From positions 1 through 64,000 of the forward strand of contig JAUSBC010000122.1 of NCBI GenBank assembly GCA_030652215.1: DNA of 64,000 nt, written 5' to 3'. The notes beneath the pieces were generated by a model. That model did no database searches and was not told where the DNA came from. It saw nothing but the letters and a program-made list of their open reading frames with translations. Shown here one piece after another: positions 1-64,000 of this stretch. Position 1 is the stretch's first letter. Every line of letters starts with the position of its first letter. The DNA is from Sideroxyarcus sp. Its GTDB lineage: Bacteria; Pseudomonadota; Gammaproteobacteria; Burkholderiales; Gallionellaceae. Made by a program: the position numbers and the translations under genes.

Positions 1-56
1 TGTGAGTATTGAGTCAGTTTTATTGCTTCATTCATTTTAAGATCAACCCCAATATA

Positions 57-159
57 GCCACAGAGGACACAGAGCACACAGAGAAGACCAACCCCGGATA
101 GGCGAAACGACACGCTCCATTTCGCATTCACTCTCTGTGTACTCTGTGTTCTCTGTGGC
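57..159. repeat. Imperfect inverted repeat upstream of mnmH
   Basis: The left arm (57-86, core CACAGAGGACACAGAG) and right arm (130-159, core CTCTGTGTTCTCTGTGGC) are reverse complements at 26 of 30 positions, separated by about 43 bases. CTCTGTG-type units repeat within each arm. The right arm ends 13 bases before the mnmH start codon, so it lies in the leader. It looks like a dispersed palindromic repeat; no transposase is visible. The first 56 bases of the window hold nothing I recognise. Confidence 0.75.
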
Positions 160-172
160 AAAAAAACAAATC

Positions 173-1213
173 ATGCAAAATCCGAGGGTCGCCACCGTAT
201 CACAACTGTCCGATTTCGACGAAATCATCGACGTGCGTTCGCCTGCCGAATACGCGGAAGACCACATTCCCGGCGCGATCAGCGCGCCCGTGCTGGACGA
301 CGAGCAGCGCGCGGAGGTCGGAACGCTTTACACGCAAGCTTCGCCGTTCGTGGCCAAGAAACGCGGCGCGGCGCTGATCGCGCGCAACATTGCCCATCAT
401 CTCGAAAATCTGTTCGACGACCGGCCCAAGCAATGGAAGCCGCTGGTGTATTGCTGGCGCGGCGGCCAGCGCAGCGGCGCGATGGCGCATATCCTGGCCC
501 AGGTCGGCTGGTCGACGGGCAGACTGGACGGCGGCTACAAGACCTATCGCCGCCGGGTCATGGCGGATATCGAGACGCTGCCCGGCTCCCTGGATTTTCG
601 CGTGGTGTGCGGCCCGACCGGCTCGGGCAAGAGCCGTTTGCTGCATGTGCTGCACGAGCAGGGCGCGCAGGTGCTGGATCTGGAGGCGCTGGCGCAGCAT
701 CGCGGCTCGCTGCTCGGCAATCTGCCGGACGAGGTGCAGCCTTCGCAAAAGATGTTCGACAGCCGTTTGTGGGATGCGCTGCGCCGCTTCGACACGCAAC
801 GTCCGGTTTACGTGGAAGCCGAGAGCAAGAAAATCGGCCTCATCAATACGCCGGAATCGCTGCTGCTCCAAATGCGCAACGCCGAATGCCTGTCGATTGA
901 AGCGCCCGTGGCCGCGCGGGTGCAACTGCTCATGGAAGACTACGAGCATTTCCTGACCAACCCCGAACTGCTGGTTCAGCGTCTCACTCCCCTGCTGCCG
1001 CTGCATGGCCGGCAGGTACTCGATCATTGGCAGCAGTTGGCGGAACAGGGCAACTGGGCGGAACTCGTCGAAAAATTGCTGACCCAGCATTACGACCCGG
1101 CTTACCAGCGCTCCACCGCCCACAATTTCACCCGCCTGTCCGGCGCCCGAGTGCTGCAGCTCGACAGCCTGGACGATGCCGCATTGCGCGCGGCAACCTC
1201 CGGGACGCTTTAA
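173..1213 (+). CDS. mnmH: tRNA 2-selenouridine synthase MnmH (SelU)
   Basis: The protein converts the 2-thiouridine at wobble position 34 of certain tRNAs to 2-selenouridine, using selenophosphate, through a geranylated intermediate. An N-terminal rhodanese domain (about residues 5-125) carries the active-site cysteine in YCWRGGQRSG (Cys94). A C-terminal ATPase-like domain follows with the P-loop GPTGSGKS (about residues 147-154). The length of 346 residues is normal for the family. An in-frame ATG at 137 exists, but it lies inside the palindromic repeat, and homologous sequence begins near the ATG at 173, so I chose 173. The selenophosphate synthetase gene selD, usually a neighbour, is not in the window. 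Confidence 0.93.
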   Translation: MQNPRVATVSQLSDFDEIIDVRSPAEYAEDHIPGAISAPVLDDEQRAEVGTLYTQASPFVAKKRGAALIARNIAHHLENLFDDRPKQWKPLVYCWRGGQRSGAMAHILAQVGWSTGRLDGGYKTYRRRVMADIETLPGSLDFRVVCGPTGSGKSRLLHVLHEQGAQVLDLEALAQHRGSLLGNLPDEVQPSQKMFDSRLWDALRRFDTQRPVYVEAESKKIGLINTPESLLLQMRNAECLSIEAPVAARVQLLMEDYEHFLTNPELLVQRLTPLLPLHGRQVLDHWQQLAEQGNWAELVEKLLTQHYDPAYQRSTAHNFTRLSGARVLQLDSLDDAALRAATSGTL

Positions 1214-1303
1214 CCCGCTTACCTGCCGGACTATTCGACAAAGCCCCCGTGCATGTAAGAGAATCCTTGGTGCGCTAACTATTAGTAAGTAAACAAACAA
1301 TTG

Positions 1304-1735
1304 ATGAAGACGCAAGACGAACAATTCGCCGAATCCCTGCACTTGGTGGCACATGCCTGGCGCAACGAACTGGACAGGCGACTGCGCCCGCTGGGGTTTT
1401 CTCATTCGCGCTGGCTGCTGTTGTTGCACCTCTCGCGCCACGACGGCTGCACCCACTGCGAGCTTGCCCAGCACATGGGTATCGAGGCGGCAACGCTGGT
1501 CAAACAGGTGGATCACATGGAGCAGGAAGGGTTGCTCAAACGCTGCGGCAGCGAAACCGACCGCAGAGTCAAACACCTGCAACTTTCCGCCAGCGGCAAG
1601 AAAGCAGTGGAACGCATACGCAGCGCCGCCGCGCAATTACGGCTGGAGATACTGGCCGGCACGAGCAAGGAGCACATCGGTATCGCCATCGGGGTCATGC
1701 AAAATATCCGCGACCAGCTGGACAAGCTTCCGTAA
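1304..1735 (+). CDS. MarR-family transcriptional regulator
   Basis: This 143-residue protein has the MarR winged-helix layout: an N-terminal dimerisation helix, a helix-turn-helix around CELAQHMGIEAATLVKQVDH, a wing containing ETDRRVKHLQLS, and a C-terminal dimerisation helix. It most resembles the SlyA/EmrR branch, whose members repress efflux or stress genes and respond to small phenolic ligands. The start is ATG 1304; a TTG directly before it is less likely. The AT-rich stretch just upstream (1277-1300) could hold an autoregulatory operator. No efflux gene is adjacent, so the target cannot be named. The following 270 bases to acnA hold no gene. Confidence 0.85.
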   Translation: MKTQDEQFAESLHLVAHAWRNELDRRLRPLGFSHSRWLLLLHLSRHDGCTHCELAQHMGIEAATLVKQVDHMEQEGLLKRCGSETDRRVKHLQLSASGKKAVERIRSAAAQLRLEILAGTSKEHIGIAIGVMQNIRDQLDKLP

Positions 1736-1923
1736 CACGTGCAGTACCGGCCTGCGATCATGCCCGTCGTGCCGATGCCGCCGCCCGGAAATCAATACTG
1801 ATTATTACTAATTCGGCAATTCCGGCAAACCTGACAAGCTGCAACGCTATTTCCCTTATCCAACAAGCGATTGGAAAGCAGGCCCAGCCCTTACTACACC
1901 GCCCAGCCCCCGGCATGCCGCGC

Positions 1924-1929
1924 TATAAT
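1924..1929 (+). promoter_or_regulatory. Possible -10 box of acnA
   Basis: A perfect TATAAT lies 77 bases before the acnA start codon. No convincing -35 hexamer sits 16-18 bases upstream, so this is a tentative call. Downstream of it, CCTTTCTCGTTTC (1936-1948 and 1973-1985) and TTGGAGCYATT (1959-1969 and 1991-2001) each occur twice, so the leader contains a degenerate tandem duplication with two Shine-Dalgarno-like sites. Confidence 0.4.
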
Positions 1930-2005
1930 CCTTCGCCTTTCTCGTTTCGTTTCGCCTTTTGGAGCTATTGCACCTTTCTCGTTTCATACATTGGAGCCAT
2001 TCGTT

Positions 2006-4699
2006 ATGTCCCACAATCTGTTCGATACGCGCAAAACCTTAAGCCTCCCCGGCAACAAACAATCCGCTCTGTATTCCCTGCCCGCGCTTGAAGCTGCCGG
2101 TGTCGGCAAAATCTCGCGCCTGCCGGTGTCTATCCGTATCGTTCTGGAATCGGTGCTGCGCAATTGCGACGGCAAGAAGGTGACCGAGGAGCATGTGCGC
2201 CAACTGGCGAACTGGCAGCCGAACGCGGCGCGTACCGACGAGATCCCGTTTGTGGTTGCACGTATCGTATTGCAGGACTTTACCGGTGTGCCGCTGCTAG
2301 CCGACTTGGCCGCCATGCGCGATGCCGCCGCCAACATGGGCAAGAACGCGAAGATCATCGAACCGCTGGTGCCCGTGAACCTGGTCGTCGACCACTCTGT
2401 GCAGATCGACTACTTCAACCAGCCCGACGCGCTGAAGCTGAACATGGAAATGGAATTCGAGCGCAACACTGAGCGCTATCGCTTCATGAAGTGGGGCATG
2501 CAGGCATTCGACACCTTCAAGGTCGTGCCGCCCGGCATCGGCATCGTGCACCAGGTGAACCTGGAATATCTGGCACGCGGCGTGATCCAGAAGGACGGCG
2601 TGACTTACCCCGACACACTGGTAGGCACCGACAGCCACACCACCATGATCAACGGCATCGGCGTGGTCGGCTGGGGCGTGGGCGGCATCGAGGCGGAAGC
2701 CGGCATGCTGGGCCAGCCCGTGTACTTCCTGACACCGGATGTGGTCGGCGTGCACCTGAAGGGCAAGCTCAAGGAAGGCGTCACCGCCACCGACCTGGTG
2801 CTGACCGTCACCGAATTGCTGCGCAAACAAAAAGTGGTTGGCAAGTTCGTCGAGTTCTTCGGTGAAGGTACATCTGCCCTCACCCTGCCCGACCGCGCCA
2901 CGATTGCGAATATGGCCCCCGAATACGGCGCCACCATGGGCTTCTTCCCGGTGGACGAAGTCACGGTCAATTTCATGCGCAACACCGGCCGTACCGCCGA
3001 GGAAGTGGAAGCCTTCGAAGCCTACTTCAAGGCGCAGGGCCTGTTCGGCGTGCCGAAGGACGGCAGCATCGACTACAGCGGCGTGGTGGAACTGGACCTG
3101 GACAGCATCGAACCTTCGCTGGCCGGCCCGAAACGCCCGCAAGACCGCATCGCGCTGTCCAAGATGAAAGAGTCGTTCAACACGCTGTACAGCAAACCCA
3201 TCGCAGAGAACGGCTTCAACCAGCCCGCCGACAAGCTGACCAAGCGCTTTCCTACCGGCAAGAACAACACTGAAATCGGCAACGGCGACGTGATGATCGC
3301 CGCGATCACCAGTTGCACCAACACCTCCAACCCAGGCGTGTTGCTGGCCGCCGGCCTGCTGGCCAAAAAAGCGGTCGCGAAGGGCTTGGTCGTTGCGCCG
3401 CACATCAAGACTTCGCTGGCTCCCGGATCGCGTGTGGTCACCGAGTACCTGACCAACGCGGGCTTGCTGCATTCGCTGGAACAACTGGGCTTCAACGTCG
3501 CCGCTTACGGCTGTACCACCTGTATCGGCAACGCCGGCCCGCTACGCGAAGATATCGAAAAGACCATCGTCGACAACAGCCTGGTCTGTGCCGCGGTACT
3601 CTCCGGCAACCGCAACTTCGAAGCGCGCATTCACCCGAACCTGAAAGCCAACTTCCTGGCTTCGCCTCCGCTGGTGGTTGCTTACGCCATCGCGGGAAGG
3701 ATGAACATCAACCTCGACACCGAGCCGCTGGGCACAGGCAAGGACGGCCAGCCGGTTTTCCTGAAAGATATCTGGCCGAACAGCGCCGAGATCCAGACCG
3801 TGATGAAGTTCGCCGCCGACCCGGCGGTGTACCAGAAGCTGTATTCCGACCTGACCAAGGACCTGCCGCTGTGGAACGCCATCAAGGCGCCCACCGGCGA
3901 GCGCTACCAGTGGGACGATTCCACCTACATCGCGCGTCCGCCGTTCTTCGATGCCGCCGTACCCAAGGTCGGCGACATCAAGGGCGCAAAGGCACTGGCA
4001 CTCATGGGCGACTCGGTGACCACCGACCACATCAGCCCGGCCGGCAGCTTCAAGTCGACCACGCCTGCTGGCAAGTATCTGCAAGCGCACAAGGTTGAGG
4101 TGAAAGACTTCAACAGCTACGGCTCGCGCCGCGGCAACCACGAAGTCATGATGCGCGGCACCTTCGCCAACGTGCGTATCAAAAACCTGATGCTGCCGCC
4201 GAACGCGGACGGCAGCCGCGTCGAAGGCGGCTACACCCTTTACAAGGGCGAGCAGATGGCGATCTACGACGCCGCGATGAAGCACATCACCGACCACACA
4301 CCCACGGTAATTTTCGCGGGCGAAGAATACGGCACCGGATCCAGTCGCGACTGGGCAGCCAAAGGCACCCAGCTGCTGGGCGTAAAGGCCGTCATCGCCA
4401 AGAGCTACGAACGCATCCACCGCAGCAACCTGGTGGGCATGGGCGTGTTGCCGCTGCAGTTCAAGGGCAGCGACAGCGCAGTCAGCCTGAACCTGACCGG
4501 CGAAGAGACCTTCGACCTGATTGGCATCAGCGACAACCTGAAACCGCAACAGGACGTGACGCTGACCATCACCCGCAAGGATGGCAGCAAGCAAAGCGTC
4601 TCCTTGCTGCTGCGTATCGATACGCCGATCGAAGTGGTCTACTACCGTGCCGGCGGCATCCTGCCGTATGTGTTGAAGGAACTGGTGAGCAAGGCGTAA
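2006..4699 (+). CDS. acnA: Aconitate hydratase AcnA
   Basis: The enzyme interconverts citrate and isocitrate in the TCA and glyoxylate cycles, using a [4Fe-4S] cluster. The 897-residue length matches AcnA/IRP1-type aconitases. The cluster ligands are visible: Cys437 in TSCTNTSNP, and Cys503 and Cys506 in YGCTTCIGN. The C-terminal swivel domain carries the [16 protein letters not shown] substrate loop. The reading frame is open upstream to 1871, but ATG 2006 is preceded by TTGGAGCC and begins with the usual MSHNLFDT, so I place the start there. An intrinsic terminator follows at 4728, so the gene appears to be monocistronic. Confidence 0.96.
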
Positions 4700-4727
4700 G
4701 CGGTCGGCTCACGATGCTGAAAAAGAC

Positions 4728-4756
4728 GAAGCCCGCGAAAGCGGGCTTCTTCTTTT
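4728..4756 (+). terminator. Rho-independent terminator of acnA
   Basis: A perfect 9-bp stem, GAAGCCCGC/GCGGGCTTC, closes on a GAAA tetraloop and is followed by a T-rich tract (TTCTTTTT). It lies 28 bases after the acnA stop codon. Confidence 0.92.
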
Positions 4757-4760
4757 TCGT

Positions 4761-5123
4761 TTATCCATAATCAACCTCTTTTCTTTTTTCGCCAGGTAAT
4801 ACTATCGGTACGGAAAATTTTATCCTTGAATGAGAGGATGTTTCCCCATGCGATGCTCCTTGAGAACCCAGGCCAACCGTTCCAAGAAATACACCAATCC
4901 CCCCTTTTGTCTGGCTTCCACTAGCCTCAGCAAGAGCGACATCAAATTCAACATTAGTGATTGTTCTTCCATCGGCATCAGTAACGATGGAAGCCTCTTT
5001 CGTGTACCCATATGCGGGGTCCGAACCAACTGATGCACCATGTTTTTTTGCTTCAGTGCGTGCTTCTGCAACTCCAGCAATGATTTCACCCAAAGCTGTT
5101 TTAATAAATTCCTGTAGGTTCAT
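4761..5123 (-). CDS. Hypothetical protein with trypco2-like domain
   Basis: This is a small 120-residue soluble protein. An N-terminal helix (MNLQEFIKTALGEIIAGVAE) is followed by a charged linker, a glycine/serine-rich middle, and strand-like segments VEFDVALAEA and SRIKFSVPIVLP. That helix-plus-two-strand pattern resembles the trypsin-co-occurring domain 2 (trypco2) proteins, which comparative genomics places in predicted biological-conflict systems. The likeness is from memory and is not verified. The start ATG at 5121-5123 has a strong GGGGGAG ribosome site. Downstream is the acnA terminator region; upstream on the same strand is a toxin-antitoxin pair. No protease partner gene is adjacent. 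Confidence 0.6.
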   Translation of the reverse strand: MNLQEFIKTALGEIIAGVAEARTEAKKHGASVGSDPAYGYTKEASIVTDADGRTITNVEFDVALAEASGSQTKGGIGVFLGTVGLGSQGASHGETSSHSRIKFSVPIVLPGEKRKEVDYG

Positions 5124-5216
5124 GCTCCCCCCTCAACCTATTACATTTATCGGAATACTCTGGAAACCATATCTTCGCATGCCGCCTTTATCAAATGTTC
5201 CATGCTCGAATTCTTT

Positions 5217-5528
5217 TCAAATCTCCGCCAGCCGCTCCACCGTGTCCGGGTAACGCTCTACCATGCGTATCAGCAATGCTGCTTGCGCATTGGGGCGGGC
5301 GCGGCCTTGTTCCCAGTTTTCCAGTGTGCGTTCGTTCGTGCGCAGGTAGCGGGCGAACAATGCGCGCGAAAGATGCAGCCGCTCGCGCAGGCTGAGTAGT
5401 TCTTCCGCCGTGATCTCCGGCGCGGGCAGTTTTTCTACAGCATGATGCCGCAGGGTGAGCTTGCCTTCACGGTTTGCTTCCAGCGCTTCGAAGCCTTCTT
5501 TCAGTTCAGCGAACAGATTACGTTTCAT
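5217..5528 (-). CDS. HigA-type antitoxin with HTH domain
   Basis: This 103-residue protein has a C-terminal XRE-like helix-turn-helix (about residues 42-95; core LSRALFARYLRTNERTLENW) and a shorter N-terminal part typical of HigA2/NadS-like antitoxins. It would neutralise the toxin encoded just upstream and repress the shared promoter. Its start codon overlaps the toxin stop codon (ATGA at 5525-5528), implying translational coupling. The toxin-first order is characteristic of HigBA rather than RelBE systems. Confidence 0.85.
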   Translation of the reverse strand: MKRNLFAELKEGFEALEANREGKLTLRHHAVEKLPAPEITAEELLSLRERLHLSRALFARYLRTNERTLENWEQGRARPNAQAALLIRMVERYPDTVERLAEI

Positions 5529-5869
5529 TTTTCCCTCCTTGCTTCCAGCTCGTGCTTGAGCATGGCTTTCAGCATCTTCTTTTGTTCTGCGTCCAGGTCT
5601 TCCATCTCATCTTTGTCGTACAGGGTGAACAGCCAGAATTGCCGTCCCGCCTGCCACCAGTAGTAGATCACCCGAAGTCCGCCGCGTTTGCCTTTACCGC
5701 GCCTTGCATCAGCATGGCGCAACTTGCGCAAACCGCCCGTGCCTTCAATCACGTCGCCCGCTTCCGGATTGCTCAACATGGATTGCTGCAACTGGCGAAA
5801 GCTATCGTCACCCAAGTAATCCTGGCGGTAACGTTCGAACGGCGGCAATTCGACGAACAGAGCTTTCAT
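5525..5869 (-). CDS. HigB/RelE-family toxin
   Basis: The 114-residue protein matches the RelE/ParE-superfamily toxins of the HigB2 type, which cleave mRNA at the ribosome. Recognisable segments are the central GGLRKLRHADARRGKGKRGG, the strand RVIYYWWQAGRQFWLFTLYDKDE and the C-terminal lysine-rich helix. The first ATG (5867-5869) lies only about seven bases beyond the predicted -10 box and has no good ribosome-binding site, so the message may be leaderless. It is followed directly by its antitoxin. Confidence 0.85.
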   Translation of the reverse strand: MKALFVELPPFERYRQDYLGDDSFRQLQQSMLSNPEAGDVIEGTGGLRKLRHADARRGKGKRGGLRVIYYWWQAGRQFWLFTLYDKDEMEDLDAEQKKMLKAMLKHELEARREK

Positions 5870-5875
5870 GGCTTC

Positions 5876-5903
5876 ATCATACGCAATCTGCGTATAGTGT
5901 CAA
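5876..5903 (-). promoter_or_regulatory. higBA promoter with embedded operator palindrome
   Basis: On the minus strand, TTGACA (5898-5903) and TATGAT (5876-5881) are separated by 16 bases, a near-consensus sigma-70 promoter. Between and overlapping them is a perfect palindrome, ATACGCA-ATC-TGCGTAT (5879-5895), ideally placed for repression by the antitoxin. The predicted transcription start coincides with the toxin ATG. Confidence 0.75.
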
Positions 5904-5908
5904 TCCGG

Positions 5909-6037
5909 CTATTTCAACGGCAAGAACACATCCGTCACCGCTTCGATCTCCGCCACATCGGGAAAGAAACTCGCACGCCGGATGAACCGCAGGAAGCCAG
6001 ACTGGTGTTGTAAATCATAAATGACGAAACATTGCAT
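5909..6037 (-). CDS. Possible small protein, 42 residues
   Basis: An ATG-initiated frame on the minus strand encodes 42 residues ending FFPDVAEIEAVTDVFLPLK. A weak GGAA lies nine bases before the ATG. Codon choice looks like neighbouring genes, with third positions often G or C. The stop codon is six bases before the -35 box of higBA. I do not recognise a family. It may be a real short gene or the surviving 3' end of a longer one cut by the repeat immediately upstream (6058-6146). Confidence 0.3.
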   Translation of the reverse strand: MQCFVIYDLQHQSGFLRFIRRASFFPDVAEIEAVTDVFLPLK

Positions 6038-6057
6038 GAGATATTTCCAGCATTTTT

Positions 6058-6146
6058 GTAGGTTGGGTTAGCGGCCTTATCGCGTAACCCAACAGGCTTA
6101 TGTAATGATGTTGGGTTACGCGAAAACCCCCGCTAACCCAACCTAC
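6058..6146. repeat. Nested palindromic repeat (GTAGGTTGGG family)
   Basis: The outer arms are perfect 17-bp inverted repeats (6058-6074, GTAGGTTGGGTTAGCGG; 6130-6146). The inner arms are perfect 13-bp inverted repeats (CGCGTAACCCAAC at 6081-6093, complement at 6110-6122). The element would fold into one long interrupted hairpin. Its right end supplies the stop codon of the YdeI-like gene. Related copies lie at 8326-8467 and 53329-53554. Confidence 0.9.
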
Positions 6147-6396
6147 CAATACTGCGCTTCGCCCGATACGCCATCTTCATGTACACATCGCCCTTGGCCA
6201 ACTCTTCCAGCATCTGAGTCAAACGCTTCTGTTGCGTTTCGGGCAGTTTGGCGCGGGTGATCCAGCCGATGTAGTCGTTGCGCTGGTACGGCGGGCGGGC
6301 GTCGTAGGCGGCGGTGAGTTTTTGTGCTGCCAAGGCCTCGCGGATGAAATCGGGCATGGGGTAGCGTTCGCGCTTGGGGCGGGGTGGCTTTTCCAT
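6133..6396 (-). CDS. YdeI/OmpD-associated-like protein
   Basis: This 87-residue protein matches the OmdA/YdeI family (bacteriocin-protection or OmpD-associated proteins). The diagnostic block is YQRNDYIGWITRAKLPETQQ followed by RLTQMLEELAKGD. Many members of this family are single small domains, so the length is acceptable. The stop codon and last codons (SIGRLG) come from the palindromic repeat, so the ancestral C-terminus may have been replaced when the repeat inserted. It lies 11 bases after the WYL regulator gene on the same strand and is probably co-transcribed. Confidence 0.75.
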   Translation of the reverse strand: MEKPPRPKRERYPMPDFIREALAAQKLTAAYDARPPYQRNDYIGWITRAKLPETQQKRLTQMLEELAKGDVYMKMAYRAKRSIGRLG

Positions 6397-6407
6397 TCAG
6401 GCCTCCT

Positions 6408-7106
6408 TCAGGCGGGCTTCTGTTCGTCCTCCACCCCGACGATCTGCGTGAGGTAGTGTTCCAGATTGCGCTGCGGATGTTGCGGATAATGTTCGGGCAG
6501 GCAGTCGATGCGCAGGATGCGGTCGAAACGGAAGTTGCGATAAGCATCGCGCTTCTCGCACCAGGCCAGCAGCGTCCAGTGGTCGCCCCAGCCGACCATA
6601 CCCAGCGGCCACAGCGTGCGCTCTGTCTCCTTGTCTTTCATGTCGCGATAGGAAATCGACACTTTGAGTCGCAGTTCGCACGCCTTGCGCAGCAGGCCGT
6701 GAGTCTCGCGTTCCGGATAGGAGTAATTGGGGATACGGTAAGGCAGGCGCGAGATCTCGTTAAGCATGGCAGGCGTGAGCACGGCGAGGATCTTGGTTTC
6801 CGCGCGCCTTGCCGCTTCGGCCAGCGCCGGATCGGTCCACGCCTGCACCATGCGGTTGCCCGCCAGCAAGGCGGTGACCTCGTCCATTTCGAACATCAGC
6901 GGCGGCAGGTCGTACCCGGCACGCAGGCGATAACCCACTCCCGCCTCGCCATCGATGGGCACGCCGGAAAGGATGAGCGCCTGGATATCGCGATATACCG
7001 TGCGCACCGCCACGCCCAACTCTTCCGCAAGCGCCTGCCCGGTCATCGCCATGCGGCGACCTTGCAGCAGGGTGACCAGTTTGAAGAGGCGTTCGGATTT
7101 GCGCAT
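6408..7106 (-). CDS. YafY-type transcriptional regulator (HTH + WYL domain)
   Basis: An N-terminal HTH_11 domain (about residues 5-60, with ALAEELGVAVRTVYRDIQAL) is followed by a ligand-binding WYL-like domain (about residues 135-215, with LWPLGMVGWGDHWTLLAWCE and YRNFRFDRILRI). The 232-residue length is normal for YafY-type regulators. These often sit beside small VOC, DUF1801 or TfoX-like genes, as here. The ligand and target are unknown. TfoX-N ends three bases upstream. Confidence 0.88.
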   Translation of the reverse strand: MRKSERLFKLVTLLQGRRMAMTGQALAEELGVAVRTVYRDIQALILSGVPIDGEAGVGYRLRAGYDLPPLMFEMDEVTALLAGNRMVQAWTDPALAEAARRAETKILAVLTPAMLNEISRLPYRIPNYSYPERETHGLLRKACELRLKVSISYRDMKDKETERTLWPLGMVGWGDHWTLLAWCEKRDAYRNFRFDRILRIDCLPEHYPQHPQRNLEHYLTQIVGVEDEQKPA

Positions 7107-7109
7107 GGA

Positions 7110-7445
7110 TTACGGCTTGGGCTTTTTTGTCTTAGGTTTGGGCAACGGCAATTCGCGCGCCGTGGCCTGTACCAAGTCGCACAGCCATTCGGCATCTTCC
7201 CACTGGTCAGCCGTGATCAACAGGTGCGGCTTCGCACCGGGATAGGGCGAGCCTTCGACCACCGTCGCGATTTTGCTCTTTCCTGCCTGCGTCGGTTTGA
7301 GGTAGAGCTGGTCGTCGCACACCAGACCAACCGGCTTGCCCGCCAGATACAGGCAGTATTCGCCGAACATCATCTTCGTTGATATGTCGCCTGCACTGCC
7401 AAGCTGATCAAGGAGGAAATCGATTGTGTTTTGTGTAGTTGCCAT
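7110..7445 (-). CDS. TfoX N-terminal-domain protein
   Basis: The 111-residue protein is a stand-alone TfoX/Sxy N-terminal domain: DQLGSAGDISTKMMFGEYCLYLAGKPVGL is the conserved region, in pieces such as KMMFGEYCLYL. A lysine/proline-rich tail ends the protein. In enterics the same domain is fused to TfoX-C in the competence regulator Sxy; here the C-terminal domain is a separate gene at 8917-9210. Function of stand-alone members is unproven. The ribosome site is weak. Confidence 0.85.
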   Translation of the reverse strand: MATTQNTIDFLLDQLGSAGDISTKMMFGEYCLYLAGKPVGLVCDDQLYLKPTQAGKSKIATVVEGSPYPGAKPHLLITADQWEDAEWLCDLVQATARELPLPKPKTKKPKP

Positions 7446-7480
7446 CTGGTTATCCGTTCAATGAAAGCGCGAATCGGGCT

Positions 7481-7840
7481 TCAGGTCTTCTTTGACGCCT
7501 TGTGTGCAAGGACAAGGTAATCTCGCACATGCTTGGCTTCGATGTCCTGAATCGCAGCCAACTTGATGTGACGGCGCAGCTTGCCGTCGCCTTCCAGCAC
7601 CTTGTGCTTGTCGGGCAACGCCGCCCCGTCCCCGAACTCCAACGAGACATGATTGGCGTAGGAAAAGACCCCGCAAAAAGGCTTGCCTGCGGAAAACAGA
7701 ATCCCCCCGTACTTCACTTCTTCCAAGACCGTGGCATCCAGCCCGAGAATGAGCTTTCTCAGAGCTTGAACCAGTTTGTGGCGGTCGTCGCTCAACAGGC
7801 GGATATCTTCAAGAAGCTTGGCGATGCGTTCAGCGGTCAT
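7481..7840 (-). CDS. DUF1801 (YdhG-like) family protein
   Basis: This 119-residue protein has the DUF1801 fold pattern: an N-terminal helix, EEVKYGGILFSAGKPFCGVFSY, then HVSLEFGDGAALPD and a C-terminal KHVRDYLVLAHKA. The family is small, soluble and functionally uncharacterised. ATG 7840 is preceded by GGAG with good spacing; a TTG two codons upstream is rejected. The start overlaps the end of the VOC gene by 11 bases, implying coupling. Confidence 0.82.
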   Translation of the reverse strand: MTAERIAKLLEDIRLLSDDRHKLVQALRKLILGLDATVLEEVKYGGILFSAGKPFCGVFSYANHVSLEFGDGAALPDKHKVLEGDGKLRRHIKLAAIQDIEAKHVRDYLVLAHKASKKT

Positions 7841-8240
7841 TATCAACTCCGGATTGGTAGTACTGCTTGAACTCCGGGCTGGGGGGCCGTTCCGAGTAGA
7901 TGTAGAGGGCTACGCCGTTCGGGTCCTGAACGGCAAAGCCGCGATCTCCCCAGGGATGGTCTTCAAGCGGCATGATGGTAGCCAGCCCCGAGGAAATGAG
8001 CAAACAGTACTCCGCATCGACATCCGCGACACAGAAGTTGTAGGTCAGACCGGCGGGGTTGCAAAGCGGCTGATCGGGTTGCGGTGCCATGAATTGCAGG
8101 GATGCGCTATTTCCGAATTCCAGGTTAACGTACCAACCGCAATCAAAAGTGACCTTTGCGGAAAAATGTTTGACATAGAAGTCGCGCGATTCTTCAACCC
8201 TGGCAGTTGTGATGCAGGGAGACAATGAACTGGGATGCAT
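7830..8240 (-). CDS. VOC (glyoxalase/bleomycin resistance)-family protein
   Basis: A single VOC fold of 136 residues: beta-alpha-beta-beta-beta modules with SRDFYVKHFSAKVTFDCGWY, YNFCVADVDAEY and the C-terminal DPNGVALYIYSERPP. Such proteins act in metal-dependent isomerisation, dioxygenation or drug binding; the substrate cannot be deduced. AGAGGAA precedes the ATG at 8238-8240. Upstream lies a 317-base stretch without a gene. Confidence 0.85.
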   Translation of the reverse strand: MHPSSLSPCITTARVEESRDFYVKHFSAKVTFDCGWYVNLEFGNSASLQFMAPQPDQPLCNPAGLTYNFCVADVDAEYCLLISSGLATIMPLEDHPWGDRGFAVQDPNGVALYIYSERPPSPEFKQYYQSGVDNDR

Positions 8241-8325
8241 GCTGATTCCTCTCGTGTGAGCTATTGAATGATGGCGGTGTAGTCAGCTCTGCAGGGTGCG
8301 TTGCGCACCATTGTGAGCAGCAGCC

Positions 8326-8467
8326 GTAGGTTGGGCAAAGCCTAGCGTGCCCAACAATGCCGCCATAAACAACACCCCCCGTCATTCCCCCGCTTCACTA
8401 TCGCCTGTCTGGCCCGTGTCCGGGTTTCCCTCAACACGTTGGGCACGCTTTGCTTTGCCCACCCTAC
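8326..8467. repeat. Palindromic repeat pair (GTAGGTTGGG family)
   Basis: Arms 8326-8355 (starting GTAGGTTGGGCAAAG) and 8438-8467 are inverted repeats identical at 27 of 30 positions, with 82 bases between. A small separate hairpin, GGTGCG-TTG-CGCACC, sits at 8295-8309. These account for most of the 317-base gene-free interval 8241-8557; I see nothing else in it. The arms share the GTAGG-TGGG and GCCCAAC ends with the elements at 6058 and 53329. Confidence 0.85.
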
Positions 8468-8557
8468 GACTAGCGATTGGTGACGCCTTCCAACCAGCGC
8501 CCTGCATTCCTGCCGCTGCCGGGATACAGGATGCTGACCTTGATCATCACCCGCCCC

Positions 8558-8860
8558 TCAGCCGCGCTGCATCACATGCGCTTTGCTGTGGCTGACCACG
8601 ACGCTCGTCATGTCGATCAGCGGTTCGCAAGTCGGCCCGACCTCGTCGCCGAATTTCACCCCGGCAGCCTTGGCAGCTTCGAGATTCTCCCAATACACCA
8701 TGTCTATCCATTCGCCGTCATCGGTCTCGGACAGGCTACGGAAGCGAAAGCCGGGCTGCACCTTGATCCAGTCGTTGATTTTCTCGTTGGCCTTGAGCCA
8801 GTCGGCAGCGGTCTTGTCTTGTTTCAAACGGAAGCGCACCAGCTCTATTGTGTCGGACAT
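8558..8860 (-). CDS. ABM-like dimeric alpha/beta-barrel protein
   Basis: This 100-residue protein shows the ferredoxin-like dimeric alpha/beta-barrel pattern: an opening strand IELVRFRLK, a helix with KANEKINDWIKVQPGF, a central strand WIDMVYWENLEAAKAA and a closing helix-strand. It resembles antibiotic-biosynthesis-monooxygenase-like domains. No catalytic assignment is possible. An excellent ribosome site (AAGGAG) precedes the ATG at 8858-8860. It lies alone between the repeat region and TfoX-C on the same strand. Confidence 0.7.
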   Translation of the reverse strand: MSDTIELVRFRLKQDKTAADWLKANEKINDWIKVQPGFRFRSLSETDDGEWIDMVYWENLEAAKAAGVKFGDEVGPTCEPLIDMTSVVVSHSKAHVMQRG

Positions 8861-8914
8861 GTATTTCTCCTTGTTGGTTATGCCGAAAATATCGACAGGA
8901 GAAATCTACGCCCC

Positions 8915-8938
8915 GGCTACTGACAGCGTGTTGGCAGG
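8915..8938. repeat. Short hairpin repeat, copy 1
   Basis: GCTACTGACAGCGTG (8916-8930) recurs exactly at 9681-9695. Each copy folds as CTGACA/TGTCAG-like arms around GCGTG. In this copy the second arm is TGGCAG. The stop codon of TfoX-C and its last residues (LPTRCQ) are encoded inside the repeat. Confidence 0.65.
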
Positions 8939-9210
8939 AGTGATTGCTTGACGAATCCTTTCTCGATGTCTTCCAGCTCCAGCAACAGTCGCAGCCGGTC
9001 ATTTTTCGCCACGTCCTGCCAGTGTCGCCCCGACAGCGTGCCCTCCATCGCCCACAACAGGTTGAGGCTGGCATTCGTGCCGGCACGTTTGACCTGCACA
9101 TAGCCGCGCACTGCGCCCAGCGCGCGCAACTGTTCAATGGTATGGATGCCCGCCTGCTCCAGCATCTGCTGCGACTTGGGGCCGAAGTTGGGAAGGTCGG
9201 CGATGTTCAT
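8917..9210 (-). CDS. TfoX C-terminal-domain protein
   Basis: The 97-residue protein is a TfoX-C domain, a helix-hairpin-helix-like fold: MNIADLPNFGPKSQQMLEQA, then IHTIEQLRALGAVRGYVQVK and LNLLWAMEGTLSGRHWQDV. ATG 9208-9210 overlaps the stop codon of the DUF6157 gene (ATGA), so translation is likely coupled. The open frame extends upstream to 9399 but that part is antisense to family-conserved DUF6157 coding sequence in another frame, so I do not extend it. The C-terminus LPTRCQ derives from the short repeat. Confidence 0.85.
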   Translation of the reverse strand: MNIADLPNFGPKSQQMLEQAGIHTIEQLRALGAVRGYVQVKRAGTNASLNLLWAMEGTLSGRHWQDVAKNDRLRLLLELEDIEKGFVKQSLLPTRCQ

Positions 9211-9620
9211 GCCCGCTTGCTGCGCATGGCGAAGAACTTCTTCACCGACTTGTCGCTGACGAAACGTTGGTACTCTTTGCTCTCGACCGGATAGATGGCG
9301 ATTTTGCCCTGCGCGTCGTAATGCGCACCCCAGCCGTATTGCTTGGTCAGCGGCGATGCGCGCATGCAGGCACAGGGTTTGACGAAATATTCGTCCCACA
9401 ACTGCCGGCGGCGCGACTTCACTTCGGCGGGCGGTATCTGTTTGTGTTGTACATGGGTGGCGAACTTCAGCTCCTCCAGCGTGTAGCCGTAGGGTTTGCT
9501 GCTCAGCAGTTCGTATTCGATGGTGGCAATGGAAGGCTTGCCGTTTTTCGCCTGCGGCACGACGGCGGCCTTGAGCGCGCAGTCCGGTGCGATCTCGATG
9601 AATTGGTCGGTCGGGTTCAT
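9207..9620 (-). CDS. DUF6157 family protein
   Basis: A 137-residue soluble protein of the uncharacterised DUF6157 family, recognised by FIEIAPDCALKAAVVPQ, IEYELLSSKPYGYTLEEL, CACMRASPLTKQYGWGAHYD and IAIYPVESKEYQRF. The ATG at 9618-9620 has GAGGTG directly upstream; an in-frame GTG two codons earlier is less likely. It is the first of a two-gene unit with TfoX-C. Confidence 0.8.
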   Translation of the reverse strand: MNPTDQFIEIAPDCALKAAVVPQAKNGKPSIATIEYELLSSKPYGYTLEELKFATHVQHKQIPPAEVKSRRRQLWDEYFVKPCACMRASPLTKQYGWGAHYDAQGKIAIYPVESKEYQRFVSDKSVKKFFAMRSKRA

Positions 9621-9680
9621 GTTCACCTCATTCGTCGATGTATTCCGGGGAATGGATTCGGGAGAGGACTTTACCTCCCT

Positions 9681-9704
9681 GCTACTGACAGCGTGGTGTC
9701 AGCA
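9681..9704. repeat. Short hairpin repeat, copy 2
   Basis: The copy reads GCTACTGACAGCGTGG then TGTCAGCAG. CTGACA and TGTCAG are perfect arms around GCGTGG. It lies between the cupin and DUF6157 genes and shares 15 identical bases with the copy at 8916. Confidence 0.65.
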
Positions 9705-9717
9705 GCAAACGCAGGAG

Positions 9718-10236
9718 CTATTCGCCTTCAAAGCACTCGGTGCCGTGCCCATCGCGACCGGTTGCACGGAAAATACCGGGCTTGCCGTCGGCTCCCGCGG
9801 CCGTTTCCGCAAAGACCGTGTATTTCCCGGTACCGGGGTATTCGCAGATCTCGGGCGATATCCTGGTGCTGATTGCGAGGTATTTCAATTCGGCACCGCC
9901 GGTATTGGTTACGACATGCGCCTTGTCTTGCCCGCCCGCTAGGCATGCAACGATGTCCCCCTGCCGTATCGGGTAGGTGATCTCGCCGATGCGGACTTCG
10001 CCACTTCCTTCCAGCACGAGAAACATTTCTTCGTTGATTTGATGATTGTGCGGCGGAAAAGCGCGTTTTCCCGGTGGTACTGCGGTGATGTTGTAACCCA
10101 GTTTTCTCGACCCGAGCGCATTACCGACCGCCCCCATGCGCGCTTCGTAGCGCTCGGCTGTTCCGCCCGTAGGCGCAAACCCAGGCGGACAGGGCTTCAA
10201 TTCGATGTCGGCGATGTTGATGACGGGTTTGTTCAT
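9718..10236 (-). CDS. Cupin-domain protein
   Basis: A single cupin barrel of 172 residues. The metal-binding pair of motifs is visible as PPHNHQINEEMFLVLEGSGE (HxH plus E) and AHVVTNTGGAELKYLAIS (final H). The core cupin suggests a metal-dependent small-molecule enzyme or binding protein; the substrate is unknown. The frame is open to 10383, but ATG 10234-10236 has GGAG upstream and starts where family similarity begins. It is separated from DUF6157 by the short hairpin repeat. Confidence 0.82.
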   Translation of the reverse strand: MNKPVINIADIELKPCPPGFAPTGGTAERYEARMGAVGNALGSRKLGYNITAVPPGKRAFPPHNHQINEEMFLVLEGSGEVRIGEITYPIRQGDIVACLAGGQDKAHVVTNTGGAELKYLAISTRISPEICEYPGTGKYTVFAETAAGADGKPGIFRATGRDGHGTECFEGE

Positions 10237-10307
10237 GCTGGCTCCATTTGAAAGTTCGAAAAGCTCATTTGCTTCAAATCGCGGAACCGCACATCTTTGG
10301 CACCTTG

Positions 10308-10511
10308 ATGAAACACAGTCACTCCCGGCTCTCGACGACATGGATTGCGGTCTTGTCGTTCTCGTTGTTGAGCGCGCACGCATTGTTTCTCGCGGGCATT
10401 ACCGTTGCGTTTATTGCCTTGTTCATTTCAAGCAGAGCTATCCCATATTTTCTGCAGGGGAAAAGTAGCACATTTGCAACGCAGATAAACATTGCATCTG
10501 ACATGGGATAA
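10308..10511 (+). CDS. Possible small membrane protein
   Basis: A plus-strand frame of 67 residues has one long or two short hydrophobic segments (WIAVLSFSLLSAHALFLAGI then TVAFIALFI) between a basic N-terminus and a polar tail. There is no good ribosome-binding site. A competing minus-strand frame (10319-10504) covers the same DNA. I favour the plus frame for its membrane-protein pattern, but either or neither may be real. It lies between the divergently oriented cupin start and the alkZ-like stop. Confidence 0.3.
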   Translation: MKHSHSRLSTTWIAVLSFSLLSAHALFLAGITVAFIALFISSRAIPYFLQGKSSTFATQINIASDMG

Positions 10512-10522
10512 GGGGCTTAACT

Positions 10523-11587
10523 TCAGGCGATCTTTAGCGGGTAACCCATAAAGGCCGCATAGCGTTGCGCCGCTTCGTGAAACAAGCGCCGCTCGGTTTT
10601 GCCCAAGGTGGCGAAGGGAATTGTGTTGATTTCAATGCCTGTTTTCCTGATTGTGCGCTTCCACGTTCCCGCCACGCGGCCGTCGATGACGATGGTGGAG
10701 GCAAACACGCCGTTGCCGCCGGGACAGACCTTGTCCGCCTGTTCTGCATCAAGCACTGCACTGCGATCTTTGTAACCCAGCAGATATTCATCGAAGCCGG
10801 GGAGTGCAAAAGCAGTGTGTTCAGGTTTCGGCAAGGCGATTTCCGGCGCCATCCACCAGGATTTTTGCTTCACGGACTCGCTGACCAGGCCCGGCTTTAC
10901 TGCTTCAAACCCGGCGCGCGCCCCTCCCGCGCTCAGACCCGACCACCAGATGAAATCCTGCAAAGTAGCGGGGCCGCGGCTGGTGAAGTAGCGCCGCGCC
11001 AGCTCGGCCAACGCTTCGTCGCGTGCCATTTCTTTCGCCGGAGGAACCCACTCGTCGAGCAGCGCAAAAGTCTGTTCCTTTTCAGTCGTGGCGGCGAAGC
11101 AGATCAGACCGTGCAGTGCCGCGTTCCACAGGATGTGATAGCCGCGCTGCCCAGCGGTGGAGATGCCCGCGCTTTCCAGCGCGCTGTACATCTCCTCGCG
11201 GGATTTCTGCTTTCCGCCGCGCAATATTCGGGCGAACACTTCGCGACAGCGGCCCAGCGTCTTGTCGTCGAGCTCCAATGCGTCGCGCCGCCGCTTGCTG
11301 CCCGCGAGGTTGCCGGGCGAGGTCAGCGAGAGTATCCAGCGCACATCGGCAGCAGCGACGATATGCAGCGTTCCGCGCATCGGCCAGGTCCGGATGATCC
11401 TGCCCTCGTCAAACGCGCAATTGATGGAGGCGTCGGTCGCTTTTGGCAGGCGCAAACCGATGGACCATTTCGCGCCGGGAAAATCCTGCCCTTGCATGCC
11501 GCCCATCCAGGCAACGACTTGCTCGGGAGTGGTTAGAGCGCTTCGGGAAATATGCTGGTTATGCAGCCGCAATGCGCCGATATCCAT
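10523..11587 (-). CDS. AlkZ/YcaQ-like winged-helix protein, possible DNA glycosylase
   Basis: This 354-residue protein belongs to the HTH_42 winged-helix superfamily (AlkZ, AlkX/YcaQ), whose studied members are DNA glycosylases acting on interstrand crosslinks and azinomycin adducts. The catalytic QxQ motif is present as GMQGQDFPGA (Gln near residues 32 and 34). TWPMRGTLHIVAAADVRWIL and the C-terminal TFALPGFDEYLLGYKDRS are family signatures. Activity on any lesion is untested. It starts five bases after the stop of the hemerythrin kinase gene upstream and so may be read through from the signalling cluster. Confidence 0.8.
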   Translation of the reverse strand: MDIGALRLHNQHISRSALTTPEQVVAWMGGMQGQDFPGAKWSIGLRLPKATDASINCAFDEGRIIRTWPMRGTLHIVAAADVRWILSLTSPGNLAGSKRRRDALELDDKTLGRCREVFARILRGGKQKSREEMYSALESAGISTAGQRGYHILWNAALHGLICFAATTEKEQTFALLDEWVPPAKEMARDEALAELARRYFTSRGPATLQDFIWWSGLSAGGARAGFEAVKPGLVSESVKQKSWWMAPEIALPKPEHTAFALPGFDEYLLGYKDRSAVLDAEQADKVCPGGNGVFASTIVIDGRVAGTWKRTIRKTGIEINTIPFATLGKTERRLFHEAAQRYAAFMGYPLKIA

Positions 11588-11592
11588 GAGCC

Positions 11593-13116
11593 CTACGCTG
11601 ACGGTTGTTTTACCGGCAGGTAAACCCTGAACGTGGTGCCCTTGCCGACTTCGCTTTTCACTTCAATGCGGCCATGGTGTTTTTCGACAATGCCGTACGC
11701 CAACGACAGGCCCAGGCCGGTGCCCTTGCCTATGGGCTTGGTGGTGAAAAACGGATCGAAGATACGGCGAAGATTCTCGGGCGAAATGCCTTTGCCCGTG
11801 TCTTGCACTTCCACCCAGACTTCATCACCTGCGCTGCCAGTGCGTATCGTGATGGTGCCTTTCGTATCTATCGCCTGTGCGGCGTTGATCAGCATGTTCA
11901 TGAACACCTGGTTGAGCTGCGACGGCATGCATTCCACATCCGGCAGACCGGAGTACTGCTTGACGACTTCCGCCTTGTACTTGATCTCGTTGGCCACGAC
12001 GTTGAGGGTGCTGTCTATGCCCTGCTCAAGGTTGGCATACTGCCAATTGGTTTCGTCGACATGGGAAAAATCCTTGAGATCCTGGACGATGCGCGTGACC
12101 CGCGCCAGCCCGTCCTGCGATTCTTTCAACAGGCTGGGGATATCCTCGACCAGATAAGGATAGTCCACGCTTTTCTTGGCCGCAGCCACTTGCGGAAAGA
12201 CCTTGTCCGGACTGCCGGCCTCTACTGCTTCATAAGCGGTAATCACACTGAACATGTTCCCGACGTACTTGGTCAGCGTTCCCAGATTGGAATTGACGAA
12301 ACCTACCGGGTTGTTGATTTCGTGGGCGACGCCGGCGGCCAGTTGGCCGATTGAGGCCATCTTTTCCGATTGCAGCAACTGCGTCTGGGCGGATGCCAGT
12401 TTTTCGTTGAGCTGTTTCAATTCGTCGTTGTTGGCAAGCAACTTCCGGTTGGCTTGTTCCAGATCAATGGTGCGCAGTTTCACGCGCTGTTCCAGTTCCT
12501 CGTTCAGGACACGCAACGCTTCGTGCTCCACCTTCAGCTCCTGGTTTTTCTGGATCACCTCCAGCGTCTTGTCACCGAGCTTGCCGTACATTTCGTTCAG
12601 GGCTTCCATCAGCACGTTCGCCGACTGGCTCATGAATGCGGTGGCAATGCGAACAGCGTCCTCGTGACTGGAACCGGCCTGCAGCGCAATGATTTCCTGT
12701 CCCATGCGCGTATCCGAACCCAGAATATGTTGCACCAGCCAGTTGGTCAGGTATTTCAGCAAGGGCGCGACGAGTTGATTATTGACATCGTTGCTGCCCA
12801 GCAGAATCTTCGCGGCCACCATGACCTGCGCGGTGAAATGCTGGTGCGCCTTGATATGGGTTGCCTGATGGGCGGCGTCAACCGCGTACTGCTTCATCAG
12901 GTCTTCTTCGGTGTTGAAGTGGTACACCGTGTAATTTGCCAGCTCGGTCAGGATGGCACCCAGTTCTTCGGTGCTGGCCAGGTGTGCATTGATGGCGCCC
13001 AGTCGGTTGATCAGGTCCACCAGCTTGCGGTGTTGTTCGTCCACCACGTCGACGCCGGTATTGAACTTGTTGTCCCAGATGAATGCCTCGATTTTTTCTT
13101 CAGTTGCCATTTCCAT
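11593..13116 (-). CDS. Bacteriohemerythrin-histidine kinase fusion
   Basis: The 507-residue protein fuses an N-terminal hemerythrin domain (about residues 8-137) to a coiled-coil and a histidine kinase. All diiron ligands of bacteriohemerythrin can be assigned: His29, His66, Glu70, His87, His91, His130 and Asp135. The phospho-accepting His265 lies in LAAGVAHEINNP, and the HATPase ends with DTGKGI and GTGLGLSLAYG. No membrane segment is seen, so it is a cytoplasmic sensor that may report oxygen, NO or redox state. ATG 13116 has AAGGTGG upstream; a GTG three codons earlier is less likely. It is the last gene of the signalling cluster. The partner regulator is probably a REC protein of the same cluster. 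Confidence 0.9.
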   Translation of the reverse strand: MEMATEEKIEAFIWDNKFNTGVDVVDEQHRKLVDLINRLGAINAHLASTEELGAILTELANYTVYHFNTEEDLMKQYAVDAAHQATHIKAHQHFTAQVMVAAKILLGSNDVNNQLVAPLLKYLTNWLVQHILGSDTRMGQEIIALQAGSSHEDAVRIATAFMSQSANVLMEALNEMYGKLGDKTLEVIQKNQELKVEHEALRVLNEELEQRVKLRTIDLEQANRKLLANNDELKQLNEKLASAQTQLLQSEKMASIGQLAAGVAHEINNPVGFVNSNLGTLTKYVGNMFSVITAYEAVEAGSPDKVFPQVAAAKKSVDYPYLVEDIPSLLKESQDGLARVTRIVQDLKDFSHVDETNWQYANLEQGIDSTLNVVANEIKYKAEVVKQYSGLPDVECMPSQLNQVFMNMLINAAQAIDTKGTITIRTGSAGDEVWVEVQDTGKGISPENLRRIFDPFFTTKPIGKGTGLGLSLAYGIVEKHHGRIEVKSEVGKGTTFRVYLPVKQPSA

Positions 13117-13205
13117 GCTTGCCACCTTTCAATTTCCGACAATTAATAGCGCCACGTCTCATGCGATATCGGCATGCATTTGCCAACACTGAGCCGAAAT
13201 GCCGC

Positions 13206-14285
13206 TCACGGCTCCGGCTGCTTTACCGGCACCCATACCCTGAATTGCGTACCCTTGCCCACTTCGCTTTGCACTTCCATCCGCCCGTGGTGCTTCTGGA
13301 CGATGCCGTACGCCAGCGACAGCCCCAGCCCCGTGCCTTTTCCGACCGGTTTGGTGGTAAAGAACGGATCGAATATTTTCTGCAGGTTCTCGGGCGGTAT
13401 GCCTTGTCCGGTATCGGCGATCTCCACCCACACCTCGTGGTCTTGCTTGCCGGTGCGTATGGTGATGGTGCCTTTTTCCTTGATGGCGTGGGCCGCATTC
13501 ACCAGCAGGTTCATGAACACCTGGTTGAGCTGCGAGGGCAGGCATTCGACCCCCGGGATGTCGCCGTATTCCTTGACCACAACGGCCTTGTATTTGATTT
13601 CATTGTTGACGATGCTCAGGGTGCTGTCCAGGCCTTTGTGCAAATCTGAAAAATGCCATTCGTCCGATGCATCCGCATGGGAGAAATCTTTCAGGTTCTG
13701 CACAATGACCTTGACGCGGGTAATGCCATCCTTGGATTCTTCCATCAACGCGCGCAGGTCCGTTTTCAAATACGCCAGATCCAGTTTTGCTTTCGCGGCT
13801 TGCAGCCGTTTCAGCACGTCCGGATCGTTGATTGCAGCTTCCGCCTGTTCGTATATTTCGATCATGCCGAAGGCATCCTGCACGTATTTTTCCAGCGTAC
13901 CCAGATTGGAATAAACGAAGCCGATCGGATTGTTGATCTCGTGCGCCACCCCTGCGGCCAGCTGGCCTATCGAGGCCATCTTTTCAGATTGCAGCAACTG
14001 GCTGTGCGCGTCTTCCAGCTTTCTGATCAGAACGCGCTGTTCTTCCTTTTCCTTGAGCAAGGCCAGTTCCGTGCGTTGACGTTCCGAGAGTTGGTTGCGC
14101 AATCCGGAGTTGGCTTCGGTCAATTCCTTCGACATCAAGTCCAGGGAGCGCTCGATCAGCAGGCGTTCTTCGTCTGCGCTTTGGTATGCCTCGTCCACCG
14201 CAGCGATAAACGCCGCCAACTCGGGCGACAACGTTGCAGGATCGCCAAGGTGGCGTTTAATTTGGCGTTGAAGCAGTCTGTGCAA
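13206..14285 (-). CDS. Soluble histidine kinase paired with FIST protein
   Basis: The 359-residue protein has no recognised input domain: a short N-terminal helical region (residues 1-90, with coiled coil) leads to a HisKA domain (His115 in AAGVAHEINNP) and an HATPase domain. It lies three bases after the FIST gene, so FIST may be its sensory partner in trans. The catalytic core is almost identical to those of the kinases at 11593 and 16869, including MASIGQLAAGVAHEINNP and the shared C-terminal region FRVWVPVKQP. Confidence 0.9.
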   Translation of the reverse strand: MHRLLQRQIKRHLGDPATLSPELAAFIAAVDEAYQSADEERLLIERSLDLMSKELTEANSGLRNQLSERQRTELALLKEKEEQRVLIRKLEDAHSQLLQSEKMASIGQLAAGVAHEINNPIGFVYSNLGTLEKYVQDAFGMIEIYEQAEAAINDPDVLKRLQAAKAKLDLAYLKTDLRALMEESKDGITRVKVIVQNLKDFSHADASDEWHFSDLHKGLDSTLSIVNNEIKYKAVVVKEYGDIPGVECLPSQLNQVFMNLLVNAAHAIKEKGTITIRTGKQDHEVWVEIADTGQGIPPENLQKIFDPFFTTKPVGKGTGLGLSLAYGIVQKHHGRMEVQSEVGKGTQFRVWVPVKQPEP

Positions 14286-14288
14286 GTT

Positions 14289-15440
14289 TCAGCGCTCCGA
14301 GAATGTGGTGATGGTCATGGTCTGATTGTGCAACTCGCACTTGGTGATGGCGCCGTGCGGACAGATTTCGCCGTAGGAGTAAAAACCCGCCAGCACGGTG
14401 TTCTTTCCCATCACTTCGCGCACGCCCTCTACTTCTTCCTCGATGCGCTGTTTCAACACCAGCTTGCGTCCAACGCAGCTGACCAGCAAAGCCAGATCCG
14501 GCTCGACCGAGCCGAGCATTTCGTAGCTGGCGCTGGCCGCATCCGCCGCCCCGTCGATGAGGCGGTCGAAATTGGCTTTCATGAGCCGCGCATAGCCGCC
14601 TTCCGGCATGTCGCCGAAGAAAGTCATGCTCTGATCCTCCTCGCTGATCGACGCCACAGAGCGCACCAGCCCGTAGCCCTCGCCGACAGAGTCCTTGCCG
14701 CCCGAGCGCAACGCCAGCGGAAAGCGCAGCGCCTCGGCCGGTCCGGCGTTATTTTCGCCCAGGTATTTTTTGTAGAGTTCAAGCGCGGAGTGTCCGTCCA
14801 ACTCGTACAGAACATTGCCCTTGGAGCGCGTGATCAGGCGCTCCGGTCCGAAAGAATCCCAGCCCCCGAGAGAGCCGTAGCCAACTTTAAAATGCTCGCC
14901 GTAAAAACCCAGCGCCGCGACCACGCCCTCGCACGGCGCGGTGTCCGCGCACACCAGGGTTTGCTGAAAATCGGTGCCGTCTCCGGCCAGACCGCCGGTG
15001 ACGGCCACGTCCGCCGACAGATTCTCGCGCAGACCGCGCGCCAACTCGCTGCCGTTCACCAATAGTCCATCCGAGAGCACCAGCACATGCACCAGTTGTT
15101 GCTGCGCAAGCGCCTGCGCCAAACGCTTGCCCGCCTCCAGGCTTTCGGCTGCCTCGGCGATGACGGTGTGTGCGAGTTTGAGTTCGGTACGTTCAAAGCG
15201 CACCGCCGTCACCACCAGCGAATTGTCGCGCACGCGCGTGCCGCAAATCTCCCCCGAGGTGGAACAGCCAAGCACATGGGCTCCGGGAAAGCGCGCCCTG
15301 ATCTCGTCCAAGCGCTCGGGGTCGCCCAGCAGCCGGCTCGCCCCGAAGACCATCAGCAGGGATGCGTTGCCGTCGAGCGACTCCGCCGTTTCCTTTTGCC
15401 AGCCTCCGTCGGCCGTCCAGTATTGTTGTTCTATTTTCAT
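14289..15440 (-). CDS. FIST-domain sensory protein
   Basis: A 383-residue soluble protein with FIST_N (about residues 25-225) and FIST_C (about 230-365). FIST domains are predicted to bind small ligands, possibly amino acids or their derivatives, and occur in signalling proteins. Recognisable pieces are GCSTSGEICGTRVRDNSLVV, TGGLAGDGTDFQQTLV, GYGSLGGWDSFGPERLITRS and the C-terminal AGFYSYGEICPHG. It is followed after three bases by a kinase with no input domain of its own, suggesting a split receptor. No signal peptide is visible, so the ligand is likely cytoplasmic. Confidence 0.9.
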   Translation of the reverse strand: MKIEQQYWTADGGWQKETAESLDGNASLLMVFGASRLLGDPERLDEIRARFPGAHVLGCSTSGEICGTRVRDNSLVVTAVRFERTELKLAHTVIAEAAESLEAGKRLAQALAQQQLVHVLVLSDGLLVNGSELARGLRENLSADVAVTGGLAGDGTDFQQTLVCADTAPCEGVVAALGFYGEHFKVGYGSLGGWDSFGPERLITRSKGNVLYELDGHSALELYKKYLGENNAGPAEALRFPLALRSGGKDSVGEGYGLVRSVASISEEDQSMTFFGDMPEGGYARLMKANFDRLIDGAADAASASYEMLGSVEPDLALLVSCVGRKLVLKQRIEEEVEGVREVMGKNTVLAGFYSYGEICPHGAITKCELHNQTMTITTFSER

Positions 15441-15489
15441 TGCGTTTGCGCCCTAAATTGGTTTCAGGGGAGATACTCGCCATGCACTG

Positions 15490-16821
15490 CTATTTATCGT
15501 AAACATAAATAATCAATTCCTCGCCGGCCTGCTTGAAACTCCTGATTTGCGTGATCAGTGAAGCGTCCAGAAGGTGGTCTTTTGACAACAGCAATTCGCC
15601 ATGTCCGCTCGTCAAGTCGCGGGAAAGTACCATGCCCGACTTGATCTGGTCCGCACGCAGTGCCAGTTCCACCAAAGGTTGCGACACTTTTCCGCTCGAC
15701 CTCATCACGATCATGAAGGCATCCACCACCGCTGGGTCGTAGCGCAGCCCCCTTCCTTCCTGAATAAACAACACCGCATCGGCTTGCTTCAACCGTTTGC
15801 TTAACAGAGTACCGATCTGGACTGCGTCATACTCATTGGCCAGAGCAATGATGCGTGCACCCAGTGGAATCGCCAACCCTACCAACCTATCCGGATAGCC
15901 CAACCCGTCATAACGCTCATGGTGGCTTCGGATCAGTTTCGCAGCGCCATTCAGTTGCTCCAGGGCCATCAAGGCGGCCTGGCCCTTGACCGGATGCTTG
16001 GCCACCTCAATCCGCTCTTCGCTGGTCAGATTTGCAGACGGTTTTTCCAGCAGGTAGTCCGGCAACCCGATCTTGCCGACATCGTGCAACAGTGCGGCGA
16101 GAAACACGTCCTGCGCCTCCGCATCCTTCATTCCCATCTGTTGGGCAATGTTTCGGGAAAGATCCGCAACCCGATGCGAGTGCCCCGCCATGACGCCTTC
16201 GCGCATCTCGATCAGGTTGGAGAAGACCCGGATCGAGGTAATGAAGCCCTTCTTGAGCTTCTCGTGCGCCACCTCCAGAAATCCCATGGTCTGACGAACT
16301 TCCTCGGTGCGCGCCTTGACCTTCTGCTCGAGGTTGGCATTCAGATCCTTGAGCTCTTCGTTTTGTTTGCGCGTCAGTTCTTCCAGCCCCTTGTTTTCCT
16401 GCTCTAGTTGTTTCTGGCGCAAAGCCTGCTTGATGGCGAGAACGATGTCGTTGTCTTCCCAGGGCTTGGATATATAGCGGTATATATGCCCCTTGTTGAT
16501 GGCGTCGATGGTGGCGCCGATCTCTGCATAACCGGTCAGCAGTATGCGCACCGTGTCCGGCCACCGCTCGTTGACCTTCTCCAGAAACTGCGCCCCGTTC
16601 ATTTCCGGCATGCGCATGTCGGAAACCACGATATCGATGGTCTCGCGCGCCATGACTTCCAATCCCTGTGCGCCGCCCTCGGCCGTGAATATGCGATAGC
16701 CAAAAGGACGGAACAAGCGCTTCAGGGACGACAGCACATTGACCTCATCGTCCACAAACAATATGGTCGCAGGGGGTTGATCTTCGGTCTGTGGCGAAGC
16801 CACTTCCTGTATCTCGTTCAT
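15490..16821 (-). CDS. Response regulator with HD-GYP phosphodiesterase domain
   Basis: A REC domain (residues 18-135; phospho-acceptor Asp68 in VVSDMRMPEMNG, KP at 119-120) joins via a long coiled coil (135-190) to an HD-GYP domain. The catalytic HD is at 246-247 in LLHDVGKIGLPD and the GYP at 308-310 in HHERYDGLGYP. Such proteins degrade cyclic di-GMP to GMP or pGpG. A C-terminal extension of about 75 residues follows. ATG 16821 is used; the TTG two codons before is rejected. It lies between the membrane kinase and the FIST protein and is a natural output for them. Confidence 0.92.
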   Translation of the reverse strand: MNEIQEVASPQTEDQPPATILFVDDEVNVLSSLKRLFRPFGYRIFTAEGGAQGLEVMARETIDIVVSDMRMPEMNGAQFLEKVNERWPDTVRILLTGYAEIGATIDAINKGHIYRYISKPWEDNDIVLAIKQALRQKQLEQENKGLEELTRKQNEELKDLNANLEQKVKARTEEVRQTMGFLEVAHEKLKKGFITSIRVFSNLIEMREGVMAGHSHRVADLSRNIAQQMGMKDAEAQDVFLAALLHDVGKIGLPDYLLEKPSANLTSEERIEVAKHPVKGQAALMALEQLNGAAKLIRSHHERYDGLGYPDRLVGLAIPLGARIIALANEYDAVQIGTLLSKRLKQADAVLFIQEGRGLRYDPAVVDAFMIVMRSSGKVSQPLVELALRADQIKSGMVLSRDLTSGHGELLLSKDHLLDASLITQIRSFKQAGEELIIYVYDK

Positions 16822-16868
16822 TTGCAATTCCGTCTCAATTTATACCTGCTCGCACAGATTCGTTGCAC

Positions 16869-18440
16869 TCAATCGACACGCGGCTGCTCTACCGGCAACC
16901 ACACCCTGAAAGTGGTGCCCTTGCCCACTTCGCTTTGCACTTCTATCCGCCCGTGGTGCTTCTGGACAATCCCGTAGGACAAGGAAAGCCCCAGCCCCGT
17001 CCCCTGTCCGACCGGTTTGGTCGTGAAGAACGGATCGAATATCTTTTGCAGGTGTTCGGATGCGATTCCCTGCCCCGTATCCGCAATCTCAATCCAGACT
17101 TCGTCTCCTGCCCGGCCCGTGCGGACGGTGATGGTCCCGCGCTCCTTGATGGCATGCGCCGCATTCACCAGCAGGTTCATGAATACCTGGTTGAGCTGCG
17201 ACAAAAGGCATTCCACTTCGGGCAGCTCGCCGTACTGCTTGACCACCTCGGCCTTGTATTTGATTTCATTGTTGACGATATTGAGGGTGCTGTTCAGCCC
17301 GCGATGCAGGTCGGCAAAGTGCCACTCGTCGGTTGCGCCCGCATGCGAAAAGTCTTTCAGGTTCTGGACGATGGCCTTGACGCGGCTGATGCCATCCCTC
17401 GATTCTCCCATCAGGGCGTGCAGGTCGGTTTTCAGAAAGGCGATGTCCAGTTTCTGTTTGGCTGCCTGCAACTGTTGCCGAACTTCCGCGTCGGCAATTG
17501 CGCTTTCCGCATGCTCATACATTTCGATCATGCCGAAAGCGTCCTGCACATATTTCTCCAGCATGCCCAGATTGGAATACACGAATCCGATCGGGTTGTT
17601 GATTTCGTGCGCCACGCCAGCCGCCAGTTGGCCTATAGACGCCATCTTTTCCGATTGCAGCAATTGGCTGTGCGCGTCTTCCAGTTTCTGGTTGAGTTGC
17701 CGCATCGACTTGATGTCCGCTTCCAGCGCCTGCTTGGCCAGTTCCAGCTCTTCCGTCCGTGCTTTTACGCGCAATTCCAGTTCCGCCTTGCTCTCGGCCA
17801 GCATCGCCGAGACCTGCTGGAGATTAGTGATGTCGGTGCGTATCGCGATATATTGGCGCGGCAGCCCGTTCTCGTCCGGTAGCGGCACGATGGTCGTTTC
17901 GACCCAATACAGTCCTCCGCCCTTGCTGCGGTTGCACAATTCTCCCTGCCAGGCCTTTCCGCCGGCAATCGTCTGCCACATATTGGAAAAAAAAGCGGCA
18001 TCGTGCACGCCGGACTTGAGAATGCGGTGGTTCTGCCCGAGCAATTCTTCGCGTCCATACTCGCTTATCTGGCAGAACTTGTCATTCACATAAGTGATCT
18101 TGCCGCCGACATCCGTAATGCTCACGATGGCGTGCTGGTCCAGCGCGAACTTGAGCGAACGCAATTCGCCCAGCGATTCGTGCAGGGTTTTGCTGGTATT
18201 TTCAAGCCGGTGAAATTGTTCCGCCATGGGACGAAACAGCACGAAGTAAAGCACCGGCGAAATCAGGACGACCAGCAACGTCGCATCGGTGGCAGCTTCG
18301 CCCAGGGGCGAAAGCCGGGGAAAGCGTTGAAGCAACACCATCACAAGTGCTTCGGCGATAAAAACCGCCATTGAAATAACCAGCAGAACCGCTGCGGGGG
18401 AATCCGTCAGTTTGAATGGCCTGCCTGGTAAAAAACGCAT
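16869..18440 (-). CDS. Membrane PAS-domain histidine kinase
   Basis: The 523-residue kinase has two membrane helices (about residues 16-37 and 52-71), a PAS domain with PAC tail (about 92-206; ITYVNDKFCQISEYGREELLG is typical), a coiled coil and the HisKA/HATPase core with His278. Its last 270 residues closely match the other two kinases of the cluster. The two helices enclose only a short loop, so sensing is probably cytoplasmic through PAS. It is preceded by the HDOD gene and followed by the HD-GYP regulator on the same strand. Confidence 0.92.
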   Translation of the reverse strand: MRFLPGRPFKLTDSPAAVLLVISMAVFIAEALVMVLLQRFPRLSPLGEAATDATLLVVLISPVLYFVLFRPMAEQFHRLENTSKTLHESLGELRSLKFALDQHAIVSITDVGGKITYVNDKFCQISEYGREELLGQNHRILKSGVHDAAFFSNMWQTIAGGKAWQGELCNRSKGGGLYWVETTIVPLPDENGLPRQYIAIRTDITNLQQVSAMLAESKAELELRVKARTEELELAKQALEADIKSMRQLNQKLEDAHSQLLQSEKMASIGQLAAGVAHEINNPIGFVYSNLGMLEKYVQDAFGMIEMYEHAESAIADAEVRQQLQAAKQKLDIAFLKTDLHALMGESRDGISRVKAIVQNLKDFSHAGATDEWHFADLHRGLNSTLNIVNNEIKYKAEVVKQYGELPEVECLLSQLNQVFMNLLVNAAHAIKERGTITVRTGRAGDEVWIEIADTGQGIASEHLQKIFDPFFTTKPVGQGTGLGLSLSYGIVQKHHGRIEVQSEVGKGTTFRVWLPVEQPRVD

Positions 18441-18487
18441 TTCCCCCCCTGCCGATACGCGAAGTTAATAGATAGCTTCGTCTTTTC

Positions 18488-19321
18488 CTATTCCGCCAGC
18501 ATCAGTTGCACCACCGCATCCAGTTGATCCGGCTGCGGCAATCCCGGCTCGATGCGTTGCCAACTCAGTTGCATGCGCTCGCGCAATTTTCTCGGAACTT
18601 TTCCTATCAGCGCTTCGCCTTTGAGCCCGCTTTCCAGCAGCACGGCCACATACACCAAGCCGTTTATCGGCTGGTACGGTTCGTGTTCCGGCACGCGCCA
18701 AAAATGGATGGCGTGCTCGATGTCGGGCGGAAAATTCCAGCGCTTGGCCATTTCCGCCCCAATCTCGGCATGGTCGAAACCCAGCACCGAGTGCTCGACC
18801 TCGATCAGGCTCAGGCCGGACTGCTGCTGTTGCACCACGATCTCGGCGAATTTTTCCGGGATGCAGATACTCAACACGAGTTGGCCGACATCGTAAAACA
18901 GGCCCGATGTGAACGACAGTTGGCGCGGCCCGCCCAGACACTGCGCCAGTGCCTCGGTGTAGGAAGCTACGCGAAAACTGCGCGTCCAGTAGGCATGGCG
19001 GTCGAATTTGCTGTCCTTGGTAGCCGGGAAAGCCTGCGTAAATCCTGCAGACACCACCAGCGAGCGTATCGTGTCGAATCCCAGCACCGTGACGGCAGCC
19101 TGTATCGAACCGACCTCGCGCGACAGGCCGTAAAACGAGGAATTCGCCACCCGCAGCACCCTCGCGCTCAAGCCCTGATCCAGCTCGATCTTTTGCGCCA
19201 TGATGGCGCTGCCCACATTGGCATTTCTGAAGCTGGACATCACTTCCCGCACCGCCATCGGCATCACGGGAAGCTGATGCAGCTTGTCCAGGATCGCATT
19301 CTTGTCTATGGAAGTCGGCAT
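18488..19321 (-). CDS. HDOD-domain protein
   Basis: This 277-residue protein is an HDOD domain (about residues 15-215), related to HD phosphohydrolases but with a degenerate metal site: the expected HD is replaced by YD in LFYDVGQLVLSI, and HAEIGA follows later. HDOD proteins are signalling adaptors in chemotaxis-like and c-di-GMP networks rather than enzymes. The ATG at 19319-19321 begins six bases after the REC-PAS stop. A longer frame to 19402 overlaps that gene and is rejected. Confidence 0.9.
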   Translation of the reverse strand: MPTSIDKNAILDKLHQLPVMPMAVREVMSSFRNANVGSAIMAQKIELDQGLSARVLRVANSSFYGLSREVGSIQAAVTVLGFDTIRSLVVSAGFTQAFPATKDSKFDRHAYWTRSFRVASYTEALAQCLGGPRQLSFTSGLFYDVGQLVLSICIPEKFAEIVVQQQQSGLSLIEVEHSVLGFDHAEIGAEMAKRWNFPPDIEHAIHFWRVPEHEPYQPINGLVYVAVLLESGLKGEALIGKVPRKLRERMQLSWQRIEPGLPQPDQLDAVVQLMLAE

Positions 19322-19326
19322 GTGTT

Positions 19327-20151
19327 TTACCCCTGATCGGTAACAATAACGAGCACGATGCCTTTCGACGCCGATATCTCGCCCATGGGACTGCACCAGC
19401 AATGGACTTGCCGCCCGTTCGGCAGGCGGTATACCACCTTGTCTTCGTATTTGCGGCAGGTATCGCCGTCGTATACACAGTTCAATAATTCGGACGGGAT
19501 GACTTCGCTGGCCATTTCGCCCAGCAACGGCCGCGTGCCCCCTGCCGAAAACAGGTCGTGCGCACTGTGATTGGCCACGGCGATCACGCCATCGTCCCCT
19601 ATACCGATCACTGACACCGGCAGACGTTCCAGCACTTCCTGCGAAACCTGAAGCACCTCAAGGTTGCGCGTCACTTCACGGGTCTTTTCCTCCACGCGCT
19701 GTTCGAGTTCGCGGTTGATCAGCAGCAGCTCCTCGTTCGCCTGCTCAAGGTCGCGTGCCAGGCGCGCATTCTCCATCTTCATTTCATAGCGCTGGAAGGC
19801 TTCTTCGACGTTGGCCCTGAGCAGTTCGTCTTCCCAAGGTTTGGTCAGGAATTTGTAGACCGCGCCTCGGTTGATGGCATCGGTCACGGAATTGAGTTCG
19901 GTGTATCCGCTAAGCACGATGCGCACGGTATCGGGATAGCGCTCGCGCACTTTGCTCAGAAACTCCACGCCCGTCATGCCGGGCATGCGCTGGTCGGAAA
20001 TGATCACGCCGACTTCGTTTTGCTCCAGCAACGCCAGCCCGGCTTCGCCGCTGTTGGCGCGCAGGATGTTATATCCATCGCGGCGCAGCAGCCGCACGAG
20101 GGCGGAGGTAATATTCTCCTCGTCATCAACCAGTAGCAGCGTGCGTTCCAT
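19327..20151 (-). CDS. Response regulator with PAS-like C-terminal domain
   Basis: A 274-residue protein: REC domain (residues 3-120; Asp53 in VIISDQRMPGMTG), coiled coil (120-160) and a PAS-like domain with VIGIGDDGVIAVANHSAHDL and a cysteine-containing end region (CVYDGDTCRKYEDK, HCWCSP). No enzymatic output domain is seen, so it may be a phospho-relay or adaptor. Start ATG 20151 overlaps the stop codon of the preceding gene (TGATG). The REC domain is a close paralogue of that of the preceding GGDEF-EAL protein. Confidence 0.88.
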   Translation of the reverse strand: MERTLLLVDDEENITSALVRLLRRDGYNILRANSGEAGLALLEQNEVGVIISDQRMPGMTGVEFLSKVRERYPDTVRIVLSGYTELNSVTDAINRGAVYKFLTKPWEDELLRANVEEAFQRYEMKMENARLARDLEQANEELLLINRELEQRVEEKTREVTRNLEVLQVSQEVLERLPVSVIGIGDDGVIAVANHSAHDLFSAGGTRPLLGEMASEVIPSELLNCVYDGDTCRKYEDKVVYRLPNGRQVHCWCSPMGEISASKGIVLVIVTDQG

Positions 20152-21956
20152 CACCCCTCCAGTGGAAAGTTGAAATGCTCGCCGTTTTGCAGCAACTGCG
20201 TCATTTCCGCGGCCGGTACAGGACGGCTGAACAGGTATCCCTGCATTTCATTGCAGCCATTTTTACGCAACTGGGTGAGCTGTGCCGTGGTTTCAACCCC
20301 TTCCGCTATCACGTTCAAACCCAGACCATGTCCCAGCGCGATGATCGCGGCAACGATGGCGGCATCGTCTGGATTGCTGGAAAGGTCGCGCACGAAAGAC
20401 TGGTCGATCTTGAGGCTGCTGATCGGAAAGCGTTTCAAATAACTCAGGCTTGAATAGCCGGTGCCGAAATCGTCGATGGAAAAACGAATACCCGTCTCGT
20501 GCAGTTTGACCAGCGTTTCGACCGCCCCGGCCGCGTTGCTCATCAGCAGGCTTTCCGTCAACTCCAGCTCGATAGTCCCCAATGCGGGATCGAGATCGTT
20601 TTCTTTCAGTATGCCCAGCACCAGGGTGGCGAAATCCGGCTGCTTGAACTGTAGCGTGGATAAATTGACCGCGATATGCACGCCAGTAATGCCGGCAGTT
20701 TGCCATGCGCGAGCCTGCTTGCACGCGGCGCGCAATATCCATTCGCCTACCGGCAGGATCAAGCCCGTCTCTTCCAGCAGGGGAATGAACTCGGCGGGCG
20801 CCACCAGACCGCGCTCCGGACTTTGCCAGCGCACCAGGGCTTCCACGCCGACGATCACGCCGCTCACCAGATCAACCTTGGGCTGGTAATGAAGCACGAA
20901 TTCTTCGCGCGCCAAGGCGTGGCGCAACTCGGTTTCCAGCTTCAGGTGCTGCCACGCCGTGGCATTCATTTGTCCGGCGTAATACTGGAAGTTGTTGCGG
21001 CCCTCGGCCTTCGCCTGGTGCAGCGCCGCGTCTGAATTCATCAACAGAGTGGTGGTGCTGACCCCGTCGACCGGGTAGATGCTGATGCCGATGCTGAGCG
21101 TGACGAATATTTCGTTATCTCCCGCCAGCATGGGAGTGCTCGCGAACGAATCAAGAATCTTTTGCGCCACTTCACCCGCCGCGTGGGTGGCCTTCACCCC
21201 GGTCAATACCAGGGAGAATTCATCCCCGGCGGTGCGCGCCACGGTATCGCAGGCGCGCACAAACCCGCCCAGTTTCTCCGCCACCGCCTGCAGCAACTGA
21301 TCGCCGACCGTATAACCGAATGAATCGTTGACGAGCTTGAAACGGTCCAGGTTGACTGACAATACCGCCACCATGCATTGGTCGCGATGCGCCCGGGTGA
21401 GCTCCTGGTCAAGGCGGTCGAGAAACAGCAAACGGTTGGGAAGGTTGGTCAGCGTGTCGAAATGCGCAATATGGTCGATCTGGCCGTCTTTGCGCTCTAT
21501 CGCGGCGGCCAGTTCCAGGTTGACCTGGGCCAGCAATTCGTTGGCGGACTGGATTTGCTGCAACAGTTGATCCTTCTCCTGCGCCAGCTCATGGCGCCAG
21601 AACGCTTCCATCACGTCGACGCGCAATACTTCGTTTTCCCAAGGTTTGGTAAAGAATTTATAGATTGCACCGCGGTTGATGGCCCCGGTCACAGTATCGA
21701 AGTCCCCGGTCCCGCTCAGGACGATGCGTATGGTCTTGGGATAGAGTTCCTTGACCTGGGAAAGGAATTCCACACCGGTCATTCCCGGCATGCGCTGGTC
21801 AGAGATCACGACGCCGACTTCGTTCTGCGCCAGAATCTCAAGACCTTGCCTGCCGCTGTTGGCGTGCAGAATCTTGTACCCGTCGAACCTCAGCAGACGG
21901 TCCAGCGCAGCCAAGACATCTTCTTCGTCGTCAACCAATAACAAAGTACGTTCCAC
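20151..21956 (-). CDS. REC-GGDEF-EAL cyclic-di-GMP signalling protein
   Basis: This 601-residue protein has REC (Asp53), a coiled coil, GGDEF and EAL domains. The cyclase motif is AGDEF rather than GGDEF, which may reduce activity. The EAL domain retains EALVRW, ELTES, DDFGTGYSSL and AEGVET, consistent with a working c-di-GMP phosphodiesterase. The start is GTG 21956, which has GGGGGG upstream and aligns with the paralogous REC gene; the longer ATG at 22076 is less likely. It heads the signalling cluster, and its promoter would lie in 21957-22127. Confidence 0.9.
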   Translation of the reverse strand: MERTLLLVDDEEDVLAALDRLLRFDGYKILHANSGRQGLEILAQNEVGVVISDQRMPGMTGVEFLSQVKELYPKTIRIVLSGTGDFDTVTGAINRGAIYKFFTKPWENEVLRVDVMEAFWRHELAQEKDQLLQQIQSANELLAQVNLELAAAIERKDGQIDHIAHFDTLTNLPNRLLFLDRLDQELTRAHRDQCMVAVLSVNLDRFKLVNDSFGYTVGDQLLQAVAEKLGGFVRACDTVARTAGDEFSLVLTGVKATHAAGEVAQKILDSFASTPMLAGDNEIFVTLSIGISIYPVDGVSTTTLLMNSDAALHQAKAEGRNNFQYYAGQMNATAWQHLKLETELRHALAREEFVLHYQPKVDLVSGVIVGVEALVRWQSPERGLVAPAEFIPLLEETGLILPVGEWILRAACKQARAWQTAGITGVHIAVNLSTLQFKQPDFATLVLGILKENDLDPALGTIELELTESLLMSNAAGAVETLVKLHETGIRFSIDDFGTGYSSLSYLKRFPISSLKIDQSFVRDLSSNPDDAAIVAAIIALGHGLGLNVIAEGVETTAQLTQLRKNGCNEMQGYLFSRPVPAAEMTQLLQNGEHFNFPLEG

Positions 21957-22127
21957 CGTGCCCCCCAATGTTGCATTGAGATGCCGCACTTTATCATGAC
22001 GGCCGCCGCATGACACCGGAATGGCGCAATTCGGAAATCGAATTCGCGCATAAATCCACTTGGACGAGATATGCAACGAAACCGGAGCCGGTCGGCATCG
22101 CTCAAGCCGGACGCGAAACCAAAAATA

Positions 22128-22661
22128 CTATTCGTCCCGAACCTCGGCATCGGGAAACAGCACATCGCTGAAACCGAAGTCTTTCATGTTGCGGATACGC
22201 ATCGGGTACAGGATGCCGTCCAGATGGTCGAACTCGTGCTGCACCACGCGAGCGTGAAAGCCGCTCACGGTGCGGTCGATAATTGCACCGTACTCGTCGC
22301 GCCCCTGATAGCGCAGATGGGTATAGCGCGGCACCAGCCCGCGCATGCCGGGCACACTGAGACAGCCTTCCCAGCCTTCATCCATCGCGTCCGACAGGGG
22401 CGTGATGACGGGATCGATGAGCACCGTCTGTGGGACGGATTCAGCATCGGGATAGCGCGGATTGCCGGCCACCTCGAAGATGATTACGCGCAGGTTCACG
22501 CCGATCTGCGGCGCCGCCAGGCCGACCCCGTCCAGCGCGTGCATGGTGTCACGCATATCGGCCAACAGGGCGTGCAACTCGGGAGTGTCGAACAGGCGCA
22601 CTTCTTCCGCCCGGCGCAGCAGGCGTGCATCGCCCATGCGCAAAACTTCCCTAGTCGACAT
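22128..22661 (-). CDS. def: Peptide deformylase
   Basis: The enzyme removes the N-formyl group from nascent polypeptides using an active-site metal. All three motifs are present: [18 protein letters not shown] and QHEFDHLDG. Length 177 is normal. [10 protein letters not shown] is the typical opening; an ATG five codons upstream is possible. The start lies 11 bases inside the 3' end of the phosphorylase gene. It is not next to fmt, so this may be a second or relocated deformylase gene. Confidence 0.94.
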
Positions 22662-23397
22662 CCTGATCCACCGCACATTCCAGAATATTGCGCACGCGCT
22701 CCATCGCCGGACTCATCACCACCCCTATCGTTTCCAGCGGCACCTGCTCGCGGCTGTTGCCGCGTCCGGCGGCACAATTCACCACCACGGCGATAGTGGC
22801 ATAAGCCAGGCCCAATTCCTTTGCCAGCGCCGCTTCCGGCATGCCGGTCATGCCGACCATGTCCGCCCCGTCGCGCTCGATGCGGTTGATCTCGGCAGCC
22901 GTTTCCAGTCTCGGCCCTTGCGTGACGGCATGCACCCCGCCATCCACGCACGTCTCACCAGCGCGTTTGACGGCCACCAGTATCTGCTGGCGCAGTTTTT
23001 CGTTATAAGGGCGTGTGAAGTCGATATGCGTGACCGCCCGGTCCTTGCCGTCAAAAAACGTGAAGTCGCGGCCATGGGTGTAGTCGATGATCTGATCCGG
23101 CACCACCAGCGTGCCCGGCACCAGATCGGCGCGTATGCCGCCGACCGAGGTGGCGGCGATGACACGCGTTGCGCCCTGATCGCGCAACGCCCACAGGTTG
23201 GCGCGGTAGTTCACCTGATGCGGCGGTATGGTGTGTCCGTAGCCGTGGCGCGCGAGGAACATCACTTCGTGCTGATTGATCGTGCCGAAAGTCACCGGGC
23301 CGGAAGGCTCGCCGAAAGGCGTGCGCATCACTTGCCGGTGCGTAATCCTGAGGTTGGTCAATTGGGTGAGGCCGGTACCGCCGATGATTGCGAGCAT
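22651..23397 (-). CDS. S-methyl-5'-thioinosine (or -adenosine) phosphorylase
   Basis: A 248-residue purine nucleoside phosphorylase of the MTAP family with [29 protein letters not shown], the phosphate-binding [11 protein letters not shown] and substrate site [17 protein letters not shown]. Proteobacterial members resembling PA3004 prefer methylthioinosine; the ligand class cannot be fixed by eye. The role is salvage of methylthio-nucleosides from polyamine and quorum-signal synthesis. It lies one base after hpt, which fits a purine-salvage unit. Confidence 0.88.
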
Positions 23398-23398
23398 T

Positions 23399-23946
23399 TC
23401 AATTATCCTTCACTGCGTAGATCGCGGGCAGATTGCGCCACGCACCATGTATGTCCATCCCGTAGCCGAACACGAACCGGTTCGGCAATTCCATGCCGAC
23501 AAAATCGGCATGGATGGGCTTTTCCTTGCCGTTCTGCTTGTCCGCAAAAACGGCGCTGTAAAACCGGCTCGCTCCCAATTCCATCACGCGCTGCTTGACC
23601 GCATGCAGGGTCTCGCCTTCGTCGAGAATGTCGTCCACCACCAGCACCACCTTGCCGCGCACATTTTCGCGCGGGGCGACTTTCCAGTGCAGTTCGCCGC
23701 CCTGCTTGTCATTGCCATAACGCGAGACATGCAGGTAATCGAATTCCAGCGGAAAATCGAGCAGCGGCAGCAATTGCCCCGTGAACACCACCGCCCCGCC
23801 CATCACCGACAAGACCAGCGGATGCTGGTCTGCCAGTGCATGGTTGACCGCATGCGCCACGCGCAGCACGGCGGACTGTACTTCGTCGGCCGAGCGTATC
23901 AGCTCGGCATTCTGCAAAATGGACTTCGCTTCCGAATTGTCCAGAA

Positions 23947-23950
<4 letters not shown>
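23399..23950 (-). CDS. hpt: Hypoxanthine-guanine phosphoribosyltransferase
   Basis: The enzyme makes IMP or GMP from free bases and PRPP. The PRPP signature [15 protein letters not shown] is clear, and [16 protein letters not shown] is the flexible loop. Length 183 is normal. The start overlaps the galU stop by four bases (ATGA). With the neighbouring thioinosine phosphorylase it forms a salvage pair: the phosphorylase releases hypoxanthine, which this enzyme recycles. Confidence 0.92.
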
Positions 23951-27907
<3,957 letters not shown>

Positions 27908-28180
27908 ATTTGAATACCAAGTCGCTTACCTTGCAGGAAATACCCGTGAATTATCTCAAATCCTTGCTTAGAATGGCAGACCTTACGGCGTTTAGGCCGC
28001 ATGGCGCCAGCCGGAAAGCAGGTCATTCTGCCATGCGGGCGGTTGACGAAGAAAGCAGGGAAGGCTCTACTTGCGGCGGCTCGGCCCAACGAGCCCCCTT
28101 ATATCCAGCCGCCCCACCGGCCGCCCCAGACCACAGTGGGGCGGAGTATCTCACGATGCGTTTAAAGAGGAACGATCATC
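27908..28180. other. Structured intergenic region between zipA and rpfG
   Basis: No protein-coding pattern is convincing here. Several inverted repeats stand out: ATGGCAGA (27973-27980) with TCTGCCAT (28027-28034), extended by CCT/AGG; GGCTCG/CGAGCC (28078-28083 and 28090-28095); and CCGCCCCAC/GTGGGGCGG (28109-28117 and 28136-28144). Both promoters, for zipA and rpfG, must lie here. I could not match it to any riboswitch class I know. Confidence 0.5.
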
Positions 28181-29293
28181 ATGCCATTCGAAATCATCGG
28201 ACAGAACGACAGCAGAACGCCCCATCCGACCATCGCCATTATCGACGACGAGTTTACCAGCCGGATCATCCTCGACAAGATCGTGCGCAGCTTGCAGAAG
28301 GAAGCCATGGTGCATGCCTTTGCCTCCCCGCTGGGTGCGATTGATTGGCTGAGGCTCAACCACCCTGACCTAATCCTGGTGGACCACCTGATGGATGAGA
28401 TGTCGGGGCTGGAGGTGATCAAAACGATACGTCGCATTCCCCACCTGGAACACGTTCCCGTCATCATGATTACCGTGTCGAACGATAACGAAATCCGCTA
28501 CAAGGCACTGGAGGCCGGAGCCACCGAATTCCTTTCAAAACCCTTCAACCACTACGAGTGCCAGATCCGTTGCAACAACCTGCTCACCCTGCACATGCAC
28601 CACAAGGACGTACTGCGCCGCTCCGAGGATCTGGAAAAGGCCGTCTCCGAAGCGACAAAGCGGATACTGGAGCGCGAACAGGAAACCCTGTTCCGCCTGG
28701 CGCGGGCGGGCGAATACCGGGATTCGGATACCGGCAACCATGTGTTGCGCATGGCCAGGTTCTCGCGGCTGATCGCCGAAGGCATGGGTCTGGACGAAAA
28801 CCGCTGCAGCCTGATCGAGATGGCCTCGCCCATGCACGACATCGGCAAGATCGGCATTCCCGACAACATCCTGCTCAAACCGGGCAAGCTGGATCACGAG
28901 GAGTTTTCAATCATGAAAACGCATTCCCTGATCGGCTACCACATCCTCAAAAACAGCCACTCCAAGTACATCAGCCTCGGCGCCGAGATCGCGCTCTCGC
29001 ACCACGAGCGCTACGACGGCGGCGGCTACCCGAACGGCCTCAAGGACAAGTCCATCCCGCTGGAGGCACGCATCGTCGCTGTGGCCGACGTGTATGACGC
29101 TCTGACATCAGAGCGTCCCTACAAAAAGGCGTGGACGAATCAGGAAGCGCTGGAATATATCTATTCGAACAAGGGCTCGCATTTCGACCCGGGTTGTGTG
29201 GAGGCATTCCTGATGCAGTTCAGCAAGATCAGTCTCATTCAGCAGCAATTGCAGGATGCTTCGCCATCGCAGAAAGTGCGGGTGTGGCAATGA
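28181..29293 (+). CDS. rpfG: RpfG-type response regulator, HD-GYP phosphodiesterase
   Basis: A 370-residue protein: REC domain (residues 16-135; Asp68 in LILVDHLMDEMSG), linker helix and HD-GYP domain with MHDIGKIGIPDNIL and HHERYDGGGYP. In Xanthomonas RpfG degrades c-di-GMP when RpfC is activated by the fatty-acid signal DSF. The assignment to RpfG rests on the adjoining rpfC, overlapped by ATGA at 29290-29293, and on convergent rpfF. AGAGGAA precedes the ATG. Confidence 0.92.
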   Translation: MPFEIIGQNDSRTPHPTIAIIDDEFTSRIILDKIVRSLQKEAMVHAFASPLGAIDWLRLNHPDLILVDHLMDEMSGLEVIKTIRRIPHLEHVPVIMITVSNDNEIRYKALEAGATEFLSKPFNHYECQIRCNNLLTLHMHHKDVLRRSEDLEKAVSEATKRILEREQETLFRLARAGEYRDSDTGNHVLRMARFSRLIAEGMGLDENRCSLIEMASPMHDIGKIGIPDNILLKPGKLDHEEFSIMKTHSLIGYHILKNSHSKYISLGAEIALSHHERYDGGGYPNGLKDKSIPLEARIVAVADVYDALTSERPYKKAWTNQEALEYIYSNKGSHFDPGCVEAFLMQFSKISLIQQQLQDASPSQKVRVWQ

Positions 29294-31803
29294 ACGACAA
29301 GCTCGACTATTTCATCCGGCAGGTCCGGCAGCGTGAGGGCGAGCATGAACAATCGCTGTTGCGGATGTTCTTCGCTTTTCCAATCTTCCTTTATCTGTTT
29401 GTCGAGTTCTATTTCGTCACGCCGACATCTATCGGCATACCTGTATTTGTGTTTTCTGCCGTCTGGTTTGCCTGCTCAATCCTGCTGATCATTTACATTA
29501 TTTACAAACGCAATACATCCAGAAAAAGACAATGGCTGGCAATGTTTGCCGACATAACTGCCGTGAGCATTGGCATGCTGATGACCGAGGAAGCGGGCGT
29601 GTTGTTTTACGGAATCTATCTATGGGTCATCACCGGAAACGGCATCCGTTACGGCAGGGAGTCGCTCATTAGCGCATATGTAGCAAGTTTGATCGGACTT
29701 TCGGCGGTCATTTTTCTGAACGACTACTGGCATAGCCACCTGCGCATCGCAATTGGTCTGTGGCTCACCCTGCTATGCATCCCACTGTATATATTGAAAT
29801 TGCGCGGACAACTAAACGATGCGCTGGAGAAAGCGCAGGCAGCCAACAAGGCAAAGAGCGACTTTCTTTCAAATATGAGCCACGAAATGCGCACCCCACT
29901 AAATGGAGTGATTGGCGCCAGCGACTTGTTGATCAATACCCGACTGGACGAAGAACAGAAGGACCTGACCGGAACCTTGAAAAAATCTGCCCAACTCCTG
30001 CTCAAACTGATCGACAACATACTTGATCTCTCCAAGATTGAGAGCGGGAAGGTTGCCTCGGAAAAAGTGGATTTCGATCTGCATAAATTGGTCAACAGCA
30101 CACTTGAAATGTTCCTGCCCCAAGTTGAAAAGAAAGGAATCGGCCTATCTGTCCGTTTCACTCCGGAAACATGCTTTATGCTGCAAGGCGATCCGCTGCA
30201 TCTGCAACAGGTCATCATCAATCTGATAGGCAATGCGATCAAGTTCACCAGCAAGGGCCGGGTTGAACTCAGGATAGGCACGGTACAACAGGATGAACAC
30301 CACACCCGCATTCGCTTCGAGGTGATCGATACGGGAATAGGAATTGCCCCGCAAGCGCAAGCCAGAATTTTCGACAGTTTTACCCAGGCCGATCACAACA
30401 TCACTCGCACTTACGGCGGTACCGGACTGGGCACCACGATTTCAAAACAGCTGGTTGAATTGATGGGTGGCACGATGGGTGTACAGAGCGAACCGGGTAT
30501 CGGCAGCATCTTCTGGTTTGAAGCCCCCTTTGCCAAACAGCCGGCCGCAATTCTTGGAAACTCAATTCTTACACTGGAACAATTATATGTTCTGACCATA
30601 GGATTGCCGCATACCGACCAACTAGCCGTCACCGACTATGCAAATAGCTGGGGCATTCGCTGCGAACATGCCGCGTCTCTGACGCATTTCTTTTCCCACC
30701 TGATCGATAAAGATGTCGCTCGACCGGACAATCTGGCGATTTTGTGCCTTCCTCAGAATATCGGTATGACCGCGAAAGATTTCGTCGCGAATATCCATGA
30801 GTTGCGCGGAAAACAGAAACTATCGCCAATACTGCTCAATCCCGATCTGCACAACCACAATGAAAAAGAATATCTGGATGCCGGATATTCATGCCTGTTA
30901 CGCATGCCTCTCGACAAGACATTGCTGTTCAACGCATTGCACGGAATTGTGGCCCCGCGCCCCTCGGCTGGGGTTATCTCATTCAAGGAACACTACGAAC
31001 GCAGCACGGCCAACAAGCGTGGCGTTCGCATCCTCGTCGCCGAAGACAACGGCACCAACCGGCAGATTATTGAAAAAATACTGCTGCATGGAAATCACAA
31101 GGTTGATCTGGTAGAAAACGGCGAGCAGGCACTGGATAAACTGGAAGAAAAAACATACGACCTATTGATACTGGATTTGAATATGCCGCAAATGGGCGGA
31201 TTGGAAGTCGTGAATATCCACCGTGCGCTGCTCAGACAACCGCTGGACATACCTGTCATCATCCTTACCGCCAACGCCACTCCCGAAGCAAAGCAAGAAT
31301 GCGAACGTGCCCGCATTGACGCCTACCTGACCAAACCTGTTGACGCATTGACCCTGCTCGACACTGTCGCCCGCTTGACGCTGACACCACCAAGAACCGA
31401 TGCTCCGGTGATCAAGCACAACGCGGAACAGAATGTTCGTGGGATTATCAATGAAGTCACACTGCACCATCTAGCGCTATTAGGCGGAAATCAGGAAGAT
31501 TTCTTAGGCACTGTGATCTACGGCTTCCTGACCGAAACAGACAAACTGCTTGAAGCCATGCGCATCGCACTGGAGAAACAGGAGTACGCTTCATTCAAGG
31601 AATTGGCCCATATTTTGAAAGGAAGCTCGGGAAACGTCGGCGCCGACGTGTTGTTTTCAGTATGCAGTCGGATACTGGCTCTCGCCAGCACCGACTTGGA
31701 TAAGTCAGCCCCAAAATTGATGGGAGAAGCGCTTGACTGTTACCCTGCCACCCGGAAATCTCTGCTGCATTATTTGCATGGAGCCAACCAAGCATCCATA
31801 TAA
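29290..31803 (+). CDS. rpfC: RpfC-type hybrid histidine kinase, DSF sensor
   Basis: The 837-residue protein has five or so membrane helices (about residues 28-170), a HisKA domain (His198 in SNMSHEMRTPLNG), HATPase, a degraded pseudo-receiver-like stretch, a true REC domain (578-695; Asp629 in LILDLNMPQMGG) and a C-terminal HPt domain (His774 in ELAHILKGSSGNVG). This order is that of RpfC. ATG 29290 overlaps the rpfG stop codon; the open frame to 29131 is inside rpfG. It ends three bases before the convergent rpfF stop. Confidence 0.93.
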   Translation: MNDKLDYFIRQVRQREGEHEQSLLRMFFAFPIFLYLFVEFYFVTPTSIGIPVFVFSAVWFACSILLIIYIIYKRNTSRKRQWLAMFADITAVSIGMLMTEEAGVLFYGIYLWVITGNGIRYGRESLISAYVASLIGLSAVIFLNDYWHSHLRIAIGLWLTLLCIPLYILKLRGQLNDALEKAQAANKAKSDFLSNMSHEMRTPLNGVIGASDLLINTRLDEEQKDLTGTLKKSAQLLLKLIDNILDLSKIESGKVASEKVDFDLHKLVNSTLEMFLPQVEKKGIGLSVRFTPETCFMLQGDPLHLQQVIINLIGNAIKFTSKGRVELRIGTVQQDEHHTRIRFEVIDTGIGIAPQAQARIFDSFTQADHNITRTYGGTGLGTTISKQLVELMGGTMGVQSEPGIGSIFWFEAPFAKQPAAILGNSILTLEQLYVLTIGLPHTDQLAVTDYANSWGIRCEHAASLTHFFSHLIDKDVARPDNLAILCLPQNIGMTAKDFVANIHELRGKQKLSPILLNPDLHNHNEKEYLDAGYSCLLRMPLDKTLLFNALHGIVAPRPSAGVISFKEHYERSTANKRGVRILVAEDNGTNRQIIEKILLHGNHKVDLVENGEQALDKLEEKTYDLLILDLNMPQMGGLEVVNIHRALLRQPLDIPVIILTANATPEAKQECERARIDAYLTKPVDALTLLDTVARLTLTPPRTDAPVIKHNAEQNVRGIINEVTLHHLALLGGNQEDFLGTVIYGFLTETDKLLEAMRIALEKQEYASFKELAHILKGSSGNVGADVLFSVCSRILALASTDLDKSAPKLMGEALDCYPATRKSLLHYLHGANQASI

Positions 31804-31806
31804 ACA

Positions 31807-32709
31807 TCAAGCCGCATTGGAAACATGCGGTTGAATTTGCGGTTGCAGAAACAGCTTTTCTTGGGAACGCACGAATCGATCCATTACTTTCAAGTCCTTC
31901 TCGTTGAGCTTGAGGGCCGCATCAACCCAGACCGTCGTAATGTCGATCAACTCCTGGTAGGTCAAAGGATTAAACCGGTGGCGTGCTTTCTGAACAGCCA
32001 AAAAACCATTGGCGCGCCTTTCCTGTTTCTTGATGTAATCGTTAACAGCCTCAATTCCCTTGCCGTCTTCGGCAAGGATGTCGATCAACCCCGCTGCATG
32101 CAATTCTTCTGCGTTGTATATTTTGCCGCCCAAAATCATCTTTTCTGCAAACTTCGGGCTGACCTTTCTGGCGATCAAGCTATATGCCCCCATGCCGGGG
32201 AACAGATTGAACAAGATTTCCGGAAAACCCAACTGGCAATTACGCTCAGCAATGACTACGTCACTGGCTAGTGCCGCTTCAAGGCCGCCGCCCAACGCAT
32301 CCCCCTGTAGCAGGGTAATTGTCGCCAACGGCAGATCGAAATGACGCATTCTGGGGAAAATGACATCGATACAGGCAACCGCATACCGCATTAAGGACTC
32401 CCTGTCCTGACTCCGGATCAGCTGTCGAAAAAGAGCGAGCTGTCCACCCAGGTTGAACACGCCCTGCGTGATGGATGCCAATACCGAATAACGGATTTCA
32501 TGCAACTCATCGCCGACCAATACCCTGCCTTGGGAATGCTGAATTGAATGATGGTGCAGTCCGAGATCTTTCAGGAGTTCTGGCGTAACGCACGGAACGG
32601 CATCCTGACTCACCAGGGTCCAAAGCGCGCCGTGATTCGCATCGAACCGAATGCGGAGTTGAGAATAATCGGTTTTCAGCAAATCGTATGGATTCTGAAT
32701 AAGCTTCAT
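31807..32709 (-). CDS. rpfF: RpfF, DSF-family signal synthase (crotonase fold)
   Basis: A 300-residue enoyl-CoA-hydratase-fold protein. RpfF makes cis-2-unsaturated fatty-acid signals from acyl-ACP by combined thioesterase and dehydratase action. The two catalytic glutamates are present: Glu144 in GDALGGGLEAALASD and Glu164 in LGFPEILFNLFPGMGAYSL, matching Glu141 and Glu161 of Xanthomonas RpfF. AGGAGA lies upstream of the ATG at 32707-32709. Convergent rpfC/rpfG complete the circuit. Confidence 0.93.
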   Translation of the reverse strand: MKLIQNPYDLLKTDYSQLRIRFDANHGALWTLVSQDAVPCVTPELLKDLGLHHHSIQHSQGRVLVGDELHEIRYSVLASITQGVFNLGGQLALFRQLIRSQDRESLMRYAVACIDVIFPRMRHFDLPLATITLLQGDALGGGLEAALASDVVIAERNCQLGFPEILFNLFPGMGAYSLIARKVSPKFAEKMILGGKIYNAEELHAAGLIDILAEDGKGIEAVNDYIKKQERRANGFLAVQKARHRFNPLTYQELIDITTVWVDAALKLNEKDLKVMDRFVRSQEKLFLQPQIQPHVSNAA

Positions 32710-32811
32710 GTTTCTCTATCTCCTACTCGTACAGGATGCACCGCATCTTAATCTGCAGAATCGGATTCGAGAAGAAAAATAAGATGCCGGAATATCCGAA
32801 CGGTTGAAATA

Positions 32812-33861
32812 CTAGACCAACGGCAACTCGCCCTCGCGCATACCGATACCCGCAACCTCGTGCAGTGCCTTGATAAAGTCTGCGTTTTCATGCAATTGAA
32901 ACAACGTTTTGGGATGCGGATGCCCGTGCATTTGCGCCAACCGCGCCTTGCTTTGCGCAGTCATATCCCATTTCAGCCCGGCAAGCAGTTCGTCCGCGGA
33001 GTCCGGCTTGTTGCACACCAGCACCATGTCGCAGCCCGCATGCAATGCTGCTTCGGCGCGTTGCACGATACCGCCCGCAACGGTTGCGCCTTCCATGCTC
33101 AGGTCGTCGCTGAAGATGCAGCCTTCGAAACCAAGCTCGCCGCGCAAGATGTCCTTCAGCCACACTTTGGAGAATCCTGCAGGACGCGGATCGACTTTGG
33201 GATAAATGACATGCGCGGGCATCACGGCCGTGAGGCCAAAATTGACCATCTGCCGAAAAGGGATGAGGTCGCATAGTTCGATGTCGGTATAGCTGCGCTC
33301 GTCCACCGGAATCTCCAGGTGCGAGTCGGCACACACGAAGCCGTGACCGGGGAAATGCTTGCCGACGGTGGGCATGCCGCCCTGCTTCAAACCCAGCAAC
33401 AGGCTATGCGCCAACTCCGCAATTGCGTGAGGATCGGAATGGAATGCGCGGTCGCCGATAACGCAGCTTGAACCGTAATCGACGTCCAGCACGGGTGTGA
33501 AGCTGAAATCAACGCCGCAGGCACGCAGTTCCGAAGCCAGCACGTAACCCGCTTGCTGCGCCAGATGTTTGGCGCGTTTAGGGTGTGCATCCCATTCCTT
33601 GCCCAACTCGCGCATGGGCGGGATTCTGGTAAAACCGTCGCGAAAACGCTGCACCCTGCCGCCCTCGTGATCGACCGCGATAAGCAAGGGCGGCGAACGC
33701 AGTGCATGGATGCTGGCGGTCAGTTCGGCAAGCTGACCGGGAGATTCGTAGTTGCGCGCAAACAGGATGACTCCGCCGACCAGAGGATGACGCAGGCGTA
33801 GCTCGTCCTCCGCAGTAAGTGTCTTGCCCAGCACATCCAGCATTACCGGCCCTTTACCCAT
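32812..33861 (-). CDS. nagZ: Beta-N-acetylhexosaminidase NagZ
   Basis: NagZ removes GlcNAc from anhydro-muropeptides in cytoplasmic peptidoglycan recycling. The family-3 glycosidase signature [19 protein letters not shown] carries the acid/base His and Asp, and SDDLSMEGA carries the nucleophile. Length 349 is normal. ATG 33861 overlaps the acpS stop (TGATG); a TTG before it is rejected. It is the last gene of the long minus-strand operon. Confidence 0.94.
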
Positions 33862-34244
33862 CAAACCGCTCCTTCCAGAACAACGAAAGCCACCACCGTA
33901 TCGCGCTCATCGCTGATGCTCAGGTGATGTTTCACTACACCGAGTTTATCCAGTAAAGCGCTCAGTTCCGCTTCGAACAGGAATGTCGGCTTGCCGAGCT
34001 CGTCATGGGTGACCGTTATGCGCTTCAGACTCACCGGATAGCGCAGTCCGTATCCCGTCGCTTTGGCAAAGGCCTCTTTGGCGGCAAAGCGCTTGCTCAG
34101 AAACCTGGCCGGATGGGCCTGGGTGGCGTATTCGGCCAGTTCCTGCTCGCTCAGAATGCGGGCCGCGAACGCGGCGCCGTGCCGGGTACTGGCCGCTTCC
34201 ATACGCGCCACGGTAACGATGTCGGTGCCGATACCGAAAATCAT
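33861..34244 (-). CDS. acpS: Holo-[acyl-carrier-protein] synthase
   Basis: AcpS attaches 4'-phosphopantetheine to acyl carrier protein. Signatures are the N-terminal [16 protein letters not shown] and [20 protein letters not shown], which hold the Mg-binding Asp8 and Glu residues. Length 127 is normal. The start overlaps the pdxJ stop by four bases. Confidence 0.95.
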
Positions 34245-34957
34245 GCGATCAACAAGGCTTTCATGTTTTTCACCGCCTGTTCCAGACCGATAAACACCGC
34301 TTCGGAAATCACGGCGTGGCCGATGTTGAGTTCGGCGATGTGCGGAATCGCGACGATGGGACGCACGTTATGGTAGTTGAGACCGTGCCCGGCATTCACC
34401 TGCAGTCCCAGGGAGTGGGCATGCAAAGCTGCAGCATGAATGCGTGCGAGTTCGCGTTCGCATGCGGGAACACTGTCTGCATCGGCATACTTTCCGGTGT
34501 GGATCTCGACGACGGGTGCGCCCGCCCGCGTCGCGGCATCGAGTTGTCTTTCGTCAGGATCAATGAACAGCGAAACGTGGATACCCGCCTCGCTGCAGCG
34601 CTGCGTGGCACGCTGCACCGCGTCGAAATGCTTGATTACATCCAGCCCGCCTTCCGTGGTCAGTTCTTCGCGCTTCTCCGGCACCAGGCAGATATCGTGC
34701 GGCTTGACGCGCAACGCGTTGGCAATCATCTCGTCGGTGACGGCGCATTCCAGGTTCATGCGCGTCTGCAACATGCCGCGCAGTATGTCCACATCGGCAT
34801 CCTGGATGTGACGGCGATCTTCGCGCAGGTGGATGGTGATGGCGTCTGCGCCCGCTTCCTCGCAGATCAGCGCGGCACGCACCAGATTTGGGTAACGTGC
34901 GCCGCGTGCCTGGCGCAGGGTCGCTACGTGGTCGATGTTAAGTCCGAGTTTGATCAT
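34241..34957 (-). CDS. pdxJ: Pyridoxine 5'-phosphate synthase
   Basis: PdxJ condenses aminoacetone phosphate with deoxyxylulose phosphate in vitamin B6 synthesis. The TIM-barrel protein of 238 residues opens with [20 protein letters not shown], with HLREDRRHI for phosphate binding and [12 protein letters not shown] near the end, all diagnostic. It overlaps both recO and acpS by four bases, as in many betaproteobacteria. Confidence 0.96.
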
Positions 34958-35677
34958 AATTTCTGTAAATCCCTCATCAGTTCGCGCGTGTGCAATATCT
35001 TTCCGGCCAGGTGATGATCGAGCAGCATGCGCATCAGTTGTTTGCTCTGACGTGCGCTGTTCACGTCGCGGTAATCGTCGGCAGCCATATCCAGCAACGT
35101 TTTGCCCAGGACCGGCATGCCTTGCGACGAGTCCGCCGATTCTGCTATAGCTCCACGCTCAAGTATATATCGGTAGTTTCGTGTCGGCACGATGGGATTG
35201 CCCCCGTCCGCCTCGGTATCGAGCCGCAGCGCATACCCCAATTCCTGCAGCATGTGCTTCTCGAAGCAGCGCAGCGTGAATGCATGGTCGTCTTCCTGCG
35301 CCAGTCGTTGCAGGGTCTGCTGATAATAATCGAACAGACTTTCGTGCGGATCGTCGCGCGCCATCAGGTTAAGCAGCAGCTCGTTGAGATAAAAGCCGCA
35401 CAACAGTGCCGTGCCCTGCAATTGCGGCTGTCCGCCCTGCCATTCCGCGCCGTGCAGGGTGCGCAACTCGTGCTTGCCGAACCAGCTCAATGACAGCGGC
35501 TGAAACCCCATCAGCAGGCCGCGCAAAGCGGACCTGGGACGCCGTGCACCGCGCGCAACCAGAGGAACCCGCCCGTGCCGCCGGCTGAATACTTCCAATA
35601 CCAGACTGGTCTCGCGAAACGGGTAACTGTGCAGTACGAAGGCGGGCTCGTCCTGGATGCGCTGTTTGGACGGAACG

Positions 35678-35685
<8 letters not shown>
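34954..35685 (-). CDS. recO: DNA repair protein RecO
   Basis: RecO loads RecA with RecR on SSB-coated DNA and anneals strands. The 243-residue protein has the N-terminal OB fold ([20 protein letters not shown], then [16 protein letters not shown]) and a helical C-terminal domain; the zinc-finger cysteines of some RecO proteins are not evident. It overlaps era by eight bases. RecR is encoded elsewhere in the window at 50364. Confidence 0.93.
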
Positions 35686-36567
<882 letters not shown>

Positions 36568-36571
<4 letters not shown>

Positions 36572-37242
36572 GGGTTTTCTTTGATTTGTTGATAGGCGCG
36601 CTCGGCGGCAATTTGTTCGGCAATGCGTCGGCTTGCGCCCTCGCCCCGGGTTGTCAGTTTGAGTTGCGCAACCTCGCAGGAGACAACGAAGGTCTGAGCA
36701 TGCGCTTCACCCTTGATTTCGGTCACATTGTATTGCGGCAAAGCCATCTTGCGCGCCTGCAAATGCTCCTGCAGCAAAGTCTTGGCATCCTTGCCCAGCG
36801 TTTGCAGGTCGGTTTTAGTGATGAATGGAACGTACAATCCCAGCACGACTTTTTCCGCTGCGGCAAAATCGGCGTCGATCAAAACCGCACCGAATACGGC
36901 CTCCAAGGCATCCGCCAAAATCGAAGGCCGGCGAAATCCGGCGCTCTTGAGTTCTCCCTCACCCAGCAGCAGTTGCTCGCCCAGATTCAGTTGCTGCGCC
37001 AGGATGGCCAGCGTCTGCTGGTTGACCAGATTGGAGCGCAAACGGGACAAATCGCCTTCCGGCACATCGGGAAAGGTATCGTACAGATATTTGGCGACAG
37101 TGCAGTTCAGTACGCTGTCGCCGAGAAATTCCAGGCGCTCATTATGTGCGGCACTGTAACTGCGATGTGTCAGCGCACGCTGCAGCAATTGCGGCTGTGT
37201 AAAGCGGTAACCCAGCTGTTTACACAATGCGGCGTGGCTCAT
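36568..37242 (-). CDS. rnc: Ribonuclease III
   Basis: RNase III cleaves double-stranded RNA in rRNA processing and gene regulation. The catalytic signature [20 protein letters not shown] is intact, and the C-terminal half (about 150-224) is a dsRNA-binding domain with [20 protein letters not shown]. Length 224 is normal. The start follows the DUF4845 stop by eight bases. Confidence 0.97.
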
Positions 37243-37250
37243 TGCGGAAA

Positions 37251-37616
37251 TTATGAGCTGCTCGGATTGAATTCGAGCACCAGCGTAGCATTGCCCACCA
37301 GCGGTATTACGACCGTATAGTTGGTGCTCAGGGTCAATTGGCCGTCATCCTTGACAATTTCGATGTCTTCAGCGGTAATGTCGGTGATGTAATTGACGTT
37401 GGCGCGCTTGCCATATGATTCCTTGATTTCCTTGATCGATGCTCCCTGCATGTCAGGATCGTCAGCAATCGTTTTAAGAATCTGGGCGATCTGCGCACTA
37501 TGCACATAGGCAGGCACCACTTTCATGCCCATTACCGCCACCAGAACCGCCCCCACGGCAATCAAGAGGAATCCAACAAAACTGATGCCGCGCTGCCTGC
37601 CTGCCAATGCTGTCAT
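37251..37616 (-). CDS. DUF4845 membrane-anchored protein
   Basis: A 121-residue protein with an N-terminal membrane helix ([20 protein letters not shown]) after a short basic segment that resembles a pseudopilin-like start, and a small soluble domain beyond. DUF4845 proteins are regularly encoded between lepB and rnc in betaproteobacteria and related groups. Function is unknown; the signal-peptidase neighbour hints at the envelope. Confidence 0.87.
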
Positions 37617-37641
37617 CTCCTATCCTTTCCTATGTTCCTGC

Positions 37642-38445
37642 CTAATCAATCGACAATCCGACGCGATTCAATTCGCCGAAATTCATCCAGATAAAGAATG
37701 CTTTCCCGACCACCAGTTCATCCGGCACGAATCCCCAGTAACGACTGTCGCGGCTGTTATCGCGGTTGTCGCCCATCATGAAATAATGGCCTGCGGGCAC
37801 GGTGCAGCGCACTTCCGCTTCACTATAACTGCATTGCTCGTGCTGCGGGAAGTTCTCCACATTGCCCAGATGCACCTGCGGCATTTCCGGATTCAGCAGC
37901 ACGGCGTGCGAACGTCCGTTCAGGTTTTCCTTGTAACGCTGGGTGTGTACAAAGCGCAATTCGCTCTCGACGTAATTGTATTCGCCATCGCCCTGCAATT
38001 CCTGCTCCTTGCCGTTGATCAACAGCCGCTTGTTGCGGTACACCAACACATCGCCCGGCACCCCGACCACGCGCTTGATGTAATCCACCGAAATATCGTC
38101 CGGATAGTGGAATACCATCACATCCCCGCGCTGCGGCTGGTTGATCTCGATAAACTTTTTGTTGACGATGGGCAGTCGCAGACCGTAGGTAAAGCGGTTG
38201 ACCAGAATGAAATCGCCGACATTCAGCGTGGGTCTCATGGAGCTGGAGGGTATCTTGAATGGCTCAACCAAAAAGGAACGCAGCAGAAAAACAATCAGGA
38301 TCACGGGAAAAAAGCTTTTTGCGTATTCGACCCACCACGGCTCATTCACACCCTCCGGACGCTTGGCGCGCAGTACGAAACGGTCCAGCAACCAGATTGC
38401 GCCGGTCAGCACCAGCAATGAGAACAAGATCAAGGCAAAGGTCAT
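37642..38445 (-). CDS. lepB: Signal peptidase I
   Basis: LepB cleaves signal peptides from exported proteins. Two N-terminal membrane segments precede the catalytic domain. The nucleophile lies in PSSSMRPTL, the general-base Lys in DYIKRVVGVPGD, and GDNRDNSRDSRYWG is the last family box. Length 267 is normal for this group. It follows lepA by 17 bases. Confidence 0.96.
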   Translation of the reverse strand: MTFALILFSLLVLTGAIWLLDRFVLRAKRPEGVNEPWWVEYAKSFFPVILIVFLLRSFLVEPFKIPSSSMRPTLNVGDFILVNRFTYGLRLPIVNKKFIEINQPQRGDVMVFHYPDDISVDYIKRVVGVPGDVLVYRNKRLLINGKEQELQGDGEYNYVESELRFVHTQRYKENLNGRSHAVLLNPEMPQVHLGNVENFPQHEQCSYSEAEVRCTVPAGHYFMMGDNRDNSRDSRYWGFVPDELVVGKAFFIWMNFGELNRVGLSID

Positions 38446-38462
38446 TCTTCTTCCGACTCCGT

Positions 38463-40256
38463 TTATTTGTCGTCCACACGCAGAATGGCGAGAAACGCCT
38501 CCTGCGGAATTTCAACGCTACCCACCTGCTTCATGCGTTTTTTGCCCGCCTTCTGTTTTTCCAGCAGCTTTTTCTTGCGCGAAATATCGCCGCCGTAACA
38601 CTTGGCCAGCACATTTTTGCGCAAAGCCTTCACGTTCTCGCGCGAAATGATGTTGGCGCCGATGGCCGCCTGGATTGCCACATCGAACATCTGGCGCGGA
38701 ATCAGTTCGCGCATCTTGGCCGCCACTTCGCGCCCGCGATACATACTGTTGGCGCGGTGTACGATAATGGACAGCGCATCCACCTTTTCGCCGTTGATGA
38801 GCATATCCACCTTCACCACGTCTGCCGGACGGTACTCCTTGAACTCGTAATCCATTGAGGCGTAACCGCGCGACACGGATTTCAACTTGTCGAAGAAGTC
38901 CAGCACGATCTCCGCCATCGGTATCTCATATTGCAGCAGCACCTGCTTGCCGTGGTAGGTCATGTCAATCTGTAAACCGCGCTTTTGCGTGCATAGCGTG
39001 ATGACCGAGCCGACATATTCCTGCGGCATGTACAAATTGACATGCACGATGGGTTCGCGTATTTCCTCGATCTTGGACGCATCCGGCAATTTGGACGGAT
39101 TATCCACCATCAGCAAGGTGCCGTCGCGCTGCACCACCTCGTAAACCACGGTCGGCGCCGTGGTAATGAGATCCATGTCGAACTCGCGCTCCAGGCGCTC
39201 CTGCACGATCTCCATGTGCAGCAGCCCGAGAAAACCGCAACGGAAACCGAATCCCAGGGCCTGCGACACTTCCGGCTCGTACTGAAGCGAGGCGTCGTTC
39301 AGCTTGAGCTTCTCCAGCGAGTCGCGCAGCGCTTCATACTGGTTCGATTCGACCGGGAACAGGCCTGCAAAAACCTGGGGCTGGACTTCCTTGAAACCCG
39401 GCAAAGGACTGCCGGCAGGCTTGGACACCAGAGTGACCGTGTCTCCAACCTTGGCGTCCTTCAGTTCCTTGATCCCCGCAATCACGAATCCCACCTGACC
39501 GGCGGACAAAGAGTCCCGATTCTGCGATTTGGGCGTAAATACACCTACATGTTCGGTCAGGTGCTGCGCACCCGTTGCCATGAGCAGTATCCTGTCTTTG
39601 GGTTTGAGCGTGCCGTTCACGATGCGCACCAGCATCACCACGCCGACATAGTTGTCGAACCAGGAGTCGATGATCAGTGCCTGCAAGGGCGCGGCGACAT
39701 CGCCTTTGGGCGCGGGCACTTTCGCGATAAGCGCATCCAGTACGTCTTCCACGCCGAATCCGGTCTTGGCCGAGCAATGCACCGCATCCTTCGCCGCGAT
39801 GCCGATCACATCCTCGATCTCGGTGATTGCATTTTCCGGGTCGGCAGAGGGCAGGTCGATTTTGTTCAGCACCGGAACGACTTCCACGCCCAGATCCAGC
39901 GCGGTGTAGCAATTGGCCACGGTCTGCGCTTCAACCCCCTGCGACGCATCCACCACCAGCAAGGCCCCCTCGCAGGCGGAGAGCGAACGCGACACTTCAT
40001 ATGAAAAGTCCACGTGTCCCGGCGTGTCGATGAGGTTCAGGTTGTACACCTGCCCATCGCGGGCCTTGTAGCTCAGCGCGGCTGTTTGCGCCTTGATGGT
40101 GATACCGCGCTCGCGCTCGATATCCATTGAATCAAGGACCTGCGCCTCCATCTCGCGATCAGACAAGCCCCCACACAAGTGGATGATACGGTCTGCCAAG
40201 GTGGATTTGCCATGATCGATGTGGGCGATGATGGAGAAATTACGGATATGCTGCAT
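38463..40256 (-). CDS. lepA: Elongation factor 4 (LepA)
   Basis: EF4 is a translational GTPase implicated in ribosome biogenesis and back-translocation. Motifs [22 protein letters not shown] and NKIDLP are present, and the LepA-specific C-terminal domain follows. ATG 40254-40256 gives 597 residues; a TTG three codons before is rejected. Upstream 93 bases separate it from degP, with G/C-rich inverted segments, so a secondary promoter or terminator could lie there. Confidence 0.97.
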
Positions 40257-40349
40257 GAGGCTCAAAATATAATCCCGTCAAAAGCGGCGGTTTCGCAAAG
40301 CGCGAATTCTAGCCGATTTTGACGGGACTCGCTGAGTTACCGGGCCCGC

Positions 40350-41741
40350 TTACTTCTCGTCCAACTTGACGGAAACGTAGACCGTTCCCTCGCTGCGGCG
40401 CACCAGCAACGCAATGTTGCGACCGCGCGCAACCTTCTTGATGACATCGTTGAACTGACTGAAGCTGCGAACCTCGATATTGCCCACGGCAAGAATCACA
40501 TCGCCGCGCTGCAACTGGCTGCGCGCTGCGGCGCCTTTCAAATCCTCCACGATCAGCCCGCCTTCAACCTGCAAATCGGCTTTTTGCTGCTCATTCAGCT
40601 CACTCACGACCAGTCCGAGTCGGGTTTCGATTTCGGAACCGCCTTCCGCGCCCCGGCCTCCGCGCTGCGCCACAACGGCTTCTTCCTGTATCTCTCCGAT
40701 GACCAGCGTTACATCCTGCGTGCTGCCCTTGCGCCACAATTGCACACTGACTTTGCTGCCGGGTTTGGTCGCCGCAACGATACGCGGCAGATCGGCAGAC
40801 GAATTGACCGCCTTGCCGTCGAATTTGAGAATCACGTCGCTGGGACGCACGCCAGCCTTATCCGCCGGGCCGCCTTTTTCCACGCTGGAAATCAGCGCTC
40901 CGCCGGCTTTTGGCAGGCCGAAGGAGTCGGCCAATTCGCGCGTCACTTCCTGAATGCTGACACCGATACGCCCGCGCGTAACCTTGCCGGTGCTGCGCAA
41001 CTGGCCGACCACGTCCATCGCCACATCAATGGGGATGGCAAACGACAACCCCATGTATCCGCCGGAGCGGCTGTATATCTGGGAATTGATACCGATTACC
41101 TCGCCCTTCATGTTAAACAGCGGGCCACCCGAATTACCGGGATTGATCGCCACGTCGGTCTGGATAAAAGGAACGAAATTCTCCTGCTGCAAGGAACGCC
41201 CCTTGGCACTGACGATGCCTGCCGTCACGCTGCTGTCGAAGCCGAACGGCGAGCCAATCGCCAGCACCCATTCGCCCACTTTCACCTGTTCCGGACTGCC
41301 CAGCGCCACTTTGGGCAGATTGGCCGCTTCGATCTTGAGCAATGCCACATCGGTGCGTTTGTCGGCGCCGATTACCTTGGCCTTGAATTCGCGCTTGTCG
41401 CTCAGACGCACGGTGATCTTGTCCGCGCGATCAACCACATGCGCGTTGGTCAGGATATAGCCATCCGCGCTGATAATGAAGCCCGACCCCAGCGATTGCG
41501 ACTCTTGTTCACGCGGAACTTGCGGTGCATAACGACGGAAGAACTCGTAGAAAGGATCGTTTTCCGGCACATTGGGGACCCCCTGAAACATCGGCGGAGT
41601 TCGAATGATTTGCGTGGTACTCACGTTCACGACTGCCGCGCCCTGTTTTTCCACCAATTCGGTAAAGTCGGGCAGATCCTTGGCTACCGCAGCGTGCGCC
41701 GACAACACGAAAGAAACAAAAAATACAAATTGCCTCAACAT
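40350..41741 (-). CDS. degP: Periplasmic serine protease DegP/MucD (Do family)
   Basis: The 463-residue protein has a signal peptide (cleavage near residue 20, after SAHAAVA), a trypsin-like domain with the catalytic triad in TNAHVVD (His), RTDVALLKI (Asp) and GNSGGP (Ser), and two PDZ domains (about residues 260-350 and 370-463). It degrades misfolded envelope proteins. ATG 41741 has a perfect GGAGG upstream; the 538-residue frame extends into rseC and is rejected. Location at the end of the sigma-E operon matches mucD. Confidence 0.93.
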   Translation of the reverse strand: MLRQFVFFVSFVLSAHAAVAKDLPDFTELVEKQGAAVVNVSTTQIIRTPPMFQGVPNVPENDPFYEFFRRYAPQVPREQESQSLGSGFIISADGYILTNAHVVDRADKITVRLSDKREFKAKVIGADKRTDVALLKIEAANLPKVALGSPEQVKVGEWVLAIGSPFGFDSSVTAGIVSAKGRSLQQENFVPFIQTDVAINPGNSGGPLFNMKGEVIGINSQIYSRSGGYMGLSFAIPIDVAMDVVGQLRSTGKVTRGRIGVSIQEVTRELADSFGLPKAGGALISSVEKGGPADKAGVRPSDVILKFDGKAVNSSADLPRIVAATKPGSKVSVQLWRKGSTQDVTLVIGEIQEEAVVAQRGGRGAEGGSEIETRLGLVVSELNEQQKADLQVEGGLIVEDLKGAAARSQLQRGDVILAVGNIEVRSFSQFNDVIKKVARGRNIALLVRRSEGTVYVSVKLDEK

Positions 41742-41769
41742 GATACCCAACCTCCAGATGAATCGATGA

Positions 41770-42213
41770 TTAAGAACCGGACCGCGACGTAACGATGGAT
41801 GTGGCAACCGCCCGCCCGGAAGAGGGAGACAGCTTGGCCAGCACAAAACCCAGCAACAAGCCGGCGAGTGCGCCCGCAGCCGCATAAGCATCGCGCGTAA
41901 CCGTATCACCAGCCATGCCCGCCCCCACCATGCCACCAGCCAGCAGAAAGACCAGCGGTAGCGCATACATTTTCATGGCGCCGCGCAACAACACGCCGTC
42001 CGGAATGGAAACCCGAACCTCGTCGCCCACATTGGCGCGAACCTCGTTGCTGACGGTGAACTGGCGGGGTGTGCTGCTGCAAAACACCTTTGCAAGCGAG
42101 CCGCTGCCGCAACCGCCCGCACTGCTACAGTGACCGCAGCCGCCCGCGCTCAGGGGATGCACCGAGGCTTCTTCGCCCCGTACCTGAATGACGATGGCGT
42201 GCATTTCCAGCAT
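41770..42213 (-). CDS. rseC: RseC/MucC-family sigma-E regulatory membrane protein
   Basis: A 147-residue protein with a cysteine-rich N-terminus (CGHCSSAGGCG and a later Cys), a basic beta region and two membrane helices (about residues 82-100 and 108-127). The family modulates sigma-E signalling and reduces SoxR in enterics; its exact role varies. It follows rseB by one base. Confidence 0.9.
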   Translation of the reverse strand: MLEMHAIVIQVRGEEASVHPLSAGGCGHCSSAGGCGSGSLAKVFCSSTPRQFTVSNEVRANVGDEVRVSIPDGVLLRGAMKMYALPLVFLLAGGMVGAGMAGDTVTRDAYAAAGALAGLLLGFVLAKLSPSSGRAVATSIVTSRSGS

Positions 42214-42214
42214 G

Positions 42215-43198
42215 TTATTGCCCCGCGTAACGGACGGAATCCCCTACCTGGATAACGGTACGCGACGGCACTTCGCCGACTACCGTAACCAGATGCTGAC
42301 CGGACAGGCGGTTATACACATGTGCGGCGCCTTGTCCGGAGAGTCCGGAATGGATATAGGACTCTTCCCTGACTTTCTCGATAAACACCGAGATGCCGGA
42401 CAGCCCGTCGGAAAACACCATATGAATAACCGGCTCCTTGTTGCCACGGAACGGACGACGCATTTCGAGTATCTTTTTGAATCCCGGAGGGAGCGCATCG
42501 ACCTGCCAGCCGCTGGACTCCTCAAGCAACTCGACTTTGGGCGGGGGAGGAGCTTGCGTGTCCTGGGCAATTCCCGCAGCGGAAGAATGGTCCGGAACGA
42601 TCCATTTGCGATCAATGGCGCTTCCGACAATCAACTGCATGAAAGCATACTGCTCGATAATATAGCCCCGATCATCCAGCACCACCGCTTTGAGCAACAG
42701 TCCCGTATCGTTGTGCGCCCACATCTTGCGGACATAACGCAAATTGTCCCGGGGCATGAAAACGACTGCACGCGCGTGATAACCGGCAACCTCGTCTTCC
42801 TCCACCCGCGTGACCAGATAATTCTCTCTCAAAGTAGTCAACTGTTCCGGCAGCAAAGCGGGGAAAGCGCGTTTGATCTGGCGTTTTTCAACCCGTACCT
42901 TACGTCCATCCGAGTAAAACCAGACCTGATCGTTATCGCGGAACAGCTCTCGCTTGCCGCCACCGATGCCCTCCAGTCGCTCATGTTCCCCATTCTGGTC
43001 GAAAACATGCGTGATGCGCGACATCTCGACATGCCCGCCCGACTGGTACACGAAAACACCGCTGTAGTCGGTCTGGCGTGCCGCAAGCGCCATGGTCTGC
43101 AACCAGGCCATCTCGTCGACCGGCGCAGGGTCGGCAAACGCCGGCGACACAACAAGCTGCGCCAATATGGCGAATATTAAATATTTTGATTGTCGCAT
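42215..43198 (-). CDS. rseB: Sigma-E regulatory periplasmic protein RseB/MucB
   Basis: A 327-residue periplasmic protein with signal peptide (to about VSPAFA) and the MucB/RseB lipoprotein-like fold: YSGVFVYQSGGHVEMSRITH, VPDH, and the C-terminal IEKVREESYIHSGLSGQGAAH pieces. It protects RseA from cleavage and senses lipoproteins or LPS. Start ATG 43198 is chosen; an in-frame GTG at 43210 overlaps the rseA stop and is a possible alternative. Confidence 0.92.
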   Translation of the reverse strand: MRQSKYLIFAILAQLVVSPAFADPAPVDEMAWLQTMALAARQTDYSGVFVYQSGGHVEMSRITHVFDQNGEHERLEGIGGGKRELFRDNDQVWFYSDGRKVRVEKRQIKRAFPALLPEQLTTLRENYLVTRVEEDEVAGYHARAVVFMPRDNLRYVRKMWAHNDTGLLLKAVVLDDRGYIIEQYAFMQLIVGSAIDRKWIVPDHSSAAGIAQDTQAPPPPKVELLEESSGWQVDALPPGFKKILEMRRPFRGNKEPVIHMVFSDGLSGISVFIEKVREESYIHSGLSGQGAAHVYNRLSGQHLVTVVGEVPSRTVIQVGDSVRYAGQ

Positions 43199-43209
43199 CT
43201 TAAGCAGCA

Positions 43210-43689
43210 CTATCGACCCGACACCGCATGAATGTAGGAAGCTGCGCCGCGAACGTCTGCGCTGGGTGAAAACTCCTGATGTGCAGCAAGATAATCATCG
43301 GCTTGGGAAGACGCAGGGCGCACGGAAGAAATGGTGTTTTGCTGGACCGTGGCAAGCTGCGGTGCGGGTTCGTTGCCCACCTGCAACGAAAGCCAGGCCA
43401 CCAATGCCAGCGCCATCACGGAAGCGGCGGCGGATAGTGCAAAATTGCGAATTCGTTGCGAAGTGCGGTTATACGGGGCGATTATGGTGGGTTCAGCTTG
43501 CAGTCGTTCATGGAAAGAGGCTTCGAAGCTTCTACAAATATGGTCGGGCTGTCGCAATGCATCCCCGATCAGATGATAGTTTTCCCAGTCCTGCTGTGCT
43601 TCCGGATGGCGTTTGAGCTTGTCCAGCAAAGCATCCGCCTGATCCTCAAACAACTCACCGTCCATCAAAGCAGAAATTTCCTGTTTCAT
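43210..43689 (-). CDS. rseA: Anti-sigma-E factor RseA
   Basis: A 159-residue single-pass membrane protein: cytoplasmic N-terminal sigma-binding domain (MKQEISALMDGELFEDQADA), a membrane helix (FALSAAASVMALALVAWL) and a short periplasmic tail. It holds sigma-E inactive until regulated proteolysis. ATG 43687-43689 has AGGTGG upstream; a GTG three codons earlier would overlap rpoE. Confidence 0.93.
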   Translation of the reverse strand: MKQEISALMDGELFEDQADALLDKLKRHPEAQQDWENYHLIGDALRQPDHICRSFEASFHERLQAEPTIIAPYNRTSQRIRNFALSAAASVMALALVAWLSLQVGNEPAPQLATVQQNTISSVRPASSQADDYLAAHQEFSPSADVRGAASYIHAVSGR

Positions 43690-43691
43690 AT

Positions 43692-44291
43692 TTACCACCT
43701 TGTATTTTCACTTGTACCCAACAAAGGACGCAGATTGGCCGCAATCGCCTCGCGCGCCCTGAAAATCCTGGAACGGACCGTTCCGATCGGACAATCCATC
43801 ACCGCCGCAATTTCTTCGTAACTCAAGCCCTCGATCTCGCGCAACGTCAGGGCAGTGCGCAAGTCATCAGGCAATTCCTGCAGAGAAGAGTTCACTACAG
43901 CCACCACTTGTTTGCTCATCAGCTCATTCTCGGGCGTCGCCACCTCATGCAACAGCGCCGCATCCTCGAAATCTTCCGCTTCCTCCGCATCGAACGGCGT
44001 GCTGGTAGGCGCTCTGCGCCCCTGTGCCACCAGATGATTCTTGGCCGTATTGATGCCGATCCGGTATAGCCAGGTGTAAAACGCGCTATCCCCGCGAAAC
44101 GCAGGCAAAGCCCGGTAGGCCTTGATGAAGGCATCCTGGGTGACGTCCTCGGCCTCGGCCGCATTCCGCACGAAACGCGAGATCAAACGGCCCAGGCGAC
44201 GCTGATATTTTGCCACCAACAACCCGAACGCGTGCTTGTCGCCGCGTTGCGCACGTTCCACCAGTTGTTGATCGACCTCCCTGTCACCCAT
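43692..44291 (-). CDS. rpoE: RNA polymerase sigma factor RpoE
   Basis: The 199-residue ECF sigma factor has region 2 (VARFVRNAAEAEDVTQDAFIKAYRALPAF is the area; core AEDVTQDAFIKAYRAL) and region 4 (LTLREIEGLSYEEIAAVMDC with the recognition helix). It directs the envelope-stress response. ATG 44289-44291 is preceded by GGAAACGGA. The longer frame to 44621 overlaps the nadB promoter region and nadB itself and is rejected. Confidence 0.95.
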   Translation of the reverse strand: MGDREVDQQLVERAQRGDKHAFGLLVAKYQRRLGRLISRFVRNAAEAEDVTQDAFIKAYRALPAFRGDSAFYTWLYRIGINTAKNHLVAQGRRAPTSTPFDAEEAEDFEDAALLHEVATPENELMSKQVVAVVNSSLQELPDDLRTALTLREIEGLSYEEIAAVMDCPIGTVRSRIFRAREAIAANLRPLLGTSENTRW

Positions 44292-44388
44292 TCCGTTTCC
44301 CGGTTTATTGACTTGAACCGCCCAAATACAAGCGGCTCGGCAGTATAACCGTACGGATACACAAACGTCATCCTCGCCGAATCGGTAA

Positions 44389-44415
44389 ACTGACACTCCG
44401 AGTGGAAATAAGTTC
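44389..44415 (-). promoter_or_regulatory. Sigma-E-like promoter of rpoE
   Basis: On the minus strand GAACTT (44410-44415) is followed after 16 bases by TCAGT (44389-44393). The -35 matches the sigma-E GAACTT consensus and the spacer is correct; the -10 departs from TCTGA/TCAAA. An autoregulated sigma-E promoter is expected here. Confidence 0.55.
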
Positions 44416-44486
44416 ACTGCGCAAGCGTAGACTTCGCTGCAGTTTGATATAGTTCGTCGCGTTAACAACCCAAATGGACAAGCAGC

Positions 44487-46064
44487 GTGTTGCGTTTTGA
44501 TACCCTCATCATCGGTAGCGGACTGGCCGGCCTGTCGCTCGCACTCAAGCTTGCGGACCGCCAAAAAGTAGCCGTCATCACCAAGAAATCGCTTCTGGAC
44601 GGCGCCAGTGCCCGGGCACAAGGCGGAATTGCCGCCGTTCTTTCACCCGAGGACTCGCTGGAAGAACACATTCGGGATACATTGGTCGCGGGGGCCGGAT
44701 TATGCGATGCCGAAACGACGCGCTTCGTGGTCGGGCATGGCGCGGCGGCTATCGACTGGCTGATTGCTCAGGGCGTGCCCTTTACGCGCGATGCCGGCAC
44801 GGACAACGGCTACCATCTCACGCGCGAAGGCGGCCATAGCCATCGCCGCATCATCCATGCCGCCGACGCTACCGGACTGGCCGTGCAGGAGACCATCGCC
44901 GCCAAAGTGCGCGCCCATCCCAATATCACCCTGCTGGAACAGCATATCGCCGTTGACCTCATCACCGGCAAGAAACTGGGCATTGACGACAATCGCTGCT
45001 ACGGCGCTTATGCGCTGAACAGCCTGAGCGGCGAAGTCATCACCATCGCCGCACAAAACACAGCGCTCGCCACGGGCGGAGCCGGCAAAGTCTATCTGTA
45101 TACAACCACCCCGGATACCGCCACCGGCGACGGCATCGCCATAGGCTGGCGCGCGGGCTGCCGCGTCTCCAACATGGAATTCATCCAATTCCATCCGACC
45201 TGCCTTTATCACGCGCATGCCAAGTCCTTCCTCATCAGCGAGGCGGTACGTGGCGAAGGCGGATTACTGAAGCTGCCCGACGGCACCCGCTTCATGCCCT
45301 GGCACGACGAGCGCGCCGAACTGGCGCCGCGCGATGTGGTTGCCCGCGCCATCGACTTCGAGATGAAAAAGCGCGGCCTGGATTGCGTCTATCTGGATAT
45401 TTCGCACCAACCCCTCGAATTCCTGCAGGAGCATTTCCCGAACATCTATTCGCGCTGCCTGGCGCTGGGAATAGACATTTCCAAGCAGCCGATCCCGGTC
45501 GTTCCGGCGGTGCATTTCACTTGCGGCGGGTTGATCACCGACCTGCACGGACGCACCGACGTGGAAGGCTTGTATGCAATTGGCGAAACCGCGTGCACCG
45601 GCCTGCACGGTGCCAACCGTTTGGCCAGCAATTCGCTGCTCGAATGCCTGGTGTTCTCCGAAGCATCCGCCCGGGACATCCTGGGCAAGTCTTCCGTCCT
45701 CTCCCCGGAACTTCCGCAATGGGACGAAAGCCAGGTGACGGATGCGGACGAGACAGTCGTGATCTCGCATAACTGGGATGAATTGCGCCGGTTCATGTGG
45801 GACTATGTGGGCATCGTGCGCACTACCAAGCGCTTGCAACGCGCACAGCACCGCATCCAGTTGCTGCATGAAGAGATTGACGAGTATTACAGCAATTTCC
45901 ACGTCTCGGCCGACCTGCTGGAATTGCGCAATCTGGTACTGACCGCCGACCTTATTGTGCAAAGCGCGCTATCCCGACACGAGAGCCGCGGCCTGCATTT
46001 CAGCAAAGACTATCCGCAAATGCTGCCGGAGGCCGTTCCCACCGTGCTGACTCCGCCGGGCTAG
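44487..46064 (+). CDS. nadB: L-aspartate oxidase
   Basis: NadB makes iminoaspartate for de novo NAD synthesis, using FAD. The 525-residue protein has the FAD-binding [32 protein letters not shown]-type active-site area ([18 protein letters not shown]) and the fumarate-reductase family block [20 protein letters not shown]. The start is GTG 44487; no ATG is in frame near it. The gene is divergent from rpoE and ends overlapping the convergent ygfX stop codon by four bases. Confidence 0.94.
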
Positions 46065-46504
46065 GGCGATAACGGCTGGCTTGCCCCGTCGCCCCATCTC
46101 AACACCACGCGCAAGCGGCGAAAACTGTCCGCACTCATCGCACCCGGCAATATCAGCAAATTTCTTCTCCTGCGATGCTCGTCCAGCAAGACATTCAGAA
46201 TCACGAGATAAGGCGTCACCAGGCTACCCCGCTGCACGTACCCCTGCAGGTGCCAGCCGTTGCGCAACACCAGCACGATTTTGCCTTCTTCTTCCAACCT
46301 GAAAGCAACGCATGAACGCCCCAGACGCAGCCTGGCATCGAGCAACAGGTGGTAACCCGCCCAGCACGATACAAGCACAGTCAGAATAAGTAGTACGGGA
46401 ACCGGCAGCGGCAACAACCACAGACAAACCAGCGCGCCTGCGGCGAGCAGTAGCAGCAGAACAATCAGCAGTCGGGATGAGCGTAATTTGTAGTGCCGCC
46501 GCAT
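46061..46504 (-). CDS. ygfX: YgfX-like membrane protein
   Basis: A 147-residue protein with a basic N-terminus, one or two long membrane segments (about residues 12-58) and a soluble beta domain. The pattern fits the YgfX (CptA) family, PF07254, which in E. coli inhibits cell-division and cytoskeleton proteins, although many members are found next to nadB. The tail contains the expected hydrophilic [21 protein letters not shown]. Confidence 0.7.
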
Positions 46505-46525
46505 AGCACCACGTTCCGGATTGAC

Positions 46526-47719
46526 CTAGTACAGCACCACGAAGACCAACCCGATCAGCGACAAGACGATCAGGATTATCAAGACCAACCCCTCCCTCCG
46601 TGCAGGTTGAATATCTCCCACAAGATGCGGGCCGCTAACCGACCCCGGGGAGCGCGGTGCGGCACGATTTATTTCTTCAATGCTGGGGCGGGCCATTTTG
46701 AAGGTCTTAGACAACTCCTCCACGTCTTCCGGACTTGCCGTCATCGCAGCCAATCGCATCGTTGCGCCAAAAGAATCAAAGGACGGCGACAACCTCATTG
46801 TCGCGACCGGATCGGATTCCTCATCCGTATCTCCCGCCACAGCGGTGTTGCCCGGGGCGGGTGCGGGCTTGGCAATATTTATCTGGGCCGGACTGCGGGA
46901 TACGCTGCTGTAACAGGCACGCAGATCGTTCGCCAACTCCCGTGCATTCTGGTAGCGATTCTCGATATCTTTGGCGAGCGCTTTGGCGACGATGAAATTG
47001 AGCATGTCCGGCACGGCCGGATTCACGGCACTCGGCTGCTGGGGAACCGCATTCAAAGTCTGGTACATGATGGCATTGACGTTCTCGCCCAGGAAAGGCG
47101 GCTCGCCGGTCAGCATTTCGTACAGCATCACCCCCAGCGAAAAAATGTCGGATCGCTGATCGGTCAGTTTGCCCATCACCTGTTCGGGAGACATGTACTT
47201 CGGAGACCCGAGCACCATGCCGGTTTGTGTGCGCACCGCCGCGGAAGCCATGCGCGCAATACCAAAATCGGTGATCTTCGCATGCCCGTCACGCACCACC
47301 ATGATGTTGGAGGGCTTGATGTCGCGGTGCACGATGCCGTGCTCGTGCGCATAGGCCAGACCCAGCGCCACTTGCGACACGATGTCGATCACTTGGTCGA
47401 CCGGCAGCAGCTTTTCGTCGTTCAGGATGTCGCGCAATTCCCGGCCTTGCAGGAATTCCATCGCGATATAGGCGATATCGCCGCTGCGACCAACGTCGAA
47501 TATGGTGACTATGTTGGGATGACTCAGGCGCCCGGCGGCCTTGGCCTCCTGATAGAAACGCCCCTCGTATTCCTCGCGCTCGTCTTGCGCCAGACTCAGC
47601 GTGATCGTCTTGATGGCAACCATGCGGTCGATCAGCGGGTCGGTAGCCTTGTAAACGACTCCCATCGCCCCCTGGCCGAGTTCACCGACAATTTCGTAAC
47701 GTCCCAAATGGCTGATCAT
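46526..47719 (-). CDS. Ser/Thr protein kinase with C-terminal membrane anchor
   Basis: A 397-residue eukaryotic-type kinase: GELGQGAMGVVYKA (ATP loop), VAIK (Lys), HRDIKPSNI (catalytic loop), DFGIA (DFG), followed by a proline- and serine-rich linker and a C-terminal membrane helix (GLVLIILIVLSLIGLVFVVL). The catalytic domain faces the cytoplasm. It lies 18 bases after the TssQ-like lipoprotein gene. PpkA-type kinases of this shape regulate type VI secretion, but no T6SS structural genes are here. Confidence 0.92.
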   Translation of the reverse strand: MISHLGRYEIVGELGQGAMGVVYKATDPLIDRMVAIKTITLSLAQDEREEYEGRFYQEAKAAGRLSHPNIVTIFDVGRSGDIAYIAMEFLQGRELRDILNDEKLLPVDQVIDIVSQVALGLAYAHEHGIVHRDIKPSNIMVVRDGHAKITDFGIARMASAAVRTQTGMVLGSPKYMSPEQVMGKLTDQRSDIFSLGVMLYEMLTGEPPFLGENVNAIMYQTLNAVPQQPSAVNPAVPDMLNFIVAKALAKDIENRYQNARELANDLRACYSSVSRSPAQINIAKPAPAPGNTAVAGDTDEESDPVATMRLSPSFDSFGATMRLAAMTASPEDVEELSKTFKMARPSIEEINRAAPRSPGSVSGPHLVGDIQPARREGLVLIILIVLSLIGLVFVVLY

Positions 47720-47737
47720 GATTCCCGGGAGGCGTGG

Positions 47738-48136
47738 TTATTTGGCAGTCTTAGCCTTGGCACTGCGGAACACCGGCCCCCATACGGGGTGCCCTGCCTC
47801 CGCCGGAGTCAGCTCGAACTTCGGATTCAATACCAGCGCCCTGCGGAAGGACTCGTAGCACATCTTCTCCCTCCCCGAAACGCAATGGATAAATGCGAGA
47901 TACTTGTATGCCTTCACCTTGTCATCCTTGTCGGCCAATTTCGTTTGCAGCACGTTGTTCAGCGCTTCCACCGAAGCATAATAGTTACCTTCTTCGTAAC
48001 TCTCCACGCCCTTGGTCAGCTTGTGGCCGGGAGTCCGGTTATACCACCAGCATTCGTCGCAAGAGTTCAGGGCCTGGCAGCCGGAAAGCGCCCAAACCAA
48101 CATCACGCCCAGTAAGCTACTACGGCGACCCAACAT
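47738..48136 (-). CDS. TssQ-like lipoprotein with TPR repeat
   Basis: This 132-residue protein has a lipobox (ALSGC, Cys near residue 20) and a TPR-like region (YEEGNYYASVEALNNVLQTK, then YKYLAFIHCVSGREKMCYES and FRRALVLNPKFELTPAEAGH). The last block resembles TssQ-family type VI secretion-associated lipoproteins, from memory. Predicted outer-membrane or periplasmic location. It is encoded between a Ser/Thr kinase and a class III cyclase. Confidence 0.65.
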   Translation of the reverse strand: MLGRRSSLLGVMLVWALSGCQALNSCDECWWYNRTPGHKLTKGVESYEEGNYYASVEALNNVLQTKLADKDDKVKAYKYLAFIHCVSGREKMCYESFRRALVLNPKFELTPAEAGHPVWGPVFRSAKAKTAK

Positions 48137-48172
48137 CCAGAAGCTCCTATTCTTTGCCTGCGCCGGAGAATA

Positions 48173-49423
48173 CTAATCGGCGAATTTATGTCTGATTTTT
48201 ATTTTCTCTCCCGCCTTCACCTTGATGATTTTGGTAACCGGCGGAAATGTCGTGTTGCTTATCTTGATCACGTGCCTGCCTTCCACGACCTGGAGTTCCA
48301 ATAACGGGGGGCTGACGCCCTGTATTCTACCATCCAGGGAAATCTCGCCCCATGGCGTAACCACCAGGCTCACCAGCGCGGGCGCCCCCGTCGTCTCAAC
48401 CAGCGTGCGCACGCGCGCACTCTGGTTCACACCCTGAACTTTCTTTTCCGGCACATCAGGTTTCCTGCTTTCGGTCTTCGCTACTGTTGCAGCGGAAAGA
48501 CTGCCCTCCTTGCCGCTCTCCTGGGAAGTCGGTTTGTTATCGGAGGCGGATGCACTAGCGCCCGATTGCGTCCGCACGGAGCCGGGCTTTGCGGGCTGCA
48601 CTGCGGCAACCTGTGACGGCTTGGTCGCGGGACTGCCCAGCAGTTTGACCGAAAGGCCAACCAGCGATGCAAGCAGCACCACAGACACTCCGGCGATCAG
48701 GCCGGCCCGCTGCCGTTTGCTTGCATTGCGGTAAAGCTCGACGGCTCGCCGCTCCCAGCGCGCCATGGTATCAACGAACGTGTCCCAGTAATTTTCCGCC
48801 TTGAACAGCACAGCGTTAAACCCTGTCGCCCCGGCGTGTCTGGATTGCTTGACCAGGCTGCGCTGCGTAGAGGTGAAATCGCCGGGATAACCGATTGCGT
48901 AAACTTCATGCTCGCGCACATGCTTGTCTGTGCGCGAGCCCTGATAATGGAACATGCCTGCATATTCCTGAGACAGACGCGACACCGCATCGTAATAGGA
49001 ACGCGAGACCAGAATCTGCCCCGGATCGGCGAAGCCCATCACGCGCTGTGCGACATTGATGCCGTCGCCGACGATGTTGGGCTGGCCGTTGATATCCTTG
49101 ACCAGGCGCACCGGCCCGAGGTTGACCCCGATGCGCACCAGTAACGGCGGCTCCATGCGCACGCCTTCATTCAACAGGCTGCTGCGCATACTCAGCGCGG
49201 CATGCAAGGCATCACTGATATCCCCCAGGAAACTGATTGCAGCCCCGTCCCCGGTATCCAGAATAATGCGGTCGTTGATTGGCACATCGCGGATAGCAAT
49301 GGACAGAAAGGCGTTGAAACGCTCTTTCAGAGATATTTGACCCGAAACGGATTTCTTTGAATATTCAACAATATCCAAAAAGAATACGCTACAGATGATG
49401 GTCTTGTTGCCCCGCTCTTCCAT
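48173..49423 (-). CDS. Class III adenylate/guanylate cyclase with PEGA tail
   Basis: The 416-residue protein has an N-terminal cyclase domain (about residues 8-180) with FFLDIVEYSKKS, DTGDGAAISFLG and IVGDGINVAQRVMG; the metal-binding Asp residues are present. A membrane helix (AGLIAGVSVVLLASLVGLSV) follows, then a low-complexity Ser/Lys/Gln-rich linker and a C-terminal PEGA-like beta domain (VTPWGEISLDGRIQGVSPPL). Nucleotide choice cannot be decided. Together with the kinase and lipoprotein it looks like one signalling operon. Confidence 0.88.
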   Translation of the reverse strand: MEERGNKTIICSVFFLDIVEYSKKSVSGQISLKERFNAFLSIAIRDVPINDRIILDTGDGAAISFLGDISDALHAALSMRSSLLNEGVRMEPPLLVRIGVNLGPVRLVKDINGQPNIVGDGINVAQRVMGFADPGQILVSRSYYDAVSRLSQEYAGMFHYQGSRTDKHVREHEVYAIGYPGDFTSTQRSLVKQSRHAGATGFNAVLFKAENYWDTFVDTMARWERRAVELYRNASKRQRAGLIAGVSVVLLASLVGLSVKLLGSPATKPSQVAAVQPAKPGSVRTQSGASASASDNKPTSQESGKEGSLSAATVAKTESRKPDVPEKKVQGVNQSARVRTLVETTGAPALVSLVVTPWGEISLDGRIQGVSPPLLELQVVEGRHVIKISNTTFPPVTKIIKVKAGEKIKIRHKFAD

Positions 49424-49524
49424 TGATTTCCTGCCCGTAAATTTGCTTCCAGGCTGCCGTTACAACTTTAAGAATGCCACTTAACCCCGTGGATTTTAAC
49501 GACAGTCCGTTATTCTCGCCAGTT

Positions 49525-50367
49525 TTAATTTTTCCGGGATCGAGCGCGTTGCAGCTTGTTGCCGCGCCCATCGTTCACCACCTGCCTCGCGACTCCTGCG
49601 GGCAGCCCTACCCACTCGAGTATCGCCCTCACTTCGCCCTCGCCCAGTTCGGCCATCATGCCGCGCTTGATGCGCGGCGGCAGATTGATCATGCCGAAAC
49701 GCACCCGCATCAAGCGGCTCACCGGCAGGCCCAGCGCTTCGAAGGTACGGCGCACCACGCGGTTGCGTCCCTCCTTGAGAACCAGGCGATACCAGTGGTT
49801 AAAACCTTCGCCGCCCTCGTCGCTGAGTTTTTCGAAACGCACCAATCCGTCTTCCAGTTCGATGCCCTCCTTGATCATTTGGTGCATCTGATCCGTCGTC
49901 ATCTGACCCTGCACGCGCACCGCATATTCGCGCTCCACCTCGAAGCGCGGGTGCATCAGACGATTGGCCAACTCGCCCGAGGTCGTGAAGATAAGCAGCC
50001 CGCTGGTATTGAAGTCCAGACGTCCGATGGCGATCCATTTCTGTCCGCGCAGCTTGGGCAGCGCGTCGAACACGTTGGCCCGTTCTTTCGGGTCGTCGCG
50101 GCTCACAATCTCGCCTTCCTGCTTGTGGTAAAGCAAAATGCGCGGCATGGTTTGCTCAGCCTGCAGCTTCAGGCGAATTTGACGCCCATCCACCTTGACC
50201 TTGTCGCCTTCGGAGACACGCACCCCCAGCGTTGCCACGTTATCATTCACAGTCACCCGCCCGGCACTGATCCACTCCTCCATCTCGCGGCGCGAACCGA
50301 TGCCGGCTTGCGCCAGCACTTTTTGCAAACGTTCGGCTTTTGGACCGGCATCGATTTCCTCGTTCAT
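49525..50367 (-). CDS. rluB: Pseudouridine synthase RluB
   Basis: A 280-residue protein with an S4 domain ([20 protein letters not shown]) and a pseudouridine-synthase domain ([20 protein letters not shown] holds the catalytic Asp; [20 protein letters not shown]). It modifies U2605 of 23S rRNA. It overlaps recR by four bases. Confidence 0.92.
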
Positions 50368-50963
50368 TCTGTCACCGCTCTTCTTTCCAGTACGGCTTGC
50401 GCCAAAGTCCCGCTATCCACATGCTCCAATTCGCCGCCCACGGGCAGTCCGCGCGCAATGCGCGATACCTTTATGCCGCGCGAACGCAACAAAGTCGCAA
50501 TATAGTGTGCCGTTGCTTCGCCCTCGACCGTGAAGTTGGTCGCCAGGATCACTTCGCACGCCAGTTCCTGCGCGCGCTTGAGCAGGCGCTCCAGCGGCAA
50601 CTCGCGTGCGCCCAGCCCGTCCAGCGGCGATAGCCGCCCCATCAACACGAAATACATGCCGCGAAAGCATTGCGCCTGCTCCATCATCAGCAAGTCGGCA
50701 GGCATTTCCACCACGCATAACAAATCCGTCTCGCGCCGCGACGAGCTGCACAAGGGACAAATCTCTTCTTCGGAAAAATTATTGCACTTGCTGCAGTGCT
50801 TGACGCTTTGCACCGCATGATCGAGCGAGCGGGCCAGATGCAGAGCGCCCTGCCGGTCGCGCTGCAACAGGTGGTAAGCCATGCGCTGCGCGGATTTCGG
50901 CCCTACACCCGGCAAACAACGTAGTGCCTTGATCAGGTCTTCCAGACTGGAAGGTGGATTCAT
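50364..50963 (-). CDS. recR: Recombination protein RecR
   Basis: The 199-residue protein has helix-hairpin-helix [20 protein letters not shown], the zinc-finger cysteines in [16 protein letters not shown], and a Toprim domain ([10 protein letters not shown]). It acts with RecO (encoded at 34954) in RecF-pathway loading of RecA. It overlaps the ybaB stop codon (TGATG). Confidence 0.96.
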
Positions 50964-51286
50964 CAGAACGGCAGGCTCATACCCGGCGGCAGGTTCATTC
51001 CGGCGGTAAACCCGCTCATGCGTTTCTGAGAAGTCTCGGCCGCTTTCTTGTTGGCATCGTTCAAGGCCGCCACGATCAGGTCTTCCAGCATCTCCTTGTC
51101 GTCCAGCACGCTTTGGTCCAGATTTACGCGGCGCACTTCATGCCCGCAGGTCATGGTCACTTTGACCATGCCGGAACCGGACTGTCCCTCGACCTCGACA
51201 GTCGCCAGTTCGTCCTGCGCCTTCTTCATGTTTGCCTGCATCTGTTGCGCCTGCTTCATCAGCCCGGCTATTCCGCCCTTCATCAT
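50963..51286 (-). CDS. ybaB: YbaB/EbfC nucleoid-associated protein
   Basis: A 107-residue DNA-binding dimeric protein: long N-terminal helix ([20 protein letters not shown]), a central beta part with [15 protein letters not shown], and a C-terminal helix. The ATG at 51284-51286 has GGAGG upstream; a TTG at 51301 is rejected. The dnaX-ybaB-recR order is conserved in bacteria. Confidence 0.92.
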
Positions 51287-51335
51287 TTCCGCTTCCTCCA
51301 AAAAAATTCAAAATCCCGCATCGCGACTTACCGTA

Positions 51336-51403
51336 CCCCTCGCCCACCGGGAGAGGGGGAACGGGGGTGAGGGAACGATGAAGGAGCATGCTCCTTCATC
51401 GTT
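51336..51403. repeat. Repeat plus 30-bp perfect palindrome after dnaX
   Basis: Two elements adjoin. One (51336-51373) has CCCTCGCCC with its inverse GGGGGTGAGGG, a type dispersed in many bacterial genomes. The other (51374-51403) is a perfect palindrome centred on AGCATGCT: AACGATGAAGGAGCA and its exact complement. It begins two bases beyond the dnaX stop codon. No T-tract follows on the minus strand, so it may stabilise or process the mRNA rather than terminate it. Confidence 0.8.
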
Positions 51404-51405
51404 TG

Positions 51406-53007
51406 TTATACGGGTCTGATCGAATTCTCGATCACTTGCGCGCCCAGGTGCGCCTGCGCTTCGCGCACAAAGGCATCATGTTTGATGGCTTCTTCCGCCT
51501 GTTGCTGGCGCGTCTGTTTTTCATGCTGCTCGACGGCGGCAGGCGTTGCGACATCCTTCGCCGCGCCCAGTTCCACCACCAGCCGGATCGGCTTCACGAA
51601 ATAGTCGCTGAGCGCCGCCTGCAGCTTGTCCTGTGCGATCTTGTTGCTTTGCAGGTGCTTGTGTTGCGGCGCGAGATTCAGTACCACCCGCCCCTCGGCA
51701 AAGCTCACCAGCACGCAGTTCTTCGCCAGTTCGCGCGCCATGCCCTGCAGATTTAGTTGGGACAGCAGGGTATTCCAGTCCAGATCGGTGCCGCCGGCAG
51801 CGGTCTGCACTGGCGCTGACTGCATCACGGGCGCAGGCTCTGCGGCAACCTGCCGGGATACGGCCGGCGCTGCCGGTGCGGCCCGGGGCACGGGCTTCTC
51901 GACAGACGCCGAGCCTGCGCCCTGCGGCGCAAACGCCAGCATGCGCAACAGCGTCATGGTGAAACCCGCATATTCGTCGGGTGCCAGATTGAGTTCATTG
52001 CGCCCGTGAATGACGATTTGATAGTTCAGCTGGATTTCTTCCGCTGTGAACTGCTGCGCCAGTTCCAGCAAGCGCGCGCGTTCCGGTTCGTCGTCCGGAA
52101 TGGCATTCGGAATGGTCTGCGCCAGCGCAATGCGGTGCAGCAGCGTCGCCAGATCCTGCAGCGCGGCTTCGAATGCCAGGCTGCGGATGGACATGTCATC
52201 GGCGATGCGCAACAGCCCCGCCCCGTCTCCAGCCCGCAGCGTTTGCAACAGGTCAAACAGATAGCCCTGGTCGATCGCGCCCAGCATGGTGCGCACCAGT
52301 GCCTCGTCCACCTTGCCGGAAGAATAGGCGATGGCCTGATCCATCAGACTCAGCGCATCACGCATACTGCCCTGTGCGGCACGCGCTACCAGATTCAATG
52401 CGCCCATCTCGAACGGGATCTGCTCCTGTTCCAGCACGTATTGCAGATGCGTGTTGATCAGCGCGGGCGGCAACTGTTTGAGGTTGAACTGCAGGCAGCG
52501 CGACAGCACGGTGACGGGAATCTTCTGCGGGTCGGTGGTGGCAAGGATGAACTTCACATGCGACGGCGGTTCTTCCAGCGTCTTCAACATCGCGTTGAAC
52601 GCCGACTTCGACAGCATGTGCACTTCGTCGATGATGTATACCTTGAAACGCCCGCTGGTCGGCGCATAAAGCGCACTTTCCAGCAGTTCGCGCATATTGT
52701 CGACTTGCGTGTTCGACGCCGCATCCAGCTCGATCAGGTCGACGAAGCGACCGCTGTCAATTTCGGTACAGGCCCCGCACACGCCGCACGGTGTGGCGGT
52801 GATGCCGGATTCGCAATTCAGGGATTTGGCGAAGATGCGCGCGATGGTGGTCTTGCCCACACCGCGCGTGCCGGTGAAGAGATAGGCATGGTGCAGACGG
52901 TTCTGAGTGAGCGCATTGGTCAGCGCCTGCACGACATGCTCCTGCCCAGCCAACTGGGCAAAGCTTCTGGGGCGCCATTTGCGCGCTAGCACTGAAGTCG
53001 CTGACAT
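51406..53007 (-). CDS. dnaX: DNA polymerase III subunit tau (DnaX)
   Basis: The clamp-loader subunit of 533 residues: Walker A GTRGVGKTTIARIFAKSL, zinc-site cysteines in CESGITATPCGVCGAC, Walker B IIDEVHMLSKSAFNAMLKTL, sensor ATTDPQKIPVTVLSRC, then domain III and a C-terminal tau region rich in Ala and Pro (about 400-440). ATG 53005-53007 has GGAGG upstream; the longer frame runs across the SRP RNA and is rejected. I saw no clear slippery sequence for the short gamma form. Confidence 0.95.
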   Translation of the reverse strand: MSATSVLARKWRPRSFAQLAGQEHVVQALTNALTQNRLHHAYLFTGTRGVGKTTIARIFAKSLNCESGITATPCGVCGACTEIDSGRFVDLIELDAASNTQVDNMRELLESALYAPTSGRFKVYIIDEVHMLSKSAFNAMLKTLEEPPSHVKFILATTDPQKIPVTVLSRCLQFNLKQLPPALINTHLQYVLEQEQIPFEMGALNLVARAAQGSMRDALSLMDQAIAYSSGKVDEALVRTMLGAIDQGYLFDLLQTLRAGDGAGLLRIADDMSIRSLAFEAALQDLATLLHRIALAQTIPNAIPDDEPERARLLELAQQFTAEEIQLNYQIVIHGRNELNLAPDEYAGFTMTLLRMLAFAPQGAGSASVEKPVPRAAPAAPAVSRQVAAEPAPVMQSAPVQTAAGGTDLDWNTLLSQLNLQGMARELAKNCVLVSFAEGRVVLNLAPQHKHLQSNKIAQDKLQAALSDYFVKPIRLVVELGAAKDVATPAAVEQHEKQTRQQQAEEAIKHDAFVREAQAHLGAQVIENSIRPV

Positions 53008-53057
53008 CCGCCCTACCCCTCCTGCGTGTCGAGTGTGACACCCTCGATAAATAAGGA

Positions 53058-53153
53058 GGCGAGCCTTACCCCCGGCACTTGCACCGCTTGGCTGTGGCTG
53101 CTTCCTTCCGGACCTGACCAGATTCACCAAAGTGCAATGCGGGGAGACCCGCC
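53058..53153 (-). ncRNA. ffs: 4.5S signal-recognition-particle RNA
   Basis: The minus strand carries the SRP RNA domain IV hallmark GGTCAGGTCCGGAAGGAAGC, followed by AGCCA. Flanking sequence pairs into a long stem (GGCGGGTC at the 5' end with GGCTCGCC at the 3' end; GCATTGCAC opposite GTGCAAGTGC). The about 96-base size fits the bacterial short SRP RNA, and a position upstream of dnaX is common. Exact ends are estimated from the outer pairing. Confidence 0.95.
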
Positions 53154-53328
53154 AATTCGTGAAATTTGAGTCTTAAGGGCGATACCGCATGCCTTGAGAC
53201 AGGGGCGCATGATAGTCGAAAAGCGGGGATAAATCCATGAATGACTGAATCGGAAGGCCGCATCAGGTTTGTCTTAAGCATGCCTTAAGCTTGCCGAAGG
53301 ACGCGGCGCATTGCACCGGTCTGTACTC

Positions 53329-53554
53329 GTAGATTGGGTGGAGCGAACGCGATACCCAACAATCAAAATCAAAACCGTCGGGGGTAGCCCGACAGCCAGT
53401 CACTTTTTCTTGCTTCGCCAAAGAAAAAGTAACCAAAAAGAACACGGTGCCTTTTCTTGGGTTACTTTCTTTTGGCGAGACAAAAGAAAGTGACTAGCTG
53501 TCGGGCTACCCCCGACAGTTTTCGATGGGTATCGCTTCGCTCAACCCATCCTAC
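53329..53554. repeat. Composite nested palindromic element
   Basis: The outer arms (53329-53360, starting GTAGATTGGGTGGAGCGAA; reverse complement at about 53523-53554) belong to the GTAGG-TGGG repeat family also found at 6058 and 8326. Inside is a second inverted repeat, 53377-53516, with arms beginning GTCGGGGGTAGCCCGACAGC and containing CACTTTTTCTTG / CAAAAGAAAGTG and GTAACC/GGTTAC. Together with the SRP RNA it fills most of the gap 53008-53577; 53154-53328 holds nothing else I recognise. Confidence 0.85.
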
Positions 53555-53577
53555 GCTTGCTGTCCATCGATGGAAGG

Positions 53578-54018
53578 TTAGGGCACATTTTGTGAGGCTG
53601 CCTGATCCGGCCACAGACGCATTTCGTCCAAGGCCTCCAGCATGTACATAAAGGCAGCTCGCTCCTCCGTAAATGGCTCTTGCGCCTTGAACGAATCTAA
53701 CCATCGGCTCACAGCGGCTGTGCGTCCGCGCAGTGCCTTGGCAAACGCGCGCTTCTCACCAGGTGTTGCGAGATTCTCGCAGTCACTGCGGATAATGTCG
53801 TCCGATATGCCCCAGCGCTCCGCTTGGGGAATGAGATCAACGAGATCGGCCGGGACGTGCTTGGGTGAAAGCCGAATTCCGGGACGCTCCTTGCAATAGA
53901 GACCGTATTTCTCTTGCATCGCTTTGGATGGGAGTACCTCGCCATGCTTTGGCGCCGCCTGCGACCAGCATTCCGCGATCGGGAACAAGAGCAAGAGGGT
54001 AATGGTAGAGATTCGCAT
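53578..54018 (-). CDS. Hypothetical exported protein
   Basis: A 146-residue protein with a signal peptide (MRISTITLLLLFPIAECWSQ, cleavage near residue 20) and a soluble helical domain containing CKERPG and SDCENL cysteines (possibly a disulfide). I recognise no family. TAGGGCAC is the ribosome site for ATG 54018. It lies 28 bases after the fumarase stop on the same strand and could be co-transcribed. A palindromic element lies just beyond its stop codon. Confidence 0.6.
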   Translation of the reverse strand: MRISTITLLLLFPIAECWSQAAPKHGEVLPSKAMQEKYGLYCKERPGIRLSPKHVPADLVDLIPQAERWGISDDIIRSDCENLATPGEKRAFAKALRGRTAAVSRWLDSFKAQEPFTEERAAFMYMLEALDEMRLWPDQAASQNVP

Positions 54019-54046
54019 ATGTGCCCTAACGAATTTAAGCGACATA

Positions 54047-55567
54047 TCAAATCGCCTTCACCGGTATCCCCGCAATCCTCCCCTGCCACTCCTTCGGCCC
54101 CGTCTCATGCACCGAAGTCCCATTCACATCCACCGCCACCGTCACCGGCATATCCTGCACGGTAAACTCATAAATGGCCTCCATGCCCAGGTCGCCAAAG
54201 GCCAACACCTTCGATGCCTTGATCGCCTTGGAAACAAGGTAGGCCGCACCACCGACCGCCATCAGGTACACGGCCTTGTGCTTCTTGATCGCCTCGATCG
54301 CCTCAGGCCCGCGCTCTGATTTACCGACCATGCCGATGAGGCCGGTCTCGGCCAGCATCGTCTCGGTGAACTTGTCCATACGCGTCGCTGTGGTGGGACC
54401 GGCCGGACCGACCACTTCGTCGCGCACCGGGTCCACCGGGCCGACGTAGTAGATGAAACGGTTCTTGAAATCCACCGGCAGTTTCTCGCCCTTCTTCAGC
54501 ATGTCGGTGATGCGCTTGTGCGCGGCATCGCGACCGGTGAGCAGTTTGCCGTTCAGCAACAGCGTCTCGCCCGGCTTGAAGGTGGCAATCTCTTCGCGCG
54601 TGATGGTGTCGAGGTTGACGCGGCGCGATTCGGCCGAGGCCTTCCATTCGACCTTGGGCCAGTCGGCCAGAGAGGGCGGCGTCAGCACCGCAGGGCCGCT
54701 GCCGTCCAGCGTGAAGTGGATGTGGCGCGTGGCAGCGCAGTTGGGGATGATGGCAACCGGCAGGCTGGCGGCGTGCGTGGGATAGTCCCTGATCTTCACG
54801 TCCACCACGGTGGTGAGGCCGCCCAAGCCTTGCGCGCCTATGCCCAGCGCGTTGACCTTCTCGAACAGTTCCAGGCGCAGTTCCTCGATGCGGCTCTTTG
54901 CCCCGCGCGCCTGCAATTCGTGCATGTCCACCGGCTCCATCAGCGCTTCCTTGGCCAGCAGCATGGCCTTCTCCGCCGTGCCGCCGATGCCGATGCCGAG
55001 GATGCCGGGCGGGCACCAGCCGGCGCCCATCTTGGGCACAGTCTCCAGCACCCAGTCGACAATGCTGTCGGAAGGATTCAGCGCGACGAACTTGGATTTG
55101 TTCTCCGAGCCGCCGCCCTTGGCCGCGAGGATGATATCCACCTTGTTGCCGGGCACGATCTCGTAATTGATGACGGCGGGGGTGTTGTCCTTGGTGTTCT
55201 TGCGGGCACCGGCAGGATCGGCCAGCACCGAAGCGCGCAGCATGTTGTCCGGATGCAGGTAGGCACGGCGCACGCCTTCGTTGATCATGTCCGAGACGGA
55301 TATGGTAGCGCCGTCCCAGCGCACATCCATACCCACCTTGACGAAGACAGAGACGATGCCGGTGTCCTGACAGAGGGGACGGTGACCTTCCGCACTCATG
55401 CGCGAGTTGGTCAGTATCTGCGCGATGGCGTCGCGCGCGGCGGGTGATTGCTCGCGCTCGTAAGCACGGCCCAGTGCCTGCACGTAATCGAGTGGATGGT
55501 AGTAGGAGATGTATTGCAACGCGTCGGCGACGCTGTCGATGAGGTCTTGCTGGCGGATTACGGTCAT
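54047..55567 (-). CDS. fumA: Class I fumarate hydratase ([4Fe-4S])
   Basis: A 506-residue fumarase with fused alpha and beta parts. The cluster cysteines are in LCQDTG (near residue 66), GWCPPGILGIGIGG and NCAATRHIHF. The C-terminal part has NGKLLTGRDAAHKRI and GPTTATRMDKF typical of the beta domain. It completes the TCA step with aconitase, also in this window. Class I fumarases are oxygen- and iron-sensitive. Confidence 0.93.
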   Translation of the reverse strand: MTVIRQQDLIDSVADALQYISYYHPLDYVQALGRAYEREQSPAARDAIAQILTNSRMSAEGHRPLCQDTGIVSVFVKVGMDVRWDGATISVSDMINEGVRRAYLHPDNMLRASVLADPAGARKNTKDNTPAVINYEIVPGNKVDIILAAKGGGSENKSKFVALNPSDSIVDWVLETVPKMGAGWCPPGILGIGIGGTAEKAMLLAKEALMEPVDMHELQARGAKSRIEELRLELFEKVNALGIGAQGLGGLTTVVDVKIRDYPTHAASLPVAIIPNCAATRHIHFTLDGSGPAVLTPPSLADWPKVEWKASAESRRVNLDTITREEIATFKPGETLLLNGKLLTGRDAAHKRITDMLKKGEKLPVDFKNRFIYYVGPVDPVRDEVVGPAGPTTATRMDKFTETMLAETGLIGMVGKSERGPEAIEAIKKHKAVYLMAVGGAAYLVSKAIKASKVLAFGDLGMEAIYEFTVQDMPVTVAVDVNGTSVHETGPKEWQGRIAGIPVKAI

Positions 55568-55665
55568 TTATGAGCTCCAGGTAATGATCGGCCGATTATG
55601 GAAGGTGGGGCTACCCGCGTCAAATACCAGTAGAATGCGCGCCTGTTTTCAAGGACTTTATTCCC

Positions 55666-56574
55666 ATGGCAATCCAATGGTTCCCCGGACACATGACCTC
55701 GGCCAAAAAGAAGGCGACCGAGACCATGGAGCGCGTCGATGTCGTCATCGAGGTGCTGGATGCGCGCGTGCCGGAGGCGGGCAGCAACCCGATGCTCCGC
55801 GAGATGCGCGAACACCGCCAGCGCCCCTGCCTCAAGGTGCTGAACAAGGCCGACCTCGCCGATCCTGCGGCGACCAAGGCCTGGCTGGACCACTTCAACA
55901 GCCAGAAAAATGTGAAGGCGATCGCCATCTCATGCAAAAAACCCGGCGAAGCCGCAAAGATCCTCAAGCTGTGCCTGCCGCTGGCCCCGCATCGCGGCAC
56001 GGTGCTCAAACCCCTGCGCATGATGGTGATGGGCATCCCTAACGTGGGAAAATCCACCTTCATCAACTCGCTTCTGAAAAAGCGCACCGCCGCCGTCGGC
56101 GACGAACCGGCCATCACCAAGAACCTGCAGCACTTCGACCTCAGCGACACCATGCAGCTCATCGACACGCCGGGCATGATGTGGCCGAAGATCGCCTACG
56201 AGAGCGACGGCTACCTGCTGGCTGCCAGCAACCTGATCGGCCGCAACGCTTATCACGAAAGTGAAGTCGCCAGCTTCCTCGGCGACCTGTTGATGACACG
56301 TTACCCGGCACTGGTCAAACAGCGCTACAAATCGGCAAACGATGAAATGGATGGCGTCGCGCTTATCGAAGCCATCGCAAAACAGCGCGGCTTCCGCATC
56401 AGGGGTCAGGAATTCGATCTGGAAAAGGCCGCGATGACGCTATTGCAGGATTACCGCAGCGGCACGCTGGGACGCATCAGCCTGGAGACACCGGCCACGC
56501 GCGCCGAAATGCTGAGCATCTCGACACCGCAACCGGACAAAGAACAGGACGAGGATCAATCCGGCTCGGACTGA
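55666..56574 (+). CDS. ylqF: Ribosome biogenesis GTPase YlqF/RbgA
   Basis: A circularly permuted GTPase of 302 residues: G4 NKADL precedes G1 GIPNVGKSTFINSLL, followed by DTPGMMWPK (G3) and a C-terminal helical domain. It assists large-subunit maturation. The start MAIQWFPGHM is typical of the family. Its 3' end overlaps the convergent truncated-hemoglobin gene by 19 bases. Confidence 0.94.
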   Translation: MAIQWFPGHMTSAKKKATETMERVDVVIEVLDARVPEAGSNPMLREMREHRQRPCLKVLNKADLADPAATKAWLDHFNSQKNVKAIAISCKKPGEAAKILKLCLPLAPHRGTVLKPLRMMVMGIPNVGKSTFINSLLKKRTAAVGDEPAITKNLQHFDLSDTMQLIDTPGMMWPKIAYESDGYLLAASNLIGRNAYHESEVASFLGDLLMTRYPALVKQRYKSANDEMDGVALIEAIAKQRGFRIRGQEFDLEKAAMTLLQDYRSGTLGRISLETPATRAEMLSISTPQPDKEQDEDQSGSD

Positions 56575-56963
56575 TTCCTCATGAAATCGGCCACCTTGAT
56601 GAAGGCCACCTTGAGCTCGTTGCGCAGTTGTTCGTCGTCCACAACAACGTCATCAATCGCCTGCCCCATACACAGCAACCACTCGTCGCGCTCCTTCCTG
56701 CTGATCGTGAACGGCATATGACGCTGGCGCAACATGGGATGCCCGTATTCCTGAACAAACAACTGCGGCCCGCCCATCCAGCCGGACAGGAACTTGAACA
56801 GCTTGCCTTCCGCGCCTTTCAGGCTGGGCGGGTGCATCTTGCGCACGCCGTAGGCTTCCGGCAACTCATCCATCAGTTGATAGAAACGCTGCACTAGGGC
56901 GCGTATCTTCTCTTCGCCCCCGATCCGCTCGTAATGCGAGCGAATGTCTTTGCTGATTTGCAT
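56556..56963 (-). CDS. Group II truncated hemoglobin
   Basis: A 135-residue trHbO-type globin. The FYQLMDELPEAYGVRKMHPP segment, the FLSGWMGGPQLFVQEYGHPM region and the proximal histidine in LRQRHMPFTI, then ERDEWLLCM, fit the group II pattern. Such globins bind oxygen or NO and help in respiration or detoxification. AGGAAG precedes ATG 56961-56963. The longer frame to 57377 is rejected: it runs across the methyltransferase gene. Confidence 0.9.
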   Translation of the reverse strand: MQISKDIRSHYERIGGEEKIRALVQRFYQLMDELPEAYGVRKMHPPSLKGAEGKLFKFLSGWMGGPQLFVQEYGHPMLRQRHMPFTISRKERDEWLLCMGQAIDDVVVDDEQLRNELKVAFIKVADFMRNQSEPD

Positions 56964-57052
56964 GATGTTTCTTCCTGAAGTTAAAAACCGTTGTTCCGTC
57001 ATTCCTGCTGTCGATGCTACTCCCCTGAAGTGGGGCAAGCAGGCAATCCGGG

Positions 57053-57892
57053 TTAAACAAAGAACCGCGAACTCATCTCCTCCAGCCCCACGCTGCGCAA
57101 CACCTCGCCCAACCGCTCCGCAGCCCGCTGGCGCGGCAGATTTTTGTAACTGGCGACGATCAGCTCGTTCTTCATCGAATGCTCCCATCCTACCCGTTCG
57201 GTCACTGTCACCTGATAGCCATGTGCCTCCAGCTGCAGGCAACGCAACACATTGGTCAGGTGGCTGCCGAATTCGCGCGTATGGATGGGGTGCCGCCACA
57301 GCTCGGTAAGTGCATCTTTCCCTAACTGTTTGCCCTTGTTCTTGCGCAACACCGCCGCCACCTCGGCCTGGCAGCATGGCACGAGTACGATGTGCTTCGC
57401 CTGTTTCTCCAGCGCAAAATGGATCGCATCGTCGGTCGCGGTATTGCAGGCATGCAGCGCCGTCACCACATCCACTTGGGCCGGCAACTTGTCAGAAACG
57501 ATTGATTCCGCCACCGACAGGTTCAGGAACGACATGCCGCCGAAGCCCAACTGCTGCGCCAGATCGCGAGAATGCGTAACCAGTTCCTCGCGCGTCTCGA
57601 TGCCGTAGATATGCGAAGCGTCATTCAGTGTCTTGAAGAACAAGTCATACAGAATAAATCCCAGATACGACTTCCCCGCACCATGATCCACCAGCGTGAG
57701 CGCGCCTTTCTCATTGCGCACTTCCTGCAACAGCGGCTCAATGAACTGATACAAGTGGTACACCTGCTTCAACTTGCGGCGCGAATCCTGGTTCATCTTG
57801 CCGTCGCGAGTCAGGATATGCAGCGCCTTCAGCAACTCGATGGATTGGCCGGGGCGGATTTCGGGGTATTCGGGGGGCGGTGATTTTTTCAT
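57053..57892 (-). CDS. SAM-dependent methyltransferase
   Basis: A 279-residue Rossmann-fold methyltransferase of the Methyltransf_32 type: LVDHGAGKSYLGFILYDLF is the SAM loop, VVTALHACNTATDDAI the motif III area, and LVPCCQAEVA a conserved cysteine pair. Substrate is unknown; some relatives act on tRNA or small molecules. ATG 57892 overlaps the mnmC stop codon (ATGA), suggesting coupling with mnmC. Confidence 0.85.
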   Translation of the reverse strand: MKKSPPPEYPEIRPGQSIELLKALHILTRDGKMNQDSRRKLKQVYHLYQFIEPLLQEVRNEKGALTLVDHGAGKSYLGFILYDLFFKTLNDASHIYGIETREELVTHSRDLAQQLGFGGMSFLNLSVAESIVSDKLPAQVDVVTALHACNTATDDAIHFALEKQAKHIVLVPCCQAEVAAVLRKNKGKQLGKDALTELWRHPIHTREFGSHLTNVLRCLQLEAHGYQVTVTERVGWEHSMKNELIVASYKNLPRQRAAERLGEVLRSVGLEEMSSRFFV

Positions 57893-59841
57893 GCTGCACA
57901 TTTACCTTTATTTCGAACTCTTGGCAACGGCGCCAATGCATCCAGCAGCGATTGCGGCAACGGCGGCAGTTGTCCGCACATCGCGGCGGCGATCACCTCT
58001 CCCGCAATGCCTGCAGTCAACAAGCCGCGTGTGCCGTGCGCCAGACTGCAATACAGACCCGGTGCAGTCGCGACACGATGGGACGGAGTCCTCTGGTGCG
58101 GGAGCGACTGCTCAGCACCTCCTCCCGCAACCGGCTGGCTCTGCCAGTAACGTGTCGGAGGTGCCACTTCGCCCACCAGCGGCGTCGCACCCGGCACGGA
58201 GCAGCGCACGCCGGCGCGCCCTGCCAAGGGTTTGGCATCGCCCAGCGCCTGATGCAATACAGGCATGTGCGCAGCAATTTTAACGAGATTGTCGCAATGG
58301 TCGGCTTCGCGCAGGTCTGTCGCCGCATCGTCGAAAGTAGAAGTCGCGCCCACCACATGCAGCCCCTCCACGGCTGGGGCGCAATAGCCTTCGGCGCACA
58401 GCACGGCATGCAGGGATTCGCTTGCCGCGGTCGCGGGCAGGATGCTGATCTGGCCACGTACGGCTTGCAGCGGAAAAGCGGCGAACTGGCTGAGATTTTT
58501 GGCTTGATGGCCGCTGCACACGACAACCTGCTCCGCTTCGACGGCAAAGCCTTCGCCGCTGGCTCGCCAGCCGGATGCAGTTCGCTCCAATGCCGTCACT
58601 TCGCAACCAAGCCGTTGAGCAATGAGCGGATGATCTGCCAGGCGCGCGCAGACCTGCGGCGGCACGACCCAGCCACCGGCGGGAAACCACAGGCCGCCGT
58701 GCGCCATTTCCATTCCAACCAGTTCAGAAGCCTTCGCCGCATCCACCACTTGCAGCAAATGAGCGGGCCATTCCTGCACGGAGAGTTTGCCAATGCGTTT
58801 GGCTTCCGCCTCCGTGGCGGCAAGTTGCAGCAGACCACATTCGGAACGCAGCGCTCTGTCGGTCGGCACTGCCTCGTCCAGAAGCGCAAGCGCATGTCCG
58901 TAAGCCGCCAGCACAAAGCGATGCAGCGCGTTCATGCCTGCGCCGAAGCGCGCATGCAGGATGCCGCGCGGGTTACCGGAGCCGGCGGTGGCGAGTTGCG
59001 AGGCACGCTCAATCAGGGTGACATGAATGCCGCGTTGGGCAAGTGCGTGGGCTGCGGCGCATCCGGCGATACCGCCGCCGATGACAATAGCGGTATCCGG
59101 GGTCTTCCGCTCATGCTTCGATACACCTTGCTGCGCAAGGCGCCCAGTACGAACGGAAGACAAATAGCCTCGCACCATCTCGCGCTTGCGCCCAAAGCCC
59201 TCCGCTCTTTCCACATCGAACCCAGCCTGCTGCAAGCCGCGCCTCACCCAGCCTGCACAGGTATAAGTTGCCAGCGTCGCCCCATCACGCGAAGCGCGGG
59301 CAATACCCGCCAACACGGCATCACTCCACATCTCGGGATTTTTGGCGGGAGAGAAACCGTCGAGGAACCACGCATCAACGCAGCATGCAGGCAATTGCGG
59401 CAAGGCTTGCTCGACATCTTCCATCGCCAGCGTCAGCCGCACCCGTCCGCCTGCAAAACTCCAGCGGTTCCAGCCCGGTACGCGGCGATGCCAGCGCGCG
59501 ATCAATATCCCGGCTTGAGCAGCCAACTCCGGCCACAAAGCCAAAGCAGCGCGCAGCTCATCATCACTCAGGGGAAATTTCTCGACGCTGAAATAATCCA
59601 GGCTCGCGCCCGGCGGCGCTACCCGCTCGAACAACTGCCAGGCACAAAGGAAATTCAGGCCGGTGCCGAAACCCGTCTCGCCTATGCAGAAACTCTCGCC
59701 CGCCGAAAGCGCTGCGAAGCGCTCCGCCAGGTGATTGCCTTGCAGAAACACATGGCGCGTCTCTTCCAGTCCGGAATCGGCGGAAAAATACACATCACCG
59801 TAGCGCTTGGAAAAAGGCTGTCCGTCTTGCCAATCGAGCAT
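57889..59841 (-). CDS. mnmC: Bifunctional tRNA modification enzyme MnmC
   Basis: The 650-residue enzyme finishes mnm5s2U34 of tRNA. The N-terminal methyltransferase (about 1-235) has FCIGETGFGTGLNFL and DAWFLDGFSPAKNPEMW; the C-terminal FAD oxidoreductase begins at IVIGGGIAGCAAAHAL. The final part has an extra segment (about 30 residues, QSQPVAGGGAEQSLPHQRTP) before LAHGTRGLLTAG that looks like an insertion, with an 8-bp inverted repeat TGCGGGAG/CTCCCGCA at 58097-58129 inside. Confidence 0.92.
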   Translation of the reverse strand: MLDWQDGQPFSKRYGDVYFSADSGLEETRHVFLQGNHLAERFAALSAGESFCIGETGFGTGLNFLCAWQLFERVAPPGASLDYFSVEKFPLSDDELRAALALWPELAAQAGILIARWHRRVPGWNRWSFAGGRVRLTLAMEDVEQALPQLPACCVDAWFLDGFSPAKNPEMWSDAVLAGIARASRDGATLATYTCAGWVRRGLQQAGFDVERAEGFGRKREMVRGYLSSVRTGRLAQQGVSKHERKTPDTAIVIGGGIAGCAAAHALAQRGIHVTLIERASQLATAGSGNPRGILHARFGAGMNALHRFVLAAYGHALALLDEAVPTDRALRSECGLLQLAATEAEAKRIGKLSVQEWPAHLLQVVDAAKASELVGMEMAHGGLWFPAGGWVVPPQVCARLADHPLIAQRLGCEVTALERTASGWRASGEGFAVEAEQVVVCSGHQAKNLSQFAAFPLQAVRGQISILPATAASESLHAVLCAEGYCAPAVEGLHVVGATSTFDDAATDLREADHCDNLVKIAAHMPVLHQALGDAKPLAGRAGVRCSVPGATPLVGEVAPPTRYWQSQPVAGGGAEQSLPHQRTPSHRVATAPGLYCSLAHGTRGLLTAGIAGEVIAAAMCGQLPPLPQSLLDALAPLPRVRNKGKCAA

Positions 59842-59853
59842 AAAACCGGTCTC

Positions 59854-59887
59854 AAAAAGTATTCCGGCGGGTTGTACCCGCCGGAAT
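59854..59887 (-). terminator. Rho-independent terminator
   Basis: On the minus strand a perfect 12-bp stem (ATTCCGGCGGGT paired with its complement, 3-base loop; 59861-59887) is followed by a TTTTT run (59858-59854). It ends the transcript of the PsiF-like gene and separates it from mnmC. Confidence 0.88.
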
Positions 59888-59910
59888 CGACTACATCAAG
59901 CTAATTCAGC

Positions 59911-60255
59911 TTATTTCTTCGCATCCGCTTCACATTTCTTCATAAAACTGTTCTTGGCAGCACCGGCTAGTCTCTTCTCGGCAGCTTGCACATCGCAAGA
60001 GGGGCCACCAGTCTGTGCAGCATCTGCTTCGCATTTTTTCAAGAAGCTGTTCTTGGCAGCACCGGCCAGCTTCTTTTCGACAGCCTTGGCATCACAGGCG
60101 GAAGCAGTCGGTGTGTCTTTTTCACACTTGGTCATGAAACTGTTCTTGGCGGCACCAGCCAACTTCTTCTCGGCCGCCTGTTCTGCACAAGTCGCGGCAA
60201 ACGCAGAGTTGGCAACAAACAACGAGACGATGGCAACAACGATGAAATTACGCAT
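59911..60255 (-). CDS. Secreted protein with three PsiF-like repeats
   Basis: A 114-residue protein with signal peptide (to SAFA, about residue 20) and three tandem 27-30 residue repeats, each of the form C-x(3)-A-[AV]-EKKLAGAAKNSF-[ML]-x-KCE. The repeats resemble PsiF repeats of phosphate-starvation-induced secreted proteins. Each contributes two cysteines, so disulfide formation in the periplasm is likely. Function is unknown. A terminator follows. Confidence 0.75.
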   Translation of the reverse strand: MRNFIVVAIVSLFVANSAFAATCAEQAAEKKLAGAAKNSFMTKCEKDTPTASACDAKAVEKKLAGAAKNSFLKKCEADAAQTGGPSCDVQAAEKRLAGAAKNSFMKKCEADAKK

Positions 60256-60477
60256 ATCTTATTAATTCTCCGGGTATTTGGTTTGAAATTCAGATAGCGA
60301 ACAGGCCTGCTACCGGGCGCAATTATAGCGCCTCCCGGCCGCTCGAATGGCAGAGGCATAACCCCGTATCTAGACCTTTGGCAACTTCGGCTAGTCCGTT
60401 TGGCATATTGACCCCCTACTGCAAGCGCGGATACTCCACTCCACAGCCGCAGTTTTCCGCATCAAGTGGAGATGAAA

Positions 60478-60867
60478 ATGGAAACCAAACCCGATCTTCC
60501 GCGTTACCCGACCAACTGGGGGGTGCGCTTTCTGTGCGATTGCAGGAAAGCCAACAAGGAAATCAACATCCATAAAGGCATCGCCAGCGAAATCTCCACC
60601 GGCGGGGTGCGCATACTCAGCGACCACCACATCTGCGAACGGAAGAAGATCGCCATGCAATTAATGATCCCTTCCCTGATCGGCGGCGCGCCGCAACAAA
60701 TCGTCAAGATCATCGGCAAGAGCATGGACACAATCGGGCAGGGAGGCAAATTCCTGACCGAAATCGAGTTCCAGTACTTCGAAGAAAACGGATTGAAAGA
60801 GCTGGAAAGAAATCTGCATCAACGTTTCAATCAGCAGTTCTTTGCACAATCGGCACAGCGCGCATAG
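60478..60867 (+). CDS. PilZ-like domain protein
   Basis: A 129-residue soluble protein: RYPTNWGVRFLCDCRKAN then ASEISTGGVRILSDHHI, the PilZ-like NxSxGG-type motif in degenerate form, and a beta core with TEIEFQYFEENG. It may bind c-di-GMP, which would link it to the signalling cluster, but the RxxxR arginines are not in the classical pattern, so binding is unsure. ATG 60478 has GGAG upstream; the GTG at 60466 and ATG at 60472 are less well placed. The adjacent 60256-60477 holds only the promoter region. Confidence 0.65.
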   Translation: METKPDLPRYPTNWGVRFLCDCRKANKEINIHKGIASEISTGGVRILSDHHICERKKIAMQLMIPSLIGGAPQQIVKIIGKSMDTIGQGGKFLTEIEFQYFEENGLKELERNLHQRFNQQFFAQSAQRA

Positions 60868-60905
60868 GACTATCGCAAAACAACAACAGAGAAAAGGGGA
60901 TGATC

Positions 60906-61091
60906 ATGAGTTCCGCTATTGCTGTCTTGGTTTTTGGTTTGGGCTTGATGTTCCTGTACGGATTCGGCGTATTTGCGATGTGTTTGCATGCCGGCCAGAA
61001 CCTGCTGTCGGCCGCAACCGAAGCTTCCGGTTGGTGGGCCGCTTTCTCCATTTCCCATGTGATCGGCTATCTGGCTATCACGCTACACTGA
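60906..61091 (+). CDS. Small membrane protein, two helices
   Basis: A 61-residue protein with two likely membrane helices (AIAVLVFGLGLMFLYGFGVF and WWAAFSISHVIGYLAITL) and a short loop with a Cys and His. AAGGGG precedes ATG 60906. It follows the PilZ-like gene by 38 bases on the same strand and ends before a terminator, so the pair form a small operon. No family is recognised. Confidence 0.6.
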   Translation: MSSAIAVLVFGLGLMFLYGFGVFAMCLHAGQNLLSAATEASGWWAAFSISHVIGYLAITLH

Positions 61092-61117
61092 ATCCGGTTT
61101 CACCCGGCACTACTACA

Positions 61118-61150
61118 AACGCCCTGACTCAACATCAGGGCGTTGTCTTT
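61118..61150 (+). terminator. Rho-independent terminator after the small membrane protein
   Basis: A 10-bp stem AACGCCCTGA/TCAGGGCGTT with a 7-base loop (61118-61144) is followed by GTCTTTATAT. It lies 27 bases beyond the stop codon. Confidence 0.85.
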
Positions 61151-61161
61151 ATATATAGAGA

Positions 61162-62052
61162 TCAAACAAACTTTCTAGCCGCCAGCCGCAACCACTGCTC
61201 TCCCCAGCGATGCATGCACAAACCAAGCACGATGCTCGCCGTCCCCAGCCACACTTGCGGCAGTACCGCTTCGTTGTTCAAGCTGTGCCCCAACAGCAAC
61301 GCCATCACCGGCGTTATCAGCGTGATGAGCGCAATGCGGCCCGCTTCCATGTGCTTGATGAGATAGTAGTAGAGTGCAAACCCCAGCACCGAGCCGAAAG
61401 TGCCGAGATACAGCGTTGCCGCCACTGCGCGCTCGGGCACGGCTGCCGGCACATGACCGTCGACCACCCACCAGGCAATGAAAAACAACGGCAGCGCCAC
61501 CACCAGGATACCCAGCGTCATGGCCAGCGGCGGGCTGTCGTCGTTGATGCGCTTGAGCCACACCAGCCCCAGCGATTGCGCCACGACCGCCAGGAACAAG
61601 GCAAACAAACCGGCCGCCGAACCAGCGCCCAAGCCCAGTCCGCCGTTAAATACCAGCACCAGGCCGAGCACGCCCATTGCCATCCCGGCCAACTTGCTGG
61701 TCGTAATCGCCTCTTCTTTCAGCCACAGCATCGCGCCCAGACTAGTGATCAGCGGTGACAGGCCGTACAGCACCGCGATCATGCCGGAACTTACAAACTG
61801 CGACGACCAGTAGGTCAGCGCCATCGCGACGAACATGCTCAAGCCGCCAGCCACATAGGCCAGCAGCGCCTTGCGGTGCAGCGGCACGCGCACGCGAAAC
61901 GCGGCCAGCAAGACGGCGCACAGCAGCATTCCAATGGTCATACGCGAGAACACCGCGAAACTGACGCCGACGCCCAGCGCGCTCCACTTGATGGCGAGCG
62001 GCGTGGTGGACCAGATCAGAATGACCGAAACGAATGCTGCTGGAAGCGACAT
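61162..62052 (-). CDS. EamA/DMT-family transporter
   Basis: A 296-residue membrane protein with ten predicted helices in two EamA repeats; it opens with VSVILIWSTTPLAIKWSALG, and YWSSQFVSSGMIAVLYGLSP and YYYLIKHMEAGRIALITLIT are family-like. Drug/metabolite transporter superfamily; substrate unknown. ATG 62050-62052 has GGGAG upstream; the 313-residue frame begins in the upstream intergenic region and is rejected. Confidence 0.88.
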   Translation of the reverse strand: MSLPAAFVSVILIWSTTPLAIKWSALGVGVSFAVFSRMTIGMLLCAVLLAAFRVRVPLHRKALLAYVAGGLSMFVAMALTYWSSQFVSSGMIAVLYGLSPLITSLGAMLWLKEEAITTSKLAGMAMGVLGLVLVFNGGLGLGAGSAAGLFALFLAVVAQSLGLVWLKRINDDSPPLAMTLGILVVALPLFFIAWWVVDGHVPAAVPERAVAATLYLGTFGSVLGFALYYYLIKHMEAGRIALITLITPVMALLLGHSLNNEAVLPQVWLGTASIVLGLCMHRWGEQWLRLAARKFV

Positions 62053-62115
62053 GATTTTCTCCCGGGCTCGTTTTCTTACAGCTCCGCACGCCCCGAGCCT
62101 CAAAGGGGTACGGCC

Positions 62116-62151
62116 AAAAACAAAAAGGCCACAGAGTTTCGTCTGTGGCCT
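62116..62151 (-). terminator. Rho-independent terminator after the amidotransferase gene
   Basis: On the minus strand the perfect 10-bp stem AGGCCACAGA/TCTGTGGCCT (62126-62151, six-base loop) is followed by TTTTTGTTTTT. It lies 152 bases beyond the stop codon of the asparagine-synthase-like gene. The 250-base gap 62053-62302 holds nothing else I can support. Confidence 0.85.
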
Positions 62152-62302
62152 GATGAAAGCTGAAAATACTAAAGGTGCTAAGTACTAACTCTCCAGACCA
62201 CGCGGCGCGCGATGCCACGCTTTGCGCGTAAACGCGCAAGGCAGGGCTCGGACGAATCGAATGGCGTGCATGGAGTTCATGGCTGGATTATGCGGGGACG
62301 AA

Positions 62303-64000
62303 TCAAATTCCGTCAACGTTAATTTGCAGCCACCATTCCAGCAGCGCGAGGTGCCACAGCTTGCTGCCCTGAATGCGGGTGAGGTGCGCTTCCGGATCGG
62401 CGAGCAATTTTTCCACGTAGTCGCGCTGGTACAAGCCACGATGCAGGCAGGCGTCAGAATTCAAAATCGCGCGCATCTTTTCCAGGAAATCGCCGCGCAG
62501 ATATTTCAGCGCGGGCACCGGGAAATAGCCCTTGGGACGGTCGATCACCGCATCGGGAATCACGCCGCGCGCGATGGCCTTGAGCGGGAACTTGCCGCCT
62601 TCCTTGAGCTTGAGCGAAGGCGGCATGCGCGCCGCCAGTTCCACCAGTTCGTGATCGAGGAACGGCACGCGCGCTTCCAGTCCCCAGGCCATGGTCATGT
62701 TATCCACGCGCTTCACCGGATCGTCCACCATCAGTGCGGTCACATCCAGACGGAATACTTCATCGAGGAACTCATCCGCATCGGGCTTCGCCAGTTCGTC
62801 CGCCACCCACTCGGACGTCACGTCCGGCACATGATAGCCGGGGGCGACCATGGCGAGATATTCGGCATGCTCGCGATCAAAGTAGTGTTGCGAGAAGCGT
62901 TCCAGCGGCGTGCCGGTTGCGGCATCCATGCGCGGGTACCAGAAGTAGCCGCCGAACACCTCGTCAGCGCCCTGCCCCGCCAGCACCACCTTCACGTGTT
63001 CGGACACTTTTTCGCCGAGCAGATAGAACGCAGTAACGTCGTAGCTGGGCATGGGTTCGCTCATCTGCGCGATGGCTTCCGGCAAACAGGCCAGGACTTC
63101 CGAATTGGGGATGGAGAACTTGTGATGGCGCGTACCGAAATGTTCCGCCATCAGATCGGAATATTCGAACTCATTGGCCGTCTCGCCTGCCACATCCTCG
63201 AAACCGATGGAGAAGGTATTCAGATCGTCCACGTGATCGGCCAGCATGCCCACCAGCAGACTCGAATCCAGACCGCCGGAAAGCAGCACGCCGACCGGCA
63301 CATCGGAGGCCAGACGATGCCGCTCCAGCGCACGGGACATCACCGTACGGGTCGCGGCAATCCAGTCCTGCTCGGACAGCGCCACGTCAGGCCGCGTCGC
63401 GTCGAGCGACCAGTAACGGCGCAGCGTCACGTCGCCGGACGCGGCAAATTTCATCGTGTGCGCGGGCGGCAGCTTCTTGATACCCGACAGCATGGTGTGC
63501 GGCGCGGGCACCACGCTGTGCAGGGTGAAGTGGTGATGCAGCGCAACCGGATTGATGGCGGTATCGACGCCGCCACCCGCCAGCAAAGCCTGCATGGTGG
63601 AGGCAAAGCGCAGCCGGACACCGTCCAGCGCGTAATACAAAGGCTTGATGCCAAAGCGGTCGCGCGCCAGGAACAGGGACTTGTCGCGCATGTCCCACAG
63701 CGCAATCGCGAACATGCCGTAGAAGCGCTGCACGCAGTTTTCGCCCCACGCATGGTAGGCCTTCAGGATCACCTCGGTATCGCCCTCGGAGAAAAAGTCG
63801 TAACCCATCTCCACCAGTTCGGCGCGCAGCTCCTTGTAGTTGTAGATCGTGCCGTTAAAGACCAGCGCCAGCTTCAGGTCGTCGTCCACCATCGGCTGGT
63901 CCGAATGCGCCGACAGGTCGATGATGGACAGCCGCCGGTGGCCGAATGCCAGGGCCCCGCCATTGAAGAAACCCTCGTGGTCCGGCCCGCGCCGTGCCAA
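62303..64000 (-). CDS. N-acetylglutaminylglutamine amidotransferase-like protein (partial)
   Basis: The gene runs off the right edge, so the N-terminus, including the catalytic Cys, is missing. The 565 visible residues hold the rest of the glutamine-amidotransferase domain (MARRGPDHEGFFNGGALAFG, ALVFNGTIYNYKEL, GDTEVILKAYHAWG) and the asparagine-synthase domain with the ATP loop SGGLDSS. Overall it resembles TIGR03104-type amidotransferases that help make the osmoprotectant N-acetylglutaminylglutamine amide; the partner synthetase would lie beyond the edge. A generic AsnB is the alternative. Confidence 0.8.
   Translation of the reverse strand: MARRGPDHEGFFNGGALAFGHRRLSIIDLSAHSDQPMVDDDLKLALVFNGTIYNYKELRAELVEMGYDFFSEGDTEVILKAYHAWGENCVQRFYGMFAIALWDMRDKSLFLARDRFGIKPLYYALDGVRLRFASTMQALLAGGGVDTAINPVALHHHFTLHSVVPAPHTMLSGIKKLPPAHTMKFAASGDVTLRRYWSLDATRPDVALSEQDWIAATRTVMSRALERHRLASDVPVGVLLSGGLDSSLLVGMLADHVDDLNTFSIGFEDVAGETANEFEYSDLMAEHFGTRHHKFSIPNSEVLACLPEAIAQMSEPMPSYDVTAFYLLGEKVSEHVKVVLAGQGADEVFGGYFWYPRMDAATGTPLERFSQHYFDREHAEYLAMVAPGYHVPDVTSEWVADELAKPDADEFLDEVFRLDVTALMVDDPVKRVDNMTMAWGLEARVPFLDHELVELAARMPPSLKLKEGGKFPLKAIARGVIPDAVIDRPKGYFPVPALKYLRGDFLEKMRAILNSDACLHRGLYQRDYVEKLLADPEAHLTRIQGSKLWHLALLEWWLQINVDGI

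Follow-up and report, generated by a model that had tools for sequence, protein, structure and literature searches.

How would a FIST protein, three histidine kinases and three receiver proteins encoded side by side be wired to c-di-GMP, and is such an arrangement a described one? The genes in question lie on the minus strand of a 64,000-nucleotide stretch of Sideroxyarcus sp. DNA (hereafter the window). In transcription order, they encode a REC-GGDEF-EAL response regulator (20151-21956, GTG start) with AGDEF and EAL motifs and the phospho-acceptor Asp, a REC-PAS protein in which no output domain is recognised (19327-20154), an HDOD protein of 277 residues that starts at an ATG 5 bp past the REC-PAS stop (18488-19321), a membrane PAS histidine kinase (16869-18440; PAS-kinase), a REC-HD-GYP response regulator of the NosR family with intact HD and GYP motifs (15490-16827), a stand-alone FIST_N + FIST_C sensor protein (14289-15440), a soluble histidine kinase that is the putative FIST partner (13206-14285) and a hemerythrin-histidine kinase with the hemerythrin iron-ligand motifs (11593-13125). 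The successive intergenic gaps are -4, 5, 47, 41, 49, 3 and 80 bp, a TGATG overlap linking REC-GGDEF-EAL to REC-PAS. Coordinates, gaps and Pfam matches thus confirm the eight minus-strand genes, domains, close spacing and start/stop contacts of the original prediction, and the catalytic motifs are intact; across seven rows per gene, catalytic and ligand motifs are kept with few changes. Among the Pfam scores, HDOD reaches 179.9 bits (measured on a longer ORF of 304 residues), HisKA passes its cut-off by a small margin in the PAS-kinase and stays under it in the other two kinases, and REC-PAS has a marginal PAS domain (21.3 bits, cut-off 22.6). A scan of the cluster for promoter and terminator consensus sequences gave no excess over shuffles.

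A close ortholog of the FIST gene was found in eight relatives, where the locus is cut by contig ends in two and uncut in six. Five of the eight carry seven of the genes in unchanged order (70-83% identity), and in one further relative the PAS-kinase is present together with six of the seven. The genes are therefore conserved together, the seven-gene core being present in five of the six uncut loci, and because the seven keep their order in five of eight relatives, their co-occurrence exceeds chance. REC-GGDEF-EAL shows 73-81% identity across six relatives, REC-PAS is present in relative G016 (tblastn), and the hemerythrin-kinase is missing from one uncut locus. The PAS-kinase was found only in the window and one relative, and is missing in five of the six uncut ones. 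What had been called an eight-gene cluster hence stands as a conserved core of seven, while the eight as one fixed unit are rejected, since the PAS-kinase is local.

The claim that no described system has this arrangement was too strong, because the published nosRPK operon shares its gene order and domains with the trio of REC-HD-GYP, FIST and soluble kinase; a partial literature search did not find the full gene set described. According to the sections of PMC12570481 that treat nosRPK of Burkholderia pseudomallei, genes for REC-HD-GYP, FIST and a kinase without a recognised sensor domain form one operon, as their counterparts in the window are contiguous on one strand, the output is c-di-GMP, as would hold for the window cluster, NosP changes the autophosphorylation of NosK, and about 130 residues before the DHp domain of NosK contain no recognised domain. 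The action of NosP on such a kinase is a precedent for FIST-kinase coupling. However, the HD-GYP domain is degenerate there (HG-GTP; PMC12570481) and intact in the window, where the FIST protein lies outside the NosP class by the NCBIfam equivalog model and five more genes, including two kinases, accompany the trio. In Legionella pneumophila, NosP-NahK-NarR also combines a FIST protein, a kinase and a DGC/PDE response regulator in one operon, but the accounts of it in PMC8846402 and PMC11237717 that bear on this comparison give one kinase and one regulator, and mention neither an HD-GYP nor an HDOD protein nor a hemerythrin kinase. In the H-NOX/HnoK/HnoB/HnoD network of Shewanella, an auxiliary gas sensor acts on a kinase and there are several c-di-GMP regulators, although H-NOX takes the place of FIST and one kinase is described in the part of PMC8846402 that deals with it. 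Control of c-di-GMP turnover by a hemerythrin domain is also on record, and one such protein, Bhr-HD-GYP, likewise comes from an iron oxidiser; the characterised hemerythrin proteins named in that literature are a chemoreceptor, a DGC, an HD-GYP protein and an ATPase, whereas in the window the domain is fused to a histidine kinase.

Given these likenesses, the cluster could be an enlarged nosRPK nitric-oxide system, in which the FIST protein would sense NO through heme as NosP does, with the additional genes as side branches. Besides gene order and domains, this is favoured by the score of REC-HD-GYP against the NosR model (NF053512; 572.4 bits, cut-off 400), by an NnrS gene in the same genome, by NirS-type nitrite reductase matches in three cluster-bearing genomes (G016, G075 and G081) and by H371 of the LHNQT motif, which is common to both FIST classes. 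Nonetheless, we regard this explanation as unlikely. The FIST protein consists of stand-alone FIST_N and FIST_C domains, as a NosP does, but scores 62.7 bits against the NosP model (NF041558), far from the equivalog cut-off of 450, and all 73 rows of its alignment (A3) match that model weakly (best E 1.9e-24). Moreover, a separate NosP over the cut-off is encoded elsewhere in the genome (contig C70), and at a position where 18 of 20 NosP-class rows have His, a candidate heme ligand, the window protein (G193) and all 24 sampled rows of its class have Gly. On these grounds, the window FIST protein as a NosP is rejected. In addition, no NirS or NirK match was found in the genome itself, which is 90% complete, and no NirS match in two other cluster-bearing genomes (G078 and G107). 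The NosR label is not specific to FIST loci, because outside this genome only one of the six genomes over the NosR cut-off, among 150 of which most were scored on their best 10 candidates, has the gene next to FIST, and one (G205) is over the cut-off with no FIST match. A sequence search at E 0.01 found no relative with a solved structure; by fold, a Foldseek search with the FIST+NT model described below returned FBXO22, chorismatase and orotic- and cyanuric-acid-hydrolase folds.

The soluble kinase had been described as a kinase without input domain, which overlooked an N-terminal domain tied to FIST. Neither Pfam nor NCBIfam has a model that matches these first 73 codons (14067-14285, minus strand; hereafter NT), which lie 3 bp past the FIST gene. 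In 77 of 80 named FIST loci, the gene that follows FIST begins with NT, and across these loci all 77 NT proteins are FIST-adjacent, compared with 48 among 73 kinase ORFs and 8 among 34 GGDEF ORFs. Also, 39 of the 41 NT copies in a Pseudomonadota set of 150 genomes, this one included, lie behind a FIST gene. Three kinases that do not follow FIST, of which L071 has two and L140 one, also matched in a first pass with a single sequence, but were dropped by the subsequent profile. The sequence that follows NT varies: kinases, diguanylate cyclases, an HD-GYP enzyme and a SpoIIE phosphatase are all preceded by it, and short free-standing NT proteins sit beside FIST in L144, L132 and L110. This genome has five FIST genes and one NT; for example, the FIST protein on contig C23 is 45% identical to that of the window and has no NT behind it.

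Based on this linkage, we lean slightly towards a scenario with at least two FIST coupling classes, where the non-NosP class, whose records carry the names of many phyla in their titles, docks through a dedicated domain of about 73 residues that is set before kinases, c-di-GMP enzymes or phosphatases, or acts on its own as an adaptor; in this way, the three-kinase c-di-GMP hub of the window would be fed. On the other hand, NT could be a mere dimerising signalling helix inherited by descent, with FIST contacting the kinase elsewhere. The AlphaFold model, which predicts one short and one long helix as in a coiled coil, and five NT copies with no neighbouring FIST are in line with such a helix, but its linkage to FIST before unrelated outputs and when free-standing, together with its absence from 20 NosP-class loci (13 above and 7 below the NosP cut-off), kinase ORFs being nearby in six, makes this doubtful. 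The FIST+NT model itself (pTM 0.82, pLDDT 89) carries no interface information, and shows no docking because FIST alone (9 rows, pTM 0.57) gives no usable baseline. If dedicated docking through NT is correct, NT would mark the direct partner, so that FIST partners could be predicted in any genome, and would provide a short construct for binding tests and fusions. NT would in that case suggest a way in which FIST sensors relay their signal to partner proteins.

The kinases themselves are related. Their core identities are 82, 67 and 67%, the highest being between the PAS-kinase and the soluble kinase, and in the kinase tree these two, as found in the genus, form one 10-row clade with support 100/100. 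The tree is a sample drawn from seven relatives and from 14 of the 80 named FIST loci; 31 rows had the motif by which the sequences were cut, none from L093 or L101, and long branches are flagged. All three kinases remain under the 450-bit cut-off of T2SS_HK (NF038348), at 383.5, 399.5 and 390 bits. Three separate two-component pathways lying side by side, with neither shared receivers nor integration, would agree with the optional PAS-kinase and hemerythrin-kinase and with the low identity (42-45%) of the HD-GYP receiver to the other two, but are improbable in view of the similar kinase cores, the order kept across species and the 72% identity between the receivers of REC-PAS and REC-GGDEF-EAL. 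The latter two also match the receiver part of the NosR model, at 221.5 and 184.9 bits, under its 400-bit cut-off.

We therefore consider it reasonably probable that the cluster works as a two-component hub with several inputs, through which gas- or redox-type signals set c-di-GMP in a Gallionellaceae-like bacterium, FIST acting through NT. Behind this reading stand the domains, motifs, synteny, kinase paralogy and genome-wide FIST-NT linkage, the first three of which also bear out the predicted multi-input cluster with both synthesis and breakdown domains. In the hub, FIST would bind a small ligand as an auxiliary sensor and dock on NT of the adjacent soluble kinase, which may alter autophosphorylation or phosphatase activity. 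The hemerythrin-kinase would bring a diiron oxygen or redox input and, in this lineage, the PAS-kinase a membrane-anchored NifL-like PAS input, probably flavin redox. From their similarity, the three kinases may phosphorylate the same receivers, those of REC-HD-GYP for breakdown, REC-GGDEF-EAL for synthesis or breakdown, and REC-PAS, with HDOD as a putative protein-interaction output. Docking, ligand, phosphotransfer, receiver sharing and the sign of the response are the inferred parts of this scheme. The scores of the three receiver proteins against the NosR model and the NosP-NosK precedent also favour the hub; the loose tie of the NosR family to FIST, the FIST genes of this genome that have no NT, the NT copies with no FIST beside them, the divergent HD-GYP receiver and the two kinases that some relatives lack count against it. 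The cluster would then be a compact case of several gas or redox inputs converging on c-di-GMP, in a host that is probably a bacterium of oxygen-iron gradients.

As for the two additional inputs, the PAS domain of the PAS-kinase is similar to the first of the NifL PAS regions, and the membrane helices of this kinase were read by eye from the translation. The hemerythrin-kinase exceeds the cut-offs of two bacteriohemerythrin models (NF033749, 96.8 bits against 84; TIGR02481, 100 against 51.75). Its motifs H, HxxxE, HxxxH and HxxxxD, whose residues we take to be the iron binders, occur in seven of seven rows, window included. The number and kind of these ligands agree with PMC9388753. Finally, an AlkZ-like gene begins 5 bp past the hemerythrin-kinase gene, the last of the cluster.

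The eight genes that the original prediction placed at 11593-21956 on the minus strand are present with the domains claimed for them, and their intergenic gaps in transcription order are -4, 5, 47, 41, 49, 3, and 80 bp. In the window copies, every catalytic motif sought is intact (compared in seven rows per gene): AGDEF in the GGDEF protein (ADDEF in one of the seven rows), EAL with IDDFGTGYSS and EGVE, HD..HHERYDGLGYP in the HD-GYP protein (GFP in two of the seven rows), and the H, N, and G boxes of the kinases. The hemerythrin ligand motifs are also intact, the functional meaning of these catalytic and ligand motifs being general knowledge. A FIST match at E 1e-40 is found in 39 of 120 family genomes, own genome included, and a close FIST ortholog (69-83%) in eight other genomes. 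The genes are indeed conserved together, five of these eight relatives having GGDEF-EAL, REC-PAS, HDOD, HD-GYP, FIST, kinase, and hemerythrin-kinase in the same order; G016 lacks the hemerythrin-kinase and has the PAS-kinase, and the loci of two are interrupted by contig ends. Looser sets with part of these genes occur in the loci L071, L093, L101, L124, and L135.

The claim that no such system had been described goes too far for the trio of REC-HD-GYP, FIST, and kinase, which has the same order and domains as nosRPK, the nitric-oxide operon of Burkholderia pseudomallei. For the full cluster, no publication was found by title or abstract start in a collection with few subscription papers. The REC-HD-GYP protein scores 572 bits against the NosR model (NF053512; cut-off of 400). 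Among 150 phylum genomes, with the best 10 candidates scored in most of them, six besides our own exceed this cut-off; the NosR-family gene adjoins a FIST gene, as judged by position, in only one of the six, and one has no FIST match. Because the family seldom adjoins FIST, the NosR name is weak evidence of function, and since five members do not adjoin FIST, the label may over-predict nitric-oxide function. These members without an adjoining FIST gene belong to G249, G257, G205, G134, and G261.

The window FIST scores 62.7 bits against the 450 of the NosP model (NF041558), and all 73 rows of the FIST alignment (window and 72 relatives) match this model weakly, the best E being 1.9e-24. The own genome carries a separate NosP of 466.6 bits on contig C70. 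This NosP-class FIST (L194), above the NCBIfam cut-off, precedes a PAS-GGDEF protein. An alignment of 20 NosP-class proteins (13 above and seven below cut-off), 24 of the 72 relatives, and the window revealed Gly in the window and all 24 sampled rows where 18 of the 20 NosP-class rows have His; H118 is found in the window and the sampled rows, with Phe in all 20 NosP-class rows. H371 and two Cys (59 and 322) are common to both classes. A NirS-type nitrite reductase match was obtained in three of five cluster-bearing relatives searched (G016, G075, and G081), and not in G078, G107, or the own assembly (89.85% complete, 3.64 Mb, 128 contigs).

The soluble kinase, originally described as lacking an input domain, has no recognised sensor domain; however, its first 73 residues (NT; 14067-14285, minus strand) form a domain tied to FIST. 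NT matches no Pfam model: a scan of 55 members gave 39 families at E ≤1, each in at most two members (best E of 0.00012, in one member). In NCBIfam, each matching family hit one member at most, the window NT matching only an unrelated chaperone (E 0.0095). In 77 of 80 named loci, which were selected by FIST, an iterated profile locates NT at the beginning of the gene that follows FIST; L102 (at a contig end), L115, and L125 are the exceptions. In these loci, FIST adjoins 77/77 NT proteins, 48/73 kinase ORFs, 8/34 GGDEF ORFs, and 0/15 HDOD ORFs. With a small domain set, the outputs behind the 77 NT were 50 kinase, eight GGDEF/EAL, one HD-GYP, and 18 unassigned. In a Pfam check of 10 chosen NT proteins, NT precedes a SpoIIE phosphatase behind a FIST gene in L127 (11223-12203; a MAG titled Bacteroidetes), PAS is the sole domain in L142 and L090, and L144 and L132 have no match. 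Short NT proteins lie beside FIST in L144 (11151-11468, 105 aa), L132 (11158-11634, 158 aa), and L110 (11142-11486, 114 aa), followed in the first two by kinase and REC genes.

Because those loci were selected by FIST, NT was also sought in genomes not so selected. The 150 phylum genomes, own included, gave 41 matches in 33 genomes: in 38, a same-strand FIST_N lies no more than 1.5 kb upstream, one adjoins a FIST gene cut by a contig start, and two are without FIST (38 of 40 behind FIST when the window copy is excluded). In 148 genomes of another phylum, two of three matches are behind FIST, one of the two being in the centre genome, itself in the search model. When the search was extended to the whole genome for 36 of the 80 loci, most of which contributed to the model, it gave 38 matches; 36 coincide with the known FIST loci, and the other two lie elsewhere, with no FIST beside them. 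One adjacency rule gave 59 of 64 loci adjacent, the FIST of L154 lying just upstream, outside the allowed overlap. NT without neighbouring FIST occurs at five places (L180, L181, L233, L235, and L222, which coincides with L234); judged by eye, the upstream neighbours seem unrelated, except that of L235, which resembles another PAS signalling gene. NT was absent from the 20 NosP-class loci, their 1.5 kb flanks included. The own genome has a single NT, beside the window FIST, despite five FIST genes; its C23 FIST is 45% identical to that of the window.

Since NT follows FIST across unrelated outputs and in short free-standing proteins, it would be the site where FIST engages its partner, here the soluble kinase. 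Structure prediction gives one short helix and one long helix for NT. With NT as engagement site, the cluster would read as a hub, in which the FIST-kinase, hemerythrin-kinase, and PAS-kinase would feed three receivers linked to both synthesis and breakdown of c-di-GMP. Judging only from kinase and receiver similarity, the receivers could be shared among kinases. The NosK kinase of nosRPK is described with an unassigned N-terminal region of ~130 residues (PMC12570481).

Among the three kinases, pairwise identity of the catalytic core is 82, 67, and 67%. In a 31-row tree, the genus kinase and PAS-kinase form one clade (10 rows, 100/100), those of G016 being sisters, and five genus hemerythrin-kinases a separate one (100/100). 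From core identity and clades, the PAS-kinase would most simply be a local duplicate of the kinase core with a different input. Against the NifL model, its PAS scores 133.7 bits, under the 242-bit cut-off, the match lying in the first PAS region; this PAS would hold a flavin cofactor.

Finally, an AlkZ-like gene (PF06224; 10523-11587) may be co-transcribed with the cluster because it starts 5 bp past the hemerythrin-kinase stop; no match at 60% identity was found in the fetched loci of the eight relatives. The published genome account reports abundant GGDEF/EAL and kinase genes in Sideroxydans ES-1 and Gallionella ES-2, the former being also hemerythrin-rich (PMC3770913). Elsewhere, the window encodes a hybrid histidine kinase that carries REC and Hpt domains (29131-31803, plus strand) and a bacterial small SRP RNA (53055-53153, minus strand).
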